Shown one piece after another: positions 1 through 64,000 of a stretch of 64,000 nucleotides of DNA; position 1 is the first letter of the stretch, and every line of letters begins with the position of its first letter. The position numbers and the translations under genes are program-made. Below the pieces are notes generated by a model. The model was not told the DNA's origin. It saw nothing but the letters and a program-made list of their open reading frames with translations, and did no database searches. The stretch is from Nocardioides astragali. Its GTDB lineage: Bacteria > Actinomycetota > Actinomycetes > Propionibacteriales > Nocardioidaceae. The DNA lies in assembly GCF_024436375.1 (NCBI RefSeq), contig NZ_JAFMZM010000001.1:310001-374000 (forward strand). Reading direction: 5' to 3'.

Positions 1-1
1 C

Positions 2-148
2 AGCACGTGGCGCGCCTACGGCGGCACGGGCTACCCGCACCAGGCCTCCCGCGAGACCCAGATCGCCGTCGCCACCCGGCTGCGCGACGCCACCGGTGGC
101 TACGGCTCCTGGCCGGGCTGCGCCGCCAAGCTGGGCCTGCCGACCTGA
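2..148 (+). CDS. Resuscitation-promoting factor, C-terminal end (partial)
   Basis: The frame is already open at the window edge and ends at TGA 146-148, leaving the last 48 residues. They include ASRETQIAVATRLRD and a final GGYGSWPGCAAKLGL block, which resembles the end of the lysozyme-like Rpf catalytic domain, where the family has a conserved ASR-x-x-Q-I-x-VA segment. Rpf proteins are secreted peptidoglycan-cleaving enzymes that wake dormant actinobacteria. Position supports this: rpfB directly precedes rsmA(ksgA)-ispE in many actinobacteria, exactly the order here. The N-terminal part, which would show DUF348/G5 domains if this is RpfB, lies outside the window, so the subclass is not settled. 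Confidence 0.8.
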   Translation, partial: STWRAYGGTGYPHQASRETQIAVATRLRDATGGYGSWPGCAAKLGLPT

Positions 149-194
149 CGCACAGCCGTCACGAGGCCACGAAGTGCCCTACTAGGCTCATCAC

Positions 195-1121
195 ATGACC
201 ACGTCCCCGGCCGGCCCGAGGCTCCTCGGGCCGGCCGAGGTGCGTGCGCTGGCGGCCGAGCTCGACCTGAGACCGACCAAGCAGCGTGGGCAGAACTTCG
301 TCATCGACGCCAACACCGTGCGCCGGATCGTGCGCGAGTCGGGCGTCACCGCCGACGACGTCGTGGTCGAGGTCGGACCGGGCCTCGGCTCGCTGACGCT
401 GGCCCTCCTCGAGGTCGCCGGACGCGTCATCGCGATCGAGGTCGACCCCCTCCTCGCCGAGCGGCTGCCCGCCACCATCGCGGCGTACGCACCGGGACAG
501 GTCGACCGCTTCGACGTGGTGCTGGCCGACGCCATGCGCGTCGAGTCGGTGCCGGGCCCTGCCCCGACCGCCCTGGTGGCCAACCTCCCCTACAACGTCT
601 CCGTGCCGGTGCTCATCCACCTGCTGACCCTGCTGCCCTCGCTCGAGCGCGGGCTGGTCATGGTGCAGGCCGAGGTCGCCGACCGACTCGCGGCCGGGCC
701 GGGGTCGAAGACCTACGGCGTGCCCAGCGTGAAGGCCGCGTGGTTCGCCGACGTACGCCGAGCCGGCTCGATCGGCCGCAACGTCTTCTGGCCGGCGCCC
801 AACGTCGACTCCGGCCTCGTCGCCTGGACCCGACGCGAGCCGCCGCAGACCACGGCCAGTCGCCAGGAGGTCTTCGCCGTCGTTGATGCCGCCTTCGCCC
901 AGCGGCGCAAGCAGGTCCGCGCCGCGCTGCGCGGTCTGGCCGGATCGGCCGACATCGCCACCGCCGCCTTGGAGCACGCTGGGGTCGACCCCACTGCCCG
1001 CGGCGAGGTGCTGACCGTCGAGGACTTCGCCCGGATCGCCGAGGGTCTCGCCGCACAGGACGTCCCGCCGTCGGTCGAGGAGGTCGTGCAGCGACCGTCA
1101 CGAGACCCGGACCCCGCATGA
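195..1121 (+). CDS. rsmA: 16S rRNA (adenine1518-N6/adenine1519-N6) dimethyltransferase RsmA (KsgA)
   Basis: This enzyme dimethylates two adjacent adenines in the 3' terminal helix of 16S rRNA using S-adenosylmethionine, a late quality-control step of 30S assembly. The 308-residue protein has the family's [10 protein letters not shown] segment at residues 31-40, the SAM-binding VEVGPGLGS loop at 58-66, and the catalytic NLPY motif at 130-133. Length is normal for the family, with a slightly extended C-terminus. The start ATG follows the rpf stop by 46 bases. Its end overlaps the ispE start by four bases (ATGA), so the two are probably translationally coupled. The rpf-rsmA-ispE order is the usual actinobacterial arrangement. 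Confidence 0.97.
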
Positions 1122-2005
1122 GCATCACGGTCCGGGCGGCCGCGAAGATCAACCTCCACCTCGGGGTCGGCCGCGTCCGCGAGGACGGCTTCCACCCGCT
1201 CGACACCGTCTACCAGGCCGTCTCGCTCTACGACGACGTCACGGTGTCGCAGGGCACCGAGGAGTCCGTCTCGGTGTCGGGCTCGTCCTCGATCGACGTC
1301 CGCGACGTGCCCACCGACACCTCCAACATCGCGATGCGCGCGCTGGCCGAGGTGCCCTGCTCCTCGCGGCACGTCGTCCGCATCGACAAGGCCATCCCGG
1401 TCGCGGGCGGCATGGCGGGCGGGTCCGCCGATGCGGCGGCGGCACTGCTGGCGCACGACCGGCTGCACGGCCTCGCCCAGCCCGACGCCGTGCTCCTCGA
1501 GCAGGCGGCCCGGCTCGGGAGCGACGTACCGTTCTCCCTCGTCGGCGGTACGGCGCGGGGCCGGGGCCGTGGCGAGGTCGTGGAGCCGATCGCGGACGAG
1601 GGTGCCTGGTGGTGGGTCGTCGTGCCCTCCGGCGTCGGCCTGTCGACCCCGGACGTCTACCGCCACTTCGACCGTCTTTTCCCCGATGCGCCGCCGCAGC
1701 CCGACGAGCCCACTGAGCTGCTCGCCGCACTGGCGAGCCGTGAACCGCTCCGGCTCGCCCGCGCGCTGCACAACGACCTCCAGGAGCCAGCGGTCGACCT
1801 GCGTCCCGAGCTCGGCGTCCTCATCGCCCTGGGCGAGGTCGAGGGCGCGCTGCGCGGGCTGGTCAGCGGCTCCGGCCCGACCGTTGTCTTCCTCTGCGAG
1901 TCGGCGGACGGCGCCCGGGCGACCGCGGCCGGCCTCGCGGGAGCAGGACACGACGTCGTCCTCACCGCCACCGGCCCTGTCGCCGGCGCACACGTGGTGT
2001 CCTGA
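1118..2005 (+). CDS. ispE: 4-diphosphocytidyl-2-C-methyl-D-erythritol kinase IspE
   Basis: IspE phosphorylates CDP-methylerythritol with ATP in the non-mevalonate (MEP) route to isoprenoid precursors, in the cytosol. The 295-residue protein is a GHMP-superfamily kinase. It begins with the typical [17 protein letters not shown] block (residues 10-26), has the glycine-rich ATP loop [14 protein letters not shown] at about 94-107, and ends with the third GHMP motif [11 protein letters not shown]. The start ATG overlaps the rsmA stop, so it needs no leader of its own. The strict family signature and neighbourhood leave little doubt. Confidence 0.96.
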
Positions 2006-2125
2006 CCGGCTTGCCGACCCGCAGGTGTGCGGGCCGCGGATCGGGGAAAGATGGCGATAGTCGGGGAAGCATGCCGATAGGTTGTGCGCGACATTCGCGT
2101 CATCGGGGGACTGGGGGAGGCAGGC

Positions 2126-2620
2126 GTGACTGTGTTGTTGGTCGTCGGCGCGGCCGGCGTCGTGCTGCTCCTCGTCGCCCTGCTCGTCGGTGATGTCCTC
2201 GACGGCGCGCTCGAAGGCCTGAGCGCAGGCTTCTTCTCGACCGAGGCGCTCGCCGGCTTCCTCGGCGCCCTCGGCTTCGGCGGTGCCATCGCGCTGGAGG
2301 TGACCGGCTCCACGTCGATGGCCGTGGTCATCGGTCTCGCACTGGGCGTGCTGCTGGGTGCGGCAGCGGCCAAGGCCTCCCGCTTCCTCGGCAGCGGCGA
2401 GTCCGACACGGTCCGCACCTCCGACATGGTCGAGAAGATCGGAATCGTGGTCAGCGCCATCCCCGAGGAAGGCTTCGGCGTCGTGTCCATCAGCGTGGGT
2501 GGCCACATCACCCGGCTCAACGCCCGCTCGAGCGTCGCCGTGCCTGCGGGCACCCAGGTGAGCGTCACCTCGACCATCTCGCCCACGGCCGTCCAGGTCG
2601 AGCCGCTCTTCCTGCCCTGA
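2126..2620 (+). CDS. NfeD-like membrane protein (flotillin partner)
   Basis: The protein has two hydrophobic stretches near the N-terminus (VLLVVGAAGVVLLLVALLV and a Gly/Ala-rich second segment) followed by a soluble beta-rich C-terminal domain of about 65 residues. This layout matches short NfeD-family proteins, whose OB-fold domain lies in the cytoplasm. The gene is 43 bases upstream of a flotillin gene; NfeD-flotillin pairs are a well-known conserved arrangement linked to membrane microdomains. I chose GTG 2126 because GGGGGAGG at 2113-2120 is an excellent ribosome site five bases before it; an in-frame GTG at 2084 would add 14 residues without such a site. Family assignment rests on layout and context more than on sequence motifs. 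Confidence 0.7.
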   Translation: MTVLLVVGAAGVVLLLVALLVGDVLDGALEGLSAGFFSTEALAGFLGALGFGGAIALEVTGSTSMAVVIGLALGVLLGAAAAKASRFLGSGESDTVRTSDMVEKIGIVVSAIPEEGFGVVSISVGGHITRLNARSSVAVPAGTQVSVTSTISPTAVQVEPLFLP

Positions 2621-2663
2621 ACCCCTCCGCCCACGCCCTACCTGCCTCCAAGGAGCACTGCAC

Positions 2664-4211
2664 ATGTTCGATCTCTCCCCGGTCGTCACCTCCGTGATCG
2701 GCCTCCTCGTCCTCCTGGTGCTGCTCGTGCTCCTGGTGACCACGCGCTACAAGGTTGCTGGCCCCAACGAGTCGTTCATCATCACCGGGCGCAAGGGCAA
2801 GGGCGAGGTGCGCAACCCGGAGACCGGCGAGATCTCCACCGACCTCTCCGGCCAGAAGGTCGTCATGGGCGGCGGCGTGTTCGTCATCCCGTTCGTGCAG
2901 CGGCTGGCCACGCTCGACCTGTCATCGCGCCGGATCTCCGTCCAGATCCGCGGCGCGGTCTCCGGGCAGGGCATCAAGCTCAACCTCGACGGGGTGGCGC
3001 TCGTCAAGGTCGGTGGCAACGAGGACTCGATCCGGGCCGCCGGCCAGCGCTTCCTCAGCCAGCAGGCCGACATCGAGACCTTCACCCAGGAGGTCCTTGC
3101 CGGTGCACTGCGCTCGATCGTCGGCTCGATGTCGGTGGAGCAGATCATCCGCGACCGCGCTGCCTTCGCGCAGCGGGTGGCGGAGGAGTCCGAGTCCTCG
3201 CTGACGGGCCAGGGCCTGGTGCTCGACACCTTCCAGATCCAGGACATCACCGACGACGGCTCCTACCTCGCCGACCTCGGTCGCCCCGAGGCCGCCAAGC
3301 TCAACCAGCTCGCGTCCATCGCCGAGGCCAACGCCCGTCAGGCGGCCGAGCAGGCCCGGATCGCCGCCGAGCAGGAGATCGCGATCACCCAGCGGGCGCT
3401 GGCCCTCAAGAACGCGGAGATCAAGGCGGAGACCGACGCCGCCAACGCCCAGGCGGCGGCCGCCGGCCCGCTGGCGCAGGCCGACCGCGACCAGGCCATC
3501 CTGCTCGAGCAGGAGAAGGTCGCGGTGCACCAGGCAGCCCTCAAGGAGCGCCAGCTCGACACCGAGGTCCGCAAGCCGGCCGACGCCGAGCGCTACCGCG
3601 TCGAGACCGAGGCCCAGGGACGCCGCAGCTCCGCGATCCTCGAGGCCGAGGCGCGCAAGGCAGCGTCGATCGCCGACGCCGAGGCGGAGGCCGAGAAGGC
3701 GCGCCTGACTGGTGAGGGTGAGAAGTCCCGCCGTTCCGCGCTGGCCGAGGCGGAGGCGATCGAGGGTGCCAAGCGCGGCGAGGCCGAGAAGGCCCGCCGT
3801 GTCGCCGAGGCCGACGCCCTGCGCGCCGAGGGCGAGGCGCAGGCAGCGGCGATCCTGGCGGCCGGCCAGGCCGAGGCCGAGGCCATGGACAAGAAGGCCG
3901 CCGCCTTCGCCGGCTACAACGAGGCCGCCGTGCTCCAGATGCTGATCGAGGTCATGCCCAAGGTCGCCGCCGAGCTCGCCCGCCCGATGGGCGACATCGA
4001 CAAGCTGACCGTCATCTCCTCCGACGGGGCCGGCGAGCTGCCCAAGCAGGTCACCAAGAACTTCGTCCAGACCATGGAGCTGCTGAAGACCACCACCGGC
4101 CTCGACGTCGAGACGCTGATCCAGAAGTACGCCGGGACGACGGCCGCGAGCCTGCCCACGAAAGCGCCGGTCGCGACGCCGCGCGACGGAGTGACCCCAG
4201 CGGCCGACTGA
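2664..4211 (+). CDS. Flotillin-family SPFH/band 7 protein
   Basis: Flotillins scaffold ordered membrane microdomains and affect membrane fluidity and protein oligomerisation. The 515-residue protein has one N-terminal membrane segment (VIGLLVLLVLLVLLV), then an SPFH domain at roughly residues 30-200 containing VFVIPFVQRLATLDLSSR. A long Ala/Glu-rich coiled coil with repeated AEA/EAE units follows, then a C-terminal part including MPKVAAELARPMGDIDKLTVI that is typical of flotillin oligomerisation regions. An AAGGAGC ribosome site precedes the ATG. It lies directly downstream of the NfeD-like gene and is probably cotranscribed with it. Length and architecture are normal for the YuaG/FloT type. 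Confidence 0.93.
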   Translation: MFDLSPVVTSVIGLLVLLVLLVLLVTTRYKVAGPNESFIITGRKGKGEVRNPETGEISTDLSGQKVVMGGGVFVIPFVQRLATLDLSSRRISVQIRGAVSGQGIKLNLDGVALVKVGGNEDSIRAAGQRFLSQQADIETFTQEVLAGALRSIVGSMSVEQIIRDRAAFAQRVAEESESSLTGQGLVLDTFQIQDITDDGSYLADLGRPEAAKLNQLASIAEANARQAAEQARIAAEQEIAITQRALALKNAEIKAETDAANAQAAAAGPLAQADRDQAILLEQEKVAVHQAALKERQLDTEVRKPADAERYRVETEAQGRRSSAILEAEARKAASIADAEAEAEKARLTGEGEKSRRSALAEAEAIEGAKRGEAEKARRVAEADALRAEGEAQAAAILAAGQAEAEAMDKKAAAFAGYNEAAVLQMLIEVMPKVAAELARPMGDIDKLTVISSDGAGELPKQVTKNFVQTMELLKTTTGLDVETLIQKYAGTTAASLPTKAPVATPRDGVTPAAD

Positions 4212-4265
4212 CGCCTCCCGGTGCGCCCCTCGTGGCACCTCACGCGGGTGCACCTCTCCTGGGTG

Positions 4266-4281
4266 CGCCCCGAGTGGGGCG
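4266..4281. terminator. Short hairpin after the flotillin gene
   Basis: CGCCCC and GGGGCG pair around a GAGT loop in the 92-base gap before the ABC-F gene. A GGTGCGCCCC direct repeat (about 4220 and 4262) overlaps it. There is no T-run, so termination is only a guess. Confidence 0.3.
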
Positions 4282-4303
4282 TACCTGAGAGGATCGCCAC
4301 GAC

Positions 4304-6151
<1,848 letters not shown>

Positions 6152-6154
<3 letters not shown>

Positions 6155-6234
6155 ACGCGCGGACAATGCTCCGCGCCACCCATCGGCGCAGGCGTAGCCC
6201 TCACGGCCTCCGGGGACCAATGTCCGCGTGTCTA
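6152..6234. repeat. Inverted repeat joining two convergent stop codons
   Basis: TAGACGCGCGGACA (6152-6165) and TGTCCGCGTGTCTA (6221-6234) are complementary at 13 of 14 positions around a 55-base loop. The left arm begins with the ABC-F TAG stop, and the right arm ends with the complement of the marR TAG stop. It may fold as a long-loop stem in both transcripts and act as a shared terminator. Confidence 0.5.
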
Positions 6235-6750
6235 CGGCGTGGGGGAGCCGAACGGCGCGAGGAGCGATCGCAGCAGCGCGGCCAGCTTGGTGCGGTCGCG
6301 GTCGGGAAGGTCGGCGAGCAGGTCGGCCTCGGCCGCCAGCAGCGCCTCGAAGGCGCCGTCGACGGCGGCCTTGCCCTCGAGCGTCAGCCGGACGAGCACG
6401 CCCCGTCGGTCGCGGGGGTCAGGCAGGCGCTCGACCAGCCCGCGCGCCGTGAGTCGGTCGACCCGGTTGGTCATGGTGCCGCTGGTGACGAGGGTCTCGC
6501 GCAGCAGGCGGCCGGGGGAGAGCTCGTACGGCGCGCCCGCGCGGCGCAGCGCAGCCAGCACGTCGAACTCCCAGGACTCGATGCCGTGGGCTGTGAAGGC
6601 GTCGCGGCGGGCGAGGTCGAGGTGGCGGGCAAGGCGGCTGATGCGGGAGAACACCTCGACGGGAGCGAGGTCGAGGTCGCCGCGTTCGCGCCCCCAGGCC
6701 TCGACCAGGTCGTCCACCTCGTCCCGCATGCCGCCATCCTGCCAGATCAA
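6232..6750 (-). CDS. MarR-family transcriptional regulator
   Basis: This 172-residue protein has the MarR winged-helix layout: an N-terminal helix bundle, a DNA-binding region around PGRLLRETLVTSGTMTNRVDRLTARGLVER (recognition helix with TSGTMTNRVDRL), and the wing with the DPRDRRGVLVRLT signature that is nearly invariant in the family. MarR proteins are dimeric repressors released by small ligands or oxidants. It is divergent from the methyltransferase gene at 6949. Two near-palindromic sites of MarR type lie between them, the first only seven bases before its own start codon, so autorepression is likely. The ligand cannot be read from sequence. Confidence 0.93.
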   Translation of the reverse strand: MIWQDGGMRDEVDDLVEAWGRERGDLDLAPVEVFSRISRLARHLDLARRDAFTAHGIESWEFDVLAALRRAGAPYELSPGRLLRETLVTSGTMTNRVDRLTARGLVERLPDPRDRRGVLVRLTLEGKAAVDGAFEALLAAEADLLADLPDRDRTKLAALLRSLLAPFGSPTP

Positions 6751-6756
6751 TCGAGA

Positions 6757-6811
6757 ATCTTGACATCGAGATGGTTTGCGGCGACTCTGGGAAGTATCTC
6801 GACATCAAGAC
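6757..6811. promoter_or_regulatory. Twin MarR-type operators in the marR-tam divergent region
   Basis: ATCTTGACATCGAGAT (6757-6772) and ATCTCGACATCAAGAC (6796-6811) are each near-palindromes of the form TCTYGA-N2-TCRAGA, with centres 39 bp apart. The spacing is close to four helical turns. The format and the place (just upstream of a marR start) are as expected for a MarR dimer pair; assignment to this regulator is inference. Confidence 0.6.
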
Positions 6812-6843
6812 ATATCACCCTTCCTCCACGTCGCTCGCTCCGA

Positions 6844-6901
6844 TAGTCCGCTGCATTCGTCCGGTCTCCGGGTAGCCACGACCGGCCTTTGCAGCGGACT
6901 A
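6844..6901. repeat. 58-bp nested inverted repeat upstream of tam
   Basis: TAGTCCGCTGC (6844-6854) pairs perfectly with GCAGCGGACTA (6891-6901), and within the loop CCGGT (6861-6865) pairs with ACCGG (6881-6885). It ends 47 bases before the methyltransferase start and could be a leader stem-loop or cruciform. No function is known to me. Confidence 0.55.
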
Positions 6902-6948
6902 CCGTCCGGGCACAGTGGATGGAGGAGCGAACGCGACGAGGAGAACAC

Positions 6949-7749
6949 ATGAGCCAGATGAGCCACAGCTGGGACCCTGACCGCTACCTGACGTACGCCG
7001 ACCAGCGCGGGCGGCCGTTCGCCGACCTGCTGGCGCGCGTGCCGGCCGAGAAGCCGAGGACCGTCGTCGACCTGGGCTGCGGCCCGGGCAACCTCACCGC
7101 GCTCCTGGCCGACCGGTGGCCCGACGCGGCCGTGACCGGAATCGACAGCAGCCCGGAGATGATCGCCGCCGCGCGTGAGATCGCGGGCGTTCGGTGGGAG
7201 GTCGCCGACCTGCGCGACTGGGTGCGCCCCGACCCGCTCGCGCTGCGAGCGCCCGTCGACGTACTGGTCTCCAACGCCACCCTGCAGTGGCTGCCCGACC
7301 ACATCGAGCTGCTGCCGCGCCTCGTGGACCGGGTCGCCCCGGGCGGTTGGTTCGCCTTCCAGGTCCCGGGCAACTTCGACGAGCCCAGCCACACCATCCG
7401 CACCGACATCGCCGAGCGCACGCCGTACGCCGAGCACGTCCGCGACGTCGCGGTGCCCTCGAGCCACGAGCCCGTCGACTACCTCCGGGTGCTGCTCGGC
7501 CTGGGGTGCGAGGCCGACGTGTGGGAGACGACGTACCTCCACGTGCTCACGGGCCCGGACCCCGTCTTCGACTGGGTGTCGGGCACCGGCGCCCGGCCCA
7601 CGATCCAGGCGCTCCCCGAGGAGCTGCGGGGCGAGTTCGAGGACGAGTTCAGGAGGCTGCTGCGCGAGGCCTATCCCGCGGATCCGTCCGGCCGGGTCGT
7701 CCTGCCGTTCCGCCGGATCTTCGCGGTGGCCCGCACGGCCGCGTCGTGA
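6949..7749 (+). CDS. tam: Trans-aconitate 2-methyltransferase-like SAM methyltransferase
   Basis: Tam methylates trans-aconitate, a spontaneous inhibitory by-product of cis-aconitate, at one carboxylate using SAM. The 266-residue protein begins with the family pattern WDPDRYLTYADQRGRPFADL, followed by SAM motif I VVDLGCGPGNLT, GIDSSPEMIAAA, and SNATLQWLPDH, all characteristic of Tam. The C-terminal part (FDWVSGTGARP, LPFRRIFAVAR) also fits. I chose ATG 6949 over an upstream in-frame ATG at 6889 because GAGGAGA sits seven or so bases before it and the family starts near this point. The downstream glyoxalase-fold gene overlaps by four bases. MarR-type operators upstream suggest regulated expression. 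Confidence 0.9.
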   Translation: MSQMSHSWDPDRYLTYADQRGRPFADLLARVPAEKPRTVVDLGCGPGNLTALLADRWPDAAVTGIDSSPEMIAAAREIAGVRWEVADLRDWVRPDPLALRAPVDVLVSNATLQWLPDHIELLPRLVDRVAPGGWFAFQVPGNFDEPSHTIRTDIAERTPYAEHVRDVAVPSSHEPVDYLRVLLGLGCEADVWETTYLHVLTGPDPVFDWVSGTGARPTIQALPEELRGEFEDEFRRLLREAYPADPSGRVVLPFRRIFAVARTAAS

Positions 7750-8126
7750 GGCTGCACCACGTGCAGGTCGCCTGCCCGCCGGGCGGCGAGGACGCGGCGC
7801 GCCGCTTCTATGCCGACGGCCTCGGCATGACCGAGGTCGACAAGCCGGCGGACCTCCAGGCCCGCGGCGGCTGCTGGTTCCGGGGGTACGACGACTCGGG
7901 CGCCGTGACCGCCGAGCTGCACGTCGGCGTCGAGGAGCCGTTCGCGCCGGCGCGCAAGGCGCACCCGGCGTTCGTCGTGGACGACCTCGAGGAGGTCGCG
8001 GACCGGCTGCGTGCGCTGGGCGTCGAGGTCGACGACAGCCAGCGGGAGTCGTTCCCCGGCCACGTGCGGTTCCACACGTTCGACCAGCACGGCAACCGCG
8101 TCGAGGTCCTGGCTGCGGCCCGCTGA
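7746..8126 (+). CDS. VOC (glyoxalase/bleomycin-resistance fold) family protein
   Basis: This 126-residue protein starts at GTG 7746, overlapping the tam stop (GTGA), so translation is probably coupled. It shows the vicinal-oxygen-chelate pattern: an N-terminal HHVQVACPPGGEDAARRFYADGLGM unit and a C-terminal unit with HPAFVVDDLEEVADRLRALG and FDQHGNRVEVL. Metal ligands of the fold are plausible at the early His, a mid-protein residue, His in HPAF, and Glu in VEVL. VOC proteins range from lyases and dioxygenases to drug-binding resistance proteins, so substrate cannot be assigned. Pairing with tam suggests a role in small-molecule detoxification, which is only inference. Confidence 0.85.
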   Translation: MRLHHVQVACPPGGEDAARRFYADGLGMTEVDKPADLQARGGCWFRGYDDSGAVTAELHVGVEEPFAPARKAHPAFVVDDLEEVADRLRALGVEVDDSQRESFPGHVRFHTFDQHGNRVEVLAAAR

Positions 8127-8127
8127 C

Positions 8128-8214
8128 GGTTTCCCCGCGTACGCGGGTAATCCGGCGGCGCGAGGGGTTTGCAAACCCCCGGTGGTGACAGTTTCCCCGC
8201 GTACGCGGGGAAAC
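8128..8214. repeat. Dispersed composite palindromic element (A-B-A form)
   Basis: Three palindromes in a row: an imperfect copy A (8128-8153), a perfect 16-bp palindrome B, GGGGTTTGCAAACCCC (8164-8179), and a perfect 24-bp copy of A (8191-8214; arms GTTTCCCCGCGT and ACGCGGGGAAAC). The element begins one base after the glyoxalase-fold stop codon. The A-B part, with the same GCGCGA-type spacer, recurs at 31466-31517. It resembles REP/MITE-like elements; no transposase is nearby. Confidence 0.8.
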
Positions 8215-8245
8215 CAACAAAGTTACCGGCTGGTAGTATCACGCC

Positions 8246-8707
8246 ATGCCTGCCGTCCTCGACCTCTGGAAGAAGACCTCCGCGCTGCCCCTGGGCGACC
8301 GGATCTTCTCGTTCGCCTTCAGCCAGAAGGCCCCCTACTTCGCCACCATCCGCCCGCGCTTCACCGTGGTCGAGCCCAACCGGGCCGAGCTGGTCATCCG
8401 CAAGCGCCGCGGCGTGCACAACCACATCAAGACGGTGCACGCGATCGCGCTGTGCAACGGGCTCGAGGCGGCGATGGGCGCGCTGGCCGAGTCGACCATC
8501 CCGCGGGACAAGCGCTGGATCCCCAAGGGGATGGAGGTCGCCTACACCGCCAAGGCCGACTCCGACATCACCTGCATCGCCGAGACCGACCCGGAGCAGT
8601 GGACGTCCGGCGACCCCGACCTGCCCGTGCGCGTACGCGGTGTGCGCGCCGACGGCACCGTCGTGGTCGAGGGAGTCATCCGGCTCTGGGTGACGCCCAA
8701 GAGCTAG
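8246..8707 (+). CDS. DUF4442 hotdog-fold protein (thioesterase-like)
   Basis: The 153-residue protein has a hotdog-fold pattern with the RRGVHNHIKTVHAIALCNGLEAAMG segment, in which a helix follows a conserved N-H dipeptide, as in DUF4442/PaaI-like acyl-CoA thioesterases. Its C-terminal strands end in VVVEGVIRLWVTPKS. The natural substrate is unknown for this family. The gene is isolated between the palindromic element and the convergent gluD; its TAG stop and the gluD stop share the same CTAG tetranucleotide (8704-8707). No operon partner is seen. Confidence 0.8.
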   Translation: MPAVLDLWKKTSALPLGDRIFSFAFSQKAPYFATIRPRFTVVEPNRAELVIRKRRGVHNHIKTVHAIALCNGLEAAMGALAESTIPRDKRWIPKGMEVAYTAKADSDITCIAETDPEQWTSGDPDLPVRVRGVRADGTVVVEGVIRLWVTPKS

Positions 8708-9567
8708 GCGATCGGCGCGTTCCGCTCCGACCGCACCTCACCGACCATCGGGACGAACAGCTCCTTCTTCTCGCCGACGAGGCGCTTCTGCACCATCGTG
8801 GCGATGAGAGTGAGGACGAGGTTCACCGCGACGTACAGCGCCGTGATCACGATGGCGGTGGGCACCTGGTTCCTGAACTCGAGGTAGATCGGCTTGCCGA
8901 CCGCGGTGAGGCCGGGCGCGAGGATGTAGTAGCCGAGGCTGGTGTCCTTGAGCGCGACGACCATCTGGCTGATGATCGCAGGGAGCATGATCTTGACCGC
9001 CTGCGGGAGCAGCACAGAGGCCATCACCTGCGACTTGCGCATGCCGATCGCGTAGGCCGCCTCGGACTGCCCGATCGGCACGGCGTTGATGCCGGCGCGG
9101 AAGACCTCGGCGAGCACGGACCCGTTGTAGAGCGTCAGTGAGATGACCACGCACCAGAACGAGCTGAGCGGGCCACTGCCGATGGAGAGCAGGAAGAAGG
9201 CGAACACCATCAGGAGCAGGACCGGGACCGCGCGGAAGAACTCCACGACCAGCCAGGCCGGCCAGCGGACCACGGCGTGGTCGGAGAGCTTGGCGACGCC
9301 GAACACGAGCCCGAACACGACGGCGAAGATAATCGAGAAGAACGCCATCTTGAGCGTCTCGAGCAACCCGTCGATGAGGATGTACTCGATGTAGGCGGGT
9401 GAGACGAACGGCTCCCAGAGCTCGTACTCCAGCTGGCCGCGGTCGTAGAGCGTCCAGACAGCGAAGGCGACCAGGCCGGACAGGGCCAGCAGGCTGATGA
9501 CGGAGTAGACGCGGTGCCGGGCGACCGTCTTGGGGCCGGGGGCGTCGAAGAGGATGGATGCGCTCAT
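8704..9567 (-). CDS. gluD: Glutamate-type amino acid ABC transporter permease GluD
   Basis: One of two membrane subunits of a polar amino acid importer. The 287-residue protein starts MSASILFDAPGPK, a start shared with corynebacterial GluD as I recall it. It has several hydrophobic segments and the permease EAA-like loop in AEVFRAGINAVPIGQSEAAYAIGM followed by LLPQAVKIMLPAIISQ, which docks onto the ATPase. The start was chosen at ATG 9567, overlapping the gluC stop by four bases. It is the last gene of the gluABCD operon. The C-terminal tail after the last membrane segment is short and charged. Confidence 0.92.
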   Translation of the reverse strand: MSASILFDAPGPKTVARHRVYSVISLLALSGLVAFAVWTLYDRGQLEYELWEPFVSPAYIEYILIDGLLETLKMAFFSIIFAVVFGLVFGVAKLSDHAVVRWPAWLVVEFFRAVPVLLLMVFAFFLLSIGSGPLSSFWCVVISLTLYNGSVLAEVFRAGINAVPIGQSEAAYAIGMRKSQVMASVLLPQAVKIMLPAIISQMVVALKDTSLGYYILAPGLTAVGKPIYLEFRNQVPTAIVITALYVAVNLVLTLIATMVQKRLVGEKKELFVPMVGEVRSERNAPIA

Positions 9568-10253
9568 CGGGCCACCTTGACCTTGCGCTCGATGGCGTGG
9601 GAGGAGAGCGACACGACCTCGACGATGATGATGTAGCCGATCGCGAAGGCGAGGAAGATGCCGGTGCGCTGGTCGGCGTTGTTGTTGGTCAGAGCCCGCA
9701 TGGTGGCCACTGCCTCCGCCATTCCGAATGCAGCCGCGACCGAGGTGTTCTTCACCAATGCGATCTGCACGCTGGTCATCGGCGGGATGACGGCCCGCAT
9801 CGCCTGGGGGAGGACCACGAGCTTCATCGACTGAGCGAAGGTCAGCCCGATCGCCCGGCCGGCCTCGGCCTGGCCCAGCGGCACGGCGTTGACGCCTGAG
9901 CGCACCGCCTCGCACACGAAGGCGGAGGTGTAGAGGGTCAGCGCAATGGTCGAGCGGACGAAGAAGGCCGAGACGTTGTAGCCGGCGATCTCCCAGTCCT
10001 CGACGAAGGTGAAGTTGTAACCGAGGACCGGCATCGCGATCGCCATGAAGATGAAGATCATCAACAGCGGGGTGTTGCGGAAGAGCGTCACGTAGACGGC
10101 CGCCGCCTTGTTGAGGATCGCGACCGGCCCGACGCGGAAGACCGCCAGGATCGTCCCCCAGATCAGTGAGAGCAGGCCGGAGACGAGGAAGAGGCCGATC
10201 GTCAGGGCGAACGCCTTGAGGTACTCGTCGAAGCTCGACAACACCGCTTCCAT
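9564..10253 (-). CDS. gluC: Glutamate-type amino acid ABC transporter permease GluC
   Basis: The second permease subunit, 229 residues. It begins MEAVLSSFDEYLKAFALTIGL, has the typical LFRNTPLLMIF segment and the EAA loop AVRSGVNAVPLGQAEAGRAIGL followed by VVLPQAMRAVIPPM. Short length (about 230 residues) is standard for GluC. It is separated from gluB by an 82-base gap carrying a strong GC hairpin and overlaps gluD by four bases. GluC and GluD form a heterodimeric channel fed by GluB and powered by GluA. Confidence 0.92.
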   Translation of the reverse strand: MEAVLSSFDEYLKAFALTIGLFLVSGLLSLIWGTILAVFRVGPVAILNKAAAVYVTLFRNTPLLMIFIFMAIAMPVLGYNFTFVEDWEIAGYNVSAFFVRSTIALTLYTSAFVCEAVRSGVNAVPLGQAEAGRAIGLTFAQSMKLVVLPQAMRAVIPPMTSVQIALVKNTSVAAAFGMAEAVATMRALTNNNADQRTGIFLAFAIGYIIIVEVVSLSSHAIERKVKVAR

Positions 10254-10272
10254 CCGCGGCTCCTCTCTGCAA

Positions 10273-10308
10273 GGGCGCCGGCGGGCCTCGTCGGCCCGCC
10301 GGCGTCCC
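10273..10308. terminator. Strong intercistronic hairpin between gluB and gluC
   Basis: CGCCGGCGGGCC (10276-10287) pairs perfectly with GGCCCGCCGGCG (10293-10304) around a five-base loop; GGG/CCC outside adds three pairs across a one-base bulge. It lies inside the operon, 3' of the binding-protein gene. In such operons this kind of stem is known to protect or partially terminate the upstream message so that binding protein is made in excess; that role here is inferred. Confidence 0.65.
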
Positions 10309-10335
10309 GGGTCAGGTGGTGTTGGTGCGGGGGCG

Positions 10336-11226
10336 TCAGGCGGCCGGGCACTCGTCCATAGCCGGGGGCTCCGGCGTCTCGACGCCGGACTGTCCCAAGG
10401 TCGCCTCGAAGGCCTCGGCCCAGGTCCCCTCCTCCTGCGCCTCAGTGAGGGTCTCGACGATCCACTCGCACATCTCGGGGGTGTCCAGGCTGTAGCCCAC
10501 GCCGTAGCGCTCCTCGGAGAACGGCTCCACGACGACCTTGAGCTCCTCGGGGTTCTCCGCGGCATAGCCCAGCAGGATCGCGCCGTCGGTGGTCATCGCG
10601 TCGACGGTGCCGCTGAGGACCTGGTCGACGCACTCGGAGTAGGTGTCGAAGCCGCGCGGCTTGGCACCCTCGGCCTTGATGTTCTCCAGCGAGGTCGAAC
10701 CCGTCACCGAGCACACCTCCGTGCCCTTGACGTCCTCGAGCGTCTCAATATCACTGTCGGACTTCACGAGGAGCTGTTGACCGGTGACGTAGTAGGGACC
10801 GGCCTGGCCGACGACCTCGCGACGCTCGTCGGTGATCGAGTAGGACGCGATGACGAGGTCGACCTGGCCCTCCTGGAGGAAGGGCTCGCGGTTGTCGGAG
10901 ATGGTCTCCTCCCACTCGATGTCCTCGGGCGCGATGCCGAGGTCACCCGCGAGGATCTTGCCGATCTCGGGGTCGAAGCCCTTGGGCATGTCGTCCGTGG
11001 CGCCCTTGAAGCCGATGCCGGGCTGGTCGTACTTGACCCCGATCTTGATGGAGCCGGACTCGGCCAGCTCCTTCATCTTGGAGCCGTCCTCGAACTCGTC
11101 GGCGGCGTTCTCCGCCACGTCGACGTCGACGCTCTCACCGCCCTCCTCGCCCGCGTCGCCGCATGCAGCCAGCGAGAGAGCGAGACCGGTGACGGCCAGT
11201 GCCGCCTTGGTCCTGATGAATCTCAT
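10336..11226 (-). CDS. gluB: Glutamate-type amino acid ABC transporter binding lipoprotein GluB
   Basis: The extracytoplasmic receptor of the importer, 296 residues. The lipoprotein signal ends in LSLAAC with the lipid-attached Cys at residue 22, so it is anchored to the outer face of the membrane. After an acidic linker the solute-binding fold 3 domain contains KIGVKYDQPGIGFK, GDLGIAPEDIEWEETISDNREPFLQEGQVDLVIASYSIT and GTEVCSVTGSTSLENI, matching glutamate-binding GluB proteins. The gene lies between gluA and gluC. Substrate preference (glutamate, possibly aspartate or glutamine) follows from family similarity, not from visible binding residues. Confidence 0.92.
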   Translation of the reverse strand: MRFIRTKAALAVTGLALSLAACGDAGEEGGESVDVDVAENAADEFEDGSKMKELAESGSIKIGVKYDQPGIGFKGATDDMPKGFDPEIGKILAGDLGIAPEDIEWEETISDNREPFLQEGQVDLVIASYSITDERREVVGQAGPYYVTGQQLLVKSDSDIETLEDVKGTEVCSVTGSTSLENIKAEGAKPRGFDTYSECVDQVLSGTVDAMTTDGAILLGYAAENPEELKVVVEPFSEERYGVGYSLDTPEMCEWIVETLTEAQEEGTWAEAFEATLGQSGVETPEPPAMDECPAA

Positions 11227-11294
11227 CCTTGATCTCCTTCGGTTACCGGCCCGATGCCGTCTGTGAGTTTCTGGGGATGTGTGGTCGCGTGAGG

Positions 11295-12074
11295 TCAGTG
11301 CTTGAGGATCTTGCCGAGGAAGTCCTTGGCGCGATCGGACTTCGGGTTGGTGAAGAACTCCTCGGGCGTGCCCTCCTCGACGATCGCGCCATCGGCCATG
11401 AACACGACCCGGTCTGCGGCCGTGCGGGCGAAGCCCATCTCGTGGGTGACCACGATCATCGTCATGCCCTGCTCGGCGAGGTCGACCATGACGTCGAGGA
11501 CCTCTTTGATCATCTCCGGGTCGAGCGCGGAGGTCGGCTCGTCGAACAGCATCACCTTGGGCTCCATGGCCAGGGCGCGGGCGATGGCGACGCGCTGCTG
11601 CTGGCCACCGGAGAGCTGGGCGGGGTACTTCTCGGCCTGGTGGCCGACACCGACCCGCTCGAGGAGCTCCCGCGCCTTGGTGTCGGCCGCCTCCTTCTTC
11701 ATCCCGCGGACCTTGATCGGCCCAAGGGTGACGTTCTCGAGGATCGTCTTGTGGGCGAAGAGGTTGAAGCTCTGGAACACCATGCCGACCTCGGCGCGCA
11801 ACGCCGCCAGCGCCTTGCCCTCCTGGGGGAGTGGCTGACCGTCGAGGGTGATGGTGCCCTCGTCGATGGTCTCAAGGCGGTTGATCGTGCGGCACAGCGT
11901 CGACTTGCCCGAGCCCGACGGTCCGATGACCACGACGACCTCGCCACGGGTGACGGTGAGCTCGATGTCCTTCAGGGCGTGGAGCTGGCCGAAGTGCTTC
12001 TGGACGTCGCTCAGCACGACGAGGGGCTCGCCCCGGCCGGCGCTGACGGGTGCCGTTTCCTGCTGCGCGGTCAT
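11295..12074 (-). CDS. gluA: Glutamate-type amino acid ABC transporter ATP-binding protein GluA
   Basis: The ATPase of the importer, 259 residues. It has Walker [10 protein letters not shown], the Q-loop in [15 protein letters not shown], signature [15 protein letters not shown], Walker [15 protein letters not shown] and the switch histidine in VVTHEMGFA, all typical of the polar amino acid transporter ATPases. It is the first gene of the minus-strand gluABCD operon, 68 bases before gluB. The ATG start follows a short leader; a hairpin between it and the upstream 2H gene probably separates the two transcripts. Confidence 0.94.
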
Positions 12075-12098
12075 AGGCGCAACCTATCCGCACGTGGG

Positions 12099-12129
12099 CC
12101 GTTCGGGCTACGAGGCATGGCCCGAACGG
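12099..12129. terminator. Hairpin between the 2H gene and gluA
   Basis: CCGTTCGGGC (12099-12108) and GCCCGAACGG (12120-12129) form a perfect 10-bp stem with an 11-base loop, four bases past the stop of the 2H gene on the minus strand and 25 bases before gluA. It is best read as the terminator of the former; a role as gluA leader is possible. Confidence 0.55.
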
Positions 12130-12133
12130 GTCA

Positions 12134-12628
12134 TTACAGTTCGCGCACGATTTCGGCCTCGGGATCCCAACGACGGATCATCGTCATCCGCAGACTCGCG
12201 TCGTCGTGGCCCAGCACCTCGAGTGCGGCCGGCACGTCGGAGCGACTGATCCGCCTCGCGAGCGTGACGTGTGGCAGCCAGCCGGGGTGCTGCACATACG
12301 GCACGTCGGCGCGCAGGTCCAGGACGGCTCGGGCGAGCTCGTCCGGCACGTCGACCACCCGCACCAGCGTCACGCGGTTGCCGCCGAGCAGGGCGATGCC
12401 GGCGACCCGCACCTCCGTCGGCAGCAGCGTGCCGATCAGCTCCGTCGCGCGCTCCTCGTCCTGCGGTCCCAGTGCGGGCGCCGCGACGAGGGTGACGTGC
12501 GGGGTGTTGGTCGCCCCGCGGTCGAGCCACGAGGGGAGCCCGGCGTCGCGCAGCGCCTGCCACTCACGGCGTACGACGTCGCACCCGGCCGCGTCGGGCA
12601 CCAGCTCGATCGCGTGTATGCGGGGCAT
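12134..12628 (-). CDS. 2'-5' RNA ligase/2H phosphoesterase-family protein
   Basis: The 164-residue protein has the two HxT motifs that define the 2H phosphoesterase fold: TPHVTLVAAP in the N-terminal half and WLPHVTLARRI in the C-terminal half, about 80 residues apart. The family includes RNA cyclic phosphodiesterases and enzymes acting on ADP-ribose 1'',2''-cyclic phosphate; which one this is cannot be told. It stands alone between gluA and the GH16 gene, in the same orientation, and is followed by a hairpin. Length is normal for a single-domain member. Confidence 0.88.
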   Translation of the reverse strand: MPRIHAIELVPDAAGCDVVRREWQALRDAGLPSWLDRGATNTPHVTLVAAPALGPQDEERATELIGTLLPTEVRVAGIALLGGNRVTLVRVVDVPDELARAVLDLRADVPYVQHPGWLPHVTLARRISRSDVPAALEVLGHDDASLRMTMIRRWDPEAEIVREL

Positions 12629-12648
12629 GCAGGGAGCCTAGGACCGCC

Positions 12649-12708
12649 TCACGAGGCCTTGCGTCACGAGGCCTTGCGTCACGAGGCCTTGCGTCAGGAG
12701 GCCTTGCG
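12649..12708. repeat. Four tandem 15-bp units over a stop codon
   Basis: TCACGAGGCCTTGCG occurs three times (12649, 12664, 12679), followed by TCAGGAGGCCTTGCG (12694). On the minus strand each unit reads Arg-Lys-Ala-Ser-stop in the same register, so the last five codons of the GH16 gene, with its TGA, are present four times; only the first is translated. Confidence 0.9.
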
Positions 12709-13941
12709 GCCCGCAGTGACGCGCGACGCCTGCCGGGAGCTGGCGTCGAAGACGCGCACCCAGTCGACCTGCGCGGTGTCGGCGTGCTCGTCCGCGGTCA
12801 GCTCGCCGAGCTCGTAGTCCGAGGTGAGGTTCGAGAGCACCAGGTACTGCTGTGCCTGCGACACCGCCTTCGTCTCGCGGTAGTACTCGCGACCGTCGAC
12901 GCGGAAGACGTACTCGGTGGGGGTCCACTCGACGGAGAAGACGTGGAACTCGTCCCACCAGTCGCGGCGCTGGCCCAGGGCGAGACGGGTCGCGGGGAAG
13001 GCGTCGCCGAGGCTGACCTTCTCCCATCCCGGCTCGTAGTAGTGGATGTGGGCGCCGACGGCCTCGTTGCCGCGGCCGTTCTCGCCGAAGAACTCCATCA
13101 CGTCGATCTCGGTGCCGGACGCCGGGTCGCCGTCGACGTACGTCGTGCCGACCGGGAGCAGCCACATGCCCGAGTGCATCCCCTTGGCGCGCTGCGGCTT
13201 GATGCGGGCAGCGATGATCCCGTGCTGGAAGGAGCGGGTGAACTCGGTGGCCACCTGGCTGTTGAGCATGTAGGGGCTGGTGCCCGACGAGCGCGGGCTC
13301 GTGTAGTTGCACGGCAGGCCGAGGCGCGCGGGGTCGGCCGCGACCCCCAGGTGCAGCACGCCGCCCTCGACGCGCCGCGCGGCCGGGTCGACCCGCGCAC
13401 ACGTGCGGGGGGCGTAGACGCTCTCGTGCTCGCGCTTCTGGTCGTTCCAGACCGAGGTGTCGAGGGTCGTGCCCGAGAACGTGTCCTCGAACGTCGGACG
13501 CCAGCGCGAGGTGGTCATGGTGCCGGTGACCCAGGTGCGGCCACCGGTGGTGGTCCGCGCGCGGTAGGTGCCGCTGCTCGGGGAGAACGTCGCGGCCCCC
13601 CACGCGTCCTCGGCGCCGGTGGCCACGGTCTTCCACCCGCCACGCACCTGACGCTCCAAGGTGACCCGGCGTCCGGGGTCGGCGGGGGTGAAGGTCGCGA
13701 CCAGGATCCCGGCGCTCTGGGGGGCGGCCGCAGAGGTGCCGGGCTGCGCGATCGGCGGCAGTGAGGCGAGCGTGCCGCGGACGGAGCCGGAGCGCTGCTT
13801 CGATCCCGGCTTCGCGCTCGATCCCTCTGCGTGGGCGGTGCCGGGAGCCAGGCTCAGCAACAGGACGGTAACGATGAGCACACACAACGACAGGGTGGCG
13901 GTCGTGGCCGTCCTGGGCCGATCAAGGGAGCTGGCGAGCAT
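12694..13941 (-). CDS. Secreted glycoside hydrolase family 16 protein
   Basis: GH16 enzymes cleave beta-1,3 or beta-1,4 glucans and galactans. The catalytic signature E-I-D-V-M-E lies at residues 278-283 (nucleophile E278, acid/base E283) in GTEIDVMEFFGENG. Other family features are WLLPVG, HIHYYEPGWEKV and DEFHVFSVEWTPTEYVFRVDG. An N-terminal signal peptide (hydrophobic CVLIVTVLLLSLAPGTAHA) shows secretion. An Ala-rich region and a short beta-rich segment precede the catalytic domain. I chose ATG 13941; an upstream in-frame ATG at 14067 would put 42 polar residues before the signal peptide. The stop is the first of four tandem copies of the last five codons. Endo-beta-glucanase is likely; the exact substrate is open. 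Confidence 0.9.
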   Translation of the reverse strand: MLASSLDRPRTATTATLSLCVLIVTVLLLSLAPGTAHAEGSSAKPGSKQRSGSVRGTLASLPPIAQPGTSAAAPQSAGILVATFTPADPGRRVTLERQVRGGWKTVATGAEDAWGAATFSPSSGTYRARTTTGGRTWVTGTMTTSRWRPTFEDTFSGTTLDTSVWNDQKREHESVYAPRTCARVDPAARRVEGGVLHLGVAADPARLGLPCNYTSPRSSGTSPYMLNSQVATEFTRSFQHGIIAARIKPQRAKGMHSGMWLLPVGTTYVDGDPASGTEIDVMEFFGENGRGNEAVGAHIHYYEPGWEKVSLGDAFPATRLALGQRRDWWDEFHVFSVEWTPTEYVFRVDGREYYRETKAVSQAQQYLVLSNLTSDYELGELTADEHADTAQVDWVRVFDASSRQASRVTAGRKAS

Positions 13942-14207
13942 GGCTTCTTCCCGAAACTGTGGGCTTTCACCAGGAACCGTCAAGATCGTCGGGTTCTTGG
14001 TGTTACCTGTTTGTGGATTACTCGGCCGATCTTGTGTGTTTCTCGTAGGGAAATTGAGCGTACTCATCGGTAACCACCCGAAGACGACTCGGAGGGGGTC
14101 CGAATGGGCTAGACCCCTCCCCGCCGAGTGGTCCCCGCAGTCGTGGGTGGACCCCTCGCCCTCGTGATTGCTCGCGCCCCAGCCGGCCGCCGTACCCTTG
14201 ACCCGTC

Positions 14208-15737
<1,530 letters not shown>

Positions 15738-15743
15738 GGGGGC

Positions 15744-15775
15744 GTCGGAATCCCCGGATATCCGGGGAAACCGAC
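15744..15775. repeat. Variant copy of the dispersed palindrome, after miaB
   Basis: The core TCCCCGGATATCCGGGGA (15751-15768) is a perfect 18-bp palindrome, and GTCGG/CCGAC pair outside an AA/AA bulge. Its frame GG-AATCCCC...GGGGAAA-CC parallels palindrome A at 8128 and 31466 with a different centre. Like them it sits just 3' of a plus-strand stop codon. Confidence 0.6.
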
Positions 15776-15780
15776 AGGAT

Positions 15781-15821
15781 CGTGGAGCTCACGAGCCACC
15801 ACGTGACTCAGGAGCTCCACG
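15781..15821. terminator. Hairpin between convergent miaB and a small acidic gene
   Basis: CGTGGAGCTC (15781-15790) and GAGCTCCACG (15812-15821) form a 10-bp stem with a 21-base loop, lying between the two convergent stops. It is a probable shared terminator. Confidence 0.5.
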
Positions 15822-15832
15822 GTCCAGTGAGC

Positions 15833-16126
15833 TCAGGCAGGCGGCTCGACCGAGCCGTCCTCGGCCTCCTGCCCGGCGTCCTGGTCCTCCGTGGTGGCGC
15901 CGGCCTCGGCGTCGTCGGCCTTGCCCTCGGGAGCCTGCGGCTTGTCGTCGGGCTCGGAGACCGCGTCGGGGAGCACGTCGTCGACCGCTGGGTTGTCGTC
16001 GGGGTCGAGGTCACGGCCCAGGCCGTTGTCGGCGGGGTCGTCGGGGAGTGCGTCCACGCCACCGGGCACCAGCTCGGGCTCCTGGGTGAACGGGGTCGGC
16101 ATCGGGGGCAGTTCTTCCTTGCTCAT
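15833..16126 (-). CDS. Small acidic hypothetical protein
   Basis: A 97-residue, strongly acidic, Pro/Asp/Glu-rich protein with no membrane segment or recognised domain; it is probably largely disordered. It starts MSKEELPPMPTPFTQEPELV, with GGGAGGG just upstream as ribosome site. The start overlaps the stop of the Nudix gene by four bases, so it is coexpressed with it. The composition and the coupling are the only clues; I do not recognise a family. Confidence 0.7.
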   Translation of the reverse strand: MSKEELPPMPTPFTQEPELVPGGVDALPDDPADNGLGRDLDPDDNPAVDDVLPDAVSEPDDKPQAPEGKADDAEAGATTEDQDAGQEAEDGSVEPPA

Positions 16127-16659
16127 GGGTTCCCTCCCATCGGTGGATCGGTCGATCGTGTCGTGCTGTTCGCCGCGGGACCACCCCCGAGTGGGCGGGA
16201 CGCTTCCTCCCACCCGTACGTCAGGTAGCCGGCGCCGCTGCCGAGGTGCGCCAGTGCGTGCGCCTCGTGGGGCACCATCGGCTCGGGCAGCCGGTCGAGC
16301 GGGCACCACCGGAGCTCCGCGCACTTCTCCGGCTCGACGACGCGTGGCTCGCCGGTCCACGACCGCGCGGTGAAGAACCAGTCGACGCGCTCGTCGATCG
16401 CGTCGGCGTGCTGCGTGCGGTGCATCGTGAACGCGAACTCGAGGTCGATGCCGGTGATGCCGAGCTCCTCGACCGCTTCGCGCCGCGCGGCGTCGTACGC
16501 CGTCTCGCCGAGCTCGACGTGGCCGGCGGCGGCCGCTGCCCAGTGGCCGTCCATGTAGGGCGTGCCGCGGCGCAGCTGGAGGAGGACCTCGGTCCCGTGC
16601 TCGCCCTCGCGCAGCAGGTAGACGTAGGAGGCGGGGACGAGGACGAAGCGGTCGGTCAC
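16123..16659 (-). CDS. Nudix hydrolase
   Basis: Nudix enzymes hydrolyse nucleoside diphosphates linked to another group. The full Nudix box G-x5-E-x7-R-E-x2-E-E-x-G is present as GHVELGE...REAVEELGI at about residues 47-69. The rest (LLQLRRGTPYMDGHWAAAAAGH before, VDWFFTARSW and EKCAELRWCPLDRLPEPM after) fits NTP-pyrophosphohydrolase-like members. I chose GTG 16659, with TTGAGG nine bases upstream; an in-frame TTG at 16674 is an alternative that adds five residues. A polar tail of about 40 residues follows the domain. It is probably cotranscribed with the acidic gene downstream. Confidence 0.9.
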   Translation of the reverse strand: MTDRFVLVPASYVYLLREGEHGTEVLLQLRRGTPYMDGHWAAAAAGHVELGETAYDAARREAVEELGITGIDLEFAFTMHRTQHADAIDERVDWFFTARSWTGEPRVVEPEKCAELRWCPLDRLPEPMVPHEAHALAHLGSGAGYLTYGWEEASRPLGGGPAANSTTRSTDPPMGGNP

Positions 16660-16680
16660 GCGGGCAAACCTCAAGGGGGG

Positions 16681-16902
16681 TCAGCGGGCGGGGTCCGCCG
16701 GCGGGATGTCGTCGTCCTTGCCGTCGAGCTTGTCCAGCGCGTCGCGTGCCTTGCCGGTGGCTTGGTCGATCTTGGCCGCGTGCTTGCCGCCGGTCCTCTC
16801 GTTGACGGCCCGGCCCGCCTTGTCGATGCCCTCGGCGATCTTCTCGCCGTGCTGGTCGACGGTCTGGGTGAGCTTGGCCTTGGCCTTGTCCAGGAAACCC
16901 AT
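16681..16902 (-). CDS. MT0933/Rv0909-type antitoxin-family small protein
   Basis: The 73-residue, Lys/Asp/Ala-rich helical protein begins MGFLDKAKAKLTQTVDQHG and contains EGIDKAGRAVNERTGGKHAAKIDQA, the pattern of the MT0933-like antitoxin family. That family is named after a mycobacterial toxin-antitoxin pair, but many members stand alone. No toxin-like gene is adjacent here, so a toxin-antitoxin role is unsupported; a general small stress or DNA/membrane-associated protein is possible. GAGGAGGAA upstream of the ATG is a strong ribosome site. Confidence 0.75.
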   Translation of the reverse strand: MGFLDKAKAKLTQTVDQHGEKIAEGIDKAGRAVNERTGGKHAAKIDQATGKARDALDKLDGKDDDIPPADPAR

Positions 16903-16988
16903 CAGTTCCTCCTCGAGGAGAGCCGGCCCGTCCGGAAGGGCGGTGACTCCGGCACCTCCGAGACTAGGGCCTCCGCCACAATGGACCC

Positions 16989-17900
16989 ATGCCTCCACCC
17001 GTGGTCGCCCTCGTCGGCGCCACGGCGTCCGGCAAGACCGGCCTGAGCCTCGACCTGGCCGAGCGGCTGGCCGGCGAGGTGGTCAACACCGACGCGATGC
17101 AGGTCTACCGCGGGATGGACATCGGCACCGCCAAGCTGCCTCTGGAGGGCCGGCGCGGCATCCCGCACCACCTCCTCGACCTGCTCGAGGTGACCGAGCC
17201 GGCGACCGTCGCGCTCTTCCAGGGCTGGGCACGCGAGTCGATCGCCGACATCCGGCGCCGCGGCGCGACCCCCGTCCTCGTCGGCGGGTCCGCGCTCTAC
17301 ACCCGCGCGATCGTCGATCGCTTCGAGTTCCCCGGCACCGACGACTCGCTGCGCGGCGAGCTGGAGGCCGAGCTCGAGCGGGTCGGCAGCCAGGCGCTGC
17401 ACGAGCGGCTGGCTGGTGTCGACGCCCAGGCGGCGGCGCAGATCCAGCCCGACAACGGACGCCGCGTCGTACGCGCCCTGGAGGTGATCGCGCTGACCGG
17501 CCGTCCCTACAGCGCCAGCCTCCCGCGCCTGGAGTACGCCGACCCGCTGACGGTCCAGATCGGTGTCGACATCGACCGGCCGACGCTCGACGAGCGCATC
17601 GGGCGTCGGGTGGACGAGATGTTCGCCTCGGGTTTCGTCGAGGAGGTGGAGGCCCTGCTCGCCCGCGGGCTGGCCGAGGGCCGGACGGCCAACCGGGCGA
17701 TCGGCTACCGCGAGGTCGTCGGATTCCTCGCCGGCGACCGCACCCTGGCCGAGGCGATCGAGCAGACCAAGACCGCCACCCGCCGCTTCGCGCGTCGCCA
17801 GGACTCCTGGTTCCGCAAGGATCCGCGCATCGTGTGGGTGGGTCACGACGACCCCGCGCGCATCGAGGTCGCCCAGCGCGCGGTCGAGGCGCTCGTCTGA
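16989..17900 (+). CDS. miaA: tRNA dimethylallyltransferase MiaA
   Basis: MiaA transfers the dimethylallyl group from DMAPP to N6 of A37 in tRNAs reading UNN codons; MiaB (14208) then modifies it further. The 303-residue protein begins with the P-loop GATASGKTGLS, followed by the NTDAMQVYRGMDIGTAKL segment and HHLLDLLEVTEPATVALFQ, and has FARRQDSWFRKDPRI near the C-terminus, all hallmarks. Length is normal. The miaB and miaA genes are separated by three small minus-strand genes rather than adjacent. Confidence 0.97.
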   Translation: MPPPVVALVGATASGKTGLSLDLAERLAGEVVNTDAMQVYRGMDIGTAKLPLEGRRGIPHHLLDLLEVTEPATVALFQGWARESIADIRRRGATPVLVGGSALYTRAIVDRFEFPGTDDSLRGELEAELERVGSQALHERLAGVDAQAAAQIQPDNGRRVVRALEVIALTGRPYSASLPRLEYADPLTVQIGVDIDRPTLDERIGRRVDEMFASGFVEEVEALLARGLAEGRTANRAIGYREVVGFLAGDRTLAEAIEQTKTATRRFARRQDSWFRKDPRIVWVGHDDPARIEVAQRAVEALV

Positions 17901-17915
17901 CAGGGTCGGCGGCCG

Positions 17916-18527
17916 TCAGCCCGTGGCAGTCAGCTCGCGCACGGGTCGTACGACGCCCGGGCGGGCCGCGTCGGCCGCACCGAGGTCGGCGGCACCGCGG
18001 ATCCACTCGGCGATCTGCGCCTCGCTGCGACCGCGGACGTCGGCGTACCGGGTGAGCTTCGTCGGCTTGATCCCGCAGAACTCCATGGTCCGGCCCTTGA
18101 CCTGCTTGACGGTGCTGTCGCCCACGAGCGGGAGGTACCACCGCGGCGAGTCCGAGGTCACCACGAGGCGTCCGGTGCGGCCGGCGAGCAGGCCCTCCGG
18201 CATGCCGTTCTCCTTGTAGCGGAAGGCCCAGCCCCGCTCGAGGGTGCGGTCGAAGAATCCCTTGAGCAGCGCGGGGACCGATCCCCACCACAGCGGCGCG
18301 AACACGGCGACGTGGTCGGCCCACTCGAGGAGCTCCTGGGCCCGGACGAGGTCGGGCTCGAGGTCCTGCGACGAGCGGTATCCGTTGTGGAGGGAGAGGT
18401 CGAAGTCGAGGTCGCGCAGGACTAGCGGGACGCCGTGGTCCCCGGCGCCCGCGACGTACGACGTGGCGAGCTGGGCGGTGAGGGACGCGGAGTCTGGGTG
18501 GCCGTCGATGACGAGGACGTGTGCCAT
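17916..18527 (-). CDS. NAD(P)H-dependent flavodoxin-fold oxidoreductase
   Basis: The 203-residue protein starts MAHVLVIDGHPDSASL and contains FAPLWWGSVPALLKGFFDRTLERGWAF, the signature of the NQO1/KefF/WrbA-related flavin reductases (NAD(P)H dehydrogenase quinone 2-like). These soluble FMN or FAD enzymes reduce quinones, azo dyes or nitro compounds by two electrons. The start at 18527 has GGAG seven bases upstream. It is divergent from a TetR regulator, with a 35-bp dyad covering the promoter, so it is probably the regulated target. The substrate is unknown. Confidence 0.88.
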   Translation of the reverse strand: MAHVLVIDGHPDSASLTAQLATSYVAGAGDHGVPLVLRDLDFDLSLHNGYRSSQDLEPDLVRAQELLEWADHVAVFAPLWWGSVPALLKGFFDRTLERGWAFRYKENGMPEGLLAGRTGRLVVTSDSPRWYLPLVGDSTVKQVKGRTMEFCGIKPTKLTRYADVRGRSEAQIAEWIRGAADLGAADAARPGVVRPVRELTATG

Positions 18528-18538
18528 GAGATGCTCCA

Positions 18539-18573
18539 TCTGGTCAGTGTCAAGAATGTGGACAATGACCAGA
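18539..18573. promoter_or_regulatory. 35-bp TetR operator dyad
   Basis: TCTGGTCA (18539-18546) pairs with TGACCAGA (18566-18573), and TGTC (18548-18551) with GACA (18561-18564), all around one centre at 18556, interrupted by one mismatch. It fills the gap between the divergent oxidoreductase and TetR genes. A TetR dimer (or dimer pair) site is the natural reading. Confidence 0.7.
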
Positions 18574-18580
18574 TTGGGCT

Positions 18581-19168
18581 ATGATGTTGCTCATGTCAAG
18601 ATCCACGGGCGGCTATCACCACGGGAACCTCCAGGCCGCCCTCGAGGACGCCGCGCTCGACCTGCTCGAGACCACCTCCGCGGCGAAGATCAGCCTCCGC
18701 GAGGTCGCCCGTCGCGCCGGCGTGAGCCACAACGCGCCCTACCACCACTTCGGCGACCGGGCCGCGCTCCTCCGCGCGCTCGGCGTACGGGGGATGGCCG
18801 CGCTCCTCGCCGCCCAGGAGGAGGCCGTCGCGGCCGCAGACGGCCCGGTCGAGCGGGTCCGGGCGCTCGGCCTCGCGTACGTCCGCTATGCCGCCGCACA
18901 CCCCCAGGCGTTCGCCCTGGTCTTCGACCCCGACTACTGTGCCGCCGGCTCACCCAGCGCGGAGATGTCGCCGCTCATCGCCCGCAACGAGGACCTGCTC
19001 GGCGGCGAGGTGGAGGCGCTGGTCCGCGAGCCCGGCTACGAGGGTCGCGACCCGGTGGCCCTGTCGGCGGCCCTGTGGTCGACCGTGCACGGCATGGCCC
19101 AGCTGGTCACCCTCGGCCACCTGCCGCTCGAGGCGGCCGAGCCCGCGCTCGACGCCCTGGTGCAGTAA
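18581..19168 (+). CDS. TetR/AcrR-family transcriptional regulator
   Basis: The N-terminal DNA-binding domain reads GGYHHGNLQAALEDAALDLL, with the helix-turn-helix KISLREVARRAGVSHNAPYHHFGDRAALL at about residues 36-64; this HHG-N-L and Y-H-H-F form is typical of a TetR subgroup. The C-terminal half carries a WHG-like effector domain (AAHPQAFALVFDPDY, LWSTVHGMAQLV). It is divergent from the flavodoxin-fold oxidoreductase, with a dyad of 35 bp immediately upstream of its own start, so it probably represses both. The start may be ATG 18581 or ATG 18593 (MSRSTGG); neither has a clear ribosome site, and the message could be nearly leaderless. Confidence 0.92.
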   Translation: MMLLMSRSTGGYHHGNLQAALEDAALDLLETTSAAKISLREVARRAGVSHNAPYHHFGDRAALLRALGVRGMAALLAAQEEAVAAADGPVERVRALGLAYVRYAAAHPQAFALVFDPDYCAAGSPSAEMSPLIARNEDLLGGEVEALVREPGYEGRDPVALSAALWSTVHGMAQLVTLGHLPLEAAEPALDALVQ

Positions 19169-19221
19169 CCGGGGCAATTTCGATCAGGCGGACCGTCCCC
19201 GGTCGCTGGCATGGTGGGGAC

Positions 19222-19740
19222 ATGGCGACGATCTACTACACCGGATGCACCCTCGACGGCTTCATCGCGACCGACGACCACTCCCTCGACTGGCTGACCT
19301 CGCGCGACAACGACCAGGAGGGCCCGATGGCCTATCCGGCGTTCCGTGAGCGGATCGGAGCCTGCGTCATGGGGGCGACGACCTGGCAGTGGATCCTCGA
19401 CCACGACGAGGAGCCCTGGGGACCGCTGCCCACGTGGGTCATGACCCACCGCACGTTTCCCGAGGCGCCGGCGAGCGTCCGGTTCGACCGGGACGACGTA
19501 CGCCGGGTGCACGCCGAGATGACCGAGGCTGCCGACGGCAAGGACCTCTGGGTGGTCGGCGGGGGAGAGCTGGTCGGGCAGTTCCACGACGCGGGTCTGC
19601 TCGACGAGGTCTGGATCCAGTACGCCCCCGTGACCATCGGCAGCGGCGCGCCGGTGCTGCCGCGACACGTCGAGCTGCGGCTCGAGGAGGTCGCGCGCAA
19701 CCGCGACTTCGCCTGCCTGCGCCACAGCGTGGTGCGCTGA
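19222..19740 (+). CDS. Dihydrofolate reductase-family (RibD C-terminal-like) protein
   Basis: The 172-residue protein begins MATIYYTGCTLDGFIATDDHSLDWL and has VMGATTWQWIL, TWVMTHRTFP, and DLWVVGGGELVGQFHDAGLLDEVWIQYAPVTIGSG, the pattern of the DHFR-like/RibD C-terminal superfamily common in actinobacteria. These stand-alone members bind NADPH but their substrates are mostly unknown; it is not the folA-type essential DHFR. It starts 53 bases after the TetR gene and may be read through from it. Confidence 0.88.
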   Translation: MATIYYTGCTLDGFIATDDHSLDWLTSRDNDQEGPMAYPAFRERIGACVMGATTWQWILDHDEEPWGPLPTWVMTHRTFPEAPASVRFDRDDVRRVHAEMTEAADGKDLWVVGGGELVGQFHDAGLLDEVWIQYAPVTIGSGAPVLPRHVELRLEEVARNRDFACLRHSVVR

Positions 19741-19830
19741 ACGGGTCGGCCGGCTCAACACCCGGACGGGCGTGGACAAGTCCCTCGGGCGAGCGGCAGG
19801 GTGGCGGGACGTCTCTCGGGAGGAACCACC

Positions 19831-21690
19831 ATGCCCCACTTCTCCAGCAGGATCGCCGCCACCGCGTCGGCGGCGAGCAGTCTCGCCGTCGCAGCCGCAC
19901 TCCTCGTCCCACCGGTCACGAGTGCGGCGAGCGCCGCACCGTCCGCCTCCGACGAGCGCGCCCGCCCCACCGCGAAGATCCCCACCGCGGTCGGCACCGG
20001 CGGCGCCATCAGCACCGTCGACCCGGAGGCCAGCGCCGCGGGCCTCAAGGTGCTGCGCCAGGGCGGCAACGCCGTCGACGCGGCGGTCGCGGCCGCGGCA
20101 ACCCTCGGTGTGACCGAGCCCTACAGCGCCGGCATCGGAGGTGGCGGCTACTTCGTCTACTACAACGCGCGCACCGGCAAGGTCCGCACCATCGACGGTC
20201 GCGAGACCGCTCCGGCGACGATGCCCACCGACGCCTTCATCGACCCGGCCACCGGGAAGCCGTGGAACTTCACCCCCGAGCTGGTCACCAGCGGCGTCTC
20301 GGTCGGGACGCCCGGCACCCCCGCCACCTGGGACCGCGCCCTCGACCGGTGGGGCACGCTGACCCTGGACGAGGCCCTCCGGCCGGCGATCAAGGTCGCC
20401 ACCCGCGGGTTCGAGGTCGACGAGACCTTCCGCCAGCAGACCCTCGACAACGAGATCCGCTTCCGCGCCTTCAAGGCCACCCGCAAGCTGTTCCTCCCCG
20501 GCGGCGACGCGCCCCAGGTCGGAAGCGTCTTCAAGAACCCGCAGCTCGCCCGCACCTACACGCGCCTCGGCCAGCAGGGCCTTCCCTACTTCTACCGCGG
20601 CAAGCTGGCCGCCCTCATGGTCGACGTGGTCCGCCACCCACGTACGACCAGCACCACCAAGCTTCCGGTGCCCCCTGGCCACCTGAGCCGCAAGGACCTC
20701 CGCACCTACTCCGTCAAGGACCAGCGGCCCACGAAGATCAGCTACCGCGGCCACGACATCTACGGCATGGCGCCCTCGTCCTCCGGCGGCACGACAGTGG
20801 GCGAGGCCCTCAACATCCTCGAGCGCTACCCGCTCGGCACCCTCGGCACGACGTCCGCACTGCACCACTACCTCGAGGCGAGCGCGCTCGCCTTCGCCGA
20901 CCGCGGCAAGTACGTCGGCGACCCGGCCTTCGTCGACGTGCCGACCAAGCAGCTCCTCGACGACACGTACGCCGCCGAGCGTGCCTGCGCGATCAACCCC
21001 GCCAAGGCGATGCCCAAGCCGACCGCGGCCGGCGACGTGACGTCGTACGACGGCGTGTGCGCCCCGGCGACCACGAAGGGCGCCGTCGATGCCGACACCG
21101 AGAACATCTCGACCACCAACCTCACCGTCGCGGACAAGTGGGGCAACGTCGTGGAGTACACGCTCACGATCGAGCAGACCGGCGGCTCGGGCCAGGTCGT
21201 GCCGCGCCACGGCTTCCTGCTCAACAACGAGCTGACCGACTTCTCCACCGTGTACGACGCCGCCGACCCCAACCGGATCCAGCCGGGCAAGCGACCGCGC
21301 AGCTCGATGTCGCCGACGATCGTGCTCAAGGACGGCAAGCCCTTCCTGGCGCTCGGCTCACCCGGCGGCTCGACGATCATCACGACCGTGCTGCAGATGG
21401 TGATGAACCGGATCGACCTCGGCATGAGCATCGAGGAGGCGATCGCGGCCCCGCGTGCCACCCAGCGCAACGGCGTCAACACGACCGCCGAGCCGGCGTT
21501 CATCAGCGCCTACGGACCGGCCCTGTCCGCGCTCGGTCACACGCTGGTCCCGGCCGGTGACGCGTTCACCAGCGCCGCCGAGATCGGGGCCGCGACCGCG
21601 ATCGAGTTCGGTCCGGGCGGGCTGATGACCGCGGTGGCCGAGCCCACTCGTCGCGGTGGCGGAGCGGCCAGGGTGGTCGACCGCCAATGA
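19831..21690 (+). CDS. ggt: Gamma-glutamyltransferase (secreted)
   Basis: The enzyme transfers or hydrolyses the gamma-glutamyl group of glutathione and related compounds outside the cytoplasmic membrane. The 619-residue precursor has a signal peptide (SSLAVAAALLVPPVTSAASA), then KVLRQGGNAVDAAVAAAATLGVTEPYSAGIGGGGYFVYY, diagnostic for the family. Autoproteolysis would occur before T428 in ENISTTNLTV, giving the small subunit with the Thr nucleophile; the usual TTH is TTN here. A Gly-Gly oxyanion motif occurs at GSPGGSTII. ATG 19831 is preceded by GGGAGGA. Actinobacteria may use it on glutathione analogues or polyglutamate; the physiological substrate is unknown. Confidence 0.92.
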   Translation: MPHFSSRIAATASAASSLAVAAALLVPPVTSAASAAPSASDERARPTAKIPTAVGTGGAISTVDPEASAAGLKVLRQGGNAVDAAVAAAATLGVTEPYSAGIGGGGYFVYYNARTGKVRTIDGRETAPATMPTDAFIDPATGKPWNFTPELVTSGVSVGTPGTPATWDRALDRWGTLTLDEALRPAIKVATRGFEVDETFRQQTLDNEIRFRAFKATRKLFLPGGDAPQVGSVFKNPQLARTYTRLGQQGLPYFYRGKLAALMVDVVRHPRTTSTTKLPVPPGHLSRKDLRTYSVKDQRPTKISYRGHDIYGMAPSSSGGTTVGEALNILERYPLGTLGTTSALHHYLEASALAFADRGKYVGDPAFVDVPTKQLLDDTYAAERACAINPAKAMPKPTAAGDVTSYDGVCAPATTKGAVDADTENISTTNLTVADKWGNVVEYTLTIEQTGGSGQVVPRHGFLLNNELTDFSTVYDAADPNRIQPGKRPRSSMSPTIVLKDGKPFLALGSPGGSTIITTVLQMVMNRIDLGMSIEEAIAAPRATQRNGVNTTAEPAFISAYGPALSALGHTLVPAGDAFTSAAEIGAATAIEFGPGGLMTAVAEPTRRGGGAARVVDRQ

Positions 21691-21718
21691 GCCCCCGCCG
21701 TCCTGTCACACTGGGGGC

Positions 21719-22504
21719 GTGAGCTACCCCTTCCTCAAGGGCCACGGAACCGAGAACGACTTCGTGGTCCTGCCCGACCCGGACGGCTCGGTCCACGGTG
21801 ACCTGCCGGCCGAACGGGTGCGCGCGCTGTGCGACCGTCGCGCCGGTCTGGGCGCCGACGGCGTGCTGCGTGCCGTACGCCGCGGGGACGGCTGGTTCAT
21901 GGACTACCGCAACTCCGACGGCTCGGTCAGCGAGATGTGCGGCAACGGCATCCGGGTCTTCGCGCGCTATCTCCACGAGCGCGAGGGCGAGGACTTCCCG
22001 ATGCAGGTTCAGACCCGCGACGGCGTCAAGACCCTCGAGCGCGCCGGCGACGAGCTCACCGCCGACATGGGCAGGCCCGAGGTCTTCGGGGACACGAAGG
22101 TGACGGTGCTGGGCACGACCTGGGCCGCCCGTCACGTCTCGATGGGCAACCCCCACGCGGTCGCCTTCGTCGACGACCTCGCCGACGCCGGGCCGCTGCT
22201 CCAGGCGCCGGAGCACGACGAGGCGATCTTCCCCGACGGCGTCAACGTCGAGTTCGTGGTCCGTCGCGGCGAGCACCACGTCGCGATGCGGGTCCACGAG
22301 CGGGGTGCGGGCGAGACGCGCTCCTGCGGCACCGGCGCCTGCGCCGTCGCCGTGGTGGCCGCGCTGGCCGACGACGCGCCCCGCGGCACGGCGTACCGGG
22401 TCGACGTCCCCGGCGGCACGCTCAGCGTCGTCTGGACCGAGGACGACCGGGTCCTGATGACCGGGCCTGCCGTGCTGGTGGCCGAGGGCGTCACCGACCT
22501 CTGA
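21719..22504 (+). CDS. dapF: Diaminopimelate epimerase DapF
   Basis: DapF interconverts LL- and meso-diaminopimelate for lysine and peptidoglycan synthesis, without cofactor, using two cysteines. These are C74 in EMCGNGIR and C203 in RSCGTGACA. The start is GTG 21719 (VSYPFLKGHGTENDFVVLPD), which matches the family N-terminus. Length (261 residues) is normal. In related genomes dapF follows miaA and precedes hflX; here 3.8 kb of other genes separates miaA from dapF and 4.9 kb separates dapF from hflX, so the core operon has been opened by insertions. Confidence 0.96.
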   Translation: MSYPFLKGHGTENDFVVLPDPDGSVHGDLPAERVRALCDRRAGLGADGVLRAVRRGDGWFMDYRNSDGSVSEMCGNGIRVFARYLHEREGEDFPMQVQTRDGVKTLERAGDELTADMGRPEVFGDTKVTVLGTTWAARHVSMGNPHAVAFVDDLADAGPLLQAPEHDEAIFPDGVNVEFVVRRGEHHVAMRVHERGAGETRSCGTGACAVAVVAALADDAPRGTAYRVDVPGGTLSVVWTEDDRVLMTGPAVLVAEGVTDL

Positions 22505-22517
22505 GGTCTCGCGGCGC

Positions 22518-22566
22518 AGTCGAGTGCTGAGGCCGTCGTAGCGGTCGCGGGGCCGCGCACTCGACT
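22518..22566. terminator. Inverted repeat after dapF
   Basis: AGTCGAGTGC (22518-22527) and GCACTCGACT (22557-22566) form a perfect 10-bp stem around a GC-rich 29-base loop, 14 bases past the dapF stop and 17 before the SDR start. Terminator or operator of the SDR gene; undecided. Confidence 0.45.
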
Positions 22567-22582
22567 CGCTAGCATCCGCGGC

Positions 22583-23359
22583 ATGGACATCAACGGATCC
22601 ACCGCCATCGTCACCGGCGGCGCCAGCGGCATTGGCGCCGCGGTCGCCCGTGCCCTCGCCGCGTCGGGCGCCACGGTCGTGGTCGCCGACCTCAACATCG
22701 AGAGGGGCGAGGCGCTGGCCACGGAGATCGGGGGCGTCTTCGCTCCGGTCGACGTGACCAGGACGGAGCAGGTCGCGGCCGCCGTCGAGGCCGCCGCCGA
22801 GATCGCCCCGCTGCGCGCGTGCGTCAACTCGGCCGGCATCGGCTGGGCACAGCGCACCATCGGCCGGGACGGACTGCTGGAGTCCGCCCACGACCTCGAG
22901 GCCTTCCGCAAGGTCGTCGAGATCAACCTGATCGGCACCTTCGACGTGACCCGTCAGGCTGCGACCGTGATGAGCCGCAACGAGCCCGACGCCGACGGCC
23001 AGCGTGGGGCGATCGTCAACCTGGCCTCCGTCGCCGCCTTCGACGGGCAGATCGGCCAGGCGTCCTACTCCGCCTCGAAGGGCGGTGTCGTGGGCATGAC
23101 CCTGCCGATCGCGCGCGACCTCTCCGCCGCCGGCATCCGCCTCAACACGGTGGCGCCCGGACTGATCGACACCCCGATCTACGACTCGTTCCCCGACCCC
23201 GAGGAGTTCAAGGCCAACCTCGGCCAGAACGTCCTCTTCCCCAAGCGCCTCGGTCGCGCCGACGAGCTGGCCAGCATGGTGGTGGAGTGCCTGACCAACT
23301 CCTACATGAACGGCGAGACCATCCGGGTCGACGGTGGCATCCGGATGCCTCCGAAGTGA
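22583..23359 (+). CDS. SDR-family dehydrogenase (3-hydroxyacyl-CoA dehydrogenase type II-like)
   Basis: A 258-residue classical short-chain dehydrogenase. It has the NAD-binding TGGASGIGAAVARAL at the N-terminus, the acidic DLN after strand two (NAD preference), NSAGIGWAQR, and the catalytic S...Y-x-x-x-K as ASVAAFDGQIGQASYSASKGG. The sequence, including TLPIARDLSAAGIRLNTVAPGLIDTPIY and LGRADELASMVVEC, resembles HSD10-type 3-hydroxyacyl-CoA dehydrogenases, so a role in fatty acid or branched-chain degradation is likely. Its last 50 coding bases are repeated at 24391, part of a tandem duplication described separately. Confidence 0.92.
   Translation: MDINGSTAIVTGGASGIGAAVARALAASGATVVVADLNIERGEALATEIGGVFAPVDVTRTEQVAAAVEAAAEIAPLRACVNSAGIGWAQRTIGRDGLLESAHDLEAFRKVVEINLIGTFDVTRQAATVMSRNEPDADGQRGAIVNLASVAAFDGQIGQASYSASKGGVVGMTLPIARDLSAAGIRLNTVAPGLIDTPIYDSFPDPEEFKANLGQNVLFPKRLGRADELASMVVECLTNSYMNGETIRVDGGIRMPPK
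23307..23356 (+). repeat. Donor copy of a 50-bp duplication (SDR 3' end)
   Basis: The last codons of the SDR gene (from TGAACGGCGAGACC to ATGCCTCCGAAG). A second copy with three small differences, including a compensating one-base loss and gain, begins at 24391. Confidence 0.9.
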
Positions 23360-23379
23360 CGGGCGTCTAGGATCCCCGC

Positions 23380-24393
23380 ATGAATCGGGGGATTCGGGTC
23401 GCTGTCGGTGTGCTGGTGGGAGCCGTGGCGCTGAGCCCCGTGGTCGTCTCGGGCGGGAGTGCCGCTGCTGCCCCGATGCCCTGCACGCACACGCAAGGCG
23501 TCATCAACCACGAGGTGCAGCCCAGCGCGACCGTCAACCACCGGTTCGTCGTCATCGCGGACGCGTTCCCCGCGGGCGCCACGCTCGTGGACCTCGACGT
23601 CGGCCTCGGGTTCGACGACTACTCCGGGGGCGCCGGCGTGTGGCTCACCCACGCGGGACGAGAGATGCAGCTGATGGGCCCCTACACCCCGGTCCCGTCG
23701 CCGCAGCCGACCTACGACCTCGTGTACGACGACGAGGCCGCGGCTCCGTTGTCGCCGGACTCGCCGAGCGGTGGTCGCTACCAGCCGCCGCAGGGCTCCC
23801 AGTACCCACCGCTGGCTGTCTTCGACGGAACACCGGTCGGCGGGGACTATGTCCTGCGCATCACCAGCTACGGACCGGTCGTCAAGATCAAGAGGCTCCG
23901 ACTCGTCATGACGATCTCCACGTGCGACTCCGACGGCGACGGCGTCGAGGAGAAGGCCGACAACTGCCCGACCCTCGCCAACTCCGATCAGGCCGACTGG
24001 GACGGCGACGGGATCGGCAACGTGTGCGACTCCACACCGGGCACGGCGCCCCCGACCGCCACGTCCACCGTGCCCCCGCCCACCAGCATCCCGGGCTGCA
24101 CGGCCGGCTGCGCCTACGAGCGATCGGTCGGACTGCGCCACCGGGCCGCCAGGCATCGACTGGTGGGGAAGGTCGAGTCCGTGGCCGTGGGATGTCGTCG
24201 CGTCGTGCCGGTCACGATCTGGCTCAAGCGATCGGGCGCCGACCGCAAGCTCCTCGTCGTCACCACACGGTCGACCGGTGGCTTCCACACGTTGGCTCCC
24301 CGCCGCCCGGGTCGCTACTACGCGACGGTGGGCTCGGCTGCGGAGCCGCTCTGCGCGCGCGACCGGTCGCGCACCGTGCGGATCCGCCGCTGA
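23380..24393 (+). CDS. Secreted protein: P-domain-like, thrombospondin type-3 repeat, conserved C-terminal domain (copy 1)
   Basis: A 337-residue secreted protein. A signal peptide (VGVLVGAVALSPVVVSGGSAAAA) is followed by a beta-sandwich region of about residues 45-180 that resembles proprotein-convertase P-domains (VDLDVGLGFDDYSG, GVWLTHAGREMQL, YDLVYDDEAAAP, PPLAVFDGTPVGGDYVLRI). Then comes a calcium-binding thrombospondin type-3 unit, DSDGDGVEEKADNCP...DWDGDGIGNVCD, a short Thr/Pro linker, and a C-terminal domain of about 100 residues that begins IPGCTAGCAYERSV and ends in RRPGRYYATVGSAAEPLCA, shared with the next two secreted genes. Four C-terminal cysteines suggest disulfides. Function unknown; a surface-exposed binding protein is plausible. 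The TGA stop is the first three bases of the duplicated SDR tail. Confidence 0.85.
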   Translation: MNRGIRVAVGVLVGAVALSPVVVSGGSAAAAPMPCTHTQGVINHEVQPSATVNHRFVVIADAFPAGATLVDLDVGLGFDDYSGGAGVWLTHAGREMQLMGPYTPVPSPQPTYDLVYDDEAAAPLSPDSPSGGRYQPPQGSQYPPLAVFDGTPVGGDYVLRITSYGPVVKIKRLRLVMTISTCDSDGDGVEEKADNCPTLANSDQADWDGDGIGNVCDSTPGTAPPTATSTVPPPTSIPGCTAGCAYERSVGLRHRAARHRLVGKVESVAVGCRRVVPVTIWLKRSGADRKLLVVTTRSTGGFHTLAPRRPGRYYATVGSAAEPLCARDRSRTVRIRR

Positions 24394-24440
24394 ACGGCGA
24401 GACCATCCGGGTCGACGTGGCATTCCGGATGCCACCGAAG
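24391..24440 (+). repeat. Scar copy of the SDR 3' end after secreted gene 1
   Basis: Fifty bases matching 23307-23356 except for one deleted G, one inserted T and one T-to-A change. It marks where the repeat unit (SDR tail plus secreted gene) was duplicated; the copy is not in a translated frame of its own. Confidence 0.9.
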
Positions 24441-24520
24441 CGAGCCGTTTGGTCGCTCACCCACGGGGGTAGGACCCCTCCCATGGGGGATACACGAGGA
24501 CGTCGTTCGCGCTCTGCTGC

Positions 24521-25651
24521 TTGGTGATCGTGCTGGTGACCGGGCTGATGACCGGGTTGGTGACTGCTGTCACGAGCTCTCCTGCCCGGGCGGCCGGGCC
24601 GTTCCCACCCTCATGTGTGGAGTCCTACGGGGGCGAGACGGTCACCTTCGACGACTATGCGGCCGCCCGCCTCGTCGACCTCGACATCGGGCTCCCGTGG
24701 CGCAGTTGGGAGATGCAGCGCGAGATCGCCCTCGTCAACGGCCAGCCCGGGTCGTCGTACCCAGGCGGAACCGGCGAGCGCCGGGTCCTCACTGACATGG
24801 GCGGCCGGCTCGACAACGGCAACTACTCCCACGTCACCTTCGACGACGATGCGCAGCTCGGCTACTGGGACCCGATCCCGTACGGGACGAGCGAGGTACG
24901 GGTCCGGCCGCGCGACCCGCTTCCGGACTACGTGTCGGCCAACTACCCGAGCTGGTACCTCGAGGTGGACGGCGACCGTTTCGCCCACTACTTCTTCACC
25001 GCGACGGTGACCTGGTCCGACTGTGACGAGGACCGCGACTACTCCGGCGACAGGACGGAAGACAACTGCGTCGGCCTCCACAACCCCGACCAGCGCGACC
25101 GCGACGGGGACCGTGCCGGTGACGCGTGCGACCCCGACGACGACAACGACGGGGTCGTCGACACCAGCGACAACTGCCCGTTCGTCGCCAACCCCGCCCA
25201 GACGGACTGGGACGGCGACCGGGTCGGCAACGCCTGCGACACCACACCGGGCACGGCGCCTCCCACGCCCACGCCGACGGCCACGCCGACGACAACGCCG
25301 ACGACAACGCCGACGACAACGCCGCCACCCCCGGCCACGAGCATCCCGGGCTGCACGGCCGGCTGCGCCTACGAGCGCTCGGTCGGACTCCGGCACCGGG
25401 TCGCCAGGCATCGACTGGTGGGGAAGGTCGAGTCCGTGGCCGTGGGATGTCGTCGCGACGTGCCGGTGACGATCTGGCTCAAGCGATCGGGCGCCGACCG
25501 CAAGCTCGTGGTCGTCACCACCCGATCCACCGGTGCCTACCGCACGAGGGCTCCCCGCCGCCCGGGTCGCTACTACGCGACGGTGGGCTCGGCTGCGGAG
25601 CCGCTCTGCGCGAGCGACCGGTCGGGCACCGTGCGGATCCGCCGCCGCTGA
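24521..25651 (+). CDS. Secreted protein with thrombospondin type-3 repeats (copy 2)
   Basis: A 376-residue paralogue of the previous gene. The N-terminal hydrophobic segment (VIVLVTGLMTGLVTAVTSSPARA) is a signal peptide. Its beta-rich region (RLVDLDIGLPW, HVTFDDDAQLGYWDP) is a diverged relative of the P-domain-like part in copy 1. Calcium-binding repeats are expanded to about three units (DRDGDRAGDACDPDDDNDGVVDTSDNCP, DWDGDRVGNACD). A Pro-Thr repeat linker leads to the same C-terminal domain, nearly identical to copy 1 over about 100 residues, whereas the N-terminal half has diverged. The start is uncertain: TTG 24521 or GTG 24524, with no clear ribosome site. Confidence 0.8.
   Translation: MVIVLVTGLMTGLVTAVTSSPARAAGPFPPSCVESYGGETVTFDDYAAARLVDLDIGLPWRSWEMQREIALVNGQPGSSYPGGTGERRVLTDMGGRLDNGNYSHVTFDDDAQLGYWDPIPYGTSEVRVRPRDPLPDYVSANYPSWYLEVDGDRFAHYFFTATVTWSDCDEDRDYSGDRTEDNCVGLHNPDQRDRDGDRAGDACDPDDDNDGVVDTSDNCPFVANPAQTDWDGDRVGNACDTTPGTAPPTPTPTATPTTTPTTTPTTTPPPPATSIPGCTAGCAYERSVGLRHRVARHRLVGKVESVAVGCRRDVPVTIWLKRSGADRKLVVVTTRSTGAYRTRAPRRPGRYYATVGSAAEPLCASDRSGTVRIRRR
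25264..25323 (+). repeat. 12-bp tandem repeats encoding the Pro-Thr linker
   Basis: ACGCCGACGACA-type units (encoding P-T-T-T) run in tandem, preceded by diverged ACGCCGACGGCC units. Such in-frame repeats expand and contract easily and link the calcium-binding region to the C-terminal domain. Confidence 0.8.
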
Positions 25652-25790
25652 CCCGGGCTCTCTGTTCCAGCACCGCGGTGGTCTAGGCCGAACGTCCGGA
25701 CTTCGGGCATTCGACTCACGCGACCGCGAGTCCGGGGGGATGGTGCCTGTAGAAGAGCACACCGATTCATCAGGCCTGTGGGGGGCAGCG

Positions 25791-26528
25791 ATGACAAACA
25801 TGAGAGAGCCGCTCGGAGCGGTGGAGGAGAACGACCGGGCGACGGGCACGGCCGTGGACGGCGAGCTGACCTCGTTGGTCCGTCGCTGGATGGCCGTGGG
25901 AACCACGGTGCAGGACCGCGTCCGGCGCGAGAGCATCCTCCGGGTTGCCCCGGAGCCAGAACGAGTGCAACCAGACCGAATGGGCGGCACACACGTGGCG
26001 CCCGTCGACGTCGACCGGGTGCTGGCCAGCGCGCCGCTCCCGCCGCTCCCGCGGCGCACCACGGACACGGACACCAGCCAGGGCAACCGGATCGCCCTGC
26101 TCATCGACGCGCGTCGCATGTCTGCCGATGTGGCGACCGGACTCCTTGCCCGAGTGGGGGAGCGTGGCTCGGTGTACGTGTGCCGCGCCTATGCCGACTG
26201 GGGCAGCGCCGACCTCGGTGACTGGGCGAGGCGTTTGCGGCAGGAGGGATTGCACTCGTTCCACCAGTTCTCCGACGATGGTGAGCAGGCCCTCGTGGCG
26301 ATGACCATCGACGCGATGGACATCGCTCGCGATGCCGCGGTCGACGAAGTGGTGATCGCGGGGGACCTGACCTCGGCACTTCCCCTGGTCCATCGGCTCC
26401 ACGGCGCCGGCGTACGCGTCGTGGCGGTGGGCGCCGGACACACGCCGCACGACGTCCGCGCAGCGTGCGACGAGTTCATCGACACCGAGTTCATCGACAG
26501 CGTGCTCGAGGGTCGCCACCGCGCGTGA
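25791..26528 (+). CDS. NYN-domain (LabA/DUF88-like) protein with altered active site
   Basis: A 245-residue protein. Residues from about 98 on match the NYN PIN-like nuclease fold (NRIALLIDARRMSA, VCRAYADWGSADLGDWARRL, MTIDAMDIARDAAVDEVVIAGDLTSALPL, AGVRVVAVGAG). Members usually have D-A-D-N after strand one, a T-D before I-A-L, and D-S-D after strand four. Here these read D-A-R-R, A-L and D-L-T, so only part of the acidic metal site remains. It may have lost nuclease activity and act by binding RNA. The N-terminal 95 residues are charged and unassigned. ATG 25791 has GGGGGG upstream. The gene stands alone among the secreted protein genes. Confidence 0.8.
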   Translation: MTNMREPLGAVEENDRATGTAVDGELTSLVRRWMAVGTTVQDRVRRESILRVAPEPERVQPDRMGGTHVAPVDVDRVLASAPLPPLPRRTTDTDTSQGNRIALLIDARRMSADVATGLLARVGERGSVYVCRAYADWGSADLGDWARRLRQEGLHSFHQFSDDGEQALVAMTIDAMDIARDAAVDEVVIAGDLTSALPLVHRLHGAGVRVVAVGAGHTPHDVRAACDEFIDTEFIDSVLEGRHRA

Positions 26529-26629
26529 GACCGGCCTGCGGGGCAGTCCGACGCCCAGGTCGCTGATCCGGCGCTCACCACTTCGCGTCGACGGGTTTGG
26601 CCCCGTGCCCGGGTGGGAAGAGGCCCGCC

Positions 26630-27395
26630 ATGGGAGAGCGCATCGGGAGCAGGATCTTCGTGGGCGTGGTGCTGGCTGCCGTGGCGGCCATCGGCATGAC
26701 GCAGCCCGGCGCGTCGGCGGAGTCGGCGTCGCAGCCCGCGCCGGCTGCTCCGACGGCCTGTCCGGCGCCGCCTCCGGCCGCAGCCACGCAGGGCGCGGCC
26801 GAGCCCCAGTCACAGCTCCCGTGCGAGCCGGTCGAGCGGGACTCCGACGGCGACGGGTGGCTGAACTACGAGGACAACTGCCCCTTCGTCTTCAACCCCG
26901 GCCAGGAGGACTCAGACCTGGACGGCATCGGCGACGCGTGCGACTCGACGACGCCGCCGACCACCCAGCCGCCGACGACGCAGCCGCCGACGACGCAGCC
27001 CCCGACGACGCAGCCCCCGACGACGCAGCCCCCGACGACGCAACCTGCCACCAGTCCGAGTCCGACGCCCACCACCATCCCGGTGCCCGCCCCGACCGCC
27101 ATCCCTGGTTGCCAGACCTCGTGCGCCTACGAGCGCCAGGTCGGCCTGCGCGTGAAGGGCACCCGGCTCCGCGGCACGATCACCTCGCCCGCCGTGGGCT
27201 GCCGGGCCGGAGCGACGATCACCCTCTGGCGCCAGAAGAGGGGTGCCGACCAGCGCCTGGTCGAGCCGGTCGTCCGGGGCGTTCGTCACCCGGCGTCCGG
27301 TCCGCGCCGGCACCTACTACGTCACGGTCGCCTCGCCCGAGCAGCCGTTGTGCGCGTCGGCGACCTCCCGCGCCGTCCGGATCAAGCGCGCCTGA
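26630..27395 (+). pseudogene. Thrombospondin type-3 repeat secreted protein, frameshifted (copy 3)
   Basis: The third member of the secreted family, lacking the P-domain-like part: signal peptide ([22 protein letters not shown]), Pro-rich stretch, [15 protein letters not shown]...[12 protein letters not shown], six PTTQP repeats, and the C-terminal domain from [13 protein letters not shown] to GADQRL. There the frame slips near 27262. Reading on in the starting frame gives [15 protein letters not shown], unrelated to the paralogues. One frame over, the bases give [11 protein letters not shown], then [10 protein letters not shown], then PLCAS to TGA 27393-27395, aligning throughout with copies 1 and 2. 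So one base was gained or two lost. A sequencing error is possible. The unshifted frame would instead end at 27409. Confidence 0.75.
26957..27046 (+). repeat. Six tandem 15-bp units encoding PTTQP
   Basis: In-frame CCGACGACGCAGCC(G/C) units from 26957 to 27046 form the linker of secreted copy 3. The repeat is different in sequence from the P-T-T-T linker of copy 2, so the linkers expanded independently. Confidence 0.9.
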
Positions 27396-27452
27396 GCCGA
27401 TCCGGCTAAGTCATTCGCGCAGGTCAGGTCGGCGACCTACCCTTGTCGGTAT

Positions 27453-29021
27453 ATGACGAACGCACCTGACTTCCCGGCGCACGACTTCAACCTGCACGAC
27501 GCCCTCGACGCCACCCGCGCGTGGGACGACGAGGACGCCATCGAGCTCGACGGCACCCTCGACAGCGACCCGGCTGACGACAGCGACGACTTCGAGTCCG
27601 GCTACGCCGACGACACGTCGTACGACGACGAGTTCGGCGACGCCGACCCCGAGGAGCTGACCATCGGCGCCCAGGAGCTGGCCGAGCGCCATGCCTTGCG
27701 CCGCGTCGACGGTCTGCGCACCGAGCTCGAGGACATCACCGAGGTCGAGTACCGCCAGCTCCGCCTGGAGCGCGTGGTGCTCGTCGGGGTGTGGACCGAG
27801 GGCAGCGTCACCGACGCCGAGAACTCGATGGCCGAGCTCGCGCTGCTCGCCGAGACCGCCGGCTCCGAGGTGCTCGAGGCCGTCTTCCAGCGTCGCCAGA
27901 AGCCCGACCCGGCGACCTACATCGGACGCGGCAAGGTCGACGCGATCCGCGAGATCGTGCAGGCCACCGGCGCCGACACCGTCATCTGCGACGGCGAGCT
28001 CGCGCCCAGCCAGCTGCGCAACCTCGAGGACAAGATCAAGGTGAAGGTCGTCGACCGCACCGCGCTGATCCTCGACATCTTCGCCCAGCACGCCAAGAGC
28101 AAGGAGGGCCAGGCGCAGGTCGAGCTGGCCCAGCTGCAGTACATGAAGCAGCGCCTGCGTGGATGGGGTGGCAACCTCTCCCGCCAGGCCGGTGGCCGCG
28201 CCGCCGGCGGTGAGGGCATCGGTGGCCGCGGTCCCGGTGAGACCAAGATCGAGACCGACCGCCGCCGGATCAACACCAAGATCGCCAAGCTCCGCCGCGA
28301 GCTCAAGGAGATGCGCGGCACCCGCGAGGTGAAGCGCCAGTCGCGCCGTCGCAACCACATCCCCAGCGTCGCGATCGCCGGCTACACCAACGCCGGCAAG
28401 TCCTCCCTGCTCAACCGGCTGACCGACGCCGGGGTCCTGGTCGAGGACGCGTTGTTCGCGACGCTCGACCCCACCACCCGGCGTACGACGACCAGTGACG
28501 GACGCATCTACACGATGTCCGACACAGTCGGCTTCGTCCGTCACCTCCCGCACGGGCTCGTGGAGGCCTTCCGCTCGACGCTGGAGGAGGTCGCCGACTC
28601 CGACCTCCTGCTCCATGTGGTCGACGGCTCTCACCCGGACCCCGAGGGACAGATCGCCGCGGTGCGGGTGGTGCTCGCCGAGATCGGGGCCACCAAGGTC
28701 CCCGAGATCATCGTGATCAACAAGGCCGACGCTGCCGACCCGCTCGTGATCAGCCGGCTCCGGGCGCGTGAGCCGCACAGCGTGGTCGTCAGCGCCAAGA
28801 CCGGCGAGGGCATCGACGAGGCACTCGCGACCATCGAGTCGGAGCTCCCGCGCCCCCAGGTGGAGTTCGACGTGCTGCTCCCCTACGAGCGCGGCGACCT
28901 CGTCAACCGGATCCACCAGGAGGCCGAGATCGGCTCGATGGAGCACACCGGCGACGGCACGCTCGTCGTAGGCCGCGCCAACGCCGACCTCGCCGGCGAG
29001 CTGTCGGCGTACGCCCGCTGA
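27453..29021 (+). CDS. hflX: GTPase HflX
   Basis: HflX is a ribosome-associated GTPase that splits stalled 70S ribosomes under stress. The 522-residue protein has the glycine-rich GGRAAGGEGIGGRGPGETKIE and ETDRRRINTKIAKLRREL of the HflX-specific domain, G1 GYTNAGKSS, G3 DTVGFVRHLPHGLVEAFRSTLEE and G4 NKAD. An acidic N-terminal extension of about 65 residues precedes the HflX domain, as in other actinobacterial members. It is the conserved neighbour of dapF and lexA in actinobacteria, here displaced from dapF by the secreted-protein block. Confidence 0.96.
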   Translation: MTNAPDFPAHDFNLHDALDATRAWDDEDAIELDGTLDSDPADDSDDFESGYADDTSYDDEFGDADPEELTIGAQELAERHALRRVDGLRTELEDITEVEYRQLRLERVVLVGVWTEGSVTDAENSMAELALLAETAGSEVLEAVFQRRQKPDPATYIGRGKVDAIREIVQATGADTVICDGELAPSQLRNLEDKIKVKVVDRTALILDIFAQHAKSKEGQAQVELAQLQYMKQRLRGWGGNLSRQAGGRAAGGEGIGGRGPGETKIETDRRRINTKIAKLRRELKEMRGTREVKRQSRRRNHIPSVAIAGYTNAGKSSLLNRLTDAGVLVEDALFATLDPTTRRTTTSDGRIYTMSDTVGFVRHLPHGLVEAFRSTLEEVADSDLLLHVVDGSHPDPEGQIAAVRVVLAEIGATKVPEIIVINKADAADPLVISRLRAREPHSVVVSAKTGEGIDEALATIESELPRPQVEFDVLLPYERGDLVNRIHQEAEIGSMEHTGDGTLVVGRANADLAGELSAYAR

Positions 29022-29149
29022 CGCTGATTCAGGTTCCCGCGGCCAGCTTGACCCCCGCGCACCCGGCGGAACTCTCCCGTACGGTCGCGCGTTGAGCCCT
29101 CCGTGCCCGGATTCGGGCGTTCGAAGTCTCGTAGTAGAGGATGTCGCGC

Positions 29150-31435
29150 ATGTCACGTGGTGTGTGGATACGCTTCATTCTCGTGCTCGGCCTGCTGGCC
29201 GGGTGTGCGGCGCTGGCGCTCAACGTCAAGCCCAACCTGGGCCTCGACCTCGAGGGTGGTGCCCAGTTCGTCTTCGAGGCGGAGGGCACCGAGGAGGTCC
29301 CGGCCAACGCGGAGAACGTCGACAAGACCCTCCGGGTGCTGCGCGGGCGCGTTGACGCGCTGGGCGTCGCCGAGCCGACCCTGGTCCGCCAGGGCGAGAA
29401 CCGCATCCTCGTCGAGCTGCCCGGCGTCGCGAGCGACGCGGAGGCGCAGGAGGCCGAGGAGACGATCGGCCAGACCGCCAAGCTGACCATCCACGAGGTG
29501 CTGTCCACCACGCAGCCGGATGCCGAGCCGAGCAAGAAGGACAACCTCGTCCTGCCCTCCGACCAGGGCGACACCCTCGAGGTCGGCCCCGCTGTCATCC
29601 AGGGCGACGAGATCACTGGCGCCAGCGCGGTCCAGCGAGAGACGAGCGTCGAGTGGGTCACGGCGATCGACTTCAACGGCAAGGGTGGCGACACCTGGGC
29701 CGACATCACCGGCACGGCCGCCTGCAACCCCACTGGTGACCCGAAGCGACGCATCGCGATCGTGCTCGATGGCGAGGTCATCACCTCGCCCGAGGTCCAG
29801 GACGGCATCGGCTGCGAGGTCGGCATCCGCGGTGGCTCCACCGACATCACCGGCAACTTCACCTCGAAGGACGCCAAGGACCTCGCCGCGCTGATCGAGG
29901 GCGGGTCCCTGCCCCTCGAGCTGACCGCCATCTCCGACCGCCTCGTCGGACCGACGCTCGGTGCCGCCGCGATCGACGCCTCCATCGAGGCCGGCATCAT
30001 CGGCCTGATCCTGACCGGCCTCTTCATCGTCGTGGTCTACCGCCTGGTCGGCGCGATGGCCACCATCGCGCTGGGGTCGTACGCCCTCCTGGCGTACGCC
30101 ATGCTGCTCGGCCTCGGCTCCACGCTGACCCTGCCGGGTCTGGCGGGCTTCGTGCTGGCCATCGGCATGGCGATCGACGCCAACGTGCTCGTCTTCGAAC
30201 GCGCCCGGGAGGAGTACGCCGCCTATCCGTCCGCCGGCCTGCGGCGGGCGCTCGCGGTCGGCTTCAACAAGGCCTGGAGCGCGATCATCGACTCCAACGT
30301 GACCACCCTGCTCGCGGCCGGGCTGCTCTTCTTCCTGGGCTCTGGCCCGATCAAGGGCTTCGGTGTCACGCTCTCCATCGGTGTCATCGCCTCGATGGTC
30401 TCCGCGCTGATCATCGCCCGGGTGCTCTGCGACCTCGCCGTGGCCAACAAGCCCATCAACGAGCGGCCCGCGATCAGCGGGCTGAGCAACGTCGGCCGGG
30501 TGCGCACCTGGCTCGACGAGACCGCTCCCGACATCATGAAGAACCGCGCCCGCTGGCTGGCGGTGTCGGCCGTGGCGCTGGTCATCGCGGTCGCGGGCAT
30601 CGTCATCAACGGGCTCAACCTCGGGGTGGAGTTCACCGGCGGTCGCCAGCTCGACTACCAGGTGAGCAACACGATGACGATCGACCAGGCCCGCGCCGCG
30701 GTGTCCGATGCCGGCTTCCCCAATGCAGTCGTGCAGACGGCCGAGACGGCCAACTTCACCGTCCGCGTGGATGACATCTCCAACGAGGAGGAGCAGCGCA
30801 TCGAGGACGCGCTGGCCGTCGACGGCGGCGAGGTCGACAAGATCGACGACCAGCGGATCAGTGCGTCCCTCGGCGAGCAGCTGCGCAACAACGCGCTGAT
30901 CGCCTTCGGCGTGGCCTTCCTCGCGCAGCTCCTCTACCTCGCGATCCGCTTCAAATGGACGTTCGGCGTCGCAGCCGTCCTGGCCATGGCGCACGACGTC
31001 GTCCTCGTGGTCGGGATCTTCGCGTGGCTCGAGAAGCCCATCGACGGCATCTTCCTGGCGGCGGCGATGACGATCGTCGGTCTCTCCGTCAACGACACCG
31101 TGGTCGTCTTCGACCGCGTACGCGAACGCTGGTTCGGCTCGAGTCCCGACGAGGAGTTCAACGCTCTGGCCAACAAGGCCGCCGTCGAGACGGTGCCCCG
31201 CACAGTCAACACCGGCCTCGGCTCGATGTTCATCCTGGGTGCGCTCGCCGTGCTCGGTGGCGACTCGCTGCGCGACTTCTCGATCGCGCTGCTGATCGGC
31301 CTGATCGTCGGCACCTACTCCTCGGTCTTCACCGCCACGCCGATGCTGACCTACTTCCAGGAGAAGTGGCCGATGGGCCGGGTCAAGAAGGAGAAGGTCG
31401 TCCGCACTCCGGAGGACTCCGGCGCCGTCGTCTGA
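29150..31435 (+). CDS. secDF: Fused protein-export membrane protein SecDF
   Basis: SecD and SecF are joined in one 761-residue chain that uses the proton gradient to pull exported proteins through SecYEG. The SecD half has the LGLDLEGGAQFVFEAEG motif, a periplasmic P1 domain and AIGMAIDANVLVFERAREE. The SecF half begins near KNRARWLAVSAVALVIA, with GLNLGVEFTGGRQL and MTIVGLSVNDTVVVFDRVRE. About twelve membrane segments are predicted. Most actinobacteria have separate secD and secF genes next to ruvB and yajC, so this fused copy, in a different neighbourhood, may be a paralogue. I preferred ATG 29150 because GAGG lies nine bases upstream; ATG 29141 would have no spacing. Confidence 0.93.
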   Translation: MSRGVWIRFILVLGLLAGCAALALNVKPNLGLDLEGGAQFVFEAEGTEEVPANAENVDKTLRVLRGRVDALGVAEPTLVRQGENRILVELPGVASDAEAQEAEETIGQTAKLTIHEVLSTTQPDAEPSKKDNLVLPSDQGDTLEVGPAVIQGDEITGASAVQRETSVEWVTAIDFNGKGGDTWADITGTAACNPTGDPKRRIAIVLDGEVITSPEVQDGIGCEVGIRGGSTDITGNFTSKDAKDLAALIEGGSLPLELTAISDRLVGPTLGAAAIDASIEAGIIGLILTGLFIVVVYRLVGAMATIALGSYALLAYAMLLGLGSTLTLPGLAGFVLAIGMAIDANVLVFERAREEYAAYPSAGLRRALAVGFNKAWSAIIDSNVTTLLAAGLLFFLGSGPIKGFGVTLSIGVIASMVSALIIARVLCDLAVANKPINERPAISGLSNVGRVRTWLDETAPDIMKNRARWLAVSAVALVIAVAGIVINGLNLGVEFTGGRQLDYQVSNTMTIDQARAAVSDAGFPNAVVQTAETANFTVRVDDISNEEEQRIEDALAVDGGEVDKIDDQRISASLGEQLRNNALIAFGVAFLAQLLYLAIRFKWTFGVAAVLAMAHDVVLVVGIFAWLEKPIDGIFLAAAMTIVGLSVNDTVVVFDRVRERWFGSSPDEEFNALANKAAVETVPRTVNTGLGSMFILGALAVLGGDSLRDFSIALLIGLIVGTYSSVFTATPMLTYFQEKWPMGRVKKEKVVRTPEDSGAVV

Positions 31436-31465
31436 GGGTTGCTGGGTCTGGTTGGTCGCCGGGTT

Positions 31466-31530
31466 GGTTTCCCCGCGTACGCGGGGAAACCCGCAGCGCG
31501 AGGGGGTTGCAAACCCCTCGGAGTGCAAGT
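31466..31530. repeat. Second copy of the composite palindromic element (A-B, decayed A)
   Basis: A perfect 26-bp palindrome A (31466-31491; arms GGTTTCCCCGCGT and ACGCGGGGAAACC) is followed by a GCGCGA spacer and an imperfect B (31502-31517). The bases after B (CGGAGTGCAAGTTCTCCCC) match the spacer and left arm of the second A at 8181-8196 and then diverge. It starts 30 bases after the secDF stop. Confidence 0.8.
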
Positions 31531-31574
31531 TCTCCCCTGGAGGTCGGGCTTGCGGGGCCGCGTACGCTCACTCC

Positions 31575-31709
31575 ATGTTCATGTTCTGGCTCGTGCTGAT
31601 CGTGGTCCTCGGTGTCGTGGCCTATCGCTACCGGGTCAAGATTCTGGCCAAGGTGCTCGGCCAGCCCGAGAGCCGCATCCAGCGCCAGATCGGCCGCAAG
31701 AAGGACTGA
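31575..31709 (+). CDS. Small single-pass membrane protein
   Basis: A 44-residue ORF: one membrane segment (MFMFWLVLIVVLGVVAYRYR) and a basic cytoplasmic tail (KILAKVLGQPESRIQRQIGRKKD). Positive-inside charge and good actinobacterial codon use support a real gene, but no family is recognised. It lies between the palindromic element and the helicase gene. Confidence 0.6.
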   Translation: MFMFWLVLIVVLGVVAYRYRVKILAKVLGQPESRIQRQIGRKKD

Positions 31710-31857
31710 CCGGAGCACACTTGTCGCGTGCCGTGGTCGCTGGGCGCGCGGCATGCCGCGCGTCGAGCGGACCTACGGCCGCCTGAGTGGGCCGTGGTCG
31801 CGGCGCGTTGTGGATGGCGTACGCCGAGGTGTCGGCGCCGCCGCGTAGGGTTCTCTG

Positions 31858-33861
31858 GTGCCCGAGACCGCGACTGCCACCACCCCCGTCGCGGCGGTGC
31901 TGGCACGCGCCGTCGAGGCCCTCGGCGGGCAGCAGCGCGACGGTCAGGTCCGGATGGCCGACGAGGTCGCCGAGGCCATGCAGGAGGGCCGCCACCTGCT
32001 GGTGCAGGCCGGCACCGGCACCGGCAAGTCCCTGGGCTACCTCGTCCCCGCGATGCTCCACGACAAGCGGGTCGTGGTGGCGACCGCGACCCTCGCCCTC
32101 CAGCACCAGCTCGTCGAGCGCGACCTGCCGCGGCTGGTCGAGGCGGTCAAGGACGTCCCGGGCATCGACACGTCGTACGCCGTCCTCAAGGGCCGCTCCA
32201 ACTACGCCTGCCTCCACCGCATCCGCGCCGGCGTTCCCGACGACCAGGGCACCCTGGTCGACGTCCCGCTGGGGTCGATGGCCGAGAAGGTCCTCGAGCT
32301 GCGCGCGTGGGCCGAGGAGGAGTCCGAGCAGGGGGCGAGCGGCGAGCGCGACAACGCCCCGCGCCACACCGACCGTGAGTGGCGGCAGGTGTCGGTCAAC
32401 CACCGTGAGTGCCTCGGCGCGAGCAAGTGCCCGTTCGGCGCGGAGTGCTTCGCCGAGCTGGCGCGGGAGAAGGCGCAGCGCAGCCACCTGATCGTCACCA
32501 ACCACTCCCTCCTCGCGATCGACGCGATCGAGGACGTGCCGATGATCCCCGACTACGACACCGTCGTCATCGACGAGGCCCACGAGCTGACCGCACGGGT
32601 CACGCAGGCGGCCACCGACGAGCTGGCCGCCACCGACATCGAGCGCGCTGCCCGTCGGTCGAGCCGGTGGACCGAGAGCGCCGAGGGCGATCCGGCCGGC
32701 GACCTCGAGGACGCCGCGGGCGCGCTGGCCGAGGCGTTCGAGGCGATGCCGCCCGGTCGCATCGACCAGGTCCCCACCCAGCTCGCCGACGCCCTGGTCC
32801 TCGTCCGCGACGCCGCCCGGTCGTGCCTGTCCGCCTACCCCCGCGAGTCCGGCGGCGAGGGCGAGGGCGACGCCGGGCGCACGCAGGCCAAGGGCATGGT
32901 GCAGGAGGTCTTCGTCAACGCCGAGCGGATGGCTGCCGGCTCCCAGGCCGACGTGCTGTGGCTGGGCGAGGCCCGCGACCGCTTCCCCGCCCGGCTCCAC
33001 GTCGCGCCGCTGCAGGTCTGGGGTCCGATGCGCGACAAGCTGCTCACCGACAAGACGGTGATCTTCACCAGCGCCACCTTGATGCTCGGCGGCGACTTCA
33101 GCGCGGTGGCGACCTCGCTCGGCCTCAAGCCCACCGAGCGCGTCGACTTCCCGGTCGCGACGCCGGGCGACGAGACGGCGCTGCCGTGGAAGGGCCTCGA
33201 CGTCGGCTCGCCCTTCGACTACGGCCAGCAGTCCATCCTCTATGTCGCCCGCCACCTGCCGCAGCCCGGCCGCGACGGACTCGGCCAGGCCCAGCTCGAC
33301 GAGATCTGCGACCTCGTCGACGCCCTCGACGGACGTACGCTCGGCCTGTTCTCCTCCCGCCGCGCCGCCGAGGTCGCGGCCGAGGCGGTGCGCGCCAGGC
33401 TGCCGCACCTCACCACCCTCGCCCAGGGCGACGCCCAGCTCCCCGAGCTCGCCAAGCAGTTCGTCGAGGACCCGCACACCTGCCTGTTCGGCACCCTCTC
33501 CCTCTGGCAGGGCCTCGACGTGCCGGGCGAGACCTGCCAGCTGGTGATCATCGACCGGATCCCGTTCCCGCGCCCCGACGACCCGCTGATGTCGGCGCGG
33601 GCCAAGGCAGCTGACGCGTCCGGTGGCAACGGCTTCATGGAGGTCTCCGCCACCCACGCCGCGCTCCTGCTCGCCCAGGGCGCCGGGCGGCTGATCCGTA
33701 CGACGACCGACCGCGGCATCGTGGCTGTGCTCGACCCGCGGCTGGAGACGGCCCGCTACGGCCGCTTCCTCAAGGCGTCGCTGCCGCCGATGTGGTCGAC
33801 GACCGACCCCGCCCTCGTACGCCAGGCGCTCAAGCGGCTGGGTCAGAAGCGCGACACGTAG
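31858..33861 (+). CDS. DinG/XPD-type ATP-dependent DNA helicase
   Basis: A 667-residue superfamily-2 iron-sulfur helicase. Walker A is AGTGTGKS (residues 51-58) and the DEAH box is at 239-242. Four cysteines at 118, 185, 191 and 197 (NYACLHR, CLGASKCPFGAECF) lie between motifs Ia and II, where DinG and XPD bind a 4Fe-4S cluster. Later motifs include SLWQGLDVPGETCQLVIIDRIPFPRPDDP and QGAGRLIRTTTDRG. DinG unwinds D-loops, R-loops and G-quadruplexes in repair. The GTG start has no strong ribosome site. The last 19 bases overlap the convergent DivIVA-like gene. Confidence 0.93.
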   Translation: MPETATATTPVAAVLARAVEALGGQQRDGQVRMADEVAEAMQEGRHLLVQAGTGTGKSLGYLVPAMLHDKRVVVATATLALQHQLVERDLPRLVEAVKDVPGIDTSYAVLKGRSNYACLHRIRAGVPDDQGTLVDVPLGSMAEKVLELRAWAEEESEQGASGERDNAPRHTDREWRQVSVNHRECLGASKCPFGAECFAELAREKAQRSHLIVTNHSLLAIDAIEDVPMIPDYDTVVIDEAHELTARVTQAATDELAATDIERAARRSSRWTESAEGDPAGDLEDAAGALAEAFEAMPPGRIDQVPTQLADALVLVRDAARSCLSAYPRESGGEGEGDAGRTQAKGMVQEVFVNAERMAAGSQADVLWLGEARDRFPARLHVAPLQVWGPMRDKLLTDKTVIFTSATLMLGGDFSAVATSLGLKPTERVDFPVATPGDETALPWKGLDVGSPFDYGQQSILYVARHLPQPGRDGLGQAQLDEICDLVDALDGRTLGLFSSRRAAEVAAEAVRARLPHLTTLAQGDAQLPELAKQFVEDPHTCLFGTLSLWQGLDVPGETCQLVIIDRIPFPRPDDPLMSARAKAADASGGNGFMEVSATHAALLLAQGAGRLIRTTTDRGIVAVLDPRLETARYGRFLKASLPPMWSTTDPALVRQALKRLGQKRDT

Positions 33862-34244
33862 ATCAGCACCGTCACGACCAGGGTGACGACGATGATGGCG
33901 GCCGCCTGCCACCGGTCCATGGCCGCCTCCGACATGGCCGTGTCGTCAGTCACCTGCTCCAGCGGGGGCGCCACGACTGGCCCCGGTGGGAGCGCCTCGA
34001 CCGGTCGGCCGCCCAGCGCCACGACGACCTCGTCCAGCCAGCCGTCCACCTCGCCGATGTCGTAGCCCGCTCCGAACCTGATGGGCTTGAAGCGAAGCTC
34101 CGCCACCTCGCCCGCGCCGATGCTCGGGTGCGTTGCGGAGAGGCTCTCCATGATGCGGTCGACGGCGCGGTCGACGTCTGCGCAGTCGTAGCCCTCGCGG
34201 ACGCGGGTGCGGGTGAAGGTGGGACGCTCGACGCCCACGGTCAC
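33843..34244 (-). CDS. DivIVA-motif protein with C-terminal membrane anchor
   Basis: The 133-residue protein has two DivIVA-domain motifs of the short F-x3-R-x-GY-x3-VD type: PTFTRTRVREGYDCADVDRAVDRIME and RFKPIRFGAGYDIGEVDGWLDEVV. It ends in one membrane segment (AAIIVVTLVVTVLIYV), so it is a tail-anchored protein. Such short motifs recruit proteins to curved or polar membrane in actinobacteria. The GTG start overlaps the sulfotransferase stop by four bases, so the two are translated from one message. The role is unknown; cell pole or division-site location is inferred. Confidence 0.75.
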   Translation of the reverse strand: MTVGVERPTFTRTRVREGYDCADVDRAVDRIMESLSATHPSIGAGEVAELRFKPIRFGAGYDIGEVDGWLDEVVVALGGRPVEALPPGPVVAPPLEQVTDDTAMSEAAMDRWQAAAIIVVTLVVTVLIYVSRF

Positions 34245-34972
34245 GGCTCCGGACGTGGGTAGCCGAAGACCTGGTAGTCGCGGCGATACATCTGCCCCAC
34301 CAGCTCGCGCAGCTCGTCGGAGACCTGTCGGTCACGGCCGCCGGGGGCGGTCTGGTTCTGCGGCGCGGTCGGCACCGCCGGTGCGCCGACGCGGTCGCAC
34401 ACCTCGGCGAAGTCGCGGTCGAAGGTCTCCAGGCGCCCCACGAAGTCGACGCGGTTGAGGTCGATCATCCGGCTCTGCAGCGTGAGGTGCTGGTCGGTGC
34501 CAGGCACGGCCGAGAGGTCCTGCGCCGCGGTCCAGCGGGCGAACTCCTCGACCTCCTGCATCCGCTCGTGGGTGGCCGGATCGAAGTCGTAGTAGTTGGC
34601 GTTGACGACCTTGTCCTGCCACGCCGAGACGAAGCGGTCCAGCGGGTCGCGCACGAAGGCGAAGGTGAAGTAGTCGGCGAACGCCGCCAGCGGGTAGCGC
34701 ACTCGCATCGCGTGGTCGACGTCGAGGCTGACCCCGTGGGTCTCGCAGTGGTGCCGGATGGTGCGGGTCGCGACCTTCGCCACGCGATACCAGACGAAGC
34801 GGTGGCTGTGGCTGATCGTCAGGTTGTACGCCAGCGGGCTGAGCCACCCCGACTCCTCGCCCGCCGCGGACAACCCCTCCAGCGTGGACTCCGCGGCCGG
34901 CGTCAGGCGACGACGGTTGCCCGGGCGGGTGCGGAACACCTCCGGGGACAGGTCCTCGTCTGGGCGTGACAT
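34241..34972 (-). CDS. Sulfotransferase-family protein (Sulfotransfer_2-like)
   Basis: The 243-residue protein has the two PAPS-binding motifs: the 5'-phosphosulfate loop in WYRVAKVATRTIRHH (Lys, Thr) and the 3'-phosphate site in FAFVRDPLDRFVSAW (Arg, Ser). This pattern matches the membrane-independent carbohydrate sulfotransferase group (PF03567-like), here without a signal or membrane anchor, so it would act in the cytosol. Family members sulfate sugars or lipids. Start at ATG 34972 (MSRPDEDLSPEVF); the upstream part of the open frame has no ribosome site. It is coupled to the DivIVA-motif gene. Confidence 0.82.
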   Translation of the reverse strand: MSRPDEDLSPEVFRTRPGNRRRLTPAAESTLEGLSAAGEESGWLSPLAYNLTISHSHRFVWYRVAKVATRTIRHHCETHGVSLDVDHAMRVRYPLAAFADYFTFAFVRDPLDRFVSAWQDKVVNANYYDFDPATHERMQEVEEFARWTAAQDLSAVPGTDQHLTLQSRMIDLNRVDFVGRLETFDRDFAEVCDRVGAPAVPTAPQNQTAPGGRDRQVSDELRELVGQMYRRDYQVFGYPRPEP

Positions 34973-34998
34973 CGCGGCGAGGCTACACCGCGCCGAGC

Positions 34999-36216
34999 TC
35001 AGCCCAGCGGGATCCGGCCCCGGAGCGACTCCGGGTCGGCGACCGGCTCCCTTCCCGTCTCCGCGATCAGGTCGCGCGCCTTGTCGACGCTGTCCCAGAC
35101 GTTCCACAGCACCACGCCGCGTACGTGTCCGGAGCCCAGGTAGTAGACGACGCCGGTGCCCCCCGGGCTGTCCTTCCAGTCCTCCACCATCTCGAGCTTG
35201 CTGCTCGTCTCGCCGATCGCCTCGTAGCCCGCGTCGAGGATGTCGGACCAGAAGAACGGCGTGTAGTCGTACGTCGCGTCGGCGCCGGCCATCACGCGAC
35301 CGGCGAGCTCGCCGGACTTCTGCGCGTGGTCGACGTGCTCGACCCGACGCCGACCGAGGAGGGCGTCGGGGTAGGACGCGACGTCGCCCGCGGCGTACAC
35401 GTCCGGTGCGCTGGTGCGCAGGTGCTCGTCGACGGTGATGCCGTTGTCGACGTCGAGGCCGGCCGCCTCGGCCAGGCCGGTCCGCGGCAGGACGCCGACG
35501 CCGATGACCGCGGCGTCGGCAGTAACGTCGCTGCCGTCGTCGAGGCGGATCCGCACGCCGTCGGCGGTCTCCTCGCCGCCGGCGACCGAGCCGTGGACCA
35601 CGGTGACGCCGCGCTCCTGGAAGGCGAGGGTGAGGCTCGCGGCCAGGGCGCGGGGGAACATCTGCTCCTGCACGTCCTCGAGGTCGAGCACCAACGTCAC
35701 GGAGACGTCGTTCTGCACGAGCGCCGAGGCGATCTCCGAGCCGATGTAGCCGCCTCCGACGACCGCCACGTGGCGGCCGGCAAGGACGAGGTCGCGCAGG
35801 CGCCGGTAGTCCGCCGCGGTGCGGTAGTAGACGACCCGCGGGCTGGGCTCGAGCGCGAGGGTGCGCGGCTCGGCGCCGGTGGCCAGCAGGAGCTTGCCCC
35901 AGCCGACGCTGCTGCCGTCGGCGAGGCGTACGACGTGCGCGCCCGGGTCGATCTCGGTCACCGTCGTGTCGGTGACCAGGTCGACGGCGTCGTCGTCATC
36001 GAGGTCGCCGGCGAGCGACGAGCCCTCCAGCGTGGCGTCGTCCTTGAGCCACAGACCCTTGGACAGGTCGGGGCGGTAGACGGGCTTGTCCGGCTCCGCG
36101 CCCAGCACTGCGATCGTGCCGCTCGCGTCCTCGGAGCGGATGCCCTTGACCGCGCTGGCCGCGGCGACCCCACCTCCGACGACGACGTAGTCGTAGGACT
36201 CCCGGACGTTGCTCAT
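34999..36216 (-). CDS. FAD-dependent NAD(P)H oxidoreductase (ferredoxin reductase/AIF-like)
   Basis: A 405-residue pyridine nucleotide-disulfide-type reductase. The N-terminal FAD loop is VVVGGGVAAASAVKGI, the NAD(P) loop is VAVVGGGYIGSEIASAL, and a second FAD motif is DVYAAGDVASYPDALLGRRRVEHVDHA. No CxxxxC redox disulfide is present, which favours a ferredoxin- or rubredoxin-reductase or apoptosis-inducing-factor-like member. The C-terminal part (YYLGSGHVRGVVLWNVWDSVDKAR) matches AIF-like reductases. It is preceded on the same strand by lexA but probably has its own promoter. Electron acceptor unknown. Confidence 0.88.
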   Translation of the reverse strand: MSNVRESYDYVVVGGGVAAASAVKGIRSEDASGTIAVLGAEPDKPVYRPDLSKGLWLKDDATLEGSSLAGDLDDDDAVDLVTDTTVTEIDPGAHVVRLADGSSVGWGKLLLATGAEPRTLALEPSPRVVYYRTAADYRRLRDLVLAGRHVAVVGGGYIGSEIASALVQNDVSVTLVLDLEDVQEQMFPRALAASLTLAFQERGVTVVHGSVAGGEETADGVRIRLDDGSDVTADAAVIGVGVLPRTGLAEAAGLDVDNGITVDEHLRTSAPDVYAAGDVASYPDALLGRRRVEHVDHAQKSGELAGRVMAGADATYDYTPFFWSDILDAGYEAIGETSSKLEMVEDWKDSPGGTGVVYYLGSGHVRGVVLWNVWDSVDKARDLIAETGREPVADPESLRGRIPLG

Positions 36217-36264
36217 GCGCGCTCCCGACGGTTGGCCAGGTCGCCATCGTGGCCCTCACGACGT

Positions 36265-36282
36265 GAGCGCGCAACGGCGCTC
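36265..36282. terminator. Small hairpin after lexA
   Basis: GAGCGC (36265-36270) pairs with GCGCTC (36277-36282) around GCAACG, directly after the lexA stop on the minus strand. A weak terminator candidate, no T-run. Confidence 0.35.
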
Positions 36283-37005
36283 TCAGAGGCTGCGCAGCAC
36301 CGCGGTCACGACACCGAGGATCGTGGCGTTGTCGCCCGGGATCGGGTCGTAGGCCTCGTTGTGCGGCAGCAGCCAGACGTGGCCGTCCTTGCGCTGGAAG
36401 GTCTTCACGGTCGCCTCGCCGTCGATGAGCGCCGCGACGATCTGGCCGTTGCTCGCCGTCTGCTCCTGGCGGATCACGACGTAGTCGCCGTTGCAGATGG
36501 CCGCGTCGACCATCGAGTCGCCGGAGACCTCGAGCAGGAAGAGGGTGCCGTCGCCGACGAGCTGCTTGGGCAGCGGGAAGACGTCGGTGACCTGCTCCTC
36601 GGCGAGGATCGGGCCACCGGCGGCGATCCGGCCGACGACCGGGATGTTGACCGCGGTCGGAGCGATGTCGCCGATGCCGGTCTCGTCGACGCTCGACTCC
36701 TCACCGCTGCCGAGCGAGCGACGGGCGGCCATCACCTCGGGGAGGAAGACCTCGAGGGCACGCGGCCGGTTGGGGTCGCGCTTGAGGAAGCCCTTGCCCT
36801 CGAGGACGCGGAGCTGGTGGGCGACGCTGGAGGAGGAGGTGAGACCGACGGCCTGGCCGATCTCGCGCATGCTGGGCGGATAGCCCTTGTTCTCGATCGA
36901 GTCCTTGATCGTCGCGAGGACGCGCTGCTGGCGCGGGGTCAGGCCGGTCGCGTCCGGGGGTCCGTCGGGCATCTCGATGACGTTCTTGCCGTCCGACTTG
37001 GGCAT
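36283..37005 (-). CDS. lexA: SOS-response repressor LexA
   Basis: LexA represses DNA-damage genes and cleaves itself when RecA is activated. The 240-residue protein has the N-terminal winged helix ([44 protein letters not shown]), the cleavage bond A129-G130 in RIAAGGP, the serine S164 in GDSMVDAAI and the lysine K201 in EATVKTF, all in the right place. I chose ATG 37005 ([15 protein letters not shown]); the frame stays open to 37089 but the family starts here. A LexA box lies 97 bases upstream, so autoregulation is likely. Confidence 0.97.
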
Positions 37006-37101
37006 CTCTGGAACCTCTCGACGCGATGGGCCACCCCTCGGGCTCACGAGGGCTGACGAGGTGGCTGGTGAGACCACCGTAGCCCTCACGGTGCCTCGGG
37101 A

Positions 37102-37117
37102 TCAAACACCTGTTCGA
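37102..37117. promoter_or_regulatory. LexA (SOS) box between lexA and SDR
   Basis: TCAAACACCTGTTCGA matches the actinobacterial SOS box TCGAAC-N4-GTTCGA at 11 of 12 conserved positions. It sits between divergent lexA (start 37005) and an SDR gene (start 37144) and could control both. Confidence 0.8.
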
Positions 37118-37143
37118 ACTCGCGTGTCGCTACTGTCCGCTGC

Positions 37144-37929
37144 ATGGTGACCTCGTGCGTCGTGACCGGTGGAGCCCGCGGGATCGGGCGGGGGATCGCG
37201 GAGCTGATGGTCGCGCGCGGGCACCGCGTCGTGGTCAGCGACCTCGACGGAGCGGCCGCGGCAGCGACGGTGGCGGAGATCGGCGCCGCCGTCGGCGTCG
37301 AGCAGGACGTACGCGACCCGGAGTCGCATCGCGCCGTGGCCGCGGAGGCCGCGCGGCACGGCGCGCTCACCGTGTGGTTCAACAACGCCGGGGTCGGCGA
37401 CGACGGCACGCTGGCCTCGCTCGAGGACGAGCAGGTACGCCGGCTGGTGGACGTCAACCTGCTCGGCACCCTGTGGGGGACGCGGGCCGCCCTGGCCGCC
37501 TTCGGCCCGGCCGGGGGAGACGTGGTCAACATCGCCTCGCTCGCCGGGCTCGGTCCGGTGCCGGGCTACAGCGTGTACGCCGCCACGAAGGCAGGGGTCG
37601 TCTCGCTGAGTGCCTCGGTCAACGCCGAGACGCCGGGCCGGGTGCGGGTGCACGCGCTCTGCCCCGACGGCGCCGACACCGCCATGCTGGCCGCCCAGGA
37701 TCCCGCCGGCCTCGGCTCCCAGCTCGTCCACTCTGCCCGGATCCTGACGGTCACGGAGGTGGCACAGGCGGCGGTCTCGCTCGTCGGGTCGCGGCGGGTG
37801 GTGCAGACCCTGCCGGCGTGGCGCGGGGGAGTCGTGCGCACCACCACGCTGGCACCGGGCGTCTTCCAGCACGCGGCGGGGCTGTTCGCGGCGCAGGGTC
37901 GACGGGCGATGAGGAAGCGCCAGCGCTGA
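37144..37929 (+). CDS. SDR-family oxidoreductase
   Basis: A 261-residue classical short-chain dehydrogenase: nucleotide loop VTGGARGIGRGIAEL, acidic D-L-D after strand two (NAD preference), NNAGVGDD, and catalytic Y-x-x-x-K in YSVYAATKAG with upstream serine in IASLAG. No substrate can be named. The start ATG lies 26 bases from the LexA box, so the gene may be DNA-damage-inducible. It separates lexA from the LysM gene, which are direct neighbours in mycobacteria and corynebacteria, so it looks like an insertion into that pair. Confidence 0.9.
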   Translation: MVTSCVVTGGARGIGRGIAELMVARGHRVVVSDLDGAAAAATVAEIGAAVGVEQDVRDPESHRAVAAEAARHGALTVWFNNAGVGDDGTLASLEDEQVRRLVDVNLLGTLWGTRAALAAFGPAGGDVVNIASLAGLGPVPGYSVYAATKAGVVSLSASVNAETPGRVRVHALCPDGADTAMLAAQDPAGLGSQLVHSARILTVTEVAQAAVSLVGSRRVVQTLPAWRGGVVRTTTLAPGVFQHAAGLFAAQGRRAMRKRQR

Positions 37930-37951
37930 TCTCGCGGGGATTTTCGACACG

Positions 37952-38035
37952 CCGAACAATTGTTCGACTGGAGGCTTGCGCTGTTCGAACACGTGCTCTA
38001 ACGTCGTACACCTGTTCGATCGAACGTCTGATCGA
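37952..38035. promoter_or_regulatory. Cluster of four LexA-box-like sites
   Basis: CCGAACAATTGTTCGA (37952-37967), TCGAACACGTGCTCTA (37985-38000), TCGTACACCTGTTCGA (38004-38019) and TCGAACGTCTGATCGA (38020-38035) match TCGAAC-N4-GTTCGA with one, two, one and one mismatches. The last two abut. A possible promoter, TTGCGC (37976) and TCTAAC (37997), lies inside the array, so LexA binding would block it. Confidence 0.75.
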
Positions 38036-38127
38036 CACCGATCTCGGGTCCAGGCCCACTGTCGGTGGCTCCGACTAGACATCGCTTCGACAGCAACGAC
38101 CGGCTGATCTTCCCCAGGAGGCCACAA

Positions 38128-38481
38128 ATGAGCACCCTCAGCCTTGCCCCCGTCTTCACCCCCGCACCTGCCCGACCGCGCTCCACCGTGCGGCTGACCC
38201 GACGCGGCCGGCTCGTGGTCTTCGTGACCTCGCTGCTCCTGGTCCTCGCGGTCGCCTTCGCGCTGGCCGGCGGCGCCGTCGGCACCGACTCGGCCGGTGA
38301 GCCGATCCCGACCGAGATCGTCCAGGTGACGCCCGGCGACACCCTGTGGGGGATCGCCAGCGACATCGCCGCCGACGGTGACGTCCGCTCGGTGATGACC
38401 GAGATCGAGCGCCTCAACGCGCTCGAGACCACCGGCCTCCAGGCCGGCCAGAAGCTCCGCGTTCCAGTCGTCTCCGACTGA
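38128..38481 (+). CDS. SOS-inducible LysM membrane protein (DivS/ChiZ-like cell division suppressor)
   Basis: A 117-residue single-pass membrane protein: a basic cytoplasmic N-terminus, a membrane segment (LVVFVTSLLLVLAVAFALAGG) and a C-terminal LysM domain outside the cell (IVQVTPGDTLWGIASDI...LQAGQKLRVP). Architecture and place next to lexA match corynebacterial DivS and mycobacterial ChiZ (Rv2719c), which are DNA-damage-induced and delay division. Four LexA-box-like sites precede it. A strong ribosome site AGGAGG lies six bases before ATG 38128. The division-inhibitor role is transferred from those relatives. A perfect GC hairpin 57 bases after the stop should end the transcript. Confidence 0.85.
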   Translation: MSTLSLAPVFTPAPARPRSTVRLTRRGRLVVFVTSLLLVLAVAFALAGGAVGTDSAGEPIPTEIVQVTPGDTLWGIASDIAADGDVRSVMTEIERLNALETTGLQAGQKLRVPVVSD

Positions 38482-38798
38482 CGTGTGAGGCCTCCATCAG
38501 CCGCTTCGACCCCGGCTGGTGGAACCAAAGGGGAAGACCGAGGGGCGGGCCACTGGCCCGCCCCTCGGCGCATTTGTGTTCATCTTGTGTCGCGCACCGG
38601 GGGCGTGCGGCTCGAAGGTGGCGGCGTACGACATGTCGGGGCCGAGGGTGGCGGCGTACGACATCTCCGCGGGGCTGGATCATGTCGTTCGCCGCCACTT
38701 GCGACCGGGGTTATCCACAGGCTCGACACCCGGGTGGTTGAGCGGTCGTGAAATGGGTAGTTTCTGGCGTGCTGACGTTGGTCTCGGGAAGGCACCTC
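38482..38798. other. 317-base gap: terminator plus short direct and inverted repeats
   Basis: No ORF of good codon use is seen. It contains the hairpin at 38538-38568, then an 18-base unit GGTGGCGGCGTACGACAT twice (38617-38634 and 38647-38664) and, inverted at 38681-38700, a near-copy whose complement reads AAGTGGCGGCGAACGACATG. The direct and inverted copies could pair. The last 50 bases hold the promoter region of the lipoprotein gene. Confidence 0.7.
38538..38568 (+). terminator. Strong intrinsic terminator after the LysM gene
   Basis: CCGAGGGGCGGGCC pairs perfectly with GGCCCGCCCCTCGG (14 bp) around a three-base ACT loop, followed by CGCATTTGTGTT, a weak T-rich stretch. Confidence 0.85.
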
Positions 38799-39317
38799 AT
38801 GCACGTACGCCGCGCACTCGCGCTCGCTGTCTCCGTTCCCCTGCTCCTGGCCGGGTGCACGGACGACCCCGAGCCCACGCCGAAGATTCCTGACCCGACG
38901 ACATCCTCGTCCACTCCTTCGCCGACCGAGACGGAGACGCCGGAGGCGGAGAATCCCGAAGAGTTCGTTCGGCGGTGGGTGGAGGCTGGGGACGAGATGC
39001 AGGTGACCGGGGAGACGGACGAGTACTCCGCCATGGCTCCGAACTGCAAGCCGTGCCAGGGATTCGTGACCAGTGTGAAGGACGTGTATCGCGCCGGCGG
39101 CAGTGCTGAATTCGCAGGGACAGTGATCACTGACATTCAGCGTTACGCGACCAACCCACCTACGTATGACGTGTCGCAAAGCGTGCCGGAGACCGTGATC
39201 CATCACGGCGACACGGGCAAGACCGAGCGACTGCCTGGCGGCAAGACCCGCATTCGCGTGATCCTCAAACGCGCCAGTTCGGAGTGGCTGGTCACCTACT
39301 TCGGAATTCTGTCGTGA
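38799..39317 (+). CDS. DUF6318-like lipoprotein
   Basis: The 172-residue precursor has a lipoprotein signal ending in LLLAGC, a Thr/Pro-rich linker, and a domain with NPEEFVRRWVEAGDEMQVTGETDEYSAM, a Cys pair in NCKPCQGFV, and a C-terminal RIRVILKRASSEWLVTYF, in line with the actinobacterial DUF6318 family of surface lipoproteins with a cone of about 130 residues. Function is unknown. ATG 38799 was chosen over ATG 38748 because it begins a proper signal peptide (MHVRRALALAV) and has GGGAAGG upstream. The next gene starts inside its stop codon (GTGA), so they are coupled. Confidence 0.78.
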   Translation: MHVRRALALAVSVPLLLAGCTDDPEPTPKIPDPTTSSSTPSPTETETPEAENPEEFVRRWVEAGDEMQVTGETDEYSAMAPNCKPCQGFVTSVKDVYRAGGSAEFAGTVITDIQRYATNPPTYDVSQSVPETVIHHGDTGKTERLPGGKTRIRVILKRASSEWLVTYFGILS

Positions 39318-40087
39318 CGGATGTCCAGATGGTTTGCCGGTTGGTGACAGTTCTCGCCCTTACCGTTTCGGCCTTGTTTGTCATGCCTGACCGAGCGCTG
39401 GCGCAGAGCTGTGTAAGCGTCGGGTGGGCCCAGGTCGACGCAGATTGCCCTATGACGTGGGGCGAGTTTCAGCAGGCGTCCTCTTCCGGCGACGGTCACA
39501 CCTGGGTCGTCTCCATCCAATGCGGCAACGGCGGCATCTGTGCCGAGCAGGTGGAGTGCAACGAGAACGGCGAGACGGGGTTCGTGCATGACGTCTACAT
39601 GGACGGGACGGACGTCGGTGACGTCTGCGTGCCGGACGACGAGGTGGACCAGGTCGACATTGCCCAGTTGATCCTCCGCGAGTTCAAGCGCATCGAGTGG
39701 CCTGGCTCGGAACTCGTGATCCAACCCCCGGGTGGCAAGACGCTGGTCAACTTCGAGACGAACTTCTACACCCTCGACAAGGAGCCGATCTCCCAAGAAG
39801 TCAGGATCGCTGGCCGGCGGGTGACCATCCTGGCGGTGCCCACGACGTACACGTTCCACTTCGGCGACGAGACGAGCACGACGACCTCCAGCCCGGGTGC
39901 ACCCCACCCGGACCTCGACGTCACCCACGCCTACCAACACACCGGCAAGGTCGCGGTCACGACCTACAGCGGTGAGTATCGGATTGGTGATGGCGAGTGG
40001 GTCGCCATCCCGGACACGCTCACGGTGCACGGTACGGCGCAAGACCTACAGATCGTCGAAGCCCTCCCGCAGCTCGTCCTGGAGTGA
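39314..40087 (+). CDS. Secreted protein with PKD-like region
   Basis: A 257-residue protein with a signal peptide (LVTVLALTVSALFVMPDRALA). The middle has four to five cysteines in CVSVGWAQVDADC, IQCGNGGICAEQVEC and VGDVC. The C-terminal part (TYTFHFGDETSTTTSSPGAP, DLDVTHAYQHTGKVAVTTYSGEYRIGDG) has the FHFGD...HAY pattern of PKD-type immunoglobulin-like domains common on actinobacterial surfaces. The GTG start overlaps the stop of the lipoprotein gene, so the two probably act together at the cell surface. Codon use is slightly less GC-rich than in neighbours. Function unknown. Confidence 0.72.
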   Translation: MTDVQMVCRLVTVLALTVSALFVMPDRALAQSCVSVGWAQVDADCPMTWGEFQQASSSGDGHTWVVSIQCGNGGICAEQVECNENGETGFVHDVYMDGTDVGDVCVPDDEVDQVDIAQLILREFKRIEWPGSELVIQPPGGKTLVNFETNFYTLDKEPISQEVRIAGRRVTILAVPTTYTFHFGDETSTTTSSPGAPHPDLDVTHAYQHTGKVAVTTYSGEYRIGDGEWVAIPDTLTVHGTAQDLQIVEALPQLVLE

Positions 40088-40114
40088 GCGGCCGAACCCC
40101 TAGGTCGAAGATCA

Positions 40115-40131
40115 CTCGCGCATGCCGCGAG
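40115..40131. terminator. Small hairpin between convergent genes
   Basis: CTCGCG (40115-40120) and CGCGAG (40126-40131) enclose CATGC, 28 bases after the secreted gene and 41 before the stop of the convergent membrane gene. Weak terminator candidate. Confidence 0.3.
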
Positions 40132-40171
40132 CAGAGTTCGAGCTAGGCAACAGCAGCCGCACGAACACCCC

Positions 40172-40510
40172 TCAGCGCGCCGCGCGCTTCCCACCCACCG
40201 GCCGCGGCTCGGAAGGAGCGTCGGAGGGGGGAGGGGAGGTGATCCCGAGCGCCCGCATCAGTCGCGCGATCAACAGCAGCCCGATGAAGAGGCACGCGAT
40301 CGCGCCCAGGCTGGCCAGCGCCATGAAGAGCCAGGCCGAGCCGCCGGAGCCCCCGCGCGCGGCCGTACCGAAGTCGATGGCGGCGTAGACGAGGTAGCCC
40401 CAGGCGATCACGCAGAAGGTCATCGCGGCGCCGAGGAAGAGGGCCGTCTTGTTGATCGTCCGGGGTGGCGGGGTGCTCCTGCGCGACCCTGCTCGTTTAC
40501 CCGTGGACAC
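40172..40510 (-). CDS. Small two-pass membrane protein
   Basis: A 112-residue protein with a basic N-terminus (STGKRAGSRRSTPPPRTINK), two membrane segments (ALFLGAAMTFCVIAWGYLVY and WLFMALASLGAIACLFIGLLLIA) and a Pro-rich tail. Both ends would be in the cytoplasm. No family is recognised. The start is taken as GTG 40510, where the charged N-terminus begins; the ribosome site is poor, so the true start may be slightly different. It is divergent from nrdR. Confidence 0.65.
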   Translation of the reverse strand: MSTGKRAGSRRSTPPPRTINKTALFLGAAMTFCVIAWGYLVYAAIDFGTAARGGSGGSAWLFMALASLGAIACLFIGLLLIARLMRALGITSPPPSDAPSEPRPVGGKRAAR

Positions 40511-40846
40511 GGCCTCATTGTGGCGGAAGTGACCTGAGGGGGACAGTGGAATGGACCAGTTGCCCACCCCGACACGCCGCCGCCGGGAGTGCCGCAACGC
40601 ACTGACCTGCGGTTTTACCGAGCGCCAGATTTTCCTCGGCAGATCCCACGCGTTTCTTGCCAAGTCTTGTGGTCGCGACGTATGGTTACCACTACATCTA
40701 GTATTACACCGATGTAGTTATCCCCAGCTCGCTCACAGAAGGACGGGGCTTCGCCCACACCTTCAGGCTGGTTATCCACAGCAAGTGCACACCCAATCCG
40801 AGGGTGTATCAAGCGCGCCCGCACACGACCCGAGAGGAGACCCGCG
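40511..40846. other. 336-base nrdR upstream region with inverted repeat
   Basis: No convincing gene. Its AT content is higher than around it. It holds ACTACATC (40691-40698) and GATGTAGT (40711-40718), an 8-bp inverted repeat with a 12-base spacer; CTACATCTAGTAT resembles half of an NrdR box (consensus with a TATCTAG-like core). Near 40774 a second AT-rich GGTTATCCACAGCA sequence resembles a DnaA box (TTATCCACA) at 40773-40781. No cobalamin riboswitch is evident. Confidence 0.5.
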
Positions 40847-41323
40847 ATGCACTGTCCCTACTGCCGGCAGACCGACACCCGGGTCCTCGACTCGCGCGTC
40901 GCCGACGACGGCGGCTCGATCCGCCGCCGCCGCGCCTGCTCGGAGTGCGACCGCCGGTTCACGACGGTCGAGAAGATGCAGCTGACGGTGCTCAAGCGCT
41001 CCGGCGCCACCGAGCCGTTCAACCGCGACAAGGCGATCGCCGGCGTCCGCAAGGCCTGCAAGGGCCGACCGGTCACCGACAACCAGCTCGCCTGCCTCGG
41101 CCAGGAGGTCGAGGACACGCTGCGCCTGAGTGGCCAGGCGGAGTTCGACGCCAACGAGATCGGTCTGGCCATCCTGGCCCCGCTCCGGGCGCTCGACGAG
41201 GTGGCCTACCTGCGCTTCGCCTCCGTCTACCGCGCGTTCGAGTCCGCCGACGACTTCGAGGCCGAGATCTCGATGCTCCGGCTTGAGCGCGCCACCCATG
41301 ATCAGCCCGCTCGTTCGGGCTGA
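40847..41323 (+). CDS. nrdR: Transcriptional repressor NrdR
   Basis: NrdR senses ATP/dATP and represses ribonucleotide reductase genes. The 158-residue protein has the zinc ribbon with C3, C6, C31 and C34 ([32 protein letters not shown]) and an ATP-cone domain ([27 protein letters not shown]). It is the usual partner of the class II reductase gene immediately downstream. The stop codon is the end of a hairpin arm (41302-41323). An inverted repeat 130 bases upstream may be its operator. Confidence 0.97.
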
Positions 41324-41366
41324 CCCCAATCGGCCCGGCAGGTAGTGGGGAAGCTGCCTGCCGGGC
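41302..41366 (+). terminator. Two consecutive hairpins between nrdR and nrdJ
   Basis: TCAGCCCG (41302-41309) pairs with CGGGCTGA (41316-41323), the second arm carrying the nrdR stop. GCCCGGCAGG (41333-41342) pairs with CCTGCCGGGC (41357-41366). Both lie within the 103-base gap. They could attenuate or uncouple nrdR from nrdJ. Confidence 0.55.
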
Positions 41367-41426
41367 TTACCAAGCAACCGCGAGACGACTCGTGACGTTC
41401 AGCAACGACCAGGGATAGAGGATCGA

Positions 41427-44327
41427 ATGACCGAGACGGTGAGCACCCGCGCCAAGGGAGCCAAGGGCAAGGGCCTGACCCTGCAGCGTGTCTTCAGCAC
41501 CGAGGGCACCCACCCCTACGACGCCATCACCTGGGAGCGTCGCGACGTCGTCCAGCAGAACTGGAAGACCGGCGAGACCGTCTTCGAGCAGCGCGGCGTG
41601 GAGTTCCCCGACTTCTGGTCGGTCAACGCCTCCACCATCGTCACGACCAAGTACTTCCGCGGCGCGGTCGGCACCGACGTACGCGAGTGGAGCCTCAAGC
41701 AGCTCATCGACCGGGTCGTGAAGACGTACACCAAGGCCGGCATCGACCACGGCTACTTCGCGACCGACGGCGACGCCGAGATCTTCGAGCACGAGCTGAC
41801 CTGGCTGCTCGTCAACCAGTACTTCTCCTTCAACAGCCCCGTCTGGTTCAACGTCGGCACCGCGTCGCCGCAGCAGGTCTCGGCCTGCTTCATCCTCTCG
41901 GTCGACGACTCGATGGACTCGATCCTCAACTGGTACAAGGAGGAGGGCTTCATCTTCAAGGGCGGCTCCGGCGCCGGCCTCAACCTCTCCCGCATCCGCT
42001 CGTCCAAGGAGCTGCTCTCCAGCGGCGGTACGGCGTCGGGTCCGGTCTCCTTCATGCGTGGCGCCGACGCGTCCGCGGGCACCATCAAGTCGGGCGGCGC
42101 CACGCGTCGGGCGGCCAAGATGGTCGTCCTCGACGTCGACCACCCGGACATCGAGGAGTTCGTGATGACGAAGGCGAAGGAGGAGGACAAGATCCGCGCC
42201 CTCCGCGACGCCGGGTTCGACATGGACCTCGGTGGCGCCGACATCACGTCCGTGCAGTACCAGAACGCCAACAACTCGGTCCGCGTCACCGACGAGTTCA
42301 TGCGTGCGGTCGAGGACGGCGCCGAGTTCGGCCTGCGCGCCCGCGGCACCGGCGAGGTCATCGAGACAGTCGACGCCCGCGACCTGTTCCGCAAGATCAG
42401 CGAGGCCGCCTGGGCCTGCGCCGACCCGGGCCTGCAGTACGACGACACGATCAACGACTGGCACACCAACCCCGAGACCGGCCGCATCACCGCGTCCAAC
42501 CCGTGCTCGGAATACATGTCGCTCGACAACTCCTCGTGCAACCTCGCCTCGCTCAACCTGCTGAAGTTCCTCAAGGACGACGACACCTTCGACGCCGCCC
42601 TGTTCGCGAAGGCCGTCGAGTTCATCATCACCGCGATGGACATCTCGATCTGCTTCGCCGACTTCCCGACCGAGCCGATCGGCGACACCACCCGCGACTA
42701 CCGCCAGCTCGGCATCGGCTACGCCAACCTCGGCGCGCTGCTCATGGCGATGGGCCTGGGCTACGACTCCGAGGGTGGCCGCTCGATGGCTGCTGCCATC
42801 ACGTCGCTGATGACCGGTACGTCCTACAAGCGCTCCGCCGAGCTCGCCGGCATCGTCGGCCCCTACGCCGGCTACGCCCGCAACGCCGAGGCCCACAAGC
42901 GCGTGATGCGCAAGCACCAGGCGGCCAACGACGTCGTACGCGTGCTGCACACCGAGGACAGCCGCGTGCACAAGCTGGCCACCAAGGCGTGGGCCGACGT
43001 GATCAAGACCGGTGAGAAGAACGGCTTCCGCAACGCGCAGGCCTCGGTGCTCGCGCCGACCGGCACCATCGGCTTCATGATGGACTGCGACACCACCGGC
43101 ATCGAGCCCGACTTCTCCCTGGTGAAGTTCAAGAAGCTCGTCGGCGGCGGCTCGATGCAGATCGTCAACCAGACGATCCCGCGGGCGCTGCGGAAGATGG
43201 GCTACCAGCCCGAGCAGGTCGAGGCGATCGTCGCCTACATCGCCGAGCACGGCCACGTCGTCGACGCTCCCGGCCTCAAGACCGAGCACTACGAGATCTT
43301 CGACACCGCGATGGGCGCCCGCTCGCTCAAGCCGATGGGCCACGTGCGGATGATGGCTGCCGCGCAGCCGTTCCTCTCCGGCGCGATCTCCAAGACGGTC
43401 AACCTGCCGGAGTCGGCCACGGTCGAGGAGATCGAGGACGTCTACATGCAGTCCTGGAAGCTCGGCCTCAAGGCGACCGCGATCTACCGCGACAACTGCA
43501 AGGTCGGCCAGCCGCTGTCCGACGGTGGCGGCAAGGCCAAGAAGGACGCCGCCGACGCCAAGGACGCAGCCGACGCCGCGAACACCAAGGTCGTGGAGAA
43601 GGTCGTCTACGCCCCGGTCCGCAAGCGCCTGCCGAAGTCGCGCGTCTCCCGTACGACGTCGTTCACCGTCGGCGGTGCCGAGGGCTACATGACCTCCGGT
43701 GCCCACGACGACGGCCAGCTCGGCGAGGTCTTCCTCAAGCTCGGCAAGCAGGGCTCGACCCTGGCCGGCGTGATGGACGCCTTCTCGATCGCGGTGTCGA
43801 TCGGCCTGCAGTACGGCGTCCCGCTGGAGACGTACGTCTCGAAGTTCACCAACCTGCGCTTCGAGCCCGCCGGCCTGACCGACGACCCGGACGTGCGGAT
43901 GTCGCAGTCGATCATGGACTACATCTTCCGCCGCCTCGCCCTGGACTACATGTCCTTCGAGGAGCGCTCGATGCTCGGTATCTACTCCGCCGCGGAGCGC
44001 CAGCGCCACCTCGAGACCGGCTCCTACGAGCCGATCGTGGAGGAGACCGGCTCCGCTGCCGAGCTCGTCGAGGCGCACTCCGCCCCCGCCTCCGCCGAGG
44101 TCATCGACGCCGAGGAGGTCGAGGCCAAGGACACCCACGGCAACGAGGCCCGCGAGGTCCCCGCCCGCGTCACCACCGGCGAGGCCAAGACCACGGCCGA
44201 GCTCTTCGAGCAGCTCACCGGCACCGCCGTCGACTCCCCGCTCTGCATGACCTGCGGGACGAAGATGCGGCCGGCTGGGTCGTGCTACGTGTGCGAGGGG
44301 TGTGGGAGCACCAGCGGCTGCAGCTGA
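41427..44327 (+). CDS. nrdJ: Vitamin B12-dependent (class II) ribonucleoside-diphosphate reductase
   Basis: The enzyme makes deoxyribonucleotides using adenosylcobalamin, without oxygen. The 966-residue protein has the class II N-terminal VFSTEGTHPYDAITWERRD, FIFKGGSGAGLNLSRIRSSKE, the active-site NPCSEYMSLDNSSCNLASLNL and a C-terminal zinc-like cysteine cluster CMTCG...CYVCEGCGSTSGC that recycles the redox pair. Length (about 960) is normal for the actinobacterial single-chain type. It is paired with nrdR. A charged Ala/Lys insert (KAKKDAADAKDAADAA) precedes the last third, as in relatives. Together with the absence of nrdAB here, the cell depends at least in part on cobalamin for DNA synthesis. 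Confidence 0.97.
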   Translation: MTETVSTRAKGAKGKGLTLQRVFSTEGTHPYDAITWERRDVVQQNWKTGETVFEQRGVEFPDFWSVNASTIVTTKYFRGAVGTDVREWSLKQLIDRVVKTYTKAGIDHGYFATDGDAEIFEHELTWLLVNQYFSFNSPVWFNVGTASPQQVSACFILSVDDSMDSILNWYKEEGFIFKGGSGAGLNLSRIRSSKELLSSGGTASGPVSFMRGADASAGTIKSGGATRRAAKMVVLDVDHPDIEEFVMTKAKEEDKIRALRDAGFDMDLGGADITSVQYQNANNSVRVTDEFMRAVEDGAEFGLRARGTGEVIETVDARDLFRKISEAAWACADPGLQYDDTINDWHTNPETGRITASNPCSEYMSLDNSSCNLASLNLLKFLKDDDTFDAALFAKAVEFIITAMDISICFADFPTEPIGDTTRDYRQLGIGYANLGALLMAMGLGYDSEGGRSMAAAITSLMTGTSYKRSAELAGIVGPYAGYARNAEAHKRVMRKHQAANDVVRVLHTEDSRVHKLATKAWADVIKTGEKNGFRNAQASVLAPTGTIGFMMDCDTTGIEPDFSLVKFKKLVGGGSMQIVNQTIPRALRKMGYQPEQVEAIVAYIAEHGHVVDAPGLKTEHYEIFDTAMGARSLKPMGHVRMMAAAQPFLSGAISKTVNLPESATVEEIEDVYMQSWKLGLKATAIYRDNCKVGQPLSDGGGKAKKDAADAKDAADAANTKVVEKVVYAPVRKRLPKSRVSRTTSFTVGGAEGYMTSGAHDDGQLGEVFLKLGKQGSTLAGVMDAFSIAVSIGLQYGVPLETYVSKFTNLRFEPAGLTDDPDVRMSQSIMDYIFRRLALDYMSFEERSMLGIYSAAERQRHLETGSYEPIVEETGSAAELVEAHSAPASAEVIDAEEVEAKDTHGNEAREVPARVTTGEAKTTAELFEQLTGTAVDSPLCMTCGTKMRPAGSCYVCEGCGSTSGCS

Positions 44328-44337
44328 CCATGGCGCG

Positions 44338-44368
44338 GAAGGGCCCGTCCCGTGGGGGCGGGCCCTTC
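44338..44368 (+). terminator. Intrinsic terminator after nrdJ
   Basis: GAAGGGCCCG (44338-44347) pairs with CGGGCCCTTC (44359-44368), with CCC/GGG pairing in the loop. It marks the left edge of the accessory island. Confidence 0.75.
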
Positions 44369-44474
44369 GTGCTGCTACTACCCATACCTTCCTGCTTGCC
44401 CAGCGCATCCCCCTGGGGAGCCAGGTCGGCTCCCTCCACTCTGTTCTGCCCAGTGGTCCGAACCGTCAACCATC

Positions 44475-44502
44475 TCCGCAGATGTTCCGTATGTTTTGCG
44501 GA
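44475..44502. promoter_or_regulatory. Inverted repeat at the start of the nuclease-candidate gene
   Basis: TCCGCA (44475-44480) and TGCGGA (44497-44502) flank 16 bases and the right arm ends on the A of ATG 44502. It could be an operator or structure that limits translation of a toxic nuclease; weak. Confidence 0.3.
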
Positions 44503-45440
44503 TGCCAGTCGTGTCGACCGAATCCAGCTCACAGCTCCCGCCTCTTGCAAGTGCGCTACAGCAGGCAGGGGAGCGCCCACCTACGCTGCCGCGGACCGGT
44601 GGCGGCACGAATCAAAGCCTCAAAAAGAATTGGGCGCAAAAGTTCAGCAATGCCTTAGCTACAACTGTGGCGAACGGCTTGCGTGTTTACTACCCAAAGG
44701 CATTGATTACGCCTGAGCCGGATGGGAGCAAACAGGAGTACACGGTCGGCGGAAAGGTTGACCGCAAGAAGACCGACGTCGCGGTGATTGATGACATGGC
44801 TGGCCTGATTGCCGGCGTCTCAATTAAGACCCTGACGTTTCGGGACACACATCAGGACCCGAAGACGAAAGAACGGTCGATCGGCCGCTACCAGCGCAAC
44901 GTAAAACGCAACGACATGGAACTTCGCGATGAGGCCGACACGCTTCATCGCCGGCAGCCGTTCGCCGTTCTAACTGCTCTAATGTTCTTGCCAGAGGACG
45001 GTTGTTGGGACGGCGTCAACGGGCACAGCAGCTTCGCCCACATTGTCTTCACTCTGCGGAAGCGCACGGGGCGCGACTCTCCCGAGGGCCGATTCGATTT
45101 GTTCGAGAATGTATACGTGGGGTTGATCGATTTCGACGGGAACGTGAGGTTCTTCGATGTGCGCGACGCCCCACCCAAAAACCAGCCACCCAACGAGAAA
45201 GACACAATCAGTTTCGATCAACTAATGGAGAGAATCGACCAGGCAGTGGAGATGCGCAACGCCGGAGTCAGCGCTGCGGAAAAGTACGCCACCCCCGACC
45301 TCAGGTGGGCGCCACCTGCCGACAGCCTTCCCGACGGCCTTGAGAACGAGAAGCCCCTAACCCTGGAGTATGTGATTGAGAGCGCTGGCGAGACCGAGGA
45401 CGACTTGAGGTTGTTTGGCGACCAGGGCGACGAAGGTTAA
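44502..45440 (+). CDS. Candidate restriction-type endonuclease (PD-(D/E)xK-like)
   Basis: A 312-residue protein of no family I can name with certainty. Residues about 80-110 (VGGKVDRKKTDVAVIDDMAGLIAGVSIKTLTFRD) read as D92 followed, one strand later, by S107-I-K109, the spacing of a PD-(D/E)xK active site with Ser at the acid position. A Lys/Asn/Asp-rich helix and FAVLTALMFLPEDG follow. Codon use is much less GC-rich than in its neighbours, the sign of recent acquisition. Its stop overlaps that of the convergent vsr gene by four bases, next to dcm, so it is probably the nuclease part of a restriction-modification system. Start ATG 44502 is preferred over the open frame to 44352. Confidence 0.6.
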   Translation: MPVVSTESSSQLPPLASALQQAGERPPTLPRTGGGTNQSLKKNWAQKFSNALATTVANGLRVYYPKALITPEPDGSKQEYTVGGKVDRKKTDVAVIDDMAGLIAGVSIKTLTFRDTHQDPKTKERSIGRYQRNVKRNDMELRDEADTLHRRQPFAVLTALMFLPEDGCWDGVNGHSSFAHIVFTLRKRTGRDSPEGRFDLFENVYVGLIDFDGNVRFFDVRDAPPKNQPPNEKDTISFDQLMERIDQAVEMRNAGVSAAEKYATPDLRWAPPADSLPDGLENEKPLTLEYVIESAGETEDDLRLFGDQGDEG

Positions 45441-45841
45441 CGAACGGCTGCCTCGACGCGCTTGGCTGCCTGTTCGGGATCCTCGTGCTCCCAGATGCGC
45501 ACAACCTCCCAACCGAGCTCCGCCAGTCGACGGTCGGTGTCGCGATCCCGAAGCACGTTGGCCTCAAGCTTCTCCGCCCACCAAGCACCATTGGATTTTG
45601 GCTCGGTACCGTGAGTCGGACACGCGTGCCAGTAGCACCCGTCAACGAACACGGCGACCCGCCGCTTGGTGAACAGGATGTCTGCGCGACGTCGGACGCC
45701 TTTGATCGGCAGAGCCGCGTCGACTCGATACCGGAGGCCGCGAGCGTGGAGGAGTCTGCGCAGCGCCAGTTCGGGTTTCGTCCCGACTCGCTTCTGGCGC
45801 TGCATTCGCCGGAGATACTCGGGGCTGCTGGCCTTCGGCAT
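45437..45841 (-). CDS. vsr: Very short patch repair endonuclease Vsr
   Basis: Vsr nicks 5' of the T in T:G mismatches that arise when 5-methylcytosine deaminates at sites of a C5 methyltransferase. The 134-residue protein has the family core RRADILFTKRRVAVFVDGCYWHACPTHGT with catalytic D54, W71 and H72 and zinc-site Cys/His residues (C69, C74, H77), plus the N-terminal SPEYLRRMQRQKRVGTKPELALRRLLH. Its gene neighbours dcm and the nuclease candidate. Vsr genes are nearly always linked to a cytosine methyltransferase, as here. Confidence 0.96.
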   Translation of the reverse strand: MPKASSPEYLRRMQRQKRVGTKPELALRRLLHARGLRYRVDAALPIKGVRRRADILFTKRRVAVFVDGCYWHACPTHGTEPKSNGAWWAEKLEANVLRDRDTDRRLAELGWEVVRIWEHEDPEQAAKRVEAAVR

Positions 45842-45857
45842 GCCTCGAACTTAGCCT

Positions 45858-47015
45858 TCAGGCAGTAGCTGCGACGTGCTCAGAGACGTCTGCCCGGAAC
45901 TGGGGGTCGAAGCGAAGCGTGGAGCGTTCCATCCGGCTCTTGAAGCCTGCGGCGGCCCGGTGGCTGAGCGGCTTGCCCTCGGAGACGTCGACCGTCTCGA
46001 GCAGGTGCTTGTATGGGGCCTGCTCGGGCCACATGGAGACCGGCGACTCGAAGACCTCACCGTTGCCACCCCACGCGGCGAGGGGCCACTTGCCACCAGG
46101 CACACGCACACCGTCCATGGCGTCGTGGTCACTGGGGGAGACCAGCCGGCGACCGAGCCACTCACTGATCCCGACGGTCACGGCGTTGCCGACCAGCTTC
46201 CAGCGGGGCCCGTTGGTCCGGCCGAGGTCGGCTGCCTGAGTCCAACCACGAGCGAAGCCCTGGAGCTCCTCGGCCTCCTCAATGCGTGGCATGACCAGCT
46301 TGTGCCCCTCGGGGCCGTCGGGCACCCAGATGGCGGGCGGGCTGGGGATGCCGACGGTGCTGCCGCCCTTGAGAGTGGGTACCGCATCGTGCGCCCAGCC
46401 GAGACCGCGAAGACCCTCGGTCCAGTAGAAGCCGTAGGACGATCCCTTGTAGAAATCCGGACCCGGCTCACCGGCGTCGTCCACCAAGAGGACGTCGGCA
46501 GGATTCTCCGTCTGGCTGGCGACCATGATCACCCGCTGCCGGCGCTGGGCAACTCCGACGCTACGGCTGTCTACAAGGCGGTATGCCCACCGGTAACCGC
46601 GCTCCTCAAGGGAGTCAACCAGGTAGCGCATGGCCTTCCCGCCGTCGAGCACGAGCATGTTCCGGACGTTTTCGAAGACTAGCCATGTCGGCTGTGCGCT
46701 TTCCAGCAGTCGGAAGACGTGGGTGACCAAGCCGCTCGCCTTGCCACCGATTCCAGCGGTGCGGCCGGCCTGCGAGAGGTCGGTGCACGGGAAGCCGGCG
46801 GTCATCACGTCGACCTTGGGGGAGGATTTCAGGACTGCGACGTCGCCCTGCAGGTCGGCGTGGGGAAAACGGTCGGCGAGCACCTGCTGAGAAGGGGTCC
46901 AGTTGTCGACCAGCAACACGGCGTCGGAGGCGCCAGAGCGGCGGAGGCCCTCTTCCACCCCGCCGATGCCAGCGAACAGGCCTACGCCGGTCATCCGTGT
47001 GGTCATAGGCATCAT
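45858..47015 (-). CDS. DNA (cytosine-5-)-methyltransferase
   Basis: A 385-residue C5-type DNA methylase. Motif I is VGLFAGIGGVEEGL, motif IV with catalytic C77 is GFPCTDLSQAGR, motif VI is FENVRN (about 115-119), motif VIII is QRRQRV and motif X is GNAVTVGISEWLG. The region between VIII and X, the target-recognition part, is about 110 residues. The C-terminal 90 residues beyond motif X are extra and Pro/Trp-rich. Recognition sequence cannot be read. The frame opens MMPMTTRMTGVG; ATG at residue 8 is an alternative start. It is divergent from the GHKL ATPase gene with 216 bases between, holding a LexA box. Confidence 0.95.
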   Translation of the reverse strand: MMPMTTRMTGVGLFAGIGGVEEGLRRSGASDAVLLVDNWTPSQQVLADRFPHADLQGDVAVLKSSPKVDVMTAGFPCTDLSQAGRTAGIGGKASGLVTHVFRLLESAQPTWLVFENVRNMLVLDGGKAMRYLVDSLEERGYRWAYRLVDSRSVGVAQRRQRVIMVASQTENPADVLLVDDAGEPGPDFYKGSSYGFYWTEGLRGLGWAHDAVPTLKGGSTVGIPSPPAIWVPDGPEGHKLVMPRIEEAEELQGFARGWTQAADLGRTNGPRWKLVGNAVTVGISEWLGRRLVSPSDHDAMDGVRVPGGKWPLAAWGGNGEVFESPVSMWPEQAPYKHLLETVDVSEGKPLSHRAAAGFKSRMERSTLRFDPQFRADVSEHVAATA

Positions 47016-47052
47016 TATGCGGACTACATGAGTGTAACTCCAGTCCGAATCG

Positions 47053-47068
47053 TCGAAAACTTGTTCGA
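47053..47068. promoter_or_regulatory. LexA-box-like site in the dcm-GHKL promoter region
   Basis: TCGAAAACTTGTTCGA matches TCGAAC-N4-GTTCGA at 11 of 12 conserved positions, as good as the box at lexA itself. It is 38 bases before the dcm start on the minus strand and 164 bases before the GHKL gene. Confidence 0.55.
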
Positions 47069-47231
47069 AGTTCTCTGGTGAGCCCTCTAGTCAGAGCTAT
47101 CTGGGTCCGGGTATCTTCTCTGCACTGCAACTTCTGGCAACGGAGCACGATTTCGGTCCTCCTCTCGCGCCGGCACGCGCAGTGAACCCGACACCGGCTC
47201 ACTCCGAGCCGCCTTCGAGAGAGAACTCAAC

Positions 47232-49187
47232 ATGTTTCATGTAGACAACGCCGACTTCATTGCGGACAAATTGGCAGCCGAGCTGCTGCCCAACCAGGAG
47301 TACCGCGAGGCAGCCAAGAACAGCGCCGAGGCCATCGCCCGGCGCGTCGCCTCCCGCGGCGGCCCCAAAGGCCGCGTCGAGTATGACGTCGACTGGGCCA
47401 TGCTCAGCGAGACCGAACCCCCGGCCTGGTACCTCTCCTGTGCCGACAATGGCGACGGCATGACGCGCCATGAGCTGGGCGTCTACACGACGACCCTGGC
47501 CGTTCGGGGCGCTAACCAGAACCAGTCGCTTACCGGCAACCAGGGGATGGGCCTCAAGATCAGCGGCCCGACTCGCCACAAGGAGGGCCTCCTCATCCGC
47601 TCGCTCAAGGCGGGGGAAGCCAGCATGGTGCAGGTTGGCTGGAACAAGCAGACCAAGCAGTACGGCCTCATCCCGCTCGGCGACGGCGGCGAGGAGATCG
47701 TCTCCGTGCCTACGGAGTTCTTCCCGGACTTCATCATCGAGGCGGGGTCGGGGACCGTGGTCACCTTCCTCGGCAACTCCTCGGGCGAGAACACCTTCGT
47801 GCCTGCGGGCAGCCCGCGCGGCTGGCTCTTCAAGTATCTCAACCAGCGCTTCTACCGCTTCGAAGACGAAGGCATCGAGATGCTCGTACGCGTTCCAACC
47901 GGTGACGTCGAGGACTGGCCGATCAGCCGCGAGGAGGCTGTCGAGCGCACGAAGGGCAAGGGTCGGTCGTTCAACCTCTCGCGGGTCAACGGCACGGCCG
48001 CGGTGTGGGACGACGCCAGCAAGAAACTCGGCGACCACTACTCCGGGACCGTGACTGTGGCGGGCGACCCCGCCGTCGGGCACCCCGCTGCCAACGTTCA
48101 CTGGTGGGTCCTGCCGACCGGCCCCGGCTCAGACGTGTCCACCCGCACCTTCAGCGGTGGCTCGATCGGCATCCTGTACCAAAACGAGGTCCATGACTGG
48201 CGTACGAGCAGCATGGCCAACGCGTACTTCGCCCGCTTCGGGGTGCTGCTCGGCAAGAACCGCGTGGGCTTCGTCGTCGAGCCCCTGGGCGACACCGTCA
48301 CCTCCGACTTCGCCCGCGCCCACGTGCTCGTCGGCGGCAAGCCCGTGTTCGAGCACGAGGCCTGGGTCTTCTGGGCCGAGCAGTTCCGCTCCACCATGCC
48401 CCAGGAGATCAGGGACGTCATGGCTGACGAGCAGGAGCGCATGCAAATCGAGGACCCCGACCGCAACAAGCGGATCAAGGAGCGCCTCAAAGACGTCATG
48501 TCCCTACTGCGGCCCGTCCGTGCTCGTCGTCGCGCGGACGGCAGCGTCAAGGCCTCCGGCCCCACTGTCAGCGGTGGCACCAGCGGCACCAAGTCCAATG
48601 GGACCTCGACGTCCTCGTCGTCCAGTTCCATCACCCGCAAGAGCAGCGGCGCTAGGGGTATCGGCTCGCTGCTGAGCCAGCTCAGCGACGCCGGCGAGTC
48701 GGCCGACCTCGTCTACTCCTCCTTGGAGCTGGAGCCGATCTGGCGCACCGAGGAAGAGGCATCAAGCTACGCCCTCGTCGGCGGAGACCTCCGGGGCCTG
48801 CACGACCGTGCTGCCGCTCTGGTCGGAGAAGACGGCGCCACCGCGCCGCTTCTCGTGCTCAATAAGCAGTTCCGCGGATATACGGCAATCGTCGAGGCCG
48901 TCAACGAGTGGGCGAATCCCGAGGGTGACGAGACCAAGGCCGAAGTAATCGAAACCCAGACCCAGGAGTGGATCACCCAGAAGATGCTCGAGGCAGTTTC
49001 GGGGCTCCGCCAGCTCGAAAACGGGTCGAGCTGGACCGCTCAGACCTTCAACGAGGGTCTGAGCCCGGTCGCGTTGACAAGTGCCTTCATGGCGGACCGT
49101 TACCACACGCTGCGTGAGGTGAAGCGTCACGTGGGCAGCCTTCGGCAGACGATTCCCGCGTCCACAGAGACTGCTGACGCAAGCTGA
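47232..49187 (+). CDS. MORC/MutL-type GHKL ATPase of a restriction-linked module
   Basis: A 651-residue ATP-binding protein. The GHKL fold is clear: helix-1 N-box EAAKNSAEAIARR with N30, motif G1 CADNGDGM with D72, and G2 GNQGMGLKIS with residues 102-110, which hold the ATP lid. A region to about residue 420 follows like the S5-like domain of MutL/MORC proteins. Then comes a Ser-rich linker (about 440-470) and a C-terminal domain of unknown fold. GHKL ATPases of this type sit beside cytosine methylases and Vsr in many bacterial restriction-like loci (Iyer and colleagues linked them to MORC). Function in those systems is not established. The gene has a weak ribosome site. Confidence 0.85.
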   Translation: MFHVDNADFIADKLAAELLPNQEYREAAKNSAEAIARRVASRGGPKGRVEYDVDWAMLSETEPPAWYLSCADNGDGMTRHELGVYTTTLAVRGANQNQSLTGNQGMGLKISGPTRHKEGLLIRSLKAGEASMVQVGWNKQTKQYGLIPLGDGGEEIVSVPTEFFPDFIIEAGSGTVVTFLGNSSGENTFVPAGSPRGWLFKYLNQRFYRFEDEGIEMLVRVPTGDVEDWPISREEAVERTKGKGRSFNLSRVNGTAAVWDDASKKLGDHYSGTVTVAGDPAVGHPAANVHWWVLPTGPGSDVSTRTFSGGSIGILYQNEVHDWRTSSMANAYFARFGVLLGKNRVGFVVEPLGDTVTSDFARAHVLVGGKPVFEHEAWVFWAEQFRSTMPQEIRDVMADEQERMQIEDPDRNKRIKERLKDVMSLLRPVRARRRADGSVKASGPTVSGGTSGTKSNGTSTSSSSSSITRKSSGARGIGSLLSQLSDAGESADLVYSSLELEPIWRTEEEASSYALVGGDLRGLHDRAAALVGEDGATAPLLVLNKQFRGYTAIVEAVNEWANPEGDETKAEVIETQTQEWITQKMLEAVSGLRQLENGSSWTAQTFNEGLSPVALTSAFMADRYHTLREVKRHVGSLRQTIPASTETADAS

Positions 49188-49202
49188 CGCCCCGTCTTCC
49201 CG

Positions 49203-49223
49203 GGCGGCCACGTGGTGGCCGCC
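49203..49223 (+). terminator. Hairpin after the GHKL gene
   Basis: GGCGGCCAC (49203-49211) and GTGGCCGCC (49215-49223) form a perfect 9-bp stem with a three-base loop, 15 bases past the stop and five before the next ORF's ATG. It may end the GHKL message or limit the start at 49228. Confidence 0.55.
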
Positions 49224-49227
49224 GCCG

Positions 49228-49641
49228 ATGCTTCTCGTGGCTAAGGCGACGCCGGGGCAGTCCCCGGCCACAACGACCGTCAAGGTGTTTGTCTGTCCCG
49301 GCCGTATCACCGTGCCCCCGGCACGGCTCGACCTGGACGGCGACGTACTGCGGCAGGAGTTGTGGGAGGCCAGCTCCGCTGGCTCACGCTCGAGGGGCAA
49401 AAACGTTGCCGAACGCGCGCGTGCCCTTGAGATCCTCCTCGACGCGGTCGCTGCACATGCAAGCTCGAACCAAGCGTGGCTGCAGGACCGCCGATTCGAG
49501 GGCCTGCTGACACCGAACGGCAAGCGCCGCGCCAAGATGGCGCGTGAGCTGCACGCGTTGTTGCCGAGCGGCTCCGACACGTGGCGGCCGCTACGCGAGG
49601 CGTTGGAGAAGCTGAGGGTCGCGTCCGAGGACGACAGCTAG
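49228..49641 (+). CDS. Hypothetical protein in the restriction island
   Basis: A 137-residue soluble protein with no recognised domain. After a coil-like start it contains helical RGKNVAERARALEILLDAVAAHASSNQAWLQDRRFEGLL and a final RRAKMARELHALLPSGSDTWRPLREALEKL. It follows the GHKL gene on the same strand, but a hairpin sits just before its ATG, so the true start may be further in. Real codon bias supports coding. It may be the last gene of the module or a fragment of the following helicase locus. Confidence 0.5.
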   Translation: MLLVAKATPGQSPATTTVKVFVCPGRITVPPARLDLDGDVLRQELWEASSAGSRSRGKNVAERARALEILLDAVAAHASSNQAWLQDRRFEGLLTPNGKRRAKMARELHALLPSGSDTWRPLREALEKLRVASEDDS

Positions 49642-49673
49642 GTCCCGCGGTCCAGCTGTTGCAGAGTTGATGC

Positions 49674-50513
49674 GTGGGACCTAAGCACCGTCCCGCCTTC
49701 GTCGCCACCTTCCACGCCTTCGGCCAGCAGTGGGGCCCAGCCGAAGGGGATCGCACGGACAGTGAGTTCTGGGAAGAGCGGTTGCCTGCCGAGATGGCCG
49801 AGCTCGCCGGTGGGTTGCCGGACAAGCAGAAGTACGACGCTGTCATCGTCGACGAGGCGCAGGACTTCGCCGACTCATGGTGGACCCCGGTGCTGCGATC
49901 GCTGCGGGACGAGGAGAAGGGCGGGCTGTTCGTCTACTCCGACGAGAACCAGCGCATCTTCGCCCGCTTCGGGCGGCCGCCCGTGGCACTGGTCCCGCTG
50001 GTGCTGAACCACAACATGCGCAACACCCGCCAGATCCACGAGTCGTTCGGGCCGCTGGCGCCGAGCCGGATGTACTCACGTAGAGGTGTCGGACCTGCCG
50101 TGCGGTTCGTCTCCTCGCCGCCGGAGGATGCGCTCGAAGCGGCTGATGACGCGGTAGACGCGCTTCTGGAGGAGGGCTGGGAGCCACGCAACGTCGCGCT
50201 GCTGACGACCGGTCACCGCCACCCCGTTCAGGTCGAGCGCACCGACTTCCACGATCAGGAGGGCTACTGGCGCACCTACTGGGACGACGACGTCTTCTAC
50301 GGCCACGTGCTGGGGTGCAAGGGCCTCGAGCGCCGGGCGGTCGTGCTGTGCCTCAACGAGGACGGGTCACGCGACCGCGCACGCGAGCGGCTCTACGTCG
50401 GGATGTCCCGCGCTACCGACGAGCTCGTGGTGGTCGGGGACCGAGACCGTACGGCGCGTGGCCGGCGGGGATGTGGCGAGGCGGCTCGGGCTCGGCTGAA
50501 GGCTTGCCTCTAG
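49674..50513 (+). pseudogene. NERD/UvrD-like helicase, N-terminal half missing
   Basis: The 279 residues match the C-terminal half of nuclease-related (NERD) plus UvrD/DEAD-type helicases. VDEAQDFADSWW is Walker B. NMRNTRQIHESFGPLAP, FYGHVLGCKGLERRAVVL and ARERLYVGMSRATDELVV are motifs III to VI. Walker A and everything before it (normally a NERD nuclease domain and the first ATPase half) are missing: upstream is only 32 bases to the unknown ORF. So this gene was cut when the island formed. The GTG used as start is arbitrary; expression is doubtful. Its stop and that of the convergent EEP gene share a CTAG. Confidence 0.8.
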
Positions 50514-51178
50514 AGAGCGACCTCGACCACGTAGGCGTCGTGGTCGGACAGGCGCTTGCCTTCATGGGTCACGTCAATCCGTGACGCCACGGCCCGGAGA
50601 CCAGCTGGCACGGCCACGTGGTCGATGGTCAGCAGGCCGTCGATCGCGTGCGGCAGGTCAGCAGTAGCCGATCGAAGGCCGAGTGCGTCGAGAGCCCCGA
50701 CCACGGCGCCACGCCCTCCTTGCGAGCCGACGTACTCCTTGCCGGTCAGGGCGTGGTTCCAGTCGCCACCCCACACCAAGGAGTCGGCAGCGCGAAGGCG
50801 TACGAGCAGGTCGTCGACTGTGTTGCGGGTCTTGTCGGCGTGACTCTCCCCGGTCCAGGGAGGCAGGGATCGGCACCCCTTCCACGGCAGGATCGAGCTG
50901 ACGTACGTCGTCGAACCGACGCGCACCTGAGCGCTCGCCGGGTGCGGGTCGGGGCTCGAGGTCATCAACAGCCGGCTGGCGATCCCTGCCCAACGCCGGC
51001 GCGGTGCCATCAGTGACTGCGACAGATGCACCGAGTAGCCGGGGAGGCATGTGCGCTCGTTGACCTCGGTCAAGAGCCAGAGGTCGCAGTCGGCCTCCAG
51101 TATCAGATCACGGTGCTGCTCGGACCAACGTCCAGCGAGGTTCCACGTCCCTATGCGCACGAGGCGAGCATGACGCAT
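50510..51178 (-). CDS. Endonuclease/exonuclease/phosphatase (EEP) family protein
   Basis: The 222-residue protein has the EEP metal-dependent hydrolase motifs: GTWNLAGRW (Asn), LTEVN (catalytic Glu), GGDWNH, IDHVAVP and the C-terminal LSDHDAYVVEV (Asp-His). Members include exonuclease III, DNase I and sphingomyelinases; no signal peptide is seen, so a cytosolic nuclease or phosphatase is likely. It is convergent with the truncated helicase and marks the right border of the island. The substrate is open. Confidence 0.85.
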   Translation of the reverse strand: MRHARLVRIGTWNLAGRWSEQHRDLILEADCDLWLLTEVNERTCLPGYSVHLSQSLMAPRRRWAGIASRLLMTSSPDPHPASAQVRVGSTTYVSSILPWKGCRSLPPWTGESHADKTRNTVDDLLVRLRAADSLVWGGDWNHALTGKEYVGSQGGRGAVVGALDALGLRSATADLPHAIDGLLTIDHVAVPAGLRAVASRIDVTHEGKRLSDHDAYVVEVAL

Positions 51179-51215
51179 TTACCTGCGCGCGAAAGCGGCT
51201 CGTTCCTAGAACCCA

Positions 51216-51300
51216 CGCCCGGTGGGTCTCGTACGCCGTCCCGAACCGCTCGCGCAGCCACCGTTCCTCGCGCACCACCACTGGTGCAGCAGCGCCGCGC
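51216..51300 (-). pseudogene. Fragment of an ICMT-family methyltransferase gene
   Basis: About 85 bases whose minus-strand translation, VVREERWLRERFGTAYETHRAW, closely matches the C-terminus of the intact gene at 52404 (VLREERWLRERFGTAYDTYRAR). DNA identity extends over the whole fragment (for example CGTTCCTCGCGCA on both). Nothing upstream continues it. It is the relic of a duplication or of a second gene deleted when the adjacent island arrived. Confidence 0.75.
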
Positions 51301-51340
51301 CGGCCAGGGCTCCCGAGAGCCCAGTGACCGACAGACTTTC

Positions 51341-51934
51341 TCAGCGAGACTCGAACCAAGGGCGGTGCAGGTCGTAGAACTGCGCGTCCGCCATGGCGTA
51401 CTCGAGGTCGGACCTCACCTCGGGCGGCGGCTCGAGCTGCTCCCCGTGCCGCGCCGCTTCCTCGCTGGTGAACGCGACGGTCTCGGTGAAGGTGCCGTCC
51501 GGCTCGATGGCGAGGGTGCCGCCGATGATCTCGGGTCGCATCTGGTGCAGCGACTCGGTGTCGGCGGACATCATCGACCTGAGTCGGTCGACGTCGTCGA
51601 CCCGGCCCCGGATGACCTGGACGAAGCCCGCGCTGTCGGACCCGCCGTCCAACAGGAGGGTGACGTCCTCGCAGTCATGGAACTCGACAGGCCCGTCGAA
51701 GAGCTCCATCATGCGGGCGGCCCACGCGTCCTGCTCGGGTCTGCCGGAGTTGGACATCGCGGACTCCCGCGACTCGAATCGGACGACGCCCACGAACATG
51801 TCGTCGTCGGTGAACCCGTAGGTCCCTCCGAGCCAGCCCGGTGCTCCGGAGCTGAGCTCGTTGCGCCACGTGTCCAGGTGCTCGTGGAGCTCCTGCTGGC
51901 GCGTGCACTTGCCTTGGATGATCTGGATGAACAC
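51341..51934 (-). CDS. Hypothetical protein, two dimeric alpha-beta-barrel-like halves
   Basis: A 197-residue protein with two similar halves: FIQIIQGKCTRQQELHEHLDTW with GFTDDDMFVGVVRFESRESA, and FVQVIRGRVDDVDRLRSMM with AIEPDGTFTETVAFTSEEAA. This I-Q-x-I-x-G-K/R ... strand-helix layout is like antibiotic-biosynthesis-monooxygenase (ABM)-type ferredoxin-like folds fused in tandem. No catalytic residues are recognised. Start GTG 51934 has GAGGAGGA six bases upstream, an excellent site. It stands alone on the minus strand. Confidence 0.7.
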   Translation of the reverse strand: MFIQIIQGKCTRQQELHEHLDTWRNELSSGAPGWLGGTYGFTDDDMFVGVVRFESRESAMSNSGRPEQDAWAARMMELFDGPVEFHDCEDVTLLLDGGSDSAGFVQVIRGRVDDVDRLRSMMSADTESLHQMRPEIIGGTLAIEPDGTFTETVAFTSEEAARHGEQLEPPPEVRSDLEYAMADAQFYDLHRPWFESR

Positions 51935-52068
51935 GCTGCTCCTCCTCGGTGGGGTCACCCACCTCTCGGGATCGGGGGGTGGGAGGGCAGTCCTTGAATG
52001 TACGCCCGTGAGGGGGGCGGTGACAGGGGCGTCAGGTGGGTCTAGACCGCTCGGCTTGGCCTTCGTCG

Positions 52069-52235
52069 TCAGGCGCCCAGGGCGCCAAGCCCGTAGTAGA
52101 CGGCGAAGGCCGGCCAGACGATTGCCAGAAGCCGTCCGCCTGCATCCAGAAGTACACCCACGCGCCGAACATGCCGATGCCGTAGATGGCGTTGCCCGCC
52201 TGGCCCGAGGCGGTGCTGCTCGTCCGCTCACCCAT
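52069..52235 (-). pseudogene. Small membrane protein, probable frameshift
   Basis: The frame from ATG 52235 starts MGERTSSTASGQAGNAIYGIGMFGAWVYFWMQADGFW, a small two-segment membrane protein layout often seen in actinobacteria. It then turns into polar SSGRPSPSTTG. One base over, the same DNA gives IVWPAFAVYYGLGALGA and a TGA at 52069-52071, which restores the expected second membrane helix. So a one- or two-base indel lies near 52130. GAGG precedes the ATG. Could be a sequencing error; without the shift the frame runs to 52032. Confidence 0.5.
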
Positions 52236-52403
52236 CGTGACCTCCCTCGTCAACGACGCTAGTGCGACGCGCGAGCGGCTCATAGGGCCGTTGGACCCGA
52301 CTCCACAGTGAGCAAGACCCGCGGTGAGGTCGAGCTCGGCGGTCGTGCGCTCAAGCTGCTCGAGACCTTCTGGACGGCTGACGGCACCGGGAACCGCCGG
52401 CGG

Positions 52404-52853
52404 TCACAGGTACCGAGGAACCCGCGCCCGGTAGGTGTCGTACGCAGTCCCGAACCGCTCCCGCAGCCATCGTTCCTCGCGCAGCACCCACAGGTGCAGC
52501 AGCACCGCGCTCACCGGAGCCGCCGTCAGCATCCAGCCGTTCCGGGTCACCCCGGCGAGGCCGAGCTGGACGACCGTGCAGCCGACGTACATCGGGTTGC
52601 GGGAGAGCCCGTGCACCCCCGTGGTGACCAACGTCGAAGGCTCCTCCAGGGACCCCGGTCCCCGCTCCCGCACCGCGGCCACCACAAGTGCCAGGCCGCC
52701 GAGCGAAAGCACAGCACCAATGGGCCGAGCGCCGGCCGGGAGGGCCCACGGTCGTGCTCGTTGCAGCACGACGCCGACCAGCACGCCGACGAGCGTCTCG
52801 GCCGGCAGCGGGATCCGGTCCGCGGCCGCCCGGGCCCGCGCACGGGCGGTCAT
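52404..52853 (-). CDS. ICMT-family isoprenylcysteine methyltransferase-like membrane protein
   Basis: A 149-residue integral membrane protein with three to four hydrophobic segments and the C-terminal signature of the ICMT/phospholipid methyltransferase family: THGLSRNPMYVG-like TGVHGLSRNPMYVGCTVVQLG, then LHLWVLREERWLRERFGTAYDTYRARVPRYL. Such bacterial proteins methylate isoprenoid or lipid thiols or nitrogen using SAM. Start codon overlaps the stop of the PQ-loop gene by four bases. A fragment of the same gene lies at 51216. Confidence 0.82.
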   Translation of the reverse strand: MTARARARAAADRIPLPAETLVGVLVGVVLQRARPWALPAGARPIGAVLSLGGLALVVAAVRERGPGSLEEPSTLVTTGVHGLSRNPMYVGCTVVQLGLAGVTRNGWMLTAAPVSAVLLHLWVLREERWLRERFGTAYDTYRARVPRYL

Positions 52854-53152
52854 CGGAGCGCCGCGGGTGCCGGGCTGGGGTCACGCTGCACCTGCCGACC
52901 GCGGAGATACCAGTAGAGCATCAGCGCCGACGTGATCACGTAGAACGTGTGCAGGACCCAGATCGGTCCGGGCGGCAGGTTGAAGACGTAGACGCAGTGC
53001 ACCGCGTTGCCGACGTTGGCCAGCGCGATGTTGCCGAGGCTGTAGGACGACAGCTCCCGCGTGCGGAGCGCCTTGTGGAGCATCGGCAGCACGCTGCCGG
53101 CGAAGATGGTCGTGGAGACCATTCCCGCGAGCATCGGCAGGGTCGTGTCCAT
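52850..53152 (-). CDS. PQ-loop/SemiSWEET-like small membrane protein
   Basis: A 100-residue protein with three membrane segments: TTLPMLAGMVSTTIFAGSVLPMLHKALRT, IALANVGNAVHCVYVF and LHTFYVITSALMLYWYLR. The P-M-L-x-K-A-L-R-T-R-E-L-S-S-Y-S motif at the end of the first segment is like the proline-containing loop of SemiSWEET/PQ-loop transporters, which work as dimers of three-helix units. The substrate is unknown. It is the first gene of a two-gene unit with the ICMT-like gene. Confidence 0.65.
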   Translation of the reverse strand: MDTTLPMLAGMVSTTIFAGSVLPMLHKALRTRELSSYSLGNIALANVGNAVHCVYVFNLPPGPIWVLHTFYVITSALMLYWYLRGRQVQRDPSPAPAALR

Positions 53153-53321
53153 GTCTCGACGCTAGGGGTCCGGCCGGCGGCCGGCATCGGCTGAACCATG
53201 CATCTCGTCAAGAGCCGCGCGTGGGGCGGACGACCCATACGCGGGCTAGAGCAGCGCCGAGTCCGCCTGCCCAAAATCAGCGCTCCGACTTACCCTCGAC
53301 GAAGGCGATGCGAGGAAGTGG

Positions 53322-55199
53322 GTGGACGGAGACCAGGGACTTCAGCTGCACGTGCTCGGCGAGCTCACGGCCACGCGGGACGGCGCGGTCGTGGACCTCG
53401 GCGGGCGGCGTCAGCGCGCCGTGCTGGCCGGGCTGGTCCTCCTGCGCGACCAGGTGGTCCCGGCCGATCGGCTGGTCCACTGCGTGTGGGGCGACCGACC
53501 TCCCGCCGACGCCTCCGGAGCGCTGCAGGCCTATCTGAGCCACCTCCGCCGGCGGCTCCAGCCCGACGCGACGGCCCGGCACCGCGACGGGGTCATCGCT
53601 CGCGCCGGTCCGGGCTACGTGCTGCGGCTGCCGCCCGACGCCGTCGACGCGTGGGCCTTCGAGACGGCGGTCGAGTCGGCGGCAGGCCAGGCGCCGGGGG
53701 AGGCGGTGTGCACCCTGGACACCGCGCTCAGGATGTGGCGAGGACCTGCCTACGCCGACTACGCGGGAGAGGCGTGGGCGGAGGCGGAGATCGCCCGGCT
53801 CACGGAGCTGCGGGAGGTGGCCCGCGAGAGCCTCCTCCGGACCCGTCTCGAGCTGGGGGAGGCCCAGCTCGTCATCGGCGACCTCGAAGCCCTCGTGAAG
53901 GACGACCCGCTCCGGGAGGAGCGCTGGCGCCTCCTCACCGTCGCGCTCTACCGGGCGCACCGTCAGGCCGCGGCACTCGAGGCACTGCGCCGGGCACGCA
54001 CGGTGCTCGCCGACGAGCTCGGCGTCGACCCGGGTCCCGCCCTGCGCTCGCTCGAGGCGGAGGTCCTCGCGCAGTCGCCGCATCTCGATGCCCCCACTTC
54101 CTCCGCGGCGCGGGACGCGACCCGGCTCGTGCCGCGGCCACGGACGCCCGACGGGCTCGTGGACCGCGAACGCGAGCTGGCCGTCCTGCGCACCGCGATC
54201 GATGAGCTCGGCGACGGAGTGTCGGGTTGCCTGCTGATCGAGGGTCCCGCCGGCATCGGGAAGACCCGCCTGCTCGAGGAGGTACGCCGGCTGGCGGCCG
54301 GCGCCGACGTACCGGTCAGGTCGGCCCGGAGCAGCGCCTTGGAGCACGACTTCGACTTCGGGGTGGTCCGGCAGCTCTTCGGGGCCGAGGTCGACGACGT
54401 ACTGCGCCGGGAGGAGCGCTTCGCCGTGCTCCGCGGGCTCTGCGAGGTCACGACGAACCTGGCCGAGACCGCCCCCTTGGTGCTGTGCGTCGACGACATC
54501 CAGTGGAGCGACGAGCCCTCTCTCCAGTTCCTCGCCTACCTGGTGAAGCGTCTCGACGGTCTTCCTGTGCTGGTGGTGCTCGCCATGCGCACCGGCGAGC
54601 CGCACCACGCTGACAACCTGCTGACCTGGCTCGCCGGGGACGAGTCGGTCTCGGTGCTGCGCCCCGCGCCCCTCTCCGAGGAGGCCACCGCACTCCTCGT
54701 GACCGATCGTCTGGGTCGAGGCGCGGACACGTTCGTCGCCGCTTGTCACCGGATGACCTCGGGCAACCCGCTGCTCCTGCGCCAGCTGCTGCGCGCCCTG
54801 GCGGACGAAGGGGTCCCGCCCGACACGGCACACGTCGACACGGTCAGGGCGGTGGGGTCGCGTGCGGTCACGTCCCTGGTGACGCTCCGCCTGCGGCGCA
54901 TGCCGGCGACGGTCGCGACGGTCGCCCACGCGGTGGCGGTGCTCGGCCCGGACGCCGACCTGATGAGTGTCACCGACCTGGCGCAGCGTCCGGAGGAGGA
55001 CGTCGCGGCGGCCATCGACGTCCTGACCCGCAGCGAGATCCTCCTCGACCGGCAGCCGCTGGACTTCGTCAACCCGTTGGTGCGCGACGCGATCCACGCC
55101 GACATCCCGGCCGGCGAGCGCGCGCTGCTGCACCAACGCATGAGCCGTCGGCTCAAGTCGTCCTCAAGTCTCCCGGGCCATGCTGGTGCCAGACCGTGA
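53322..55199 (+). CDS. SARP/AfsR-type regulator (wHTH + BTAD + ATPase), C-terminally short
   Basis: A 625-residue transcription activator. An OmpR-like winged helix (LHVLGELTATRDGAVVDLGGRRQRAVLAGLVLL, VPADRLVHCVWGDRPP) is followed by the BTAD domain (about 95-250) and an AAA-type ATPase with P-loop GPAGIGKTR and Walker B LVLCVDDIQW. It ends soon after the ATPase helical domain; AfsR-like proteins normally continue for hundreds more residues with repeats. SARPs activate antibiotic-pathway genes by binding direct repeats spaced 11 bp. Two such arrays lie in front of the two FAD oxidase genes downstream. The GTG start is chosen at the beginning of the domain; ribosome site GAGG is 8 bases away. 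Confidence 0.88.
   Translation: MDGDQGLQLHVLGELTATRDGAVVDLGGRRQRAVLAGLVLLRDQVVPADRLVHCVWGDRPPADASGALQAYLSHLRRRLQPDATARHRDGVIARAGPGYVLRLPPDAVDAWAFETAVESAAGQAPGEAVCTLDTALRMWRGPAYADYAGEAWAEAEIARLTELREVARESLLRTRLELGEAQLVIGDLEALVKDDPLREERWRLLTVALYRAHRQAAALEALRRARTVLADELGVDPGPALRSLEAEVLAQSPHLDAPTSSAARDATRLVPRPRTPDGLVDRERELAVLRTAIDELGDGVSGCLLIEGPAGIGKTRLLEEVRRLAAGADVPVRSARSSALEHDFDFGVVRQLFGAEVDDVLRREERFAVLRGLCEVTTNLAETAPLVLCVDDIQWSDEPSLQFLAYLVKRLDGLPVLVVLAMRTGEPHHADNLLTWLAGDESVSVLRPAPLSEEATALLVTDRLGRGADTFVAACHRMTSGNPLLLRQLLRALADEGVPPDTAHVDTVRAVGSRAVTSLVTLRLRRMPATVATVAHAVAVLGPDADLMSVTDLAQRPEEDVAAAIDVLTRSEILLDRQPLDFVNPLVRDAIHADIPAGERALLHQRMSRRLKSSSSLPGHAGARP
55152..55173 (+). promoter_or_regulatory. 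11-bp-period direct repeat before FAD oxidase 1
   Basis: CTCAAGTCGTC (55152) and CTCAAGTCTCC (55163) begin exactly 11 bp apart in the last codons of the SARP gene, 37 bases before the next start codon. Heptamer CTCAAGT also occurs in front of the second oxidase gene. Confidence 0.55.
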
Positions 55200-55209
55200 G
55201 GTGGTGACC

Positions 55210-56592
55210 GTGCCGGAGTCCACATCCCTCCCCACCGCCGACGCCGAGGCGTTGCGCGGGCTGGCCGGCGGTGCCGTCCACCTGCCGGGGGATCCCCTCT
55301 ACGACGAGGCGCGGATGCCCTGGAACCTCCAGGTGGACGAGCGTCCGGCGGCGGTCGCCTACCCCGCCGATCCGCAGGAGGTCAGCCGGATCGTGCGGGC
55401 CGCGGCGGCATCGGGCCTCCGGGTCGCGCCGCAGGGCACCGGTCACGGCGCCCCGCCGCTCGCGGGTCGGCTCGGCGACGCCGTCCTCCTGCGCACCTCG
55501 GCCATGACGGGGCTGCAGGTCGACGTCGCGAGCCGTACGGCGCGGGTCGGCGCCGGCGTGCTGTGGGGCGACGTCATCACGCGGGCCGGCCGCGTCGGGC
55601 TTGCCGCGAGGCACACGTCGAGCCCGGGTGTGGGCGTCGTCGGGTCCTCGCTGGGCGGTGGCGTGAGCTGGTACGCCCGCCAGCACGGCTTGCAGTGCAG
55701 TGCGATCACGGCGGCCGAGCTGGTGCTGGCGGACGGGACGTGCGTGCGCGCCACCGAGACCGAGAACTCCGACCTGCTGTGGGCCGCCCGCGGCGGCAGT
55801 GGCGGCTTCGGGGTCGTCACGTCGCTGGAGTTCGACCTGCTGCCGATCCGCACGGTGCACGCCGGGATGCTCGGCTGGGACTGGCGGCACGCCCGGAGCG
55901 TCCTCACCGCGTGGGGCGAGTGGGCCGCGGACGCGCCGGAGGCGGTGACGAGCGTGGCGCGGATCTTCCAGGTGCCCGATGTGGACGCGCTGCCCGCGCA
56001 GCTGCGCGGCCGGCAGCTCGTCCTGCTCGACGCGGTGATGGAGGGCGATGAAGAGACGGGTGCTCGCACCCTCGCCCCGCTGCGCGCGCTGCGGCCAGAG
56101 ATCGACACGTTCGCGCAGGTGCCCGCGACTGACATCGCCCACCTCCAGCTCGACCCGCAGGAGCCGACCGCGGTCCACGCCAACAGCGTCCTCGTCCACG
56201 GCCTTCCCGCGGATGCAGTGGACGCCCTGGTCGCGTCGGCCGGCCCCGGGTCCGGCAGCGAGCTGCTCTTCGTCGAGCTGCGCCACCTCGGTGGCGCGCT
56301 CGCGCGGCCCGCCCCTCGCAGTGGCGCGATGGACCACCTCGACGGATCCTTCCTGGTGCTCGGCGTCGGGCTCGACGTGGGCACCGGGTGGAGTGCCGTG
56401 CGCGAGGACGCGACGCGGGTCCTCGACTCGCTCGCCCCCTGGACATCGAGCGCGGCGTACCTGTCGATGGCCTACGAGGCCGCCGCCCGTCGTGGGTGGT
56501 CGGCCGCGTCGTACGACCGGCTCCTTCGAATCCGTCGGTCCGTGGACCCGAATGGACTGTTTGTGGCACCTCAACGGGCCGCGGACGACTGA
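55210..56592 (+). CDS. FAD-linked oxidase (berberine-bridge-enzyme-like) 1
   Basis: A 460-residue VAO/p-cresol methylhydroxylase-fold flavoprotein. FAD-binding domain (PF01565-like): SPWN-like MPWNLQVDERPAAVAYPADPQEVSRIVRAAAASGLRVAPQGTGHG, SPGVGVVGSSLGGGVSWYARQHGL and LLWAARGGSGGFGVVTSLEFDL. The C-terminal substrate domain ends RRSVDPNGLFVAPQ, like the BBE domain. The expected second flavin-linking Cys of BBE enzymes is absent; the His in TGHG may give a single bond. No signal peptide. Start GTG 55210 has GAGGTGG upstream. Such oxidases tailor natural products. Confidence 0.88.
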   Translation: MPESTSLPTADAEALRGLAGGAVHLPGDPLYDEARMPWNLQVDERPAAVAYPADPQEVSRIVRAAAASGLRVAPQGTGHGAPPLAGRLGDAVLLRTSAMTGLQVDVASRTARVGAGVLWGDVITRAGRVGLAARHTSSPGVGVVGSSLGGGVSWYARQHGLQCSAITAAELVLADGTCVRATETENSDLLWAARGGSGGFGVVTSLEFDLLPIRTVHAGMLGWDWRHARSVLTAWGEWAADAPEAVTSVARIFQVPDVDALPAQLRGRQLVLLDAVMEGDEETGARTLAPLRALRPEIDTFAQVPATDIAHLQLDPQEPTAVHANSVLVHGLPADAVDALVASAGPGSGSELLFVELRHLGGALARPAPRSGAMDHLDGSFLVLGVGLDVGTGWSAVREDATRVLDSLAPWTSSAAYLSMAYEAAARRGWSAASYDRLLRIRRSVDPNGLFVAPQRAADD

Positions 56593-56605
56593 TTCCGCAC
56601 CGATC

Positions 56606-56634
56606 CTCAAGTCGGACGCAAGTCCGCCTCAACC
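56606..56634 (+). promoter_or_regulatory. Triple 11-bp-period direct repeat before FAD oxidase 2
   Basis: CTCAAGT (56606), CGCAAGT (56617) and CTCAACC (56628) begin exactly 11 bp apart, 57 bases before the oxidase start. This is the arrangement of SARP binding sites, which lie upstream of the -10 element. Confidence 0.65.
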
Positions 56635-56690
56635 GCCCGGGTGCACCTTCGTGGGGTCAACGACGACACGTCACACACCCGGAGGGAAGC

Positions 56691-58061
56691 ATGACCATCG
56701 CACAGACCAGCACCGAGCACGGCGCCCCGTTCGCGGAGCTGGACGCACTCACGATCGGCACCGTCGCGGTGCCCGGCGACAAGGCGTACGACGCCCTCGT
56801 CTCGCCGTGGAACCTCGCGATCCCGGTCCGGCCCGCAGCCGTCCTTGCCGCCCACGACGCCCAGGACGTCGTCGACGCCGTGCAGTTCGCGGCCCGGCAC
56901 GGCATCCGCGTGACGCCGCAGGCCACGGGCCACGGCCCGATGGCCGCCCTGACCACGGAGCTCCTCGTCACCACGAAGGGGCTCGACGAGGTCGTCATCC
57001 ACCCGGAGGAGGGCTGGGCCCGCGCCGGAGCCGGCGTCAAGTGGCTCAAGGTCGTGGAGGCAGCCGCGCCCTACGGCCTGGCGCCTCTCTCGGGATCGAT
57101 CACCGACGTCGGCATCGTCGGCTACACCACCGGCGGTGGACTCGGGCCGATGGCCCGCACCTACGGGCTCGCCATCGACAAGGTGCGCGCCATCGAGGTC
57201 GTCACCGGCGACGGCGTGCTCCGGCGGGTGACGCCGACGGAGCACCCGGAGCTCTTCTTCGCCCTGCGTGGTGGCAAGGGGATGCTCGGCATCATCACGG
57301 CGATCGAGTTCGACCTGGTCCACCAGCCGACCTTCTACGGCGGCTCGCTGTGGTTCGACGGCTCGGACGCGCCGGCCGTCATCGACACCTGGCGTGCCTG
57401 GTCGGCCGAGCTGCCCGAGGAAGGCACCACGTCCTTCGCGCTGTTCCAGCTGCCCGACATGGAGGGGGTGCCGCCGATGCTCGCCGGTCGGCTGACCCTC
57501 TCGGTGCGCTACGTCTGGACGGGGTCCGCCGACGAGGGGGAGCGCTGGTTCGCCGCGATGCGTGCGGCCGCTCCCGTGATCCTCGACGACGTGGCCGACA
57601 AGCCCTACACCGCGATCGACTCGGTCCACACGGACCCGCTTGACCCGACCCCGGCGTACGAGGCGGGCAACGTGCTCACGGACTTCCCGCAGGAGGCGGC
57701 GGACGCCCTGCTCGCCCTCACCGGTCCGGGAGTGGCGTCGCCGCAGATCCTGGTCGAGGTACGCCAGCTGGGCGGCGCCTTCTCGCGTCCGGGGGAGCAC
57801 CCGAGCGCCTTCGCCTCGCGCGCCGCGGCGTACTCGCTGCTCATCGTCGGGATCTCGGAGATCCCCGGGGTGGAGGACCACGCGGCCGCGATCCTCGACG
57901 CGGTGGCGCCGTGGGTGGGGGAGCACCGGCTGCCGAACTTCACGTTCACGCCTGAGGAGTACGTCGACGCCTACGACGAGCTGACCCTCGCCCGGCTTCG
58001 CCGGGCCATCCGGACCTACGACCCCGACGGCGTGATCACGATCGGAGGCGTGCTCGGCTGA
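56691..58061 (+). CDS. FAD-linked oxidase (berberine-bridge-enzyme-like) 2
   Basis: A 456-residue paralogue of the upstream gene, with the same layout: VSPWNLAIPVRPAAVLAAHDAQDVVDAVQFAARHGIRVTPQATGHG, SGSITDVGIVGYTTGGGLGPMARTYGL, FFALRGGKGMLGIITAIEFDLV and the C-terminal RAIRTYDPDGVITIGG. The start has AGGGAAG upstream. The TGHG histidine is present and no BBE-type Cys. The two oxidases could act in series on one substrate or form a complex; regulated by the SARP gene upstream, judged from shared repeats. Substrate unknown. Confidence 0.9.
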   Translation: MTIAQTSTEHGAPFAELDALTIGTVAVPGDKAYDALVSPWNLAIPVRPAAVLAAHDAQDVVDAVQFAARHGIRVTPQATGHGPMAALTTELLVTTKGLDEVVIHPEEGWARAGAGVKWLKVVEAAAPYGLAPLSGSITDVGIVGYTTGGGLGPMARTYGLAIDKVRAIEVVTGDGVLRRVTPTEHPELFFALRGGKGMLGIITAIEFDLVHQPTFYGGSLWFDGSDAPAVIDTWRAWSAELPEEGTTSFALFQLPDMEGVPPMLAGRLTLSVRYVWTGSADEGERWFAAMRAAAPVILDDVADKPYTAIDSVHTDPLDPTPAYEAGNVLTDFPQEAADALLALTGPGVASPQILVEVRQLGGAFSRPGEHPSAFASRAAAYSLLIVGISEIPGVEDHAAAILDAVAPWVGEHRLPNFTFTPEEYVDAYDELTLARLRRAIRTYDPDGVITIGGVLG

Positions 58062-58081
58062 GGAGTCGAGATGGTCGTACG

Positions 58082-58119
58082 CGCGCGGTGAGGGTGGGCC
58101 TGGCCACCCTCACCGCGCG
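58082..58119. terminator. Bidirectional terminator between oxidase 2 and LuxR gene
   Basis: CGCGCGGTGAGGGTGG (58082-58097) pairs perfectly with CCACCCTCACCGCGCG (58104-58119), 16 bp with a six-base loop. It lies exactly between two convergent genes (stops at 58061 and 58142). Confidence 0.85.
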
Positions 58120-58141
58120 TGGCACGTATGCGCGACAGCCC

Positions 58142-59761
58142 TCAGACCAACCCGTGCTCGTACGCGTACGCCGCCGCGGCGGTGCGGGAGGACACGTCGA
58201 GCTTGGTGAAGATGTTGGAGAGGTGGCGGGCGACCGTCTTCTCCGAGAGCACGAGGCTGGCCGCGATCTGGGGGTTGGTGCGGCCGGTCGCGACCAGGCG
58301 GAGCACCTCGATCTCGCGGGCGGTGAGTCCGGACGGCGCGGATGCCGGGGCGAGCAAGGCAGAGACCTCGTCGGCCGCGGGTCGGGCGCCGAGCCGGCGG
58401 AAGCAGTCGCGCGCGGCCTCGAGCTCGCGACGCGAGGCGTCGGCGTCGCCGAGCCGGGCGAGCGCACGGCCTCGGAGGACGCTGACGCGGGCGGCGTCGT
58501 ACGGCGCGTGGCCACGCACCCAGAGCTGGCCGGCCTTGCGGAGGAAGGGCAGGGCACCCGCCGGGTCGTCCGCGGCGAGCTCGACCGCGCCGGAGCACTC
58601 GGCAGCCATCGCAGTCAGGGGCTCCGAGCAGGCCAGGGAGGTCAGCTCGTCGGCGGCCGCGCGCGCTCGGTCCACCTGTCCCGACGCGAGGAACACCTCG
58701 ACCGCGGCGGGCAGCATGCGGCACCGCCCCACGGCCCCCATGGTCTCCTCCAGCAACCGCTCGATGGCGGCCAGCGCCGCCGCACCCTGCCCGCGCGCGA
58801 GCCACAGCAGGGCGAGTCCCGGCTGCGGGTCGCAGCCGTGGTCGGCGGCGCGCTGGTAGGCAGCGTCGGCTGCGTCGAGGTCGCCGCGCAGGCGCAGGAC
58901 GTCGCCGGACTCGCGGGCAGTGAGCCCGATGGCATCCGGCGACCCGACCTCGACGTAGCGCTGGGCGGCGCGCGAGAGCTCATCGAGAGCGCCGGCCCAG
59001 TCCCCGCGCACGCGGAGCAGCTGGCCGCGGTGCAGGGCGCACTGGCCGGTGAAGAGCAGCAGCCCGGGCTGCGCGGAGCACCACCGCTCGAGGGCGGAGG
59101 CCCACTCGGCGACGCGGCCGAAGTCGCTGATCTCCTGGCAGCCCTCGATCGCGGTGCAGTAGACGTGTCCGGCCATGATCGGCGTGCACTCGCCGGCGAT
59201 CACCCGCACCATCGCCTCGTCGAGGCAGGCGAGGCCCTCCGGGATCCGGTCGGTGTAGAGCCGCAGCCGCCCCTGGCCGGTCAGCCCCATCGCCACGAGG
59301 TCGGGGTCGCGGTGCCGGCGCCCCGCGTCAGTGGCCAGGTCGGCCTGCTGTGACGCCTGCGGGATCTCGCCGCGGCCGAGGTGACCGAACATCCGCGCGA
59401 AGGCCATCCAGCCCGCCTCGGCGGAGTCCGCGCCCACCTCGTCGAGCAGCGCCTCGGCCCGGGCCGACCATCCGGAGAAGAGGGCGGGTTCCCCGTGGGT
59501 GACGCAGCTCATCGCCAGCCGGACGGCCGCGCGTACGGCCCCTCGGGGATCCCCCGCATCCTCGTGCAGCCGAAACTCCCGCTGCAGCGCGAGCACTGTC
59601 GTGTCGTGGTGCCCGAGCAGCTCGGCCGCGGTCGCGAAGTCGTCGAGGTCGGCGGCCGTGAGGCGGGCGAGGTCGGTCCCCGACCAGGCGTCGTACGCCT
59701 CCGGCCAGTCGCCGCGCTCGTACGCCTGACGCGCACGGTCCACGTCGCCGGCCACGTCCAT
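58142..59761 (-). CDS. LuxR-family regulator with TPR-like sensor region
   Basis: A 539-residue protein. The last 60 residues are a GerE/LuxR helix-turn-helix (LTAREIEVLRLVATGRTNPQIAASLVLSEKTVARHLSNIFTKLDV). The rest is alpha-helical, Ala-rich and repeat-like (YERGDWPEAYDAWSG, LGHHDTTVLALQREF, EIPQASQQADLATDAG), suggesting tetratricopeptide-type helical repeats, without the P-loop ATPase found in LAL regulators. It stands upstream (in its own direction) of nothing but a terminator, 32 bases after the flavin monooxygenase gene, so both are probably on one transcript. Start ATG 59761 has a GGAGG-like site upstream. Confidence 0.88.
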   Translation of the reverse strand: MDVAGDVDRARQAYERGDWPEAYDAWSGTDLARLTAADLDDFATAAELLGHHDTTVLALQREFRLHEDAGDPRGAVRAAVRLAMSCVTHGEPALFSGWSARAEALLDEVGADSAEAGWMAFARMFGHLGRGEIPQASQQADLATDAGRRHRDPDLVAMGLTGQGRLRLYTDRIPEGLACLDEAMVRVIAGECTPIMAGHVYCTAIEGCQEISDFGRVAEWASALERWCSAQPGLLLFTGQCALHRGQLLRVRGDWAGALDELSRAAQRYVEVGSPDAIGLTARESGDVLRLRGDLDAADAAYQRAADHGCDPQPGLALLWLARGQGAAALAAIERLLEETMGAVGRCRMLPAAVEVFLASGQVDRARAAADELTSLACSEPLTAMAAECSGAVELAADDPAGALPFLRKAGQLWVRGHAPYDAARVSVLRGRALARLGDADASRRELEAARDCFRRLGARPAADEVSALLAPASAPSGLTAREIEVLRLVATGRTNPQIAASLVLSEKTVARHLSNIFTKLDVSSRTAAAAYAYEHGLV

Positions 59762-59793
59762 CGCGCCCACCTCCACTCCGAGCGTACGGCCGC

Positions 59794-60921
59794 TCAGGCG
59801 GCCGCGGAACGGCTCGCGACAGGCTTCCCCCGCGTGCGGGACCGAGCCGCGACCCGGTCGGCGACGAAGGCCGCGTCCCGGCCGACGCCGGTCATGAGCA
59901 TCGAGCTGAACGAGTACTGGAAGGCCAGCCCGCAGAAGAACAGCCCGGGAGCGTCGGCGACGACGCCGCGCACCTCCCGCGGCCAGCCGTCCTCGCCGAG
60001 GACCGGCAGGTGGATCCAGTCGAAGACCTGGCGGAAGCCGGTCGCCCACACGACGGTGGCCACGTCGCGGGGCGTGCCGTCGACGACGGGCCTGCCGTCG
60101 CGCGACTCCTCGACCCGGGTGGTGACGCGCTCGACCCCGCGCTCGAGCAGGTCGCGTCGCTTCACGCGGAGCATCGGGCCACCGTGGCGGCGCAGCTCCT
60201 CCTTCAGCTTGTCGCGCATCGGGCTGCGCCGGGTGAGGACGTGCTTCCAGGCGAACAGCAGGACCGGGAAGGCCATCCGGAACGCCGGGGACCCGAGCCG
60301 CGGCGGGATCTCGCCGCAGTCACGGCCGGCCAGGATCACCGGGTGCGTCTCGGCCAGCTCGTAGGCGATGTCGGTGCCGGAGTGGCTCGCGCCGACGACC
60401 AGCACGGGCCCGTCGTTGAGCTGGCTGGGGCGGCGGTACTCGCTGGAGTGCAGCTGGAGGATGGTCGGGTCGAGCGCTCCGGCGACCTCGGGGACGAGGG
60501 GGGTCCGGCCGAACGTGCCCGTTGCGACGACGACGTTGCGGCACGTGAACCGTCCGCGGTTGGTCGTCACCACGTACCCGTCCGCGTCGCGGTCGAGGGC
60601 CTGCACCCGCGTCTCGAGGCGCATCGGGAGGGCGAAGGTGCGGGCGTAGGTCTCGAGGTAGTCGCCCACGGCGTCCTTGCCCGGGAAGGTCCACCGGTCA
60701 GCGGGGAACGGCATTCCGGGGAGGCTGTCGAACTGGGCGGGGGAGTAGAGGCGGAGGCTGTCCCACTGGCGGCGCCAGTTGTCGCCGACGCGGCTGGCCG
60801 CGTCGAGGATGACGAACGGGACGTCGCGGCGCTGCAGGTGGTAGCCGGTCGCAAGTCCGGCCTGGCCGGCGCCGATGATCACGGTGTCGATGTCTGTGGT
60901 GTGCATGTCTGTGGTGTCCAT
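59794..60921 (-). CDS. Flavin-containing monooxygenase-like NAD(P)/FAD oxidoreductase
   Basis: A 375-residue protein with FAD motif VIIGAGQAGLATGYHL, the FMO/BVMO-like GDNWRRQWDSLRLYSPAQFDSLPGMPFP, the NADPH loop VLVVGASHSGTDIAYELAE and the ATGF of VVWATGFRQVF. It resembles the small trimethylamine/flavin monooxygenase and siderophore-type hydroxylases that carry out N- or S-oxygenation. Start ATG 60921 (MDTTDMHTTDID) lacks a strong ribosome site; a second Met follows at residue 6. It precedes the LuxR gene and completes an oxidative gene group on both strands. Confidence 0.88.
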   Translation of the reverse strand: MDTTDMHTTDIDTVIIGAGQAGLATGYHLQRRDVPFVILDAASRVGDNWRRQWDSLRLYSPAQFDSLPGMPFPADRWTFPGKDAVGDYLETYARTFALPMRLETRVQALDRDADGYVVTTNRGRFTCRNVVVATGTFGRTPLVPEVAGALDPTILQLHSSEYRRPSQLNDGPVLVVGASHSGTDIAYELAETHPVILAGRDCGEIPPRLGSPAFRMAFPVLLFAWKHVLTRRSPMRDKLKEELRRHGGPMLRVKRRDLLERGVERVTTRVEESRDGRPVVDGTPRDVATVVWATGFRQVFDWIHLPVLGEDGWPREVRGVVADAPGLFFCGLAFQYSFSSMLMTGVGRDAAFVADRVAARSRTRGKPVASRSAAA

Positions 60922-60966
60922 GCAGCGACGCTATTTCGGCGAGGCCTCTCCGCGCGTCGGGCGGGA

Positions 60967-60997
60967 CACCCATCTCCGGCGGGCGAGGAGATGGGTG
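60967..60997. terminator. Hairpin between the kinase gene and the monooxygenase gene
   Basis: CACCCATCTCC (60967-60977) and GGAGATGGGTG (60987-60997) form an 11-bp stem with a nine-base loop, 10 bases past the kinase stop and 45 bases before the monooxygenase start on the minus strand. Terminator or operator. Confidence 0.55.
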
Positions 60998-61007
60998 GAT
61001 CGACCCA

Positions 61008-61661
61008 TCAGAGCCGGTCGAGGCGTACGACCACGTCCGCGGCGTCGCGGGTGCCACCCACCACCGCCGCGTTGGCCTCGTCGCTGCGCTCCACCCACGC
61101 GCGAGCGTCGGCCGGGGACTTGCCGAACTGCTCGTGCCGACGCACCAGCCGGTCCCGTCGCACGTCCGGGTCGACCTCGACGAACCACGTCTCGGCCAGC
61201 AGGGGGCGTACGCGCTCCCACCCGCCACCGGACAGCAGGAGGTAGTTGCCCTCGGTGATCACCAGCCGCATCGAGGGTTCGATGGCGATCGCGGCGGCAA
61301 CGGGTTGCTCGAGGTCCCGCTCGAAGCTCGGCACGAACAGGGTGCGGTCGGGTCGGTCGTGCAGGCGCTGCAGGGCCGCGACGTAGCCGTCGACGTCGAA
61401 GGTGTCCGGCGCTCCCTTGCGATCGCGGTTGCCGAGCCGGTCGAGCTGCACGTCGGCGAGGTGGAAGCCGTCCATCGGCAGGTGGCCGACCGCGTCGGAT
61501 CCGAGGTTGGCGCGCAGGTGGGCGAGCAGCATCTCCGCGAGCGTGGACTTGCCGGCACCCGGCGGCCCGGTGATCCCGAGCACCACTCGTCCCGGACTGG
61601 CCAGCAGCCTCGCCAGTCGCTCCAGGAGCTGGGGCAGCGAGAGCGGCGCGGACACCGTCAC
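61008..61661 (-). CDS. P-loop nucleoside/sugar kinase-family protein
   Basis: A 217-residue kinase with Walker A GITGPPGAGKST, LPMDGFHLADVQLDRLG (a substrate-binding block with a D-G-F-H motif) and VITEGNYLLL followed by VEVDPDVRRDRLVRRH. This pattern is typical of the nucleoside/nucleotide kinase family that includes uridine kinase-like and fructose kinase-like (FrcK) proteins. Substrate not determinable. It is followed by a hairpin. Confidence 0.85.
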   Translation of the reverse strand: MTVSAPLSLPQLLERLARLLASPGRVVLGITGPPGAGKSTLAEMLLAHLRANLGSDAVGHLPMDGFHLADVQLDRLGNRDRKGAPDTFDVDGYVAALQRLHDRPDRTLFVPSFERDLEQPVAAAIAIEPSMRLVITEGNYLLLSGGGWERVRPLLAETWFVEVDPDVRRDRLVRRHEQFGKSPADARAWVERSDEANAAVVGGTRDAADVVVRLDRL

Positions 61662-61706
61662 TGGCCGGTGCTCGGAGTGACGGGAGAGCTCATGCGCTGA
61701 GGGTAG

Positions 61707-62288
61707 TCACGTCGAGGTCGGCGTCTCCAGGAACGGCACGGCCGGCTGTTGGTAGGCCTCTGTCCAGTCGCGAACGGTCCAGTACTCCAGCTGGCCGGGC
61801 CGGCTGGGAGAGGGGTAGTAGCCGGGCGGCATGACGCCTTCGACCGGCGGCCGGACCGGCCGGTCGTGGCGGTCGAGCAGCCAGAGCCCGCGGAGGTCCC
61901 ACTCCGGACCGGACGCGACGCCGGCGGCGCCCTGGAAGCGAATCCTCCGGCCGACGGCGGACCCGATCATCAGCTCGATGCGGGCGTAGCCGGCTTCGAA
62001 CTCCCGGAGCTGGAGTCGCGACGTCACCAGGATGCCGGCCACGATGCCAGTGAAGCCCAGCAGGACTGGGATGACGATGATGGGACCGTCCGCCAACGGC
62101 ATGAACGGGAACATGCCGAAGGTGAAGGCGACGAATCCCCACATGGCCTTCATCGAGCTGAAGACCACAGGCGATGGGGGTTCGGCCGGGACCGACGGGA
62201 GCAGCCCCAGTGTCCGTGCGCGCTCGTAGCCGGCCACCTCGGTGGGGTGTGGACCCCGACCGGGACCGTCAGTCAGTCGGAACGCCAC
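61707..62288 (-). CDS. Hypothetical membrane protein
   Basis: A 193-residue protein with two adjacent membrane segments (AMWGFVAFTFGMFPFMPLAD and IIVIPVLLGFTGIVAGILV) in the first half, then a soluble part with a Trp/Pro-rich end containing WDLRGLWLLDRHDRP and YYPSPSRPGQLEYWTVRDWTEAYQ. I do not recognise the family. Codon use is native and the gene lies in line with its neighbours on the minus strand, ten bases after the next gene's stop. Confidence 0.7.
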   Translation of the reverse strand: MAFRLTDGPGRGPHPTEVAGYERARTLGLLPSVPAEPPSPVVFSSMKAMWGFVAFTFGMFPFMPLADGPIIVIPVLLGFTGIVAGILVTSRLQLREFEAGYARIELMIGSAVGRRIRFQGAAGVASGPEWDLRGLWLLDRHDRPVRPPVEGVMPPGYYPSPSRPGQLEYWTVRDWTEAYQQPAVPFLETPTST

Positions 62289-62297
62289 GAGCGGAGC

Positions 62298-63029
62298 CTA
62301 CGGCGCCAGGCGGGGTCTCGGGGGGTGATCGCGCGAGTCCTGCGGCGCAGGTGCCTCACGCCCTACCCACGGCCACGTCATCAGCGCCCACACCGCCGCA
62401 ATGATGGCGACCTCCGCGAGGACGTACCAGGGCCAGGGGCCGAGCAGGTCGAGCGCGGTGGCGGCGCCGGGCTTGGCGTTGAGGTAGCCGTAGTTGGAGC
62501 CGATCGCGAGGTTGAGGCAGAAGACCGCCACCGCCCAGACGGCGGTGACGGCGACGGCGACGCCGTAGCGGCGCCAGTCCGGGTGGATCCCGCGCGTCCA
62601 GGTGAGGTGGACCGCGGCCCACACCGTGCCGATGTGCATGACCCAGAAGAGCAGGAAGGTCAGGTCGGGGAAGTCGGTGGAGAGGTCCGGCGTGATGACG
62701 GCCTGGGTGGTGAGCGTGATCCCCCAGAAGTACGTCAGCGCCACAGCCCACCGGAGGTGGGTCCACAGCGCGACCACGGCGACGACGGCCGCGACGTCGC
62801 AGAGCTGGACGGGCAGCGTCCGGACGGGGTTCCAGTAGCCCGGCGTGAAGTAGAGGAGCTGCAACGGCAGGACGGCGAGGGCGAGGAAGACGGCGAGAGT
62901 CTTGCCGAGCAGGTCGCCCGGGTCGCGCAGTCGCCTGCCCACGGCGAGGAGGACGACGATGCCCAGGACGAGCACCAGCACGGCGCCGAGGTGGGAGGCG
63001 CCGTACGCCGTGAAGTCGCGGTCGTCCAC
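62298..63029 (-). CDS. TIGR02206/YwaF-like membrane protein
   Basis: A 243-residue protein with about seven membrane segments, beginning MDDRDFTAYGASHLGAVLVLV. The pattern LPVQLCDVAAVVAVVALWTHLRWAVALTYFWGITLTTQAVITPD, then LNAKPGAATALDLLGPWPWYVLAEVAII, matches the TIGR02206 (YwaF) family of conserved integral membrane proteins. Their function is unknown. It is transcribed away from the ABC ATPase gene that begins at 63195. Confidence 0.85.
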   Translation of the reverse strand: MDDRDFTAYGASHLGAVLVLVLGIVVLLAVGRRLRDPGDLLGKTLAVFLALAVLPLQLLYFTPGYWNPVRTLPVQLCDVAAVVAVVALWTHLRWAVALTYFWGITLTTQAVITPDLSTDFPDLTFLLFWVMHIGTVWAAVHLTWTRGIHPDWRRYGVAVAVTAVWAVAVFCLNLAIGSNYGYLNAKPGAATALDLLGPWPWYVLAEVAIIAAVWALMTWPWVGREAPAPQDSRDHPPRPRLAP

Positions 63030-63194
63030 GACCTCCCAGTGCCCACGTCAGAGCCGCCGCATCCGCAGCGCCCGCCCGGAAGGCAAGGCCCAAGAAGAGG
63101 AGCGCGGGACGGACGGGTCGGCGCGCTCGTGACGTTTGGCCCTGTCCCGAGATGGTCGCGCTGCCTAGCGTGGGAGCAGGAGGAGGCGGGACGG

Positions 63195-64000
63195 GTGGCG
63201 GAAGACGTACTGGTCGTGGACTCGCTGGTCCGCAGGTTCGGCGACCTGACCGCAGTGGACGGGGTGTCCTTCCGGATCGCGCCGGGGGAGACGTACGGAC
63301 TGCTCGGTCCCAACGGGGCCGGGAAGACGACGACCATCTCGATGATCGCCGGGCTGATCGCGGCCGACGCGGGGTCGGTGACCGTGGCGGGAGAGGCGAT
63401 GACGCCGCGGACCACCGAGCCCAAGAGACACCTCGGCCTGGTGCCGCAAGAGCTGGCGATCTATCCCGACCTCACCGGACGCGAGAACCTCATGCTCTTC
63501 GGCCGGCTCCAGGGACTGACGGGCGCCGGGCTGAAGCAGCGGGTCGGGCACGTGCTCGAGCTGATCGGTCTGGCGGACCGGGCGAAGGACCGCAGCAAGG
63601 AGTACTCCGGCGGCATGAAGCGCCGCCTCAACATCGGCATCGGACTGCTCAACCGCCCCACCCTTCTGATCCTCGACGAGCCGACGGTGGGAGTGGATCC
63701 GCAATCGCGCAACGCGATCCTCGAGTCGGTCGAGGCGCTGTCGGTCGAGGGGATGGCGGTGCTCTACACGACGCACTACATGGAGGAGGCCGAGCGGCTC
63801 TGCGACCGCATCGGCATCATCGACTCCGGCCGGCTGCAGGCCACGGGCACGCGCGACGAGCTGATCCGACTCACCGGCGGCGTCGACACGATCCGTCTCG
63901 GCGGCAGCGGTGACCTCGTCGGCGCCGCCGAGGAGCTGCGCCAGATCCCAGGGGTCGAGCGGGTCGACGCCGAACGCCGCTCGGCGACGCTGACGGTCAA
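63195..64000 (+). CDS. ABC transporter ATP-binding protein (partial, runs off the window)
   Basis: The start of an ABC exporter ATPase: 268 codons to the window end. Walker A is GPNGAGKTT, the Q-loop follows in VPQELAIYPDL, the signature is YSGGMKRRLNIGIGLLN, Walker B LILDEPTVGVDPQS and the switch His lies in TTHYMEEAE. This is the drug/multidrug-export or ABC-2 type (DrrA-like, CcmA) ATPase; the permease should follow outside the window. GTG 63195 has AGGAGG nine bases upstream. The reading frame is open through base 64000. Confidence 0.92.
   Translation, partial: MAEDVLVVDSLVRRFGDLTAVDGVSFRIAPGETYGLLGPNGAGKTTTISMIAGLIAADAGSVTVAGEAMTPRTTEPKRHLGLVPQELAIYPDLTGRENLMLFGRLQGLTGAGLKQRVGHVLELIGLADRAKDRSKEYSGGMKRRLNIGIGLLNRPTLLILDEPTVGVDPQSRNAILESVEALSVEGMAVLYTTHYMEEAERLCDRIGIIDSGRLQATGTRDELIRLTGGVDTIRLGGSGDLVGAAEELRQIPGVERVDAERRSATLTV

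Follow-up and report, generated by a model that had tools for sequence, protein, structure and literature searches.

The window, i.e. the whole stretch of 64,000 nucleotides of Nocardioides astragali DNA that was analysed, harbors next to nrdJ a group of genes encoding a restriction endonuclease candidate (R), a very short patch repair endonuclease (vsr), a C5-cytosine DNA methyltransferase (M) and a GHKL ATPase (G). The features of this region are the following:

44341..44365, + strand: GC-rich inverted repeat in the nrdJ-R intergenic region, read from the sequence; possibly the terminator of nrdJ
44502..45440, + strand: R (312 aa), candidate type II restriction endonuclease with a permuted PD...SxK...E site (D92, S107-I-K109, E144)
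45437..45841, - strand: vsr, encoding a very short patch repair endonuclease of 134 aa (TIGR00632)
45858..47015, - strand: M, C5-cytosine DNA methyltransferase, 385 aa (PF00145, PDLC03324)
47232..49187, + strand: G, GHKL ATPase, 651 aa, with GHKL motifs; a neighbour, outside the conserved trio
49228..49641, + strand: 137-aa ORF, probable remnant (C-terminal part) of a SIR2-type protein; not a member
49674..50513, + strand: 279-aa ORF, a 5'-truncated NERD-UvrD helicase; not a member

The four genes and their motifs had been noted in a preliminary description of this DNA, and all these ORFs are present where it had placed them. The ends of R and vsr share 4 bases (45437-45440), which bears out the reported overlap of their stops, and M and G are divergent, with a gap of 216 bases. 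Five relatives on plasmids have starts that back the one assigned to R at 44502. R does have the low GC content ascribed to it, 58.1%, below that of vsr (64.7%), G (65.7%) and M (67.2%). At third codon positions, GC is lower in R (0.70) and vsr (0.73) than in M (0.82) or G (0.86), suggesting that the parts of the locus may differ in history. The inverted repeat upstream of R has a single exact match within the window and is absent from the list returned by a terminator scan of positions 44300-49800.

The ORF at 49228 had been put forward as a possible fifth member. It is rejected as such. Matches are found in 17 other genomes among 215 of Nocardioides (18 with its own), mostly from residue 33 onward, and the matching frames are 393-642 codons long in all but one case (131 codons). 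The sole match read whole, in genome G714, encodes a SIR2/ThsA-like protein of 335 aa, and the ORF corresponds to the C-terminal part of this protein; the plasmids searched contain no relative of the ORF. The ORF thus probably represents what is left of the C-terminus of a SIR2-type protein. The UvrD-like ORF at 49674 was considered as a missing helicase and also rejected: in genome G541, an intact NERD-UvrD gene downstream of nrdJ encodes a homologue of 553 aa, with whose second half the ORF shares 68% identity (250 residues aligned), while the half with NERD and Walker A is missing from the ORF. No Z1 helicase was matched among the window ORFs scanned (nine with one model set, six each with two others), as the preliminary description had noted. 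The helicase-free architecture that it read from this is not new as such: a passage of Iyer et al. (2008, PMC2292703) describes a minority of MORC neighbourhoods in which MORC genes accompany methylases or restriction enzymes and no helicases.

The product of vsr matches TIGR00632 (E 6.4e-36, 123.3 bits against a cut-off of 97.85). M matches PF00145 over residues 9-173 (E 1.1e-38) and the PADLOC MTase_II model PDLC03324 over residues 8-381 (E 2.6e-123), and the GFPC, ENV, QRR and GNAV motifs were all found. M is present in 18 of 335 genomes of the family, the window and 17 others; each of the latter contributed its best place to the locus comparison, a further one in G730 being left out, and at L077 there is just a truncated M. 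Vsr was not detected at L063 and L064. Among 13 relatives, the specificity region is 49-73% identical to that of M and the catalytic part 42-64%. The M family is also paired with a predicted endonuclease family of 283 aa (L061-L066, L072, L019, L020), and it adjoins DISARM, Druantia-type and GHKL genes elsewhere. Locus L071 assembles M, Vsr, an HNH protein and a GHKL protein of the BbrUII/HgiDII type, adjoining the DISARM gene drmC, while L021 combines an M-Vsr fusion with a double-HATPase protein. The conservation of the specificity region across unrelated effectors suggests, at the level of sequence, a single DNA mark around which effectors are exchangeable. Whether R has diverged from the 283-aa family was also considered; the hhalign probability is 0.2%, from two profiles that are both low in diversity, and the two families are therefore treated as unrelated.

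R has no match at E ≤ 1 to Pfam, NCBIfam or PADLOC models, and the best hit of its profile among PDB sequences has an E of 0.079, the matches being to other proteins. The PD-(D/E)xK-like site claimed for it is well conserved: D92, S107, K109 and E144 are invariant in all 12 aligned family members, with a D-to-K spacing of 17 in each, and the same four residues are kept in the members that belong to the trios L097 and L098. The predicted structure has a mean pLDDT of 53 and displays, within this low-confidence model, a helix-strand-strand-helix-strand order; with it, Foldseek returned no match at E ≤ 0.001. A fold comparison of the same low-confidence model retrieved BbvCI (Z 8.3, rmsd 4.3, 166 aligned; VIA rows), BstEII (Z 7.8, rmsd 3.6, 143 aligned), BsaWI (Z 7.4, rmsd 4.7, 163 aligned) and Kpn2I (Z 7.3, rmsd 4.8, 184 aligned). 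Type II restriction endonucleases occupy nine of the first ten rows (Z 8.3-7.2), with unrelated folds close behind; acetyl-CoA carboxylase domains reach Z 7.8, and such values are common according to the tool. In their genomic context, 11 of 12 examined R relatives sit directly after an N6-adenine methylase gene, a position that marks R out as the gene of a restriction enzyme. At one relative, L005, no methylase could be recognised in the vicinity, and a weak match in G289 has no M, vsr or N6 methylase within the 9 kb examined. Six plasmid matches were obtained, of which H2, a near-duplicate of H1, was left out of the locus comparison; no relative was found in viral contigs searched with the single R sequence, nor in phages. 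We class R as a candidate restriction endonuclease of type II, from an unnamed family, in line with the nuclease role first proposed for it.

The association of R with M and vsr is not restricted to this genome. In another genus of the same class, R occurs in 12 of 21 genomes, and all 12 loci (11 loci and L098) carry adjoining M and vsr in the order M-R-vsr. A 13th trio, in genome G075 from a different family of the phylum, presents M-R with a convergent vsr and adjoins nrdJ. At L097 and L098, M is 60% and 51% identical and Vsr 65% and 67%. The proposed grouping of R with M and Vsr thus holds at 13 further loci. The trio comes in three arrangements, R convergent to vsr-M as in the window, M-R-vsr, and M-R with a convergent vsr, which argues against a single inherited block. 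The genome sets searched are in part samples of larger groups, and L105 and L106 each have one short flank.

The preliminary description had taken the four genes as one set. A neighbourhood search upholds this for M, R and vsr, which co-occur, and largely fails to do so for G, no homologue of which was detected by profile and sequence searches of the surrounding DNA at any of the 13 M-R-vsr loci outside Nocardioides. Nor was one found near 12 further R relatives in the flanking DNA examined. The GHKL queries used at the trio loci were G and two other GHKL proteins, with which another GHKL family could be missed. A GHKL pattern also gave no match at these loci, but it misses the true member L028, so the absence of G is judged from the profile and sequence searches.

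Residues E26, N30, D72, G74, G76, G105, G107 and K109 of G are present in all four sequences that cover them (G and three relatives). Its Pfam matches are weak, with HATPase_c_3 matched at one place (E 2e-4, 21.8 bits, below the cut-off of 25), and its predicted structure, with a mean pLDDT of 40, was too poor for a fold search. A link to MORC proteins had been drawn for it and is not borne out: the signature GhXhhpXXRhl of the S5 domain, as printed in the part of Iyer et al. (2008, PMC2292703) that gives it, is missing from G and four relatives, the nearest stretch being FGVLLGKNRV, and on this signature G is rejected as a MORC. G occurs in two of 341 genomes of the family and, among 396 genomes of the phylum, in its own only; as the pattern-based locus search misses many relatives, there is firmer ground for the rarity of G than for the extent of its distribution. 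In six other bacteria, relatives of G have no M, R or vsr nearby, four of these six loci (L029, L030, L031 and L032) being on short contigs or at contig ends; viral contigs searched with the single G sequence contain no relative. Nocardioides ungokensis is the only other genome found in which G adjoins R and M, there reduced to remnants: pieces of R and of M keep the same order with G and the region upstream of it, and the G copy is frame-disturbed, in a stretch 89% identical at the DNA level. Since the two Nocardioides genomes with G both have it next to R and M or to what remains of them, a link within the genus is possible. However, the occurrence of M-R-vsr without G elsewhere, together with that of G without the trio, points to M-R-vsr as the unit. 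It would be a compact restriction-modification system of type II with a C5 methylase, and the ATPase is most likely a separate neighbour of it. What was suspected to be a four-part ATPase machine becomes a three-gene restriction system and its neighbour, and this context gives a function to the unnamed endonuclease family of R.

The gate or motor role that had been assigned to G would make of the locus a four-component ATP-dependent module, in which ATP-driven opening and closing of G licenses or moves R. The divergent position of G at 216 bases from M, the order kept in N. ungokensis and the meeting of C5 methylase, Vsr, nuclease and GHKL proteins of other families at L071 and L021 are compatible with such a module. 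It is nevertheless improbable in view of the 13 of 13 outside loci with no detectable G, which leave the gate or motor unsupported, of the G relatives found without M, R or vsr, and of the R family being, by its context, a two-gene system with N6 methylases. There is likewise only a slim chance that the ATPase, from a family found elsewhere without the trio, was newly recruited to M-R-vsr in Nocardioides, bringing a previously ATP-independent type II endonuclease under ATP control; if true, the G-less and G-bearing forms of the trio would show, as a natural before and after, how ATPase-gated restriction originates.

G may also be thought of as an accessory or second defence gene using the mark of M, for example as a BbrUII/HgiDII-like GHKL restriction factor able to sense unmethylated sites by itself. 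The GHKL family NF050001 (BbrUII/HgiDII) is indeed named as a restriction enzyme and has a member near an M-family gene at L071 (805.6 bits, cut-off 550), and the specificity region of M is kept across contexts with quite different effectors. G itself has no match to NF050001 or PADLOC models at E ≤ 1, and no M relative was found near G relatives outside Nocardioides, which renders this use of the mark unlikely. Finally, R could be a gene of other origin that remained between nrdJ and vsr rather than the nuclease for the site of M, as its GC content, below that of M and G, and the N6 methylase that partners many of its relatives instead might indicate; the recurrence of R, M and vsr together in three arrangements makes this very unlikely.

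M-R-vsr is thus very probably a type II restriction-modification system with a repair gene, while G would be separate, sharing the island without being needed. M would methylate the C5 of a cytosine within a fixed target, thereby marking host DNA. R, probably a homodimer, would cut the same target when unmethylated, for instance in incoming phage or plasmid DNA, through its permuted PD...SxK...E metal site. Vsr would begin the repair of T:G mismatches arising from deamination of the methylated cytosine. The homologies, the invariant residues, the presence of M-R-vsr without detectable G and that of G without M-R-vsr are observed; from them we infer cleavage, its target, the oligomeric state, the repair role and the independence of G in this strain.

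Among known systems, the MORC/paraMORC restriction-modification loci, as far as described in the relevant part of PMC2292703, resemble this one in having a GHKL ATPase in the vicinity of C5 methylase and Vsr genes and include helicase-free examples, whereas G does not have the MORC signature and is not kept with M-R-vsr elsewhere. In the HEF_HK/Response_reg_2 paraMORC-like loci, an HATPase_c_3 protein lies beside C5 methylases, often with Vsr, according to a section of PMC8011034. Locus L021, with its M-Vsr and double-HATPase protein, resembles them; the window differs by the weak HATPase matches of G and by the lack of a response-regulator match in the nine ORFs scanned. The BbrUII/HgiDII proteins have the L071 member near an M-family C5 methylase in common with the present families, and differ by NF050001, which G does not match at the threshold given above. 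A literature search on GHKL/MORC proteins with restriction-modification, Vsr and DISARM/Druantia returned no title or abstract on this gene set; R may be in REBASE. Regarding R, the permuted order PD...K...D/E is that of the CCGG family of restriction enzymes (Cfr10I, NgoMIV, Bse634I, PfoI) in the active-site account of PMC6344858, and Kpn2I and BsaWI are among the fold rows of the low-confidence model. In contrast, an R-(D/E)R motif is not among the invariant columns of R, and there is no significant match among PDB sequences or to Pfam or NCBIfam models. The type II systems with a V (Vsr) gene likewise comprise a separate, adjacent and recurring C5 methylase, PD-(D/E)xK-type candidate and Vsr; the present trio is set apart by an endonuclease without a Pfam, NCBIfam or PADLOC model, whose family also partners N6-adenine methylases. 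The R family therefore pairs with both C5 and N6 methylases and the M family with two apparently unrelated predicted endonucleases and, if all share one target, effectors would have been swapped around one DNA mark.

The four genes that the preliminary description had read as one module, with the ATPase as a gate or motor, are confirmed in the window. They are laid out as R> <vsr <M G>, between nrdJ and two broken genes:

41427-44327, nrdJ, class II ribonucleotide reductase (Pfam scan)
44502-45440, forward strand, R, type II restriction endonuclease candidate, 312 amino acids
45437-45841, reverse strand, vsr, 134 amino acids
45858-47015, reverse strand, M, C5-cytosine DNA methyltransferase, 385 amino acids
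47232-49187, forward strand, G, GHKL ATPase, 651 amino acids
49228-49641, forward strand, 137-residue ORF, probable C-terminal fragment of a SIR2/ThsA-like protein
49674-50513, forward strand, NERD-UvrD helicase gene devoid of its N-terminal half

Scans with Pfam, PADLOC and NCBIfam identify Vsr and M well, while R and the 137-residue ORF match no model of these collections at E <= 1. G exhibits the GHKL motifs; no model of PADLOC or NCBIfam matches it, and its Pfam matches are limited to weak ones with two general HATPase families.

Within the family, five of 335 genomes match a profile of R, counting the genome itself and a remnant in N. ungokensis. Across the phylum (316 genomes) the profile retrieves four: the window, G278, G075 and G289, the last of which has nothing more than an R-like gene at the start of a contig. 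In G278 (L098), M, R and vsr follow one another in this order on the same strand, with identities to the window proteins of 51% (M), 42% (R) and 67% (Vsr). In G075, which belongs to another family, M and R lie together, followed by a convergent vsr and then nrdJ (identities of 60%, 33% and 65%, respectively). R is present in 12 of the 21 genomes of the genus of G278, and all 12 harbor M-R-vsr (L098 and 11 further loci); the genus-sized group of G075 contains R in one of four genomes, G075 itself. Searches with the G profile and with the sequences of G and two other GHKL proteins reveal no G homologue in the 13 M-R-vsr loci. Since the trio recurs without a detected G, the conserved unit is M-R-vsr: the proposed module holds for M, R and vsr, which belong together, while the ATPase is most likely their neighbor.

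The main evidence for a link with G comes from N. ungokensis, its closest other match and the only other occurrence found among 341 Nocardioidaceae genomes. A stretch of 89% DNA identity covers G plus its upstream region; the recognizable remnants of R (only 45 residues, 56%) and M (24 residues, 83%) follow the order of the window, which shows that the R-M-G order existed at two places in the genus. This G carries a frameshift near residue 64 and leaves the frame again at about residues 491-538, and vsr was not found within 18 kb around it. To note, a second decayed C5 restriction-modification locus lies ~20 kb upstream (L072:3998-7953), with a SIR2-type gene followed by M (in two frames), a member of the 283-residue family described below and Vsr (in two frames).

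A pattern scan of species genomes for G returned six loci, N. ungokensis and five others. Outside Nocardioides, six loci carry G relatives, Caballeronia included; M, R, vsr and the N6 methylase are absent from the DNA examined around all six, four of which are on short contigs or contig ends. Their neighbors vary: L031 has an AbiTii protein and L030 a SEC-C protein. On alphaproteobacterial plasmids, two distant relatives are followed by genes for ATP-binding and UvrD proteins, which PADLOC identifies as GajA and GajB on the Agrobacterium plasmid (L008:7806-12868) and which are Gabija-like by annotation only on that of Dinoroseobacter (L009:7986-14486). The G family looks like a defense-associated ATPase family without a fixed partner.

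Ten nrdJ neighborhoods were fetched and three classified as to defense genes: downstream of nrdJ are found sspA-D (L084), a caspase and a NERD-UvrD helicase (L086), and a type IV restriction gene (L088). Together with the window (44327-51178) and the G075 locus (L097), they mark the downstream side of nrdJ as a defense hotspot. The probable SIR2 fragment, which 17 of the 215 Nocardioides genomes match in addition to its own, and the truncated NERD-UvrD gene, of which an intact homologue follows nrdJ in G541 (L086:6693-8354), look like the debris typical of such a hotspot.

Among 17 Nocardioidaceae neighborhoods of M relatives, none contains the R or G families of the window. Seven display an adjoining 283-residue endonuclease-like family. 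In eight, the neighbor is DISARM drmC, assigned by NCBIfam in one case and in the others by homology to that copy; one lies next to both an AAA protein and a second methylase, and one is cut. The 283-residue family, with invariant D81 and E136-A-K138, adjoins M relatives in L061-L066, L072, L019 and L020, in most cases with Vsr, and on two rhizobial plasmids it is convergent with vsr, as is R in the window. Its scanned members match no Pfam or NCBIfam model, and no relationship with R is detectable; it is probably another unnamed restriction endonuclease. The specificity of C5 methylases lies in the part between motifs VIII and X. In 13 M proteins of different contexts, this part (residues 175-262) is 49-73% identical to that of the window M, similar to the catalytic part (42-64%), from which we infer that M relatives may share one target, their effectors having been swapped. 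On a Mycolicibacterium plasmid, a 554-residue C5 methylase-Vsr fusion is divergent from a double-HATPase protein (L021:5971-7635).

R relatives are found on plasmids of five genera (tblastn) and, in four cases, on viral contigs (profile search). Twelve were examined (L002-L006, L033-L036, L078-L080): in 11, an N6-adenine methylase gene directly precedes the R relative, often with a short overlap, which is the standard type II layout. One of these methylases is of the Eco57I class (Pfam) and the ten others are homologous to it (39-51% identity). The exception, L005, is a Pseudomonas plasmid where no recognizable methylase adjoins the R relative (7872-8693). In the 12-sequence alignment of the R family, K89, D92, S107, K109, D115 and E144 are invariant; D92 and K109 are always 17 residues apart, and K109 and E144 are separated by 35 residues in the window R and 26 in the 11 other members. 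The predicted model of R is weak (mean pLDDT of 53) and places E144 in a helix (128-151) following the K109-bearing strand (101-110). Nine of its ten top VIA-align rows are type II restriction endonucleases (Z of 8.3 to 7.2), BbvCI, BstEII, BsaWI, EcoRI and Kpn2I among them; an acetyl-CoA carboxylase domain also ranks in the top ten (Z of 7.8). R is a nuclease candidate because of its gene context and residues, the predicted fold being mild support.

The BbvCI paper (PMC6326814) lists serine among the residues that occur in place of the usual glutamate. CCGG family endonucleases (PMC6344858) have a permuted PD...K...D/E site, in which the acidic residue comes after the lysine, as E144 follows K109 in R. 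A methylase/Vsr/nuclease/GHKL neighborhood also exists in L071 (6146-11801), but with other families: DISARM drmC, M and Vsr, then, in convergent orientation, genes for an HNH nuclease and a GHKL protein of the BbrUII/HgiDII type. The M-R-vsr trio is most probably a C5 type II restriction-modification system with Vsr, a known kind, equipped with an unnamed endonuclease family.
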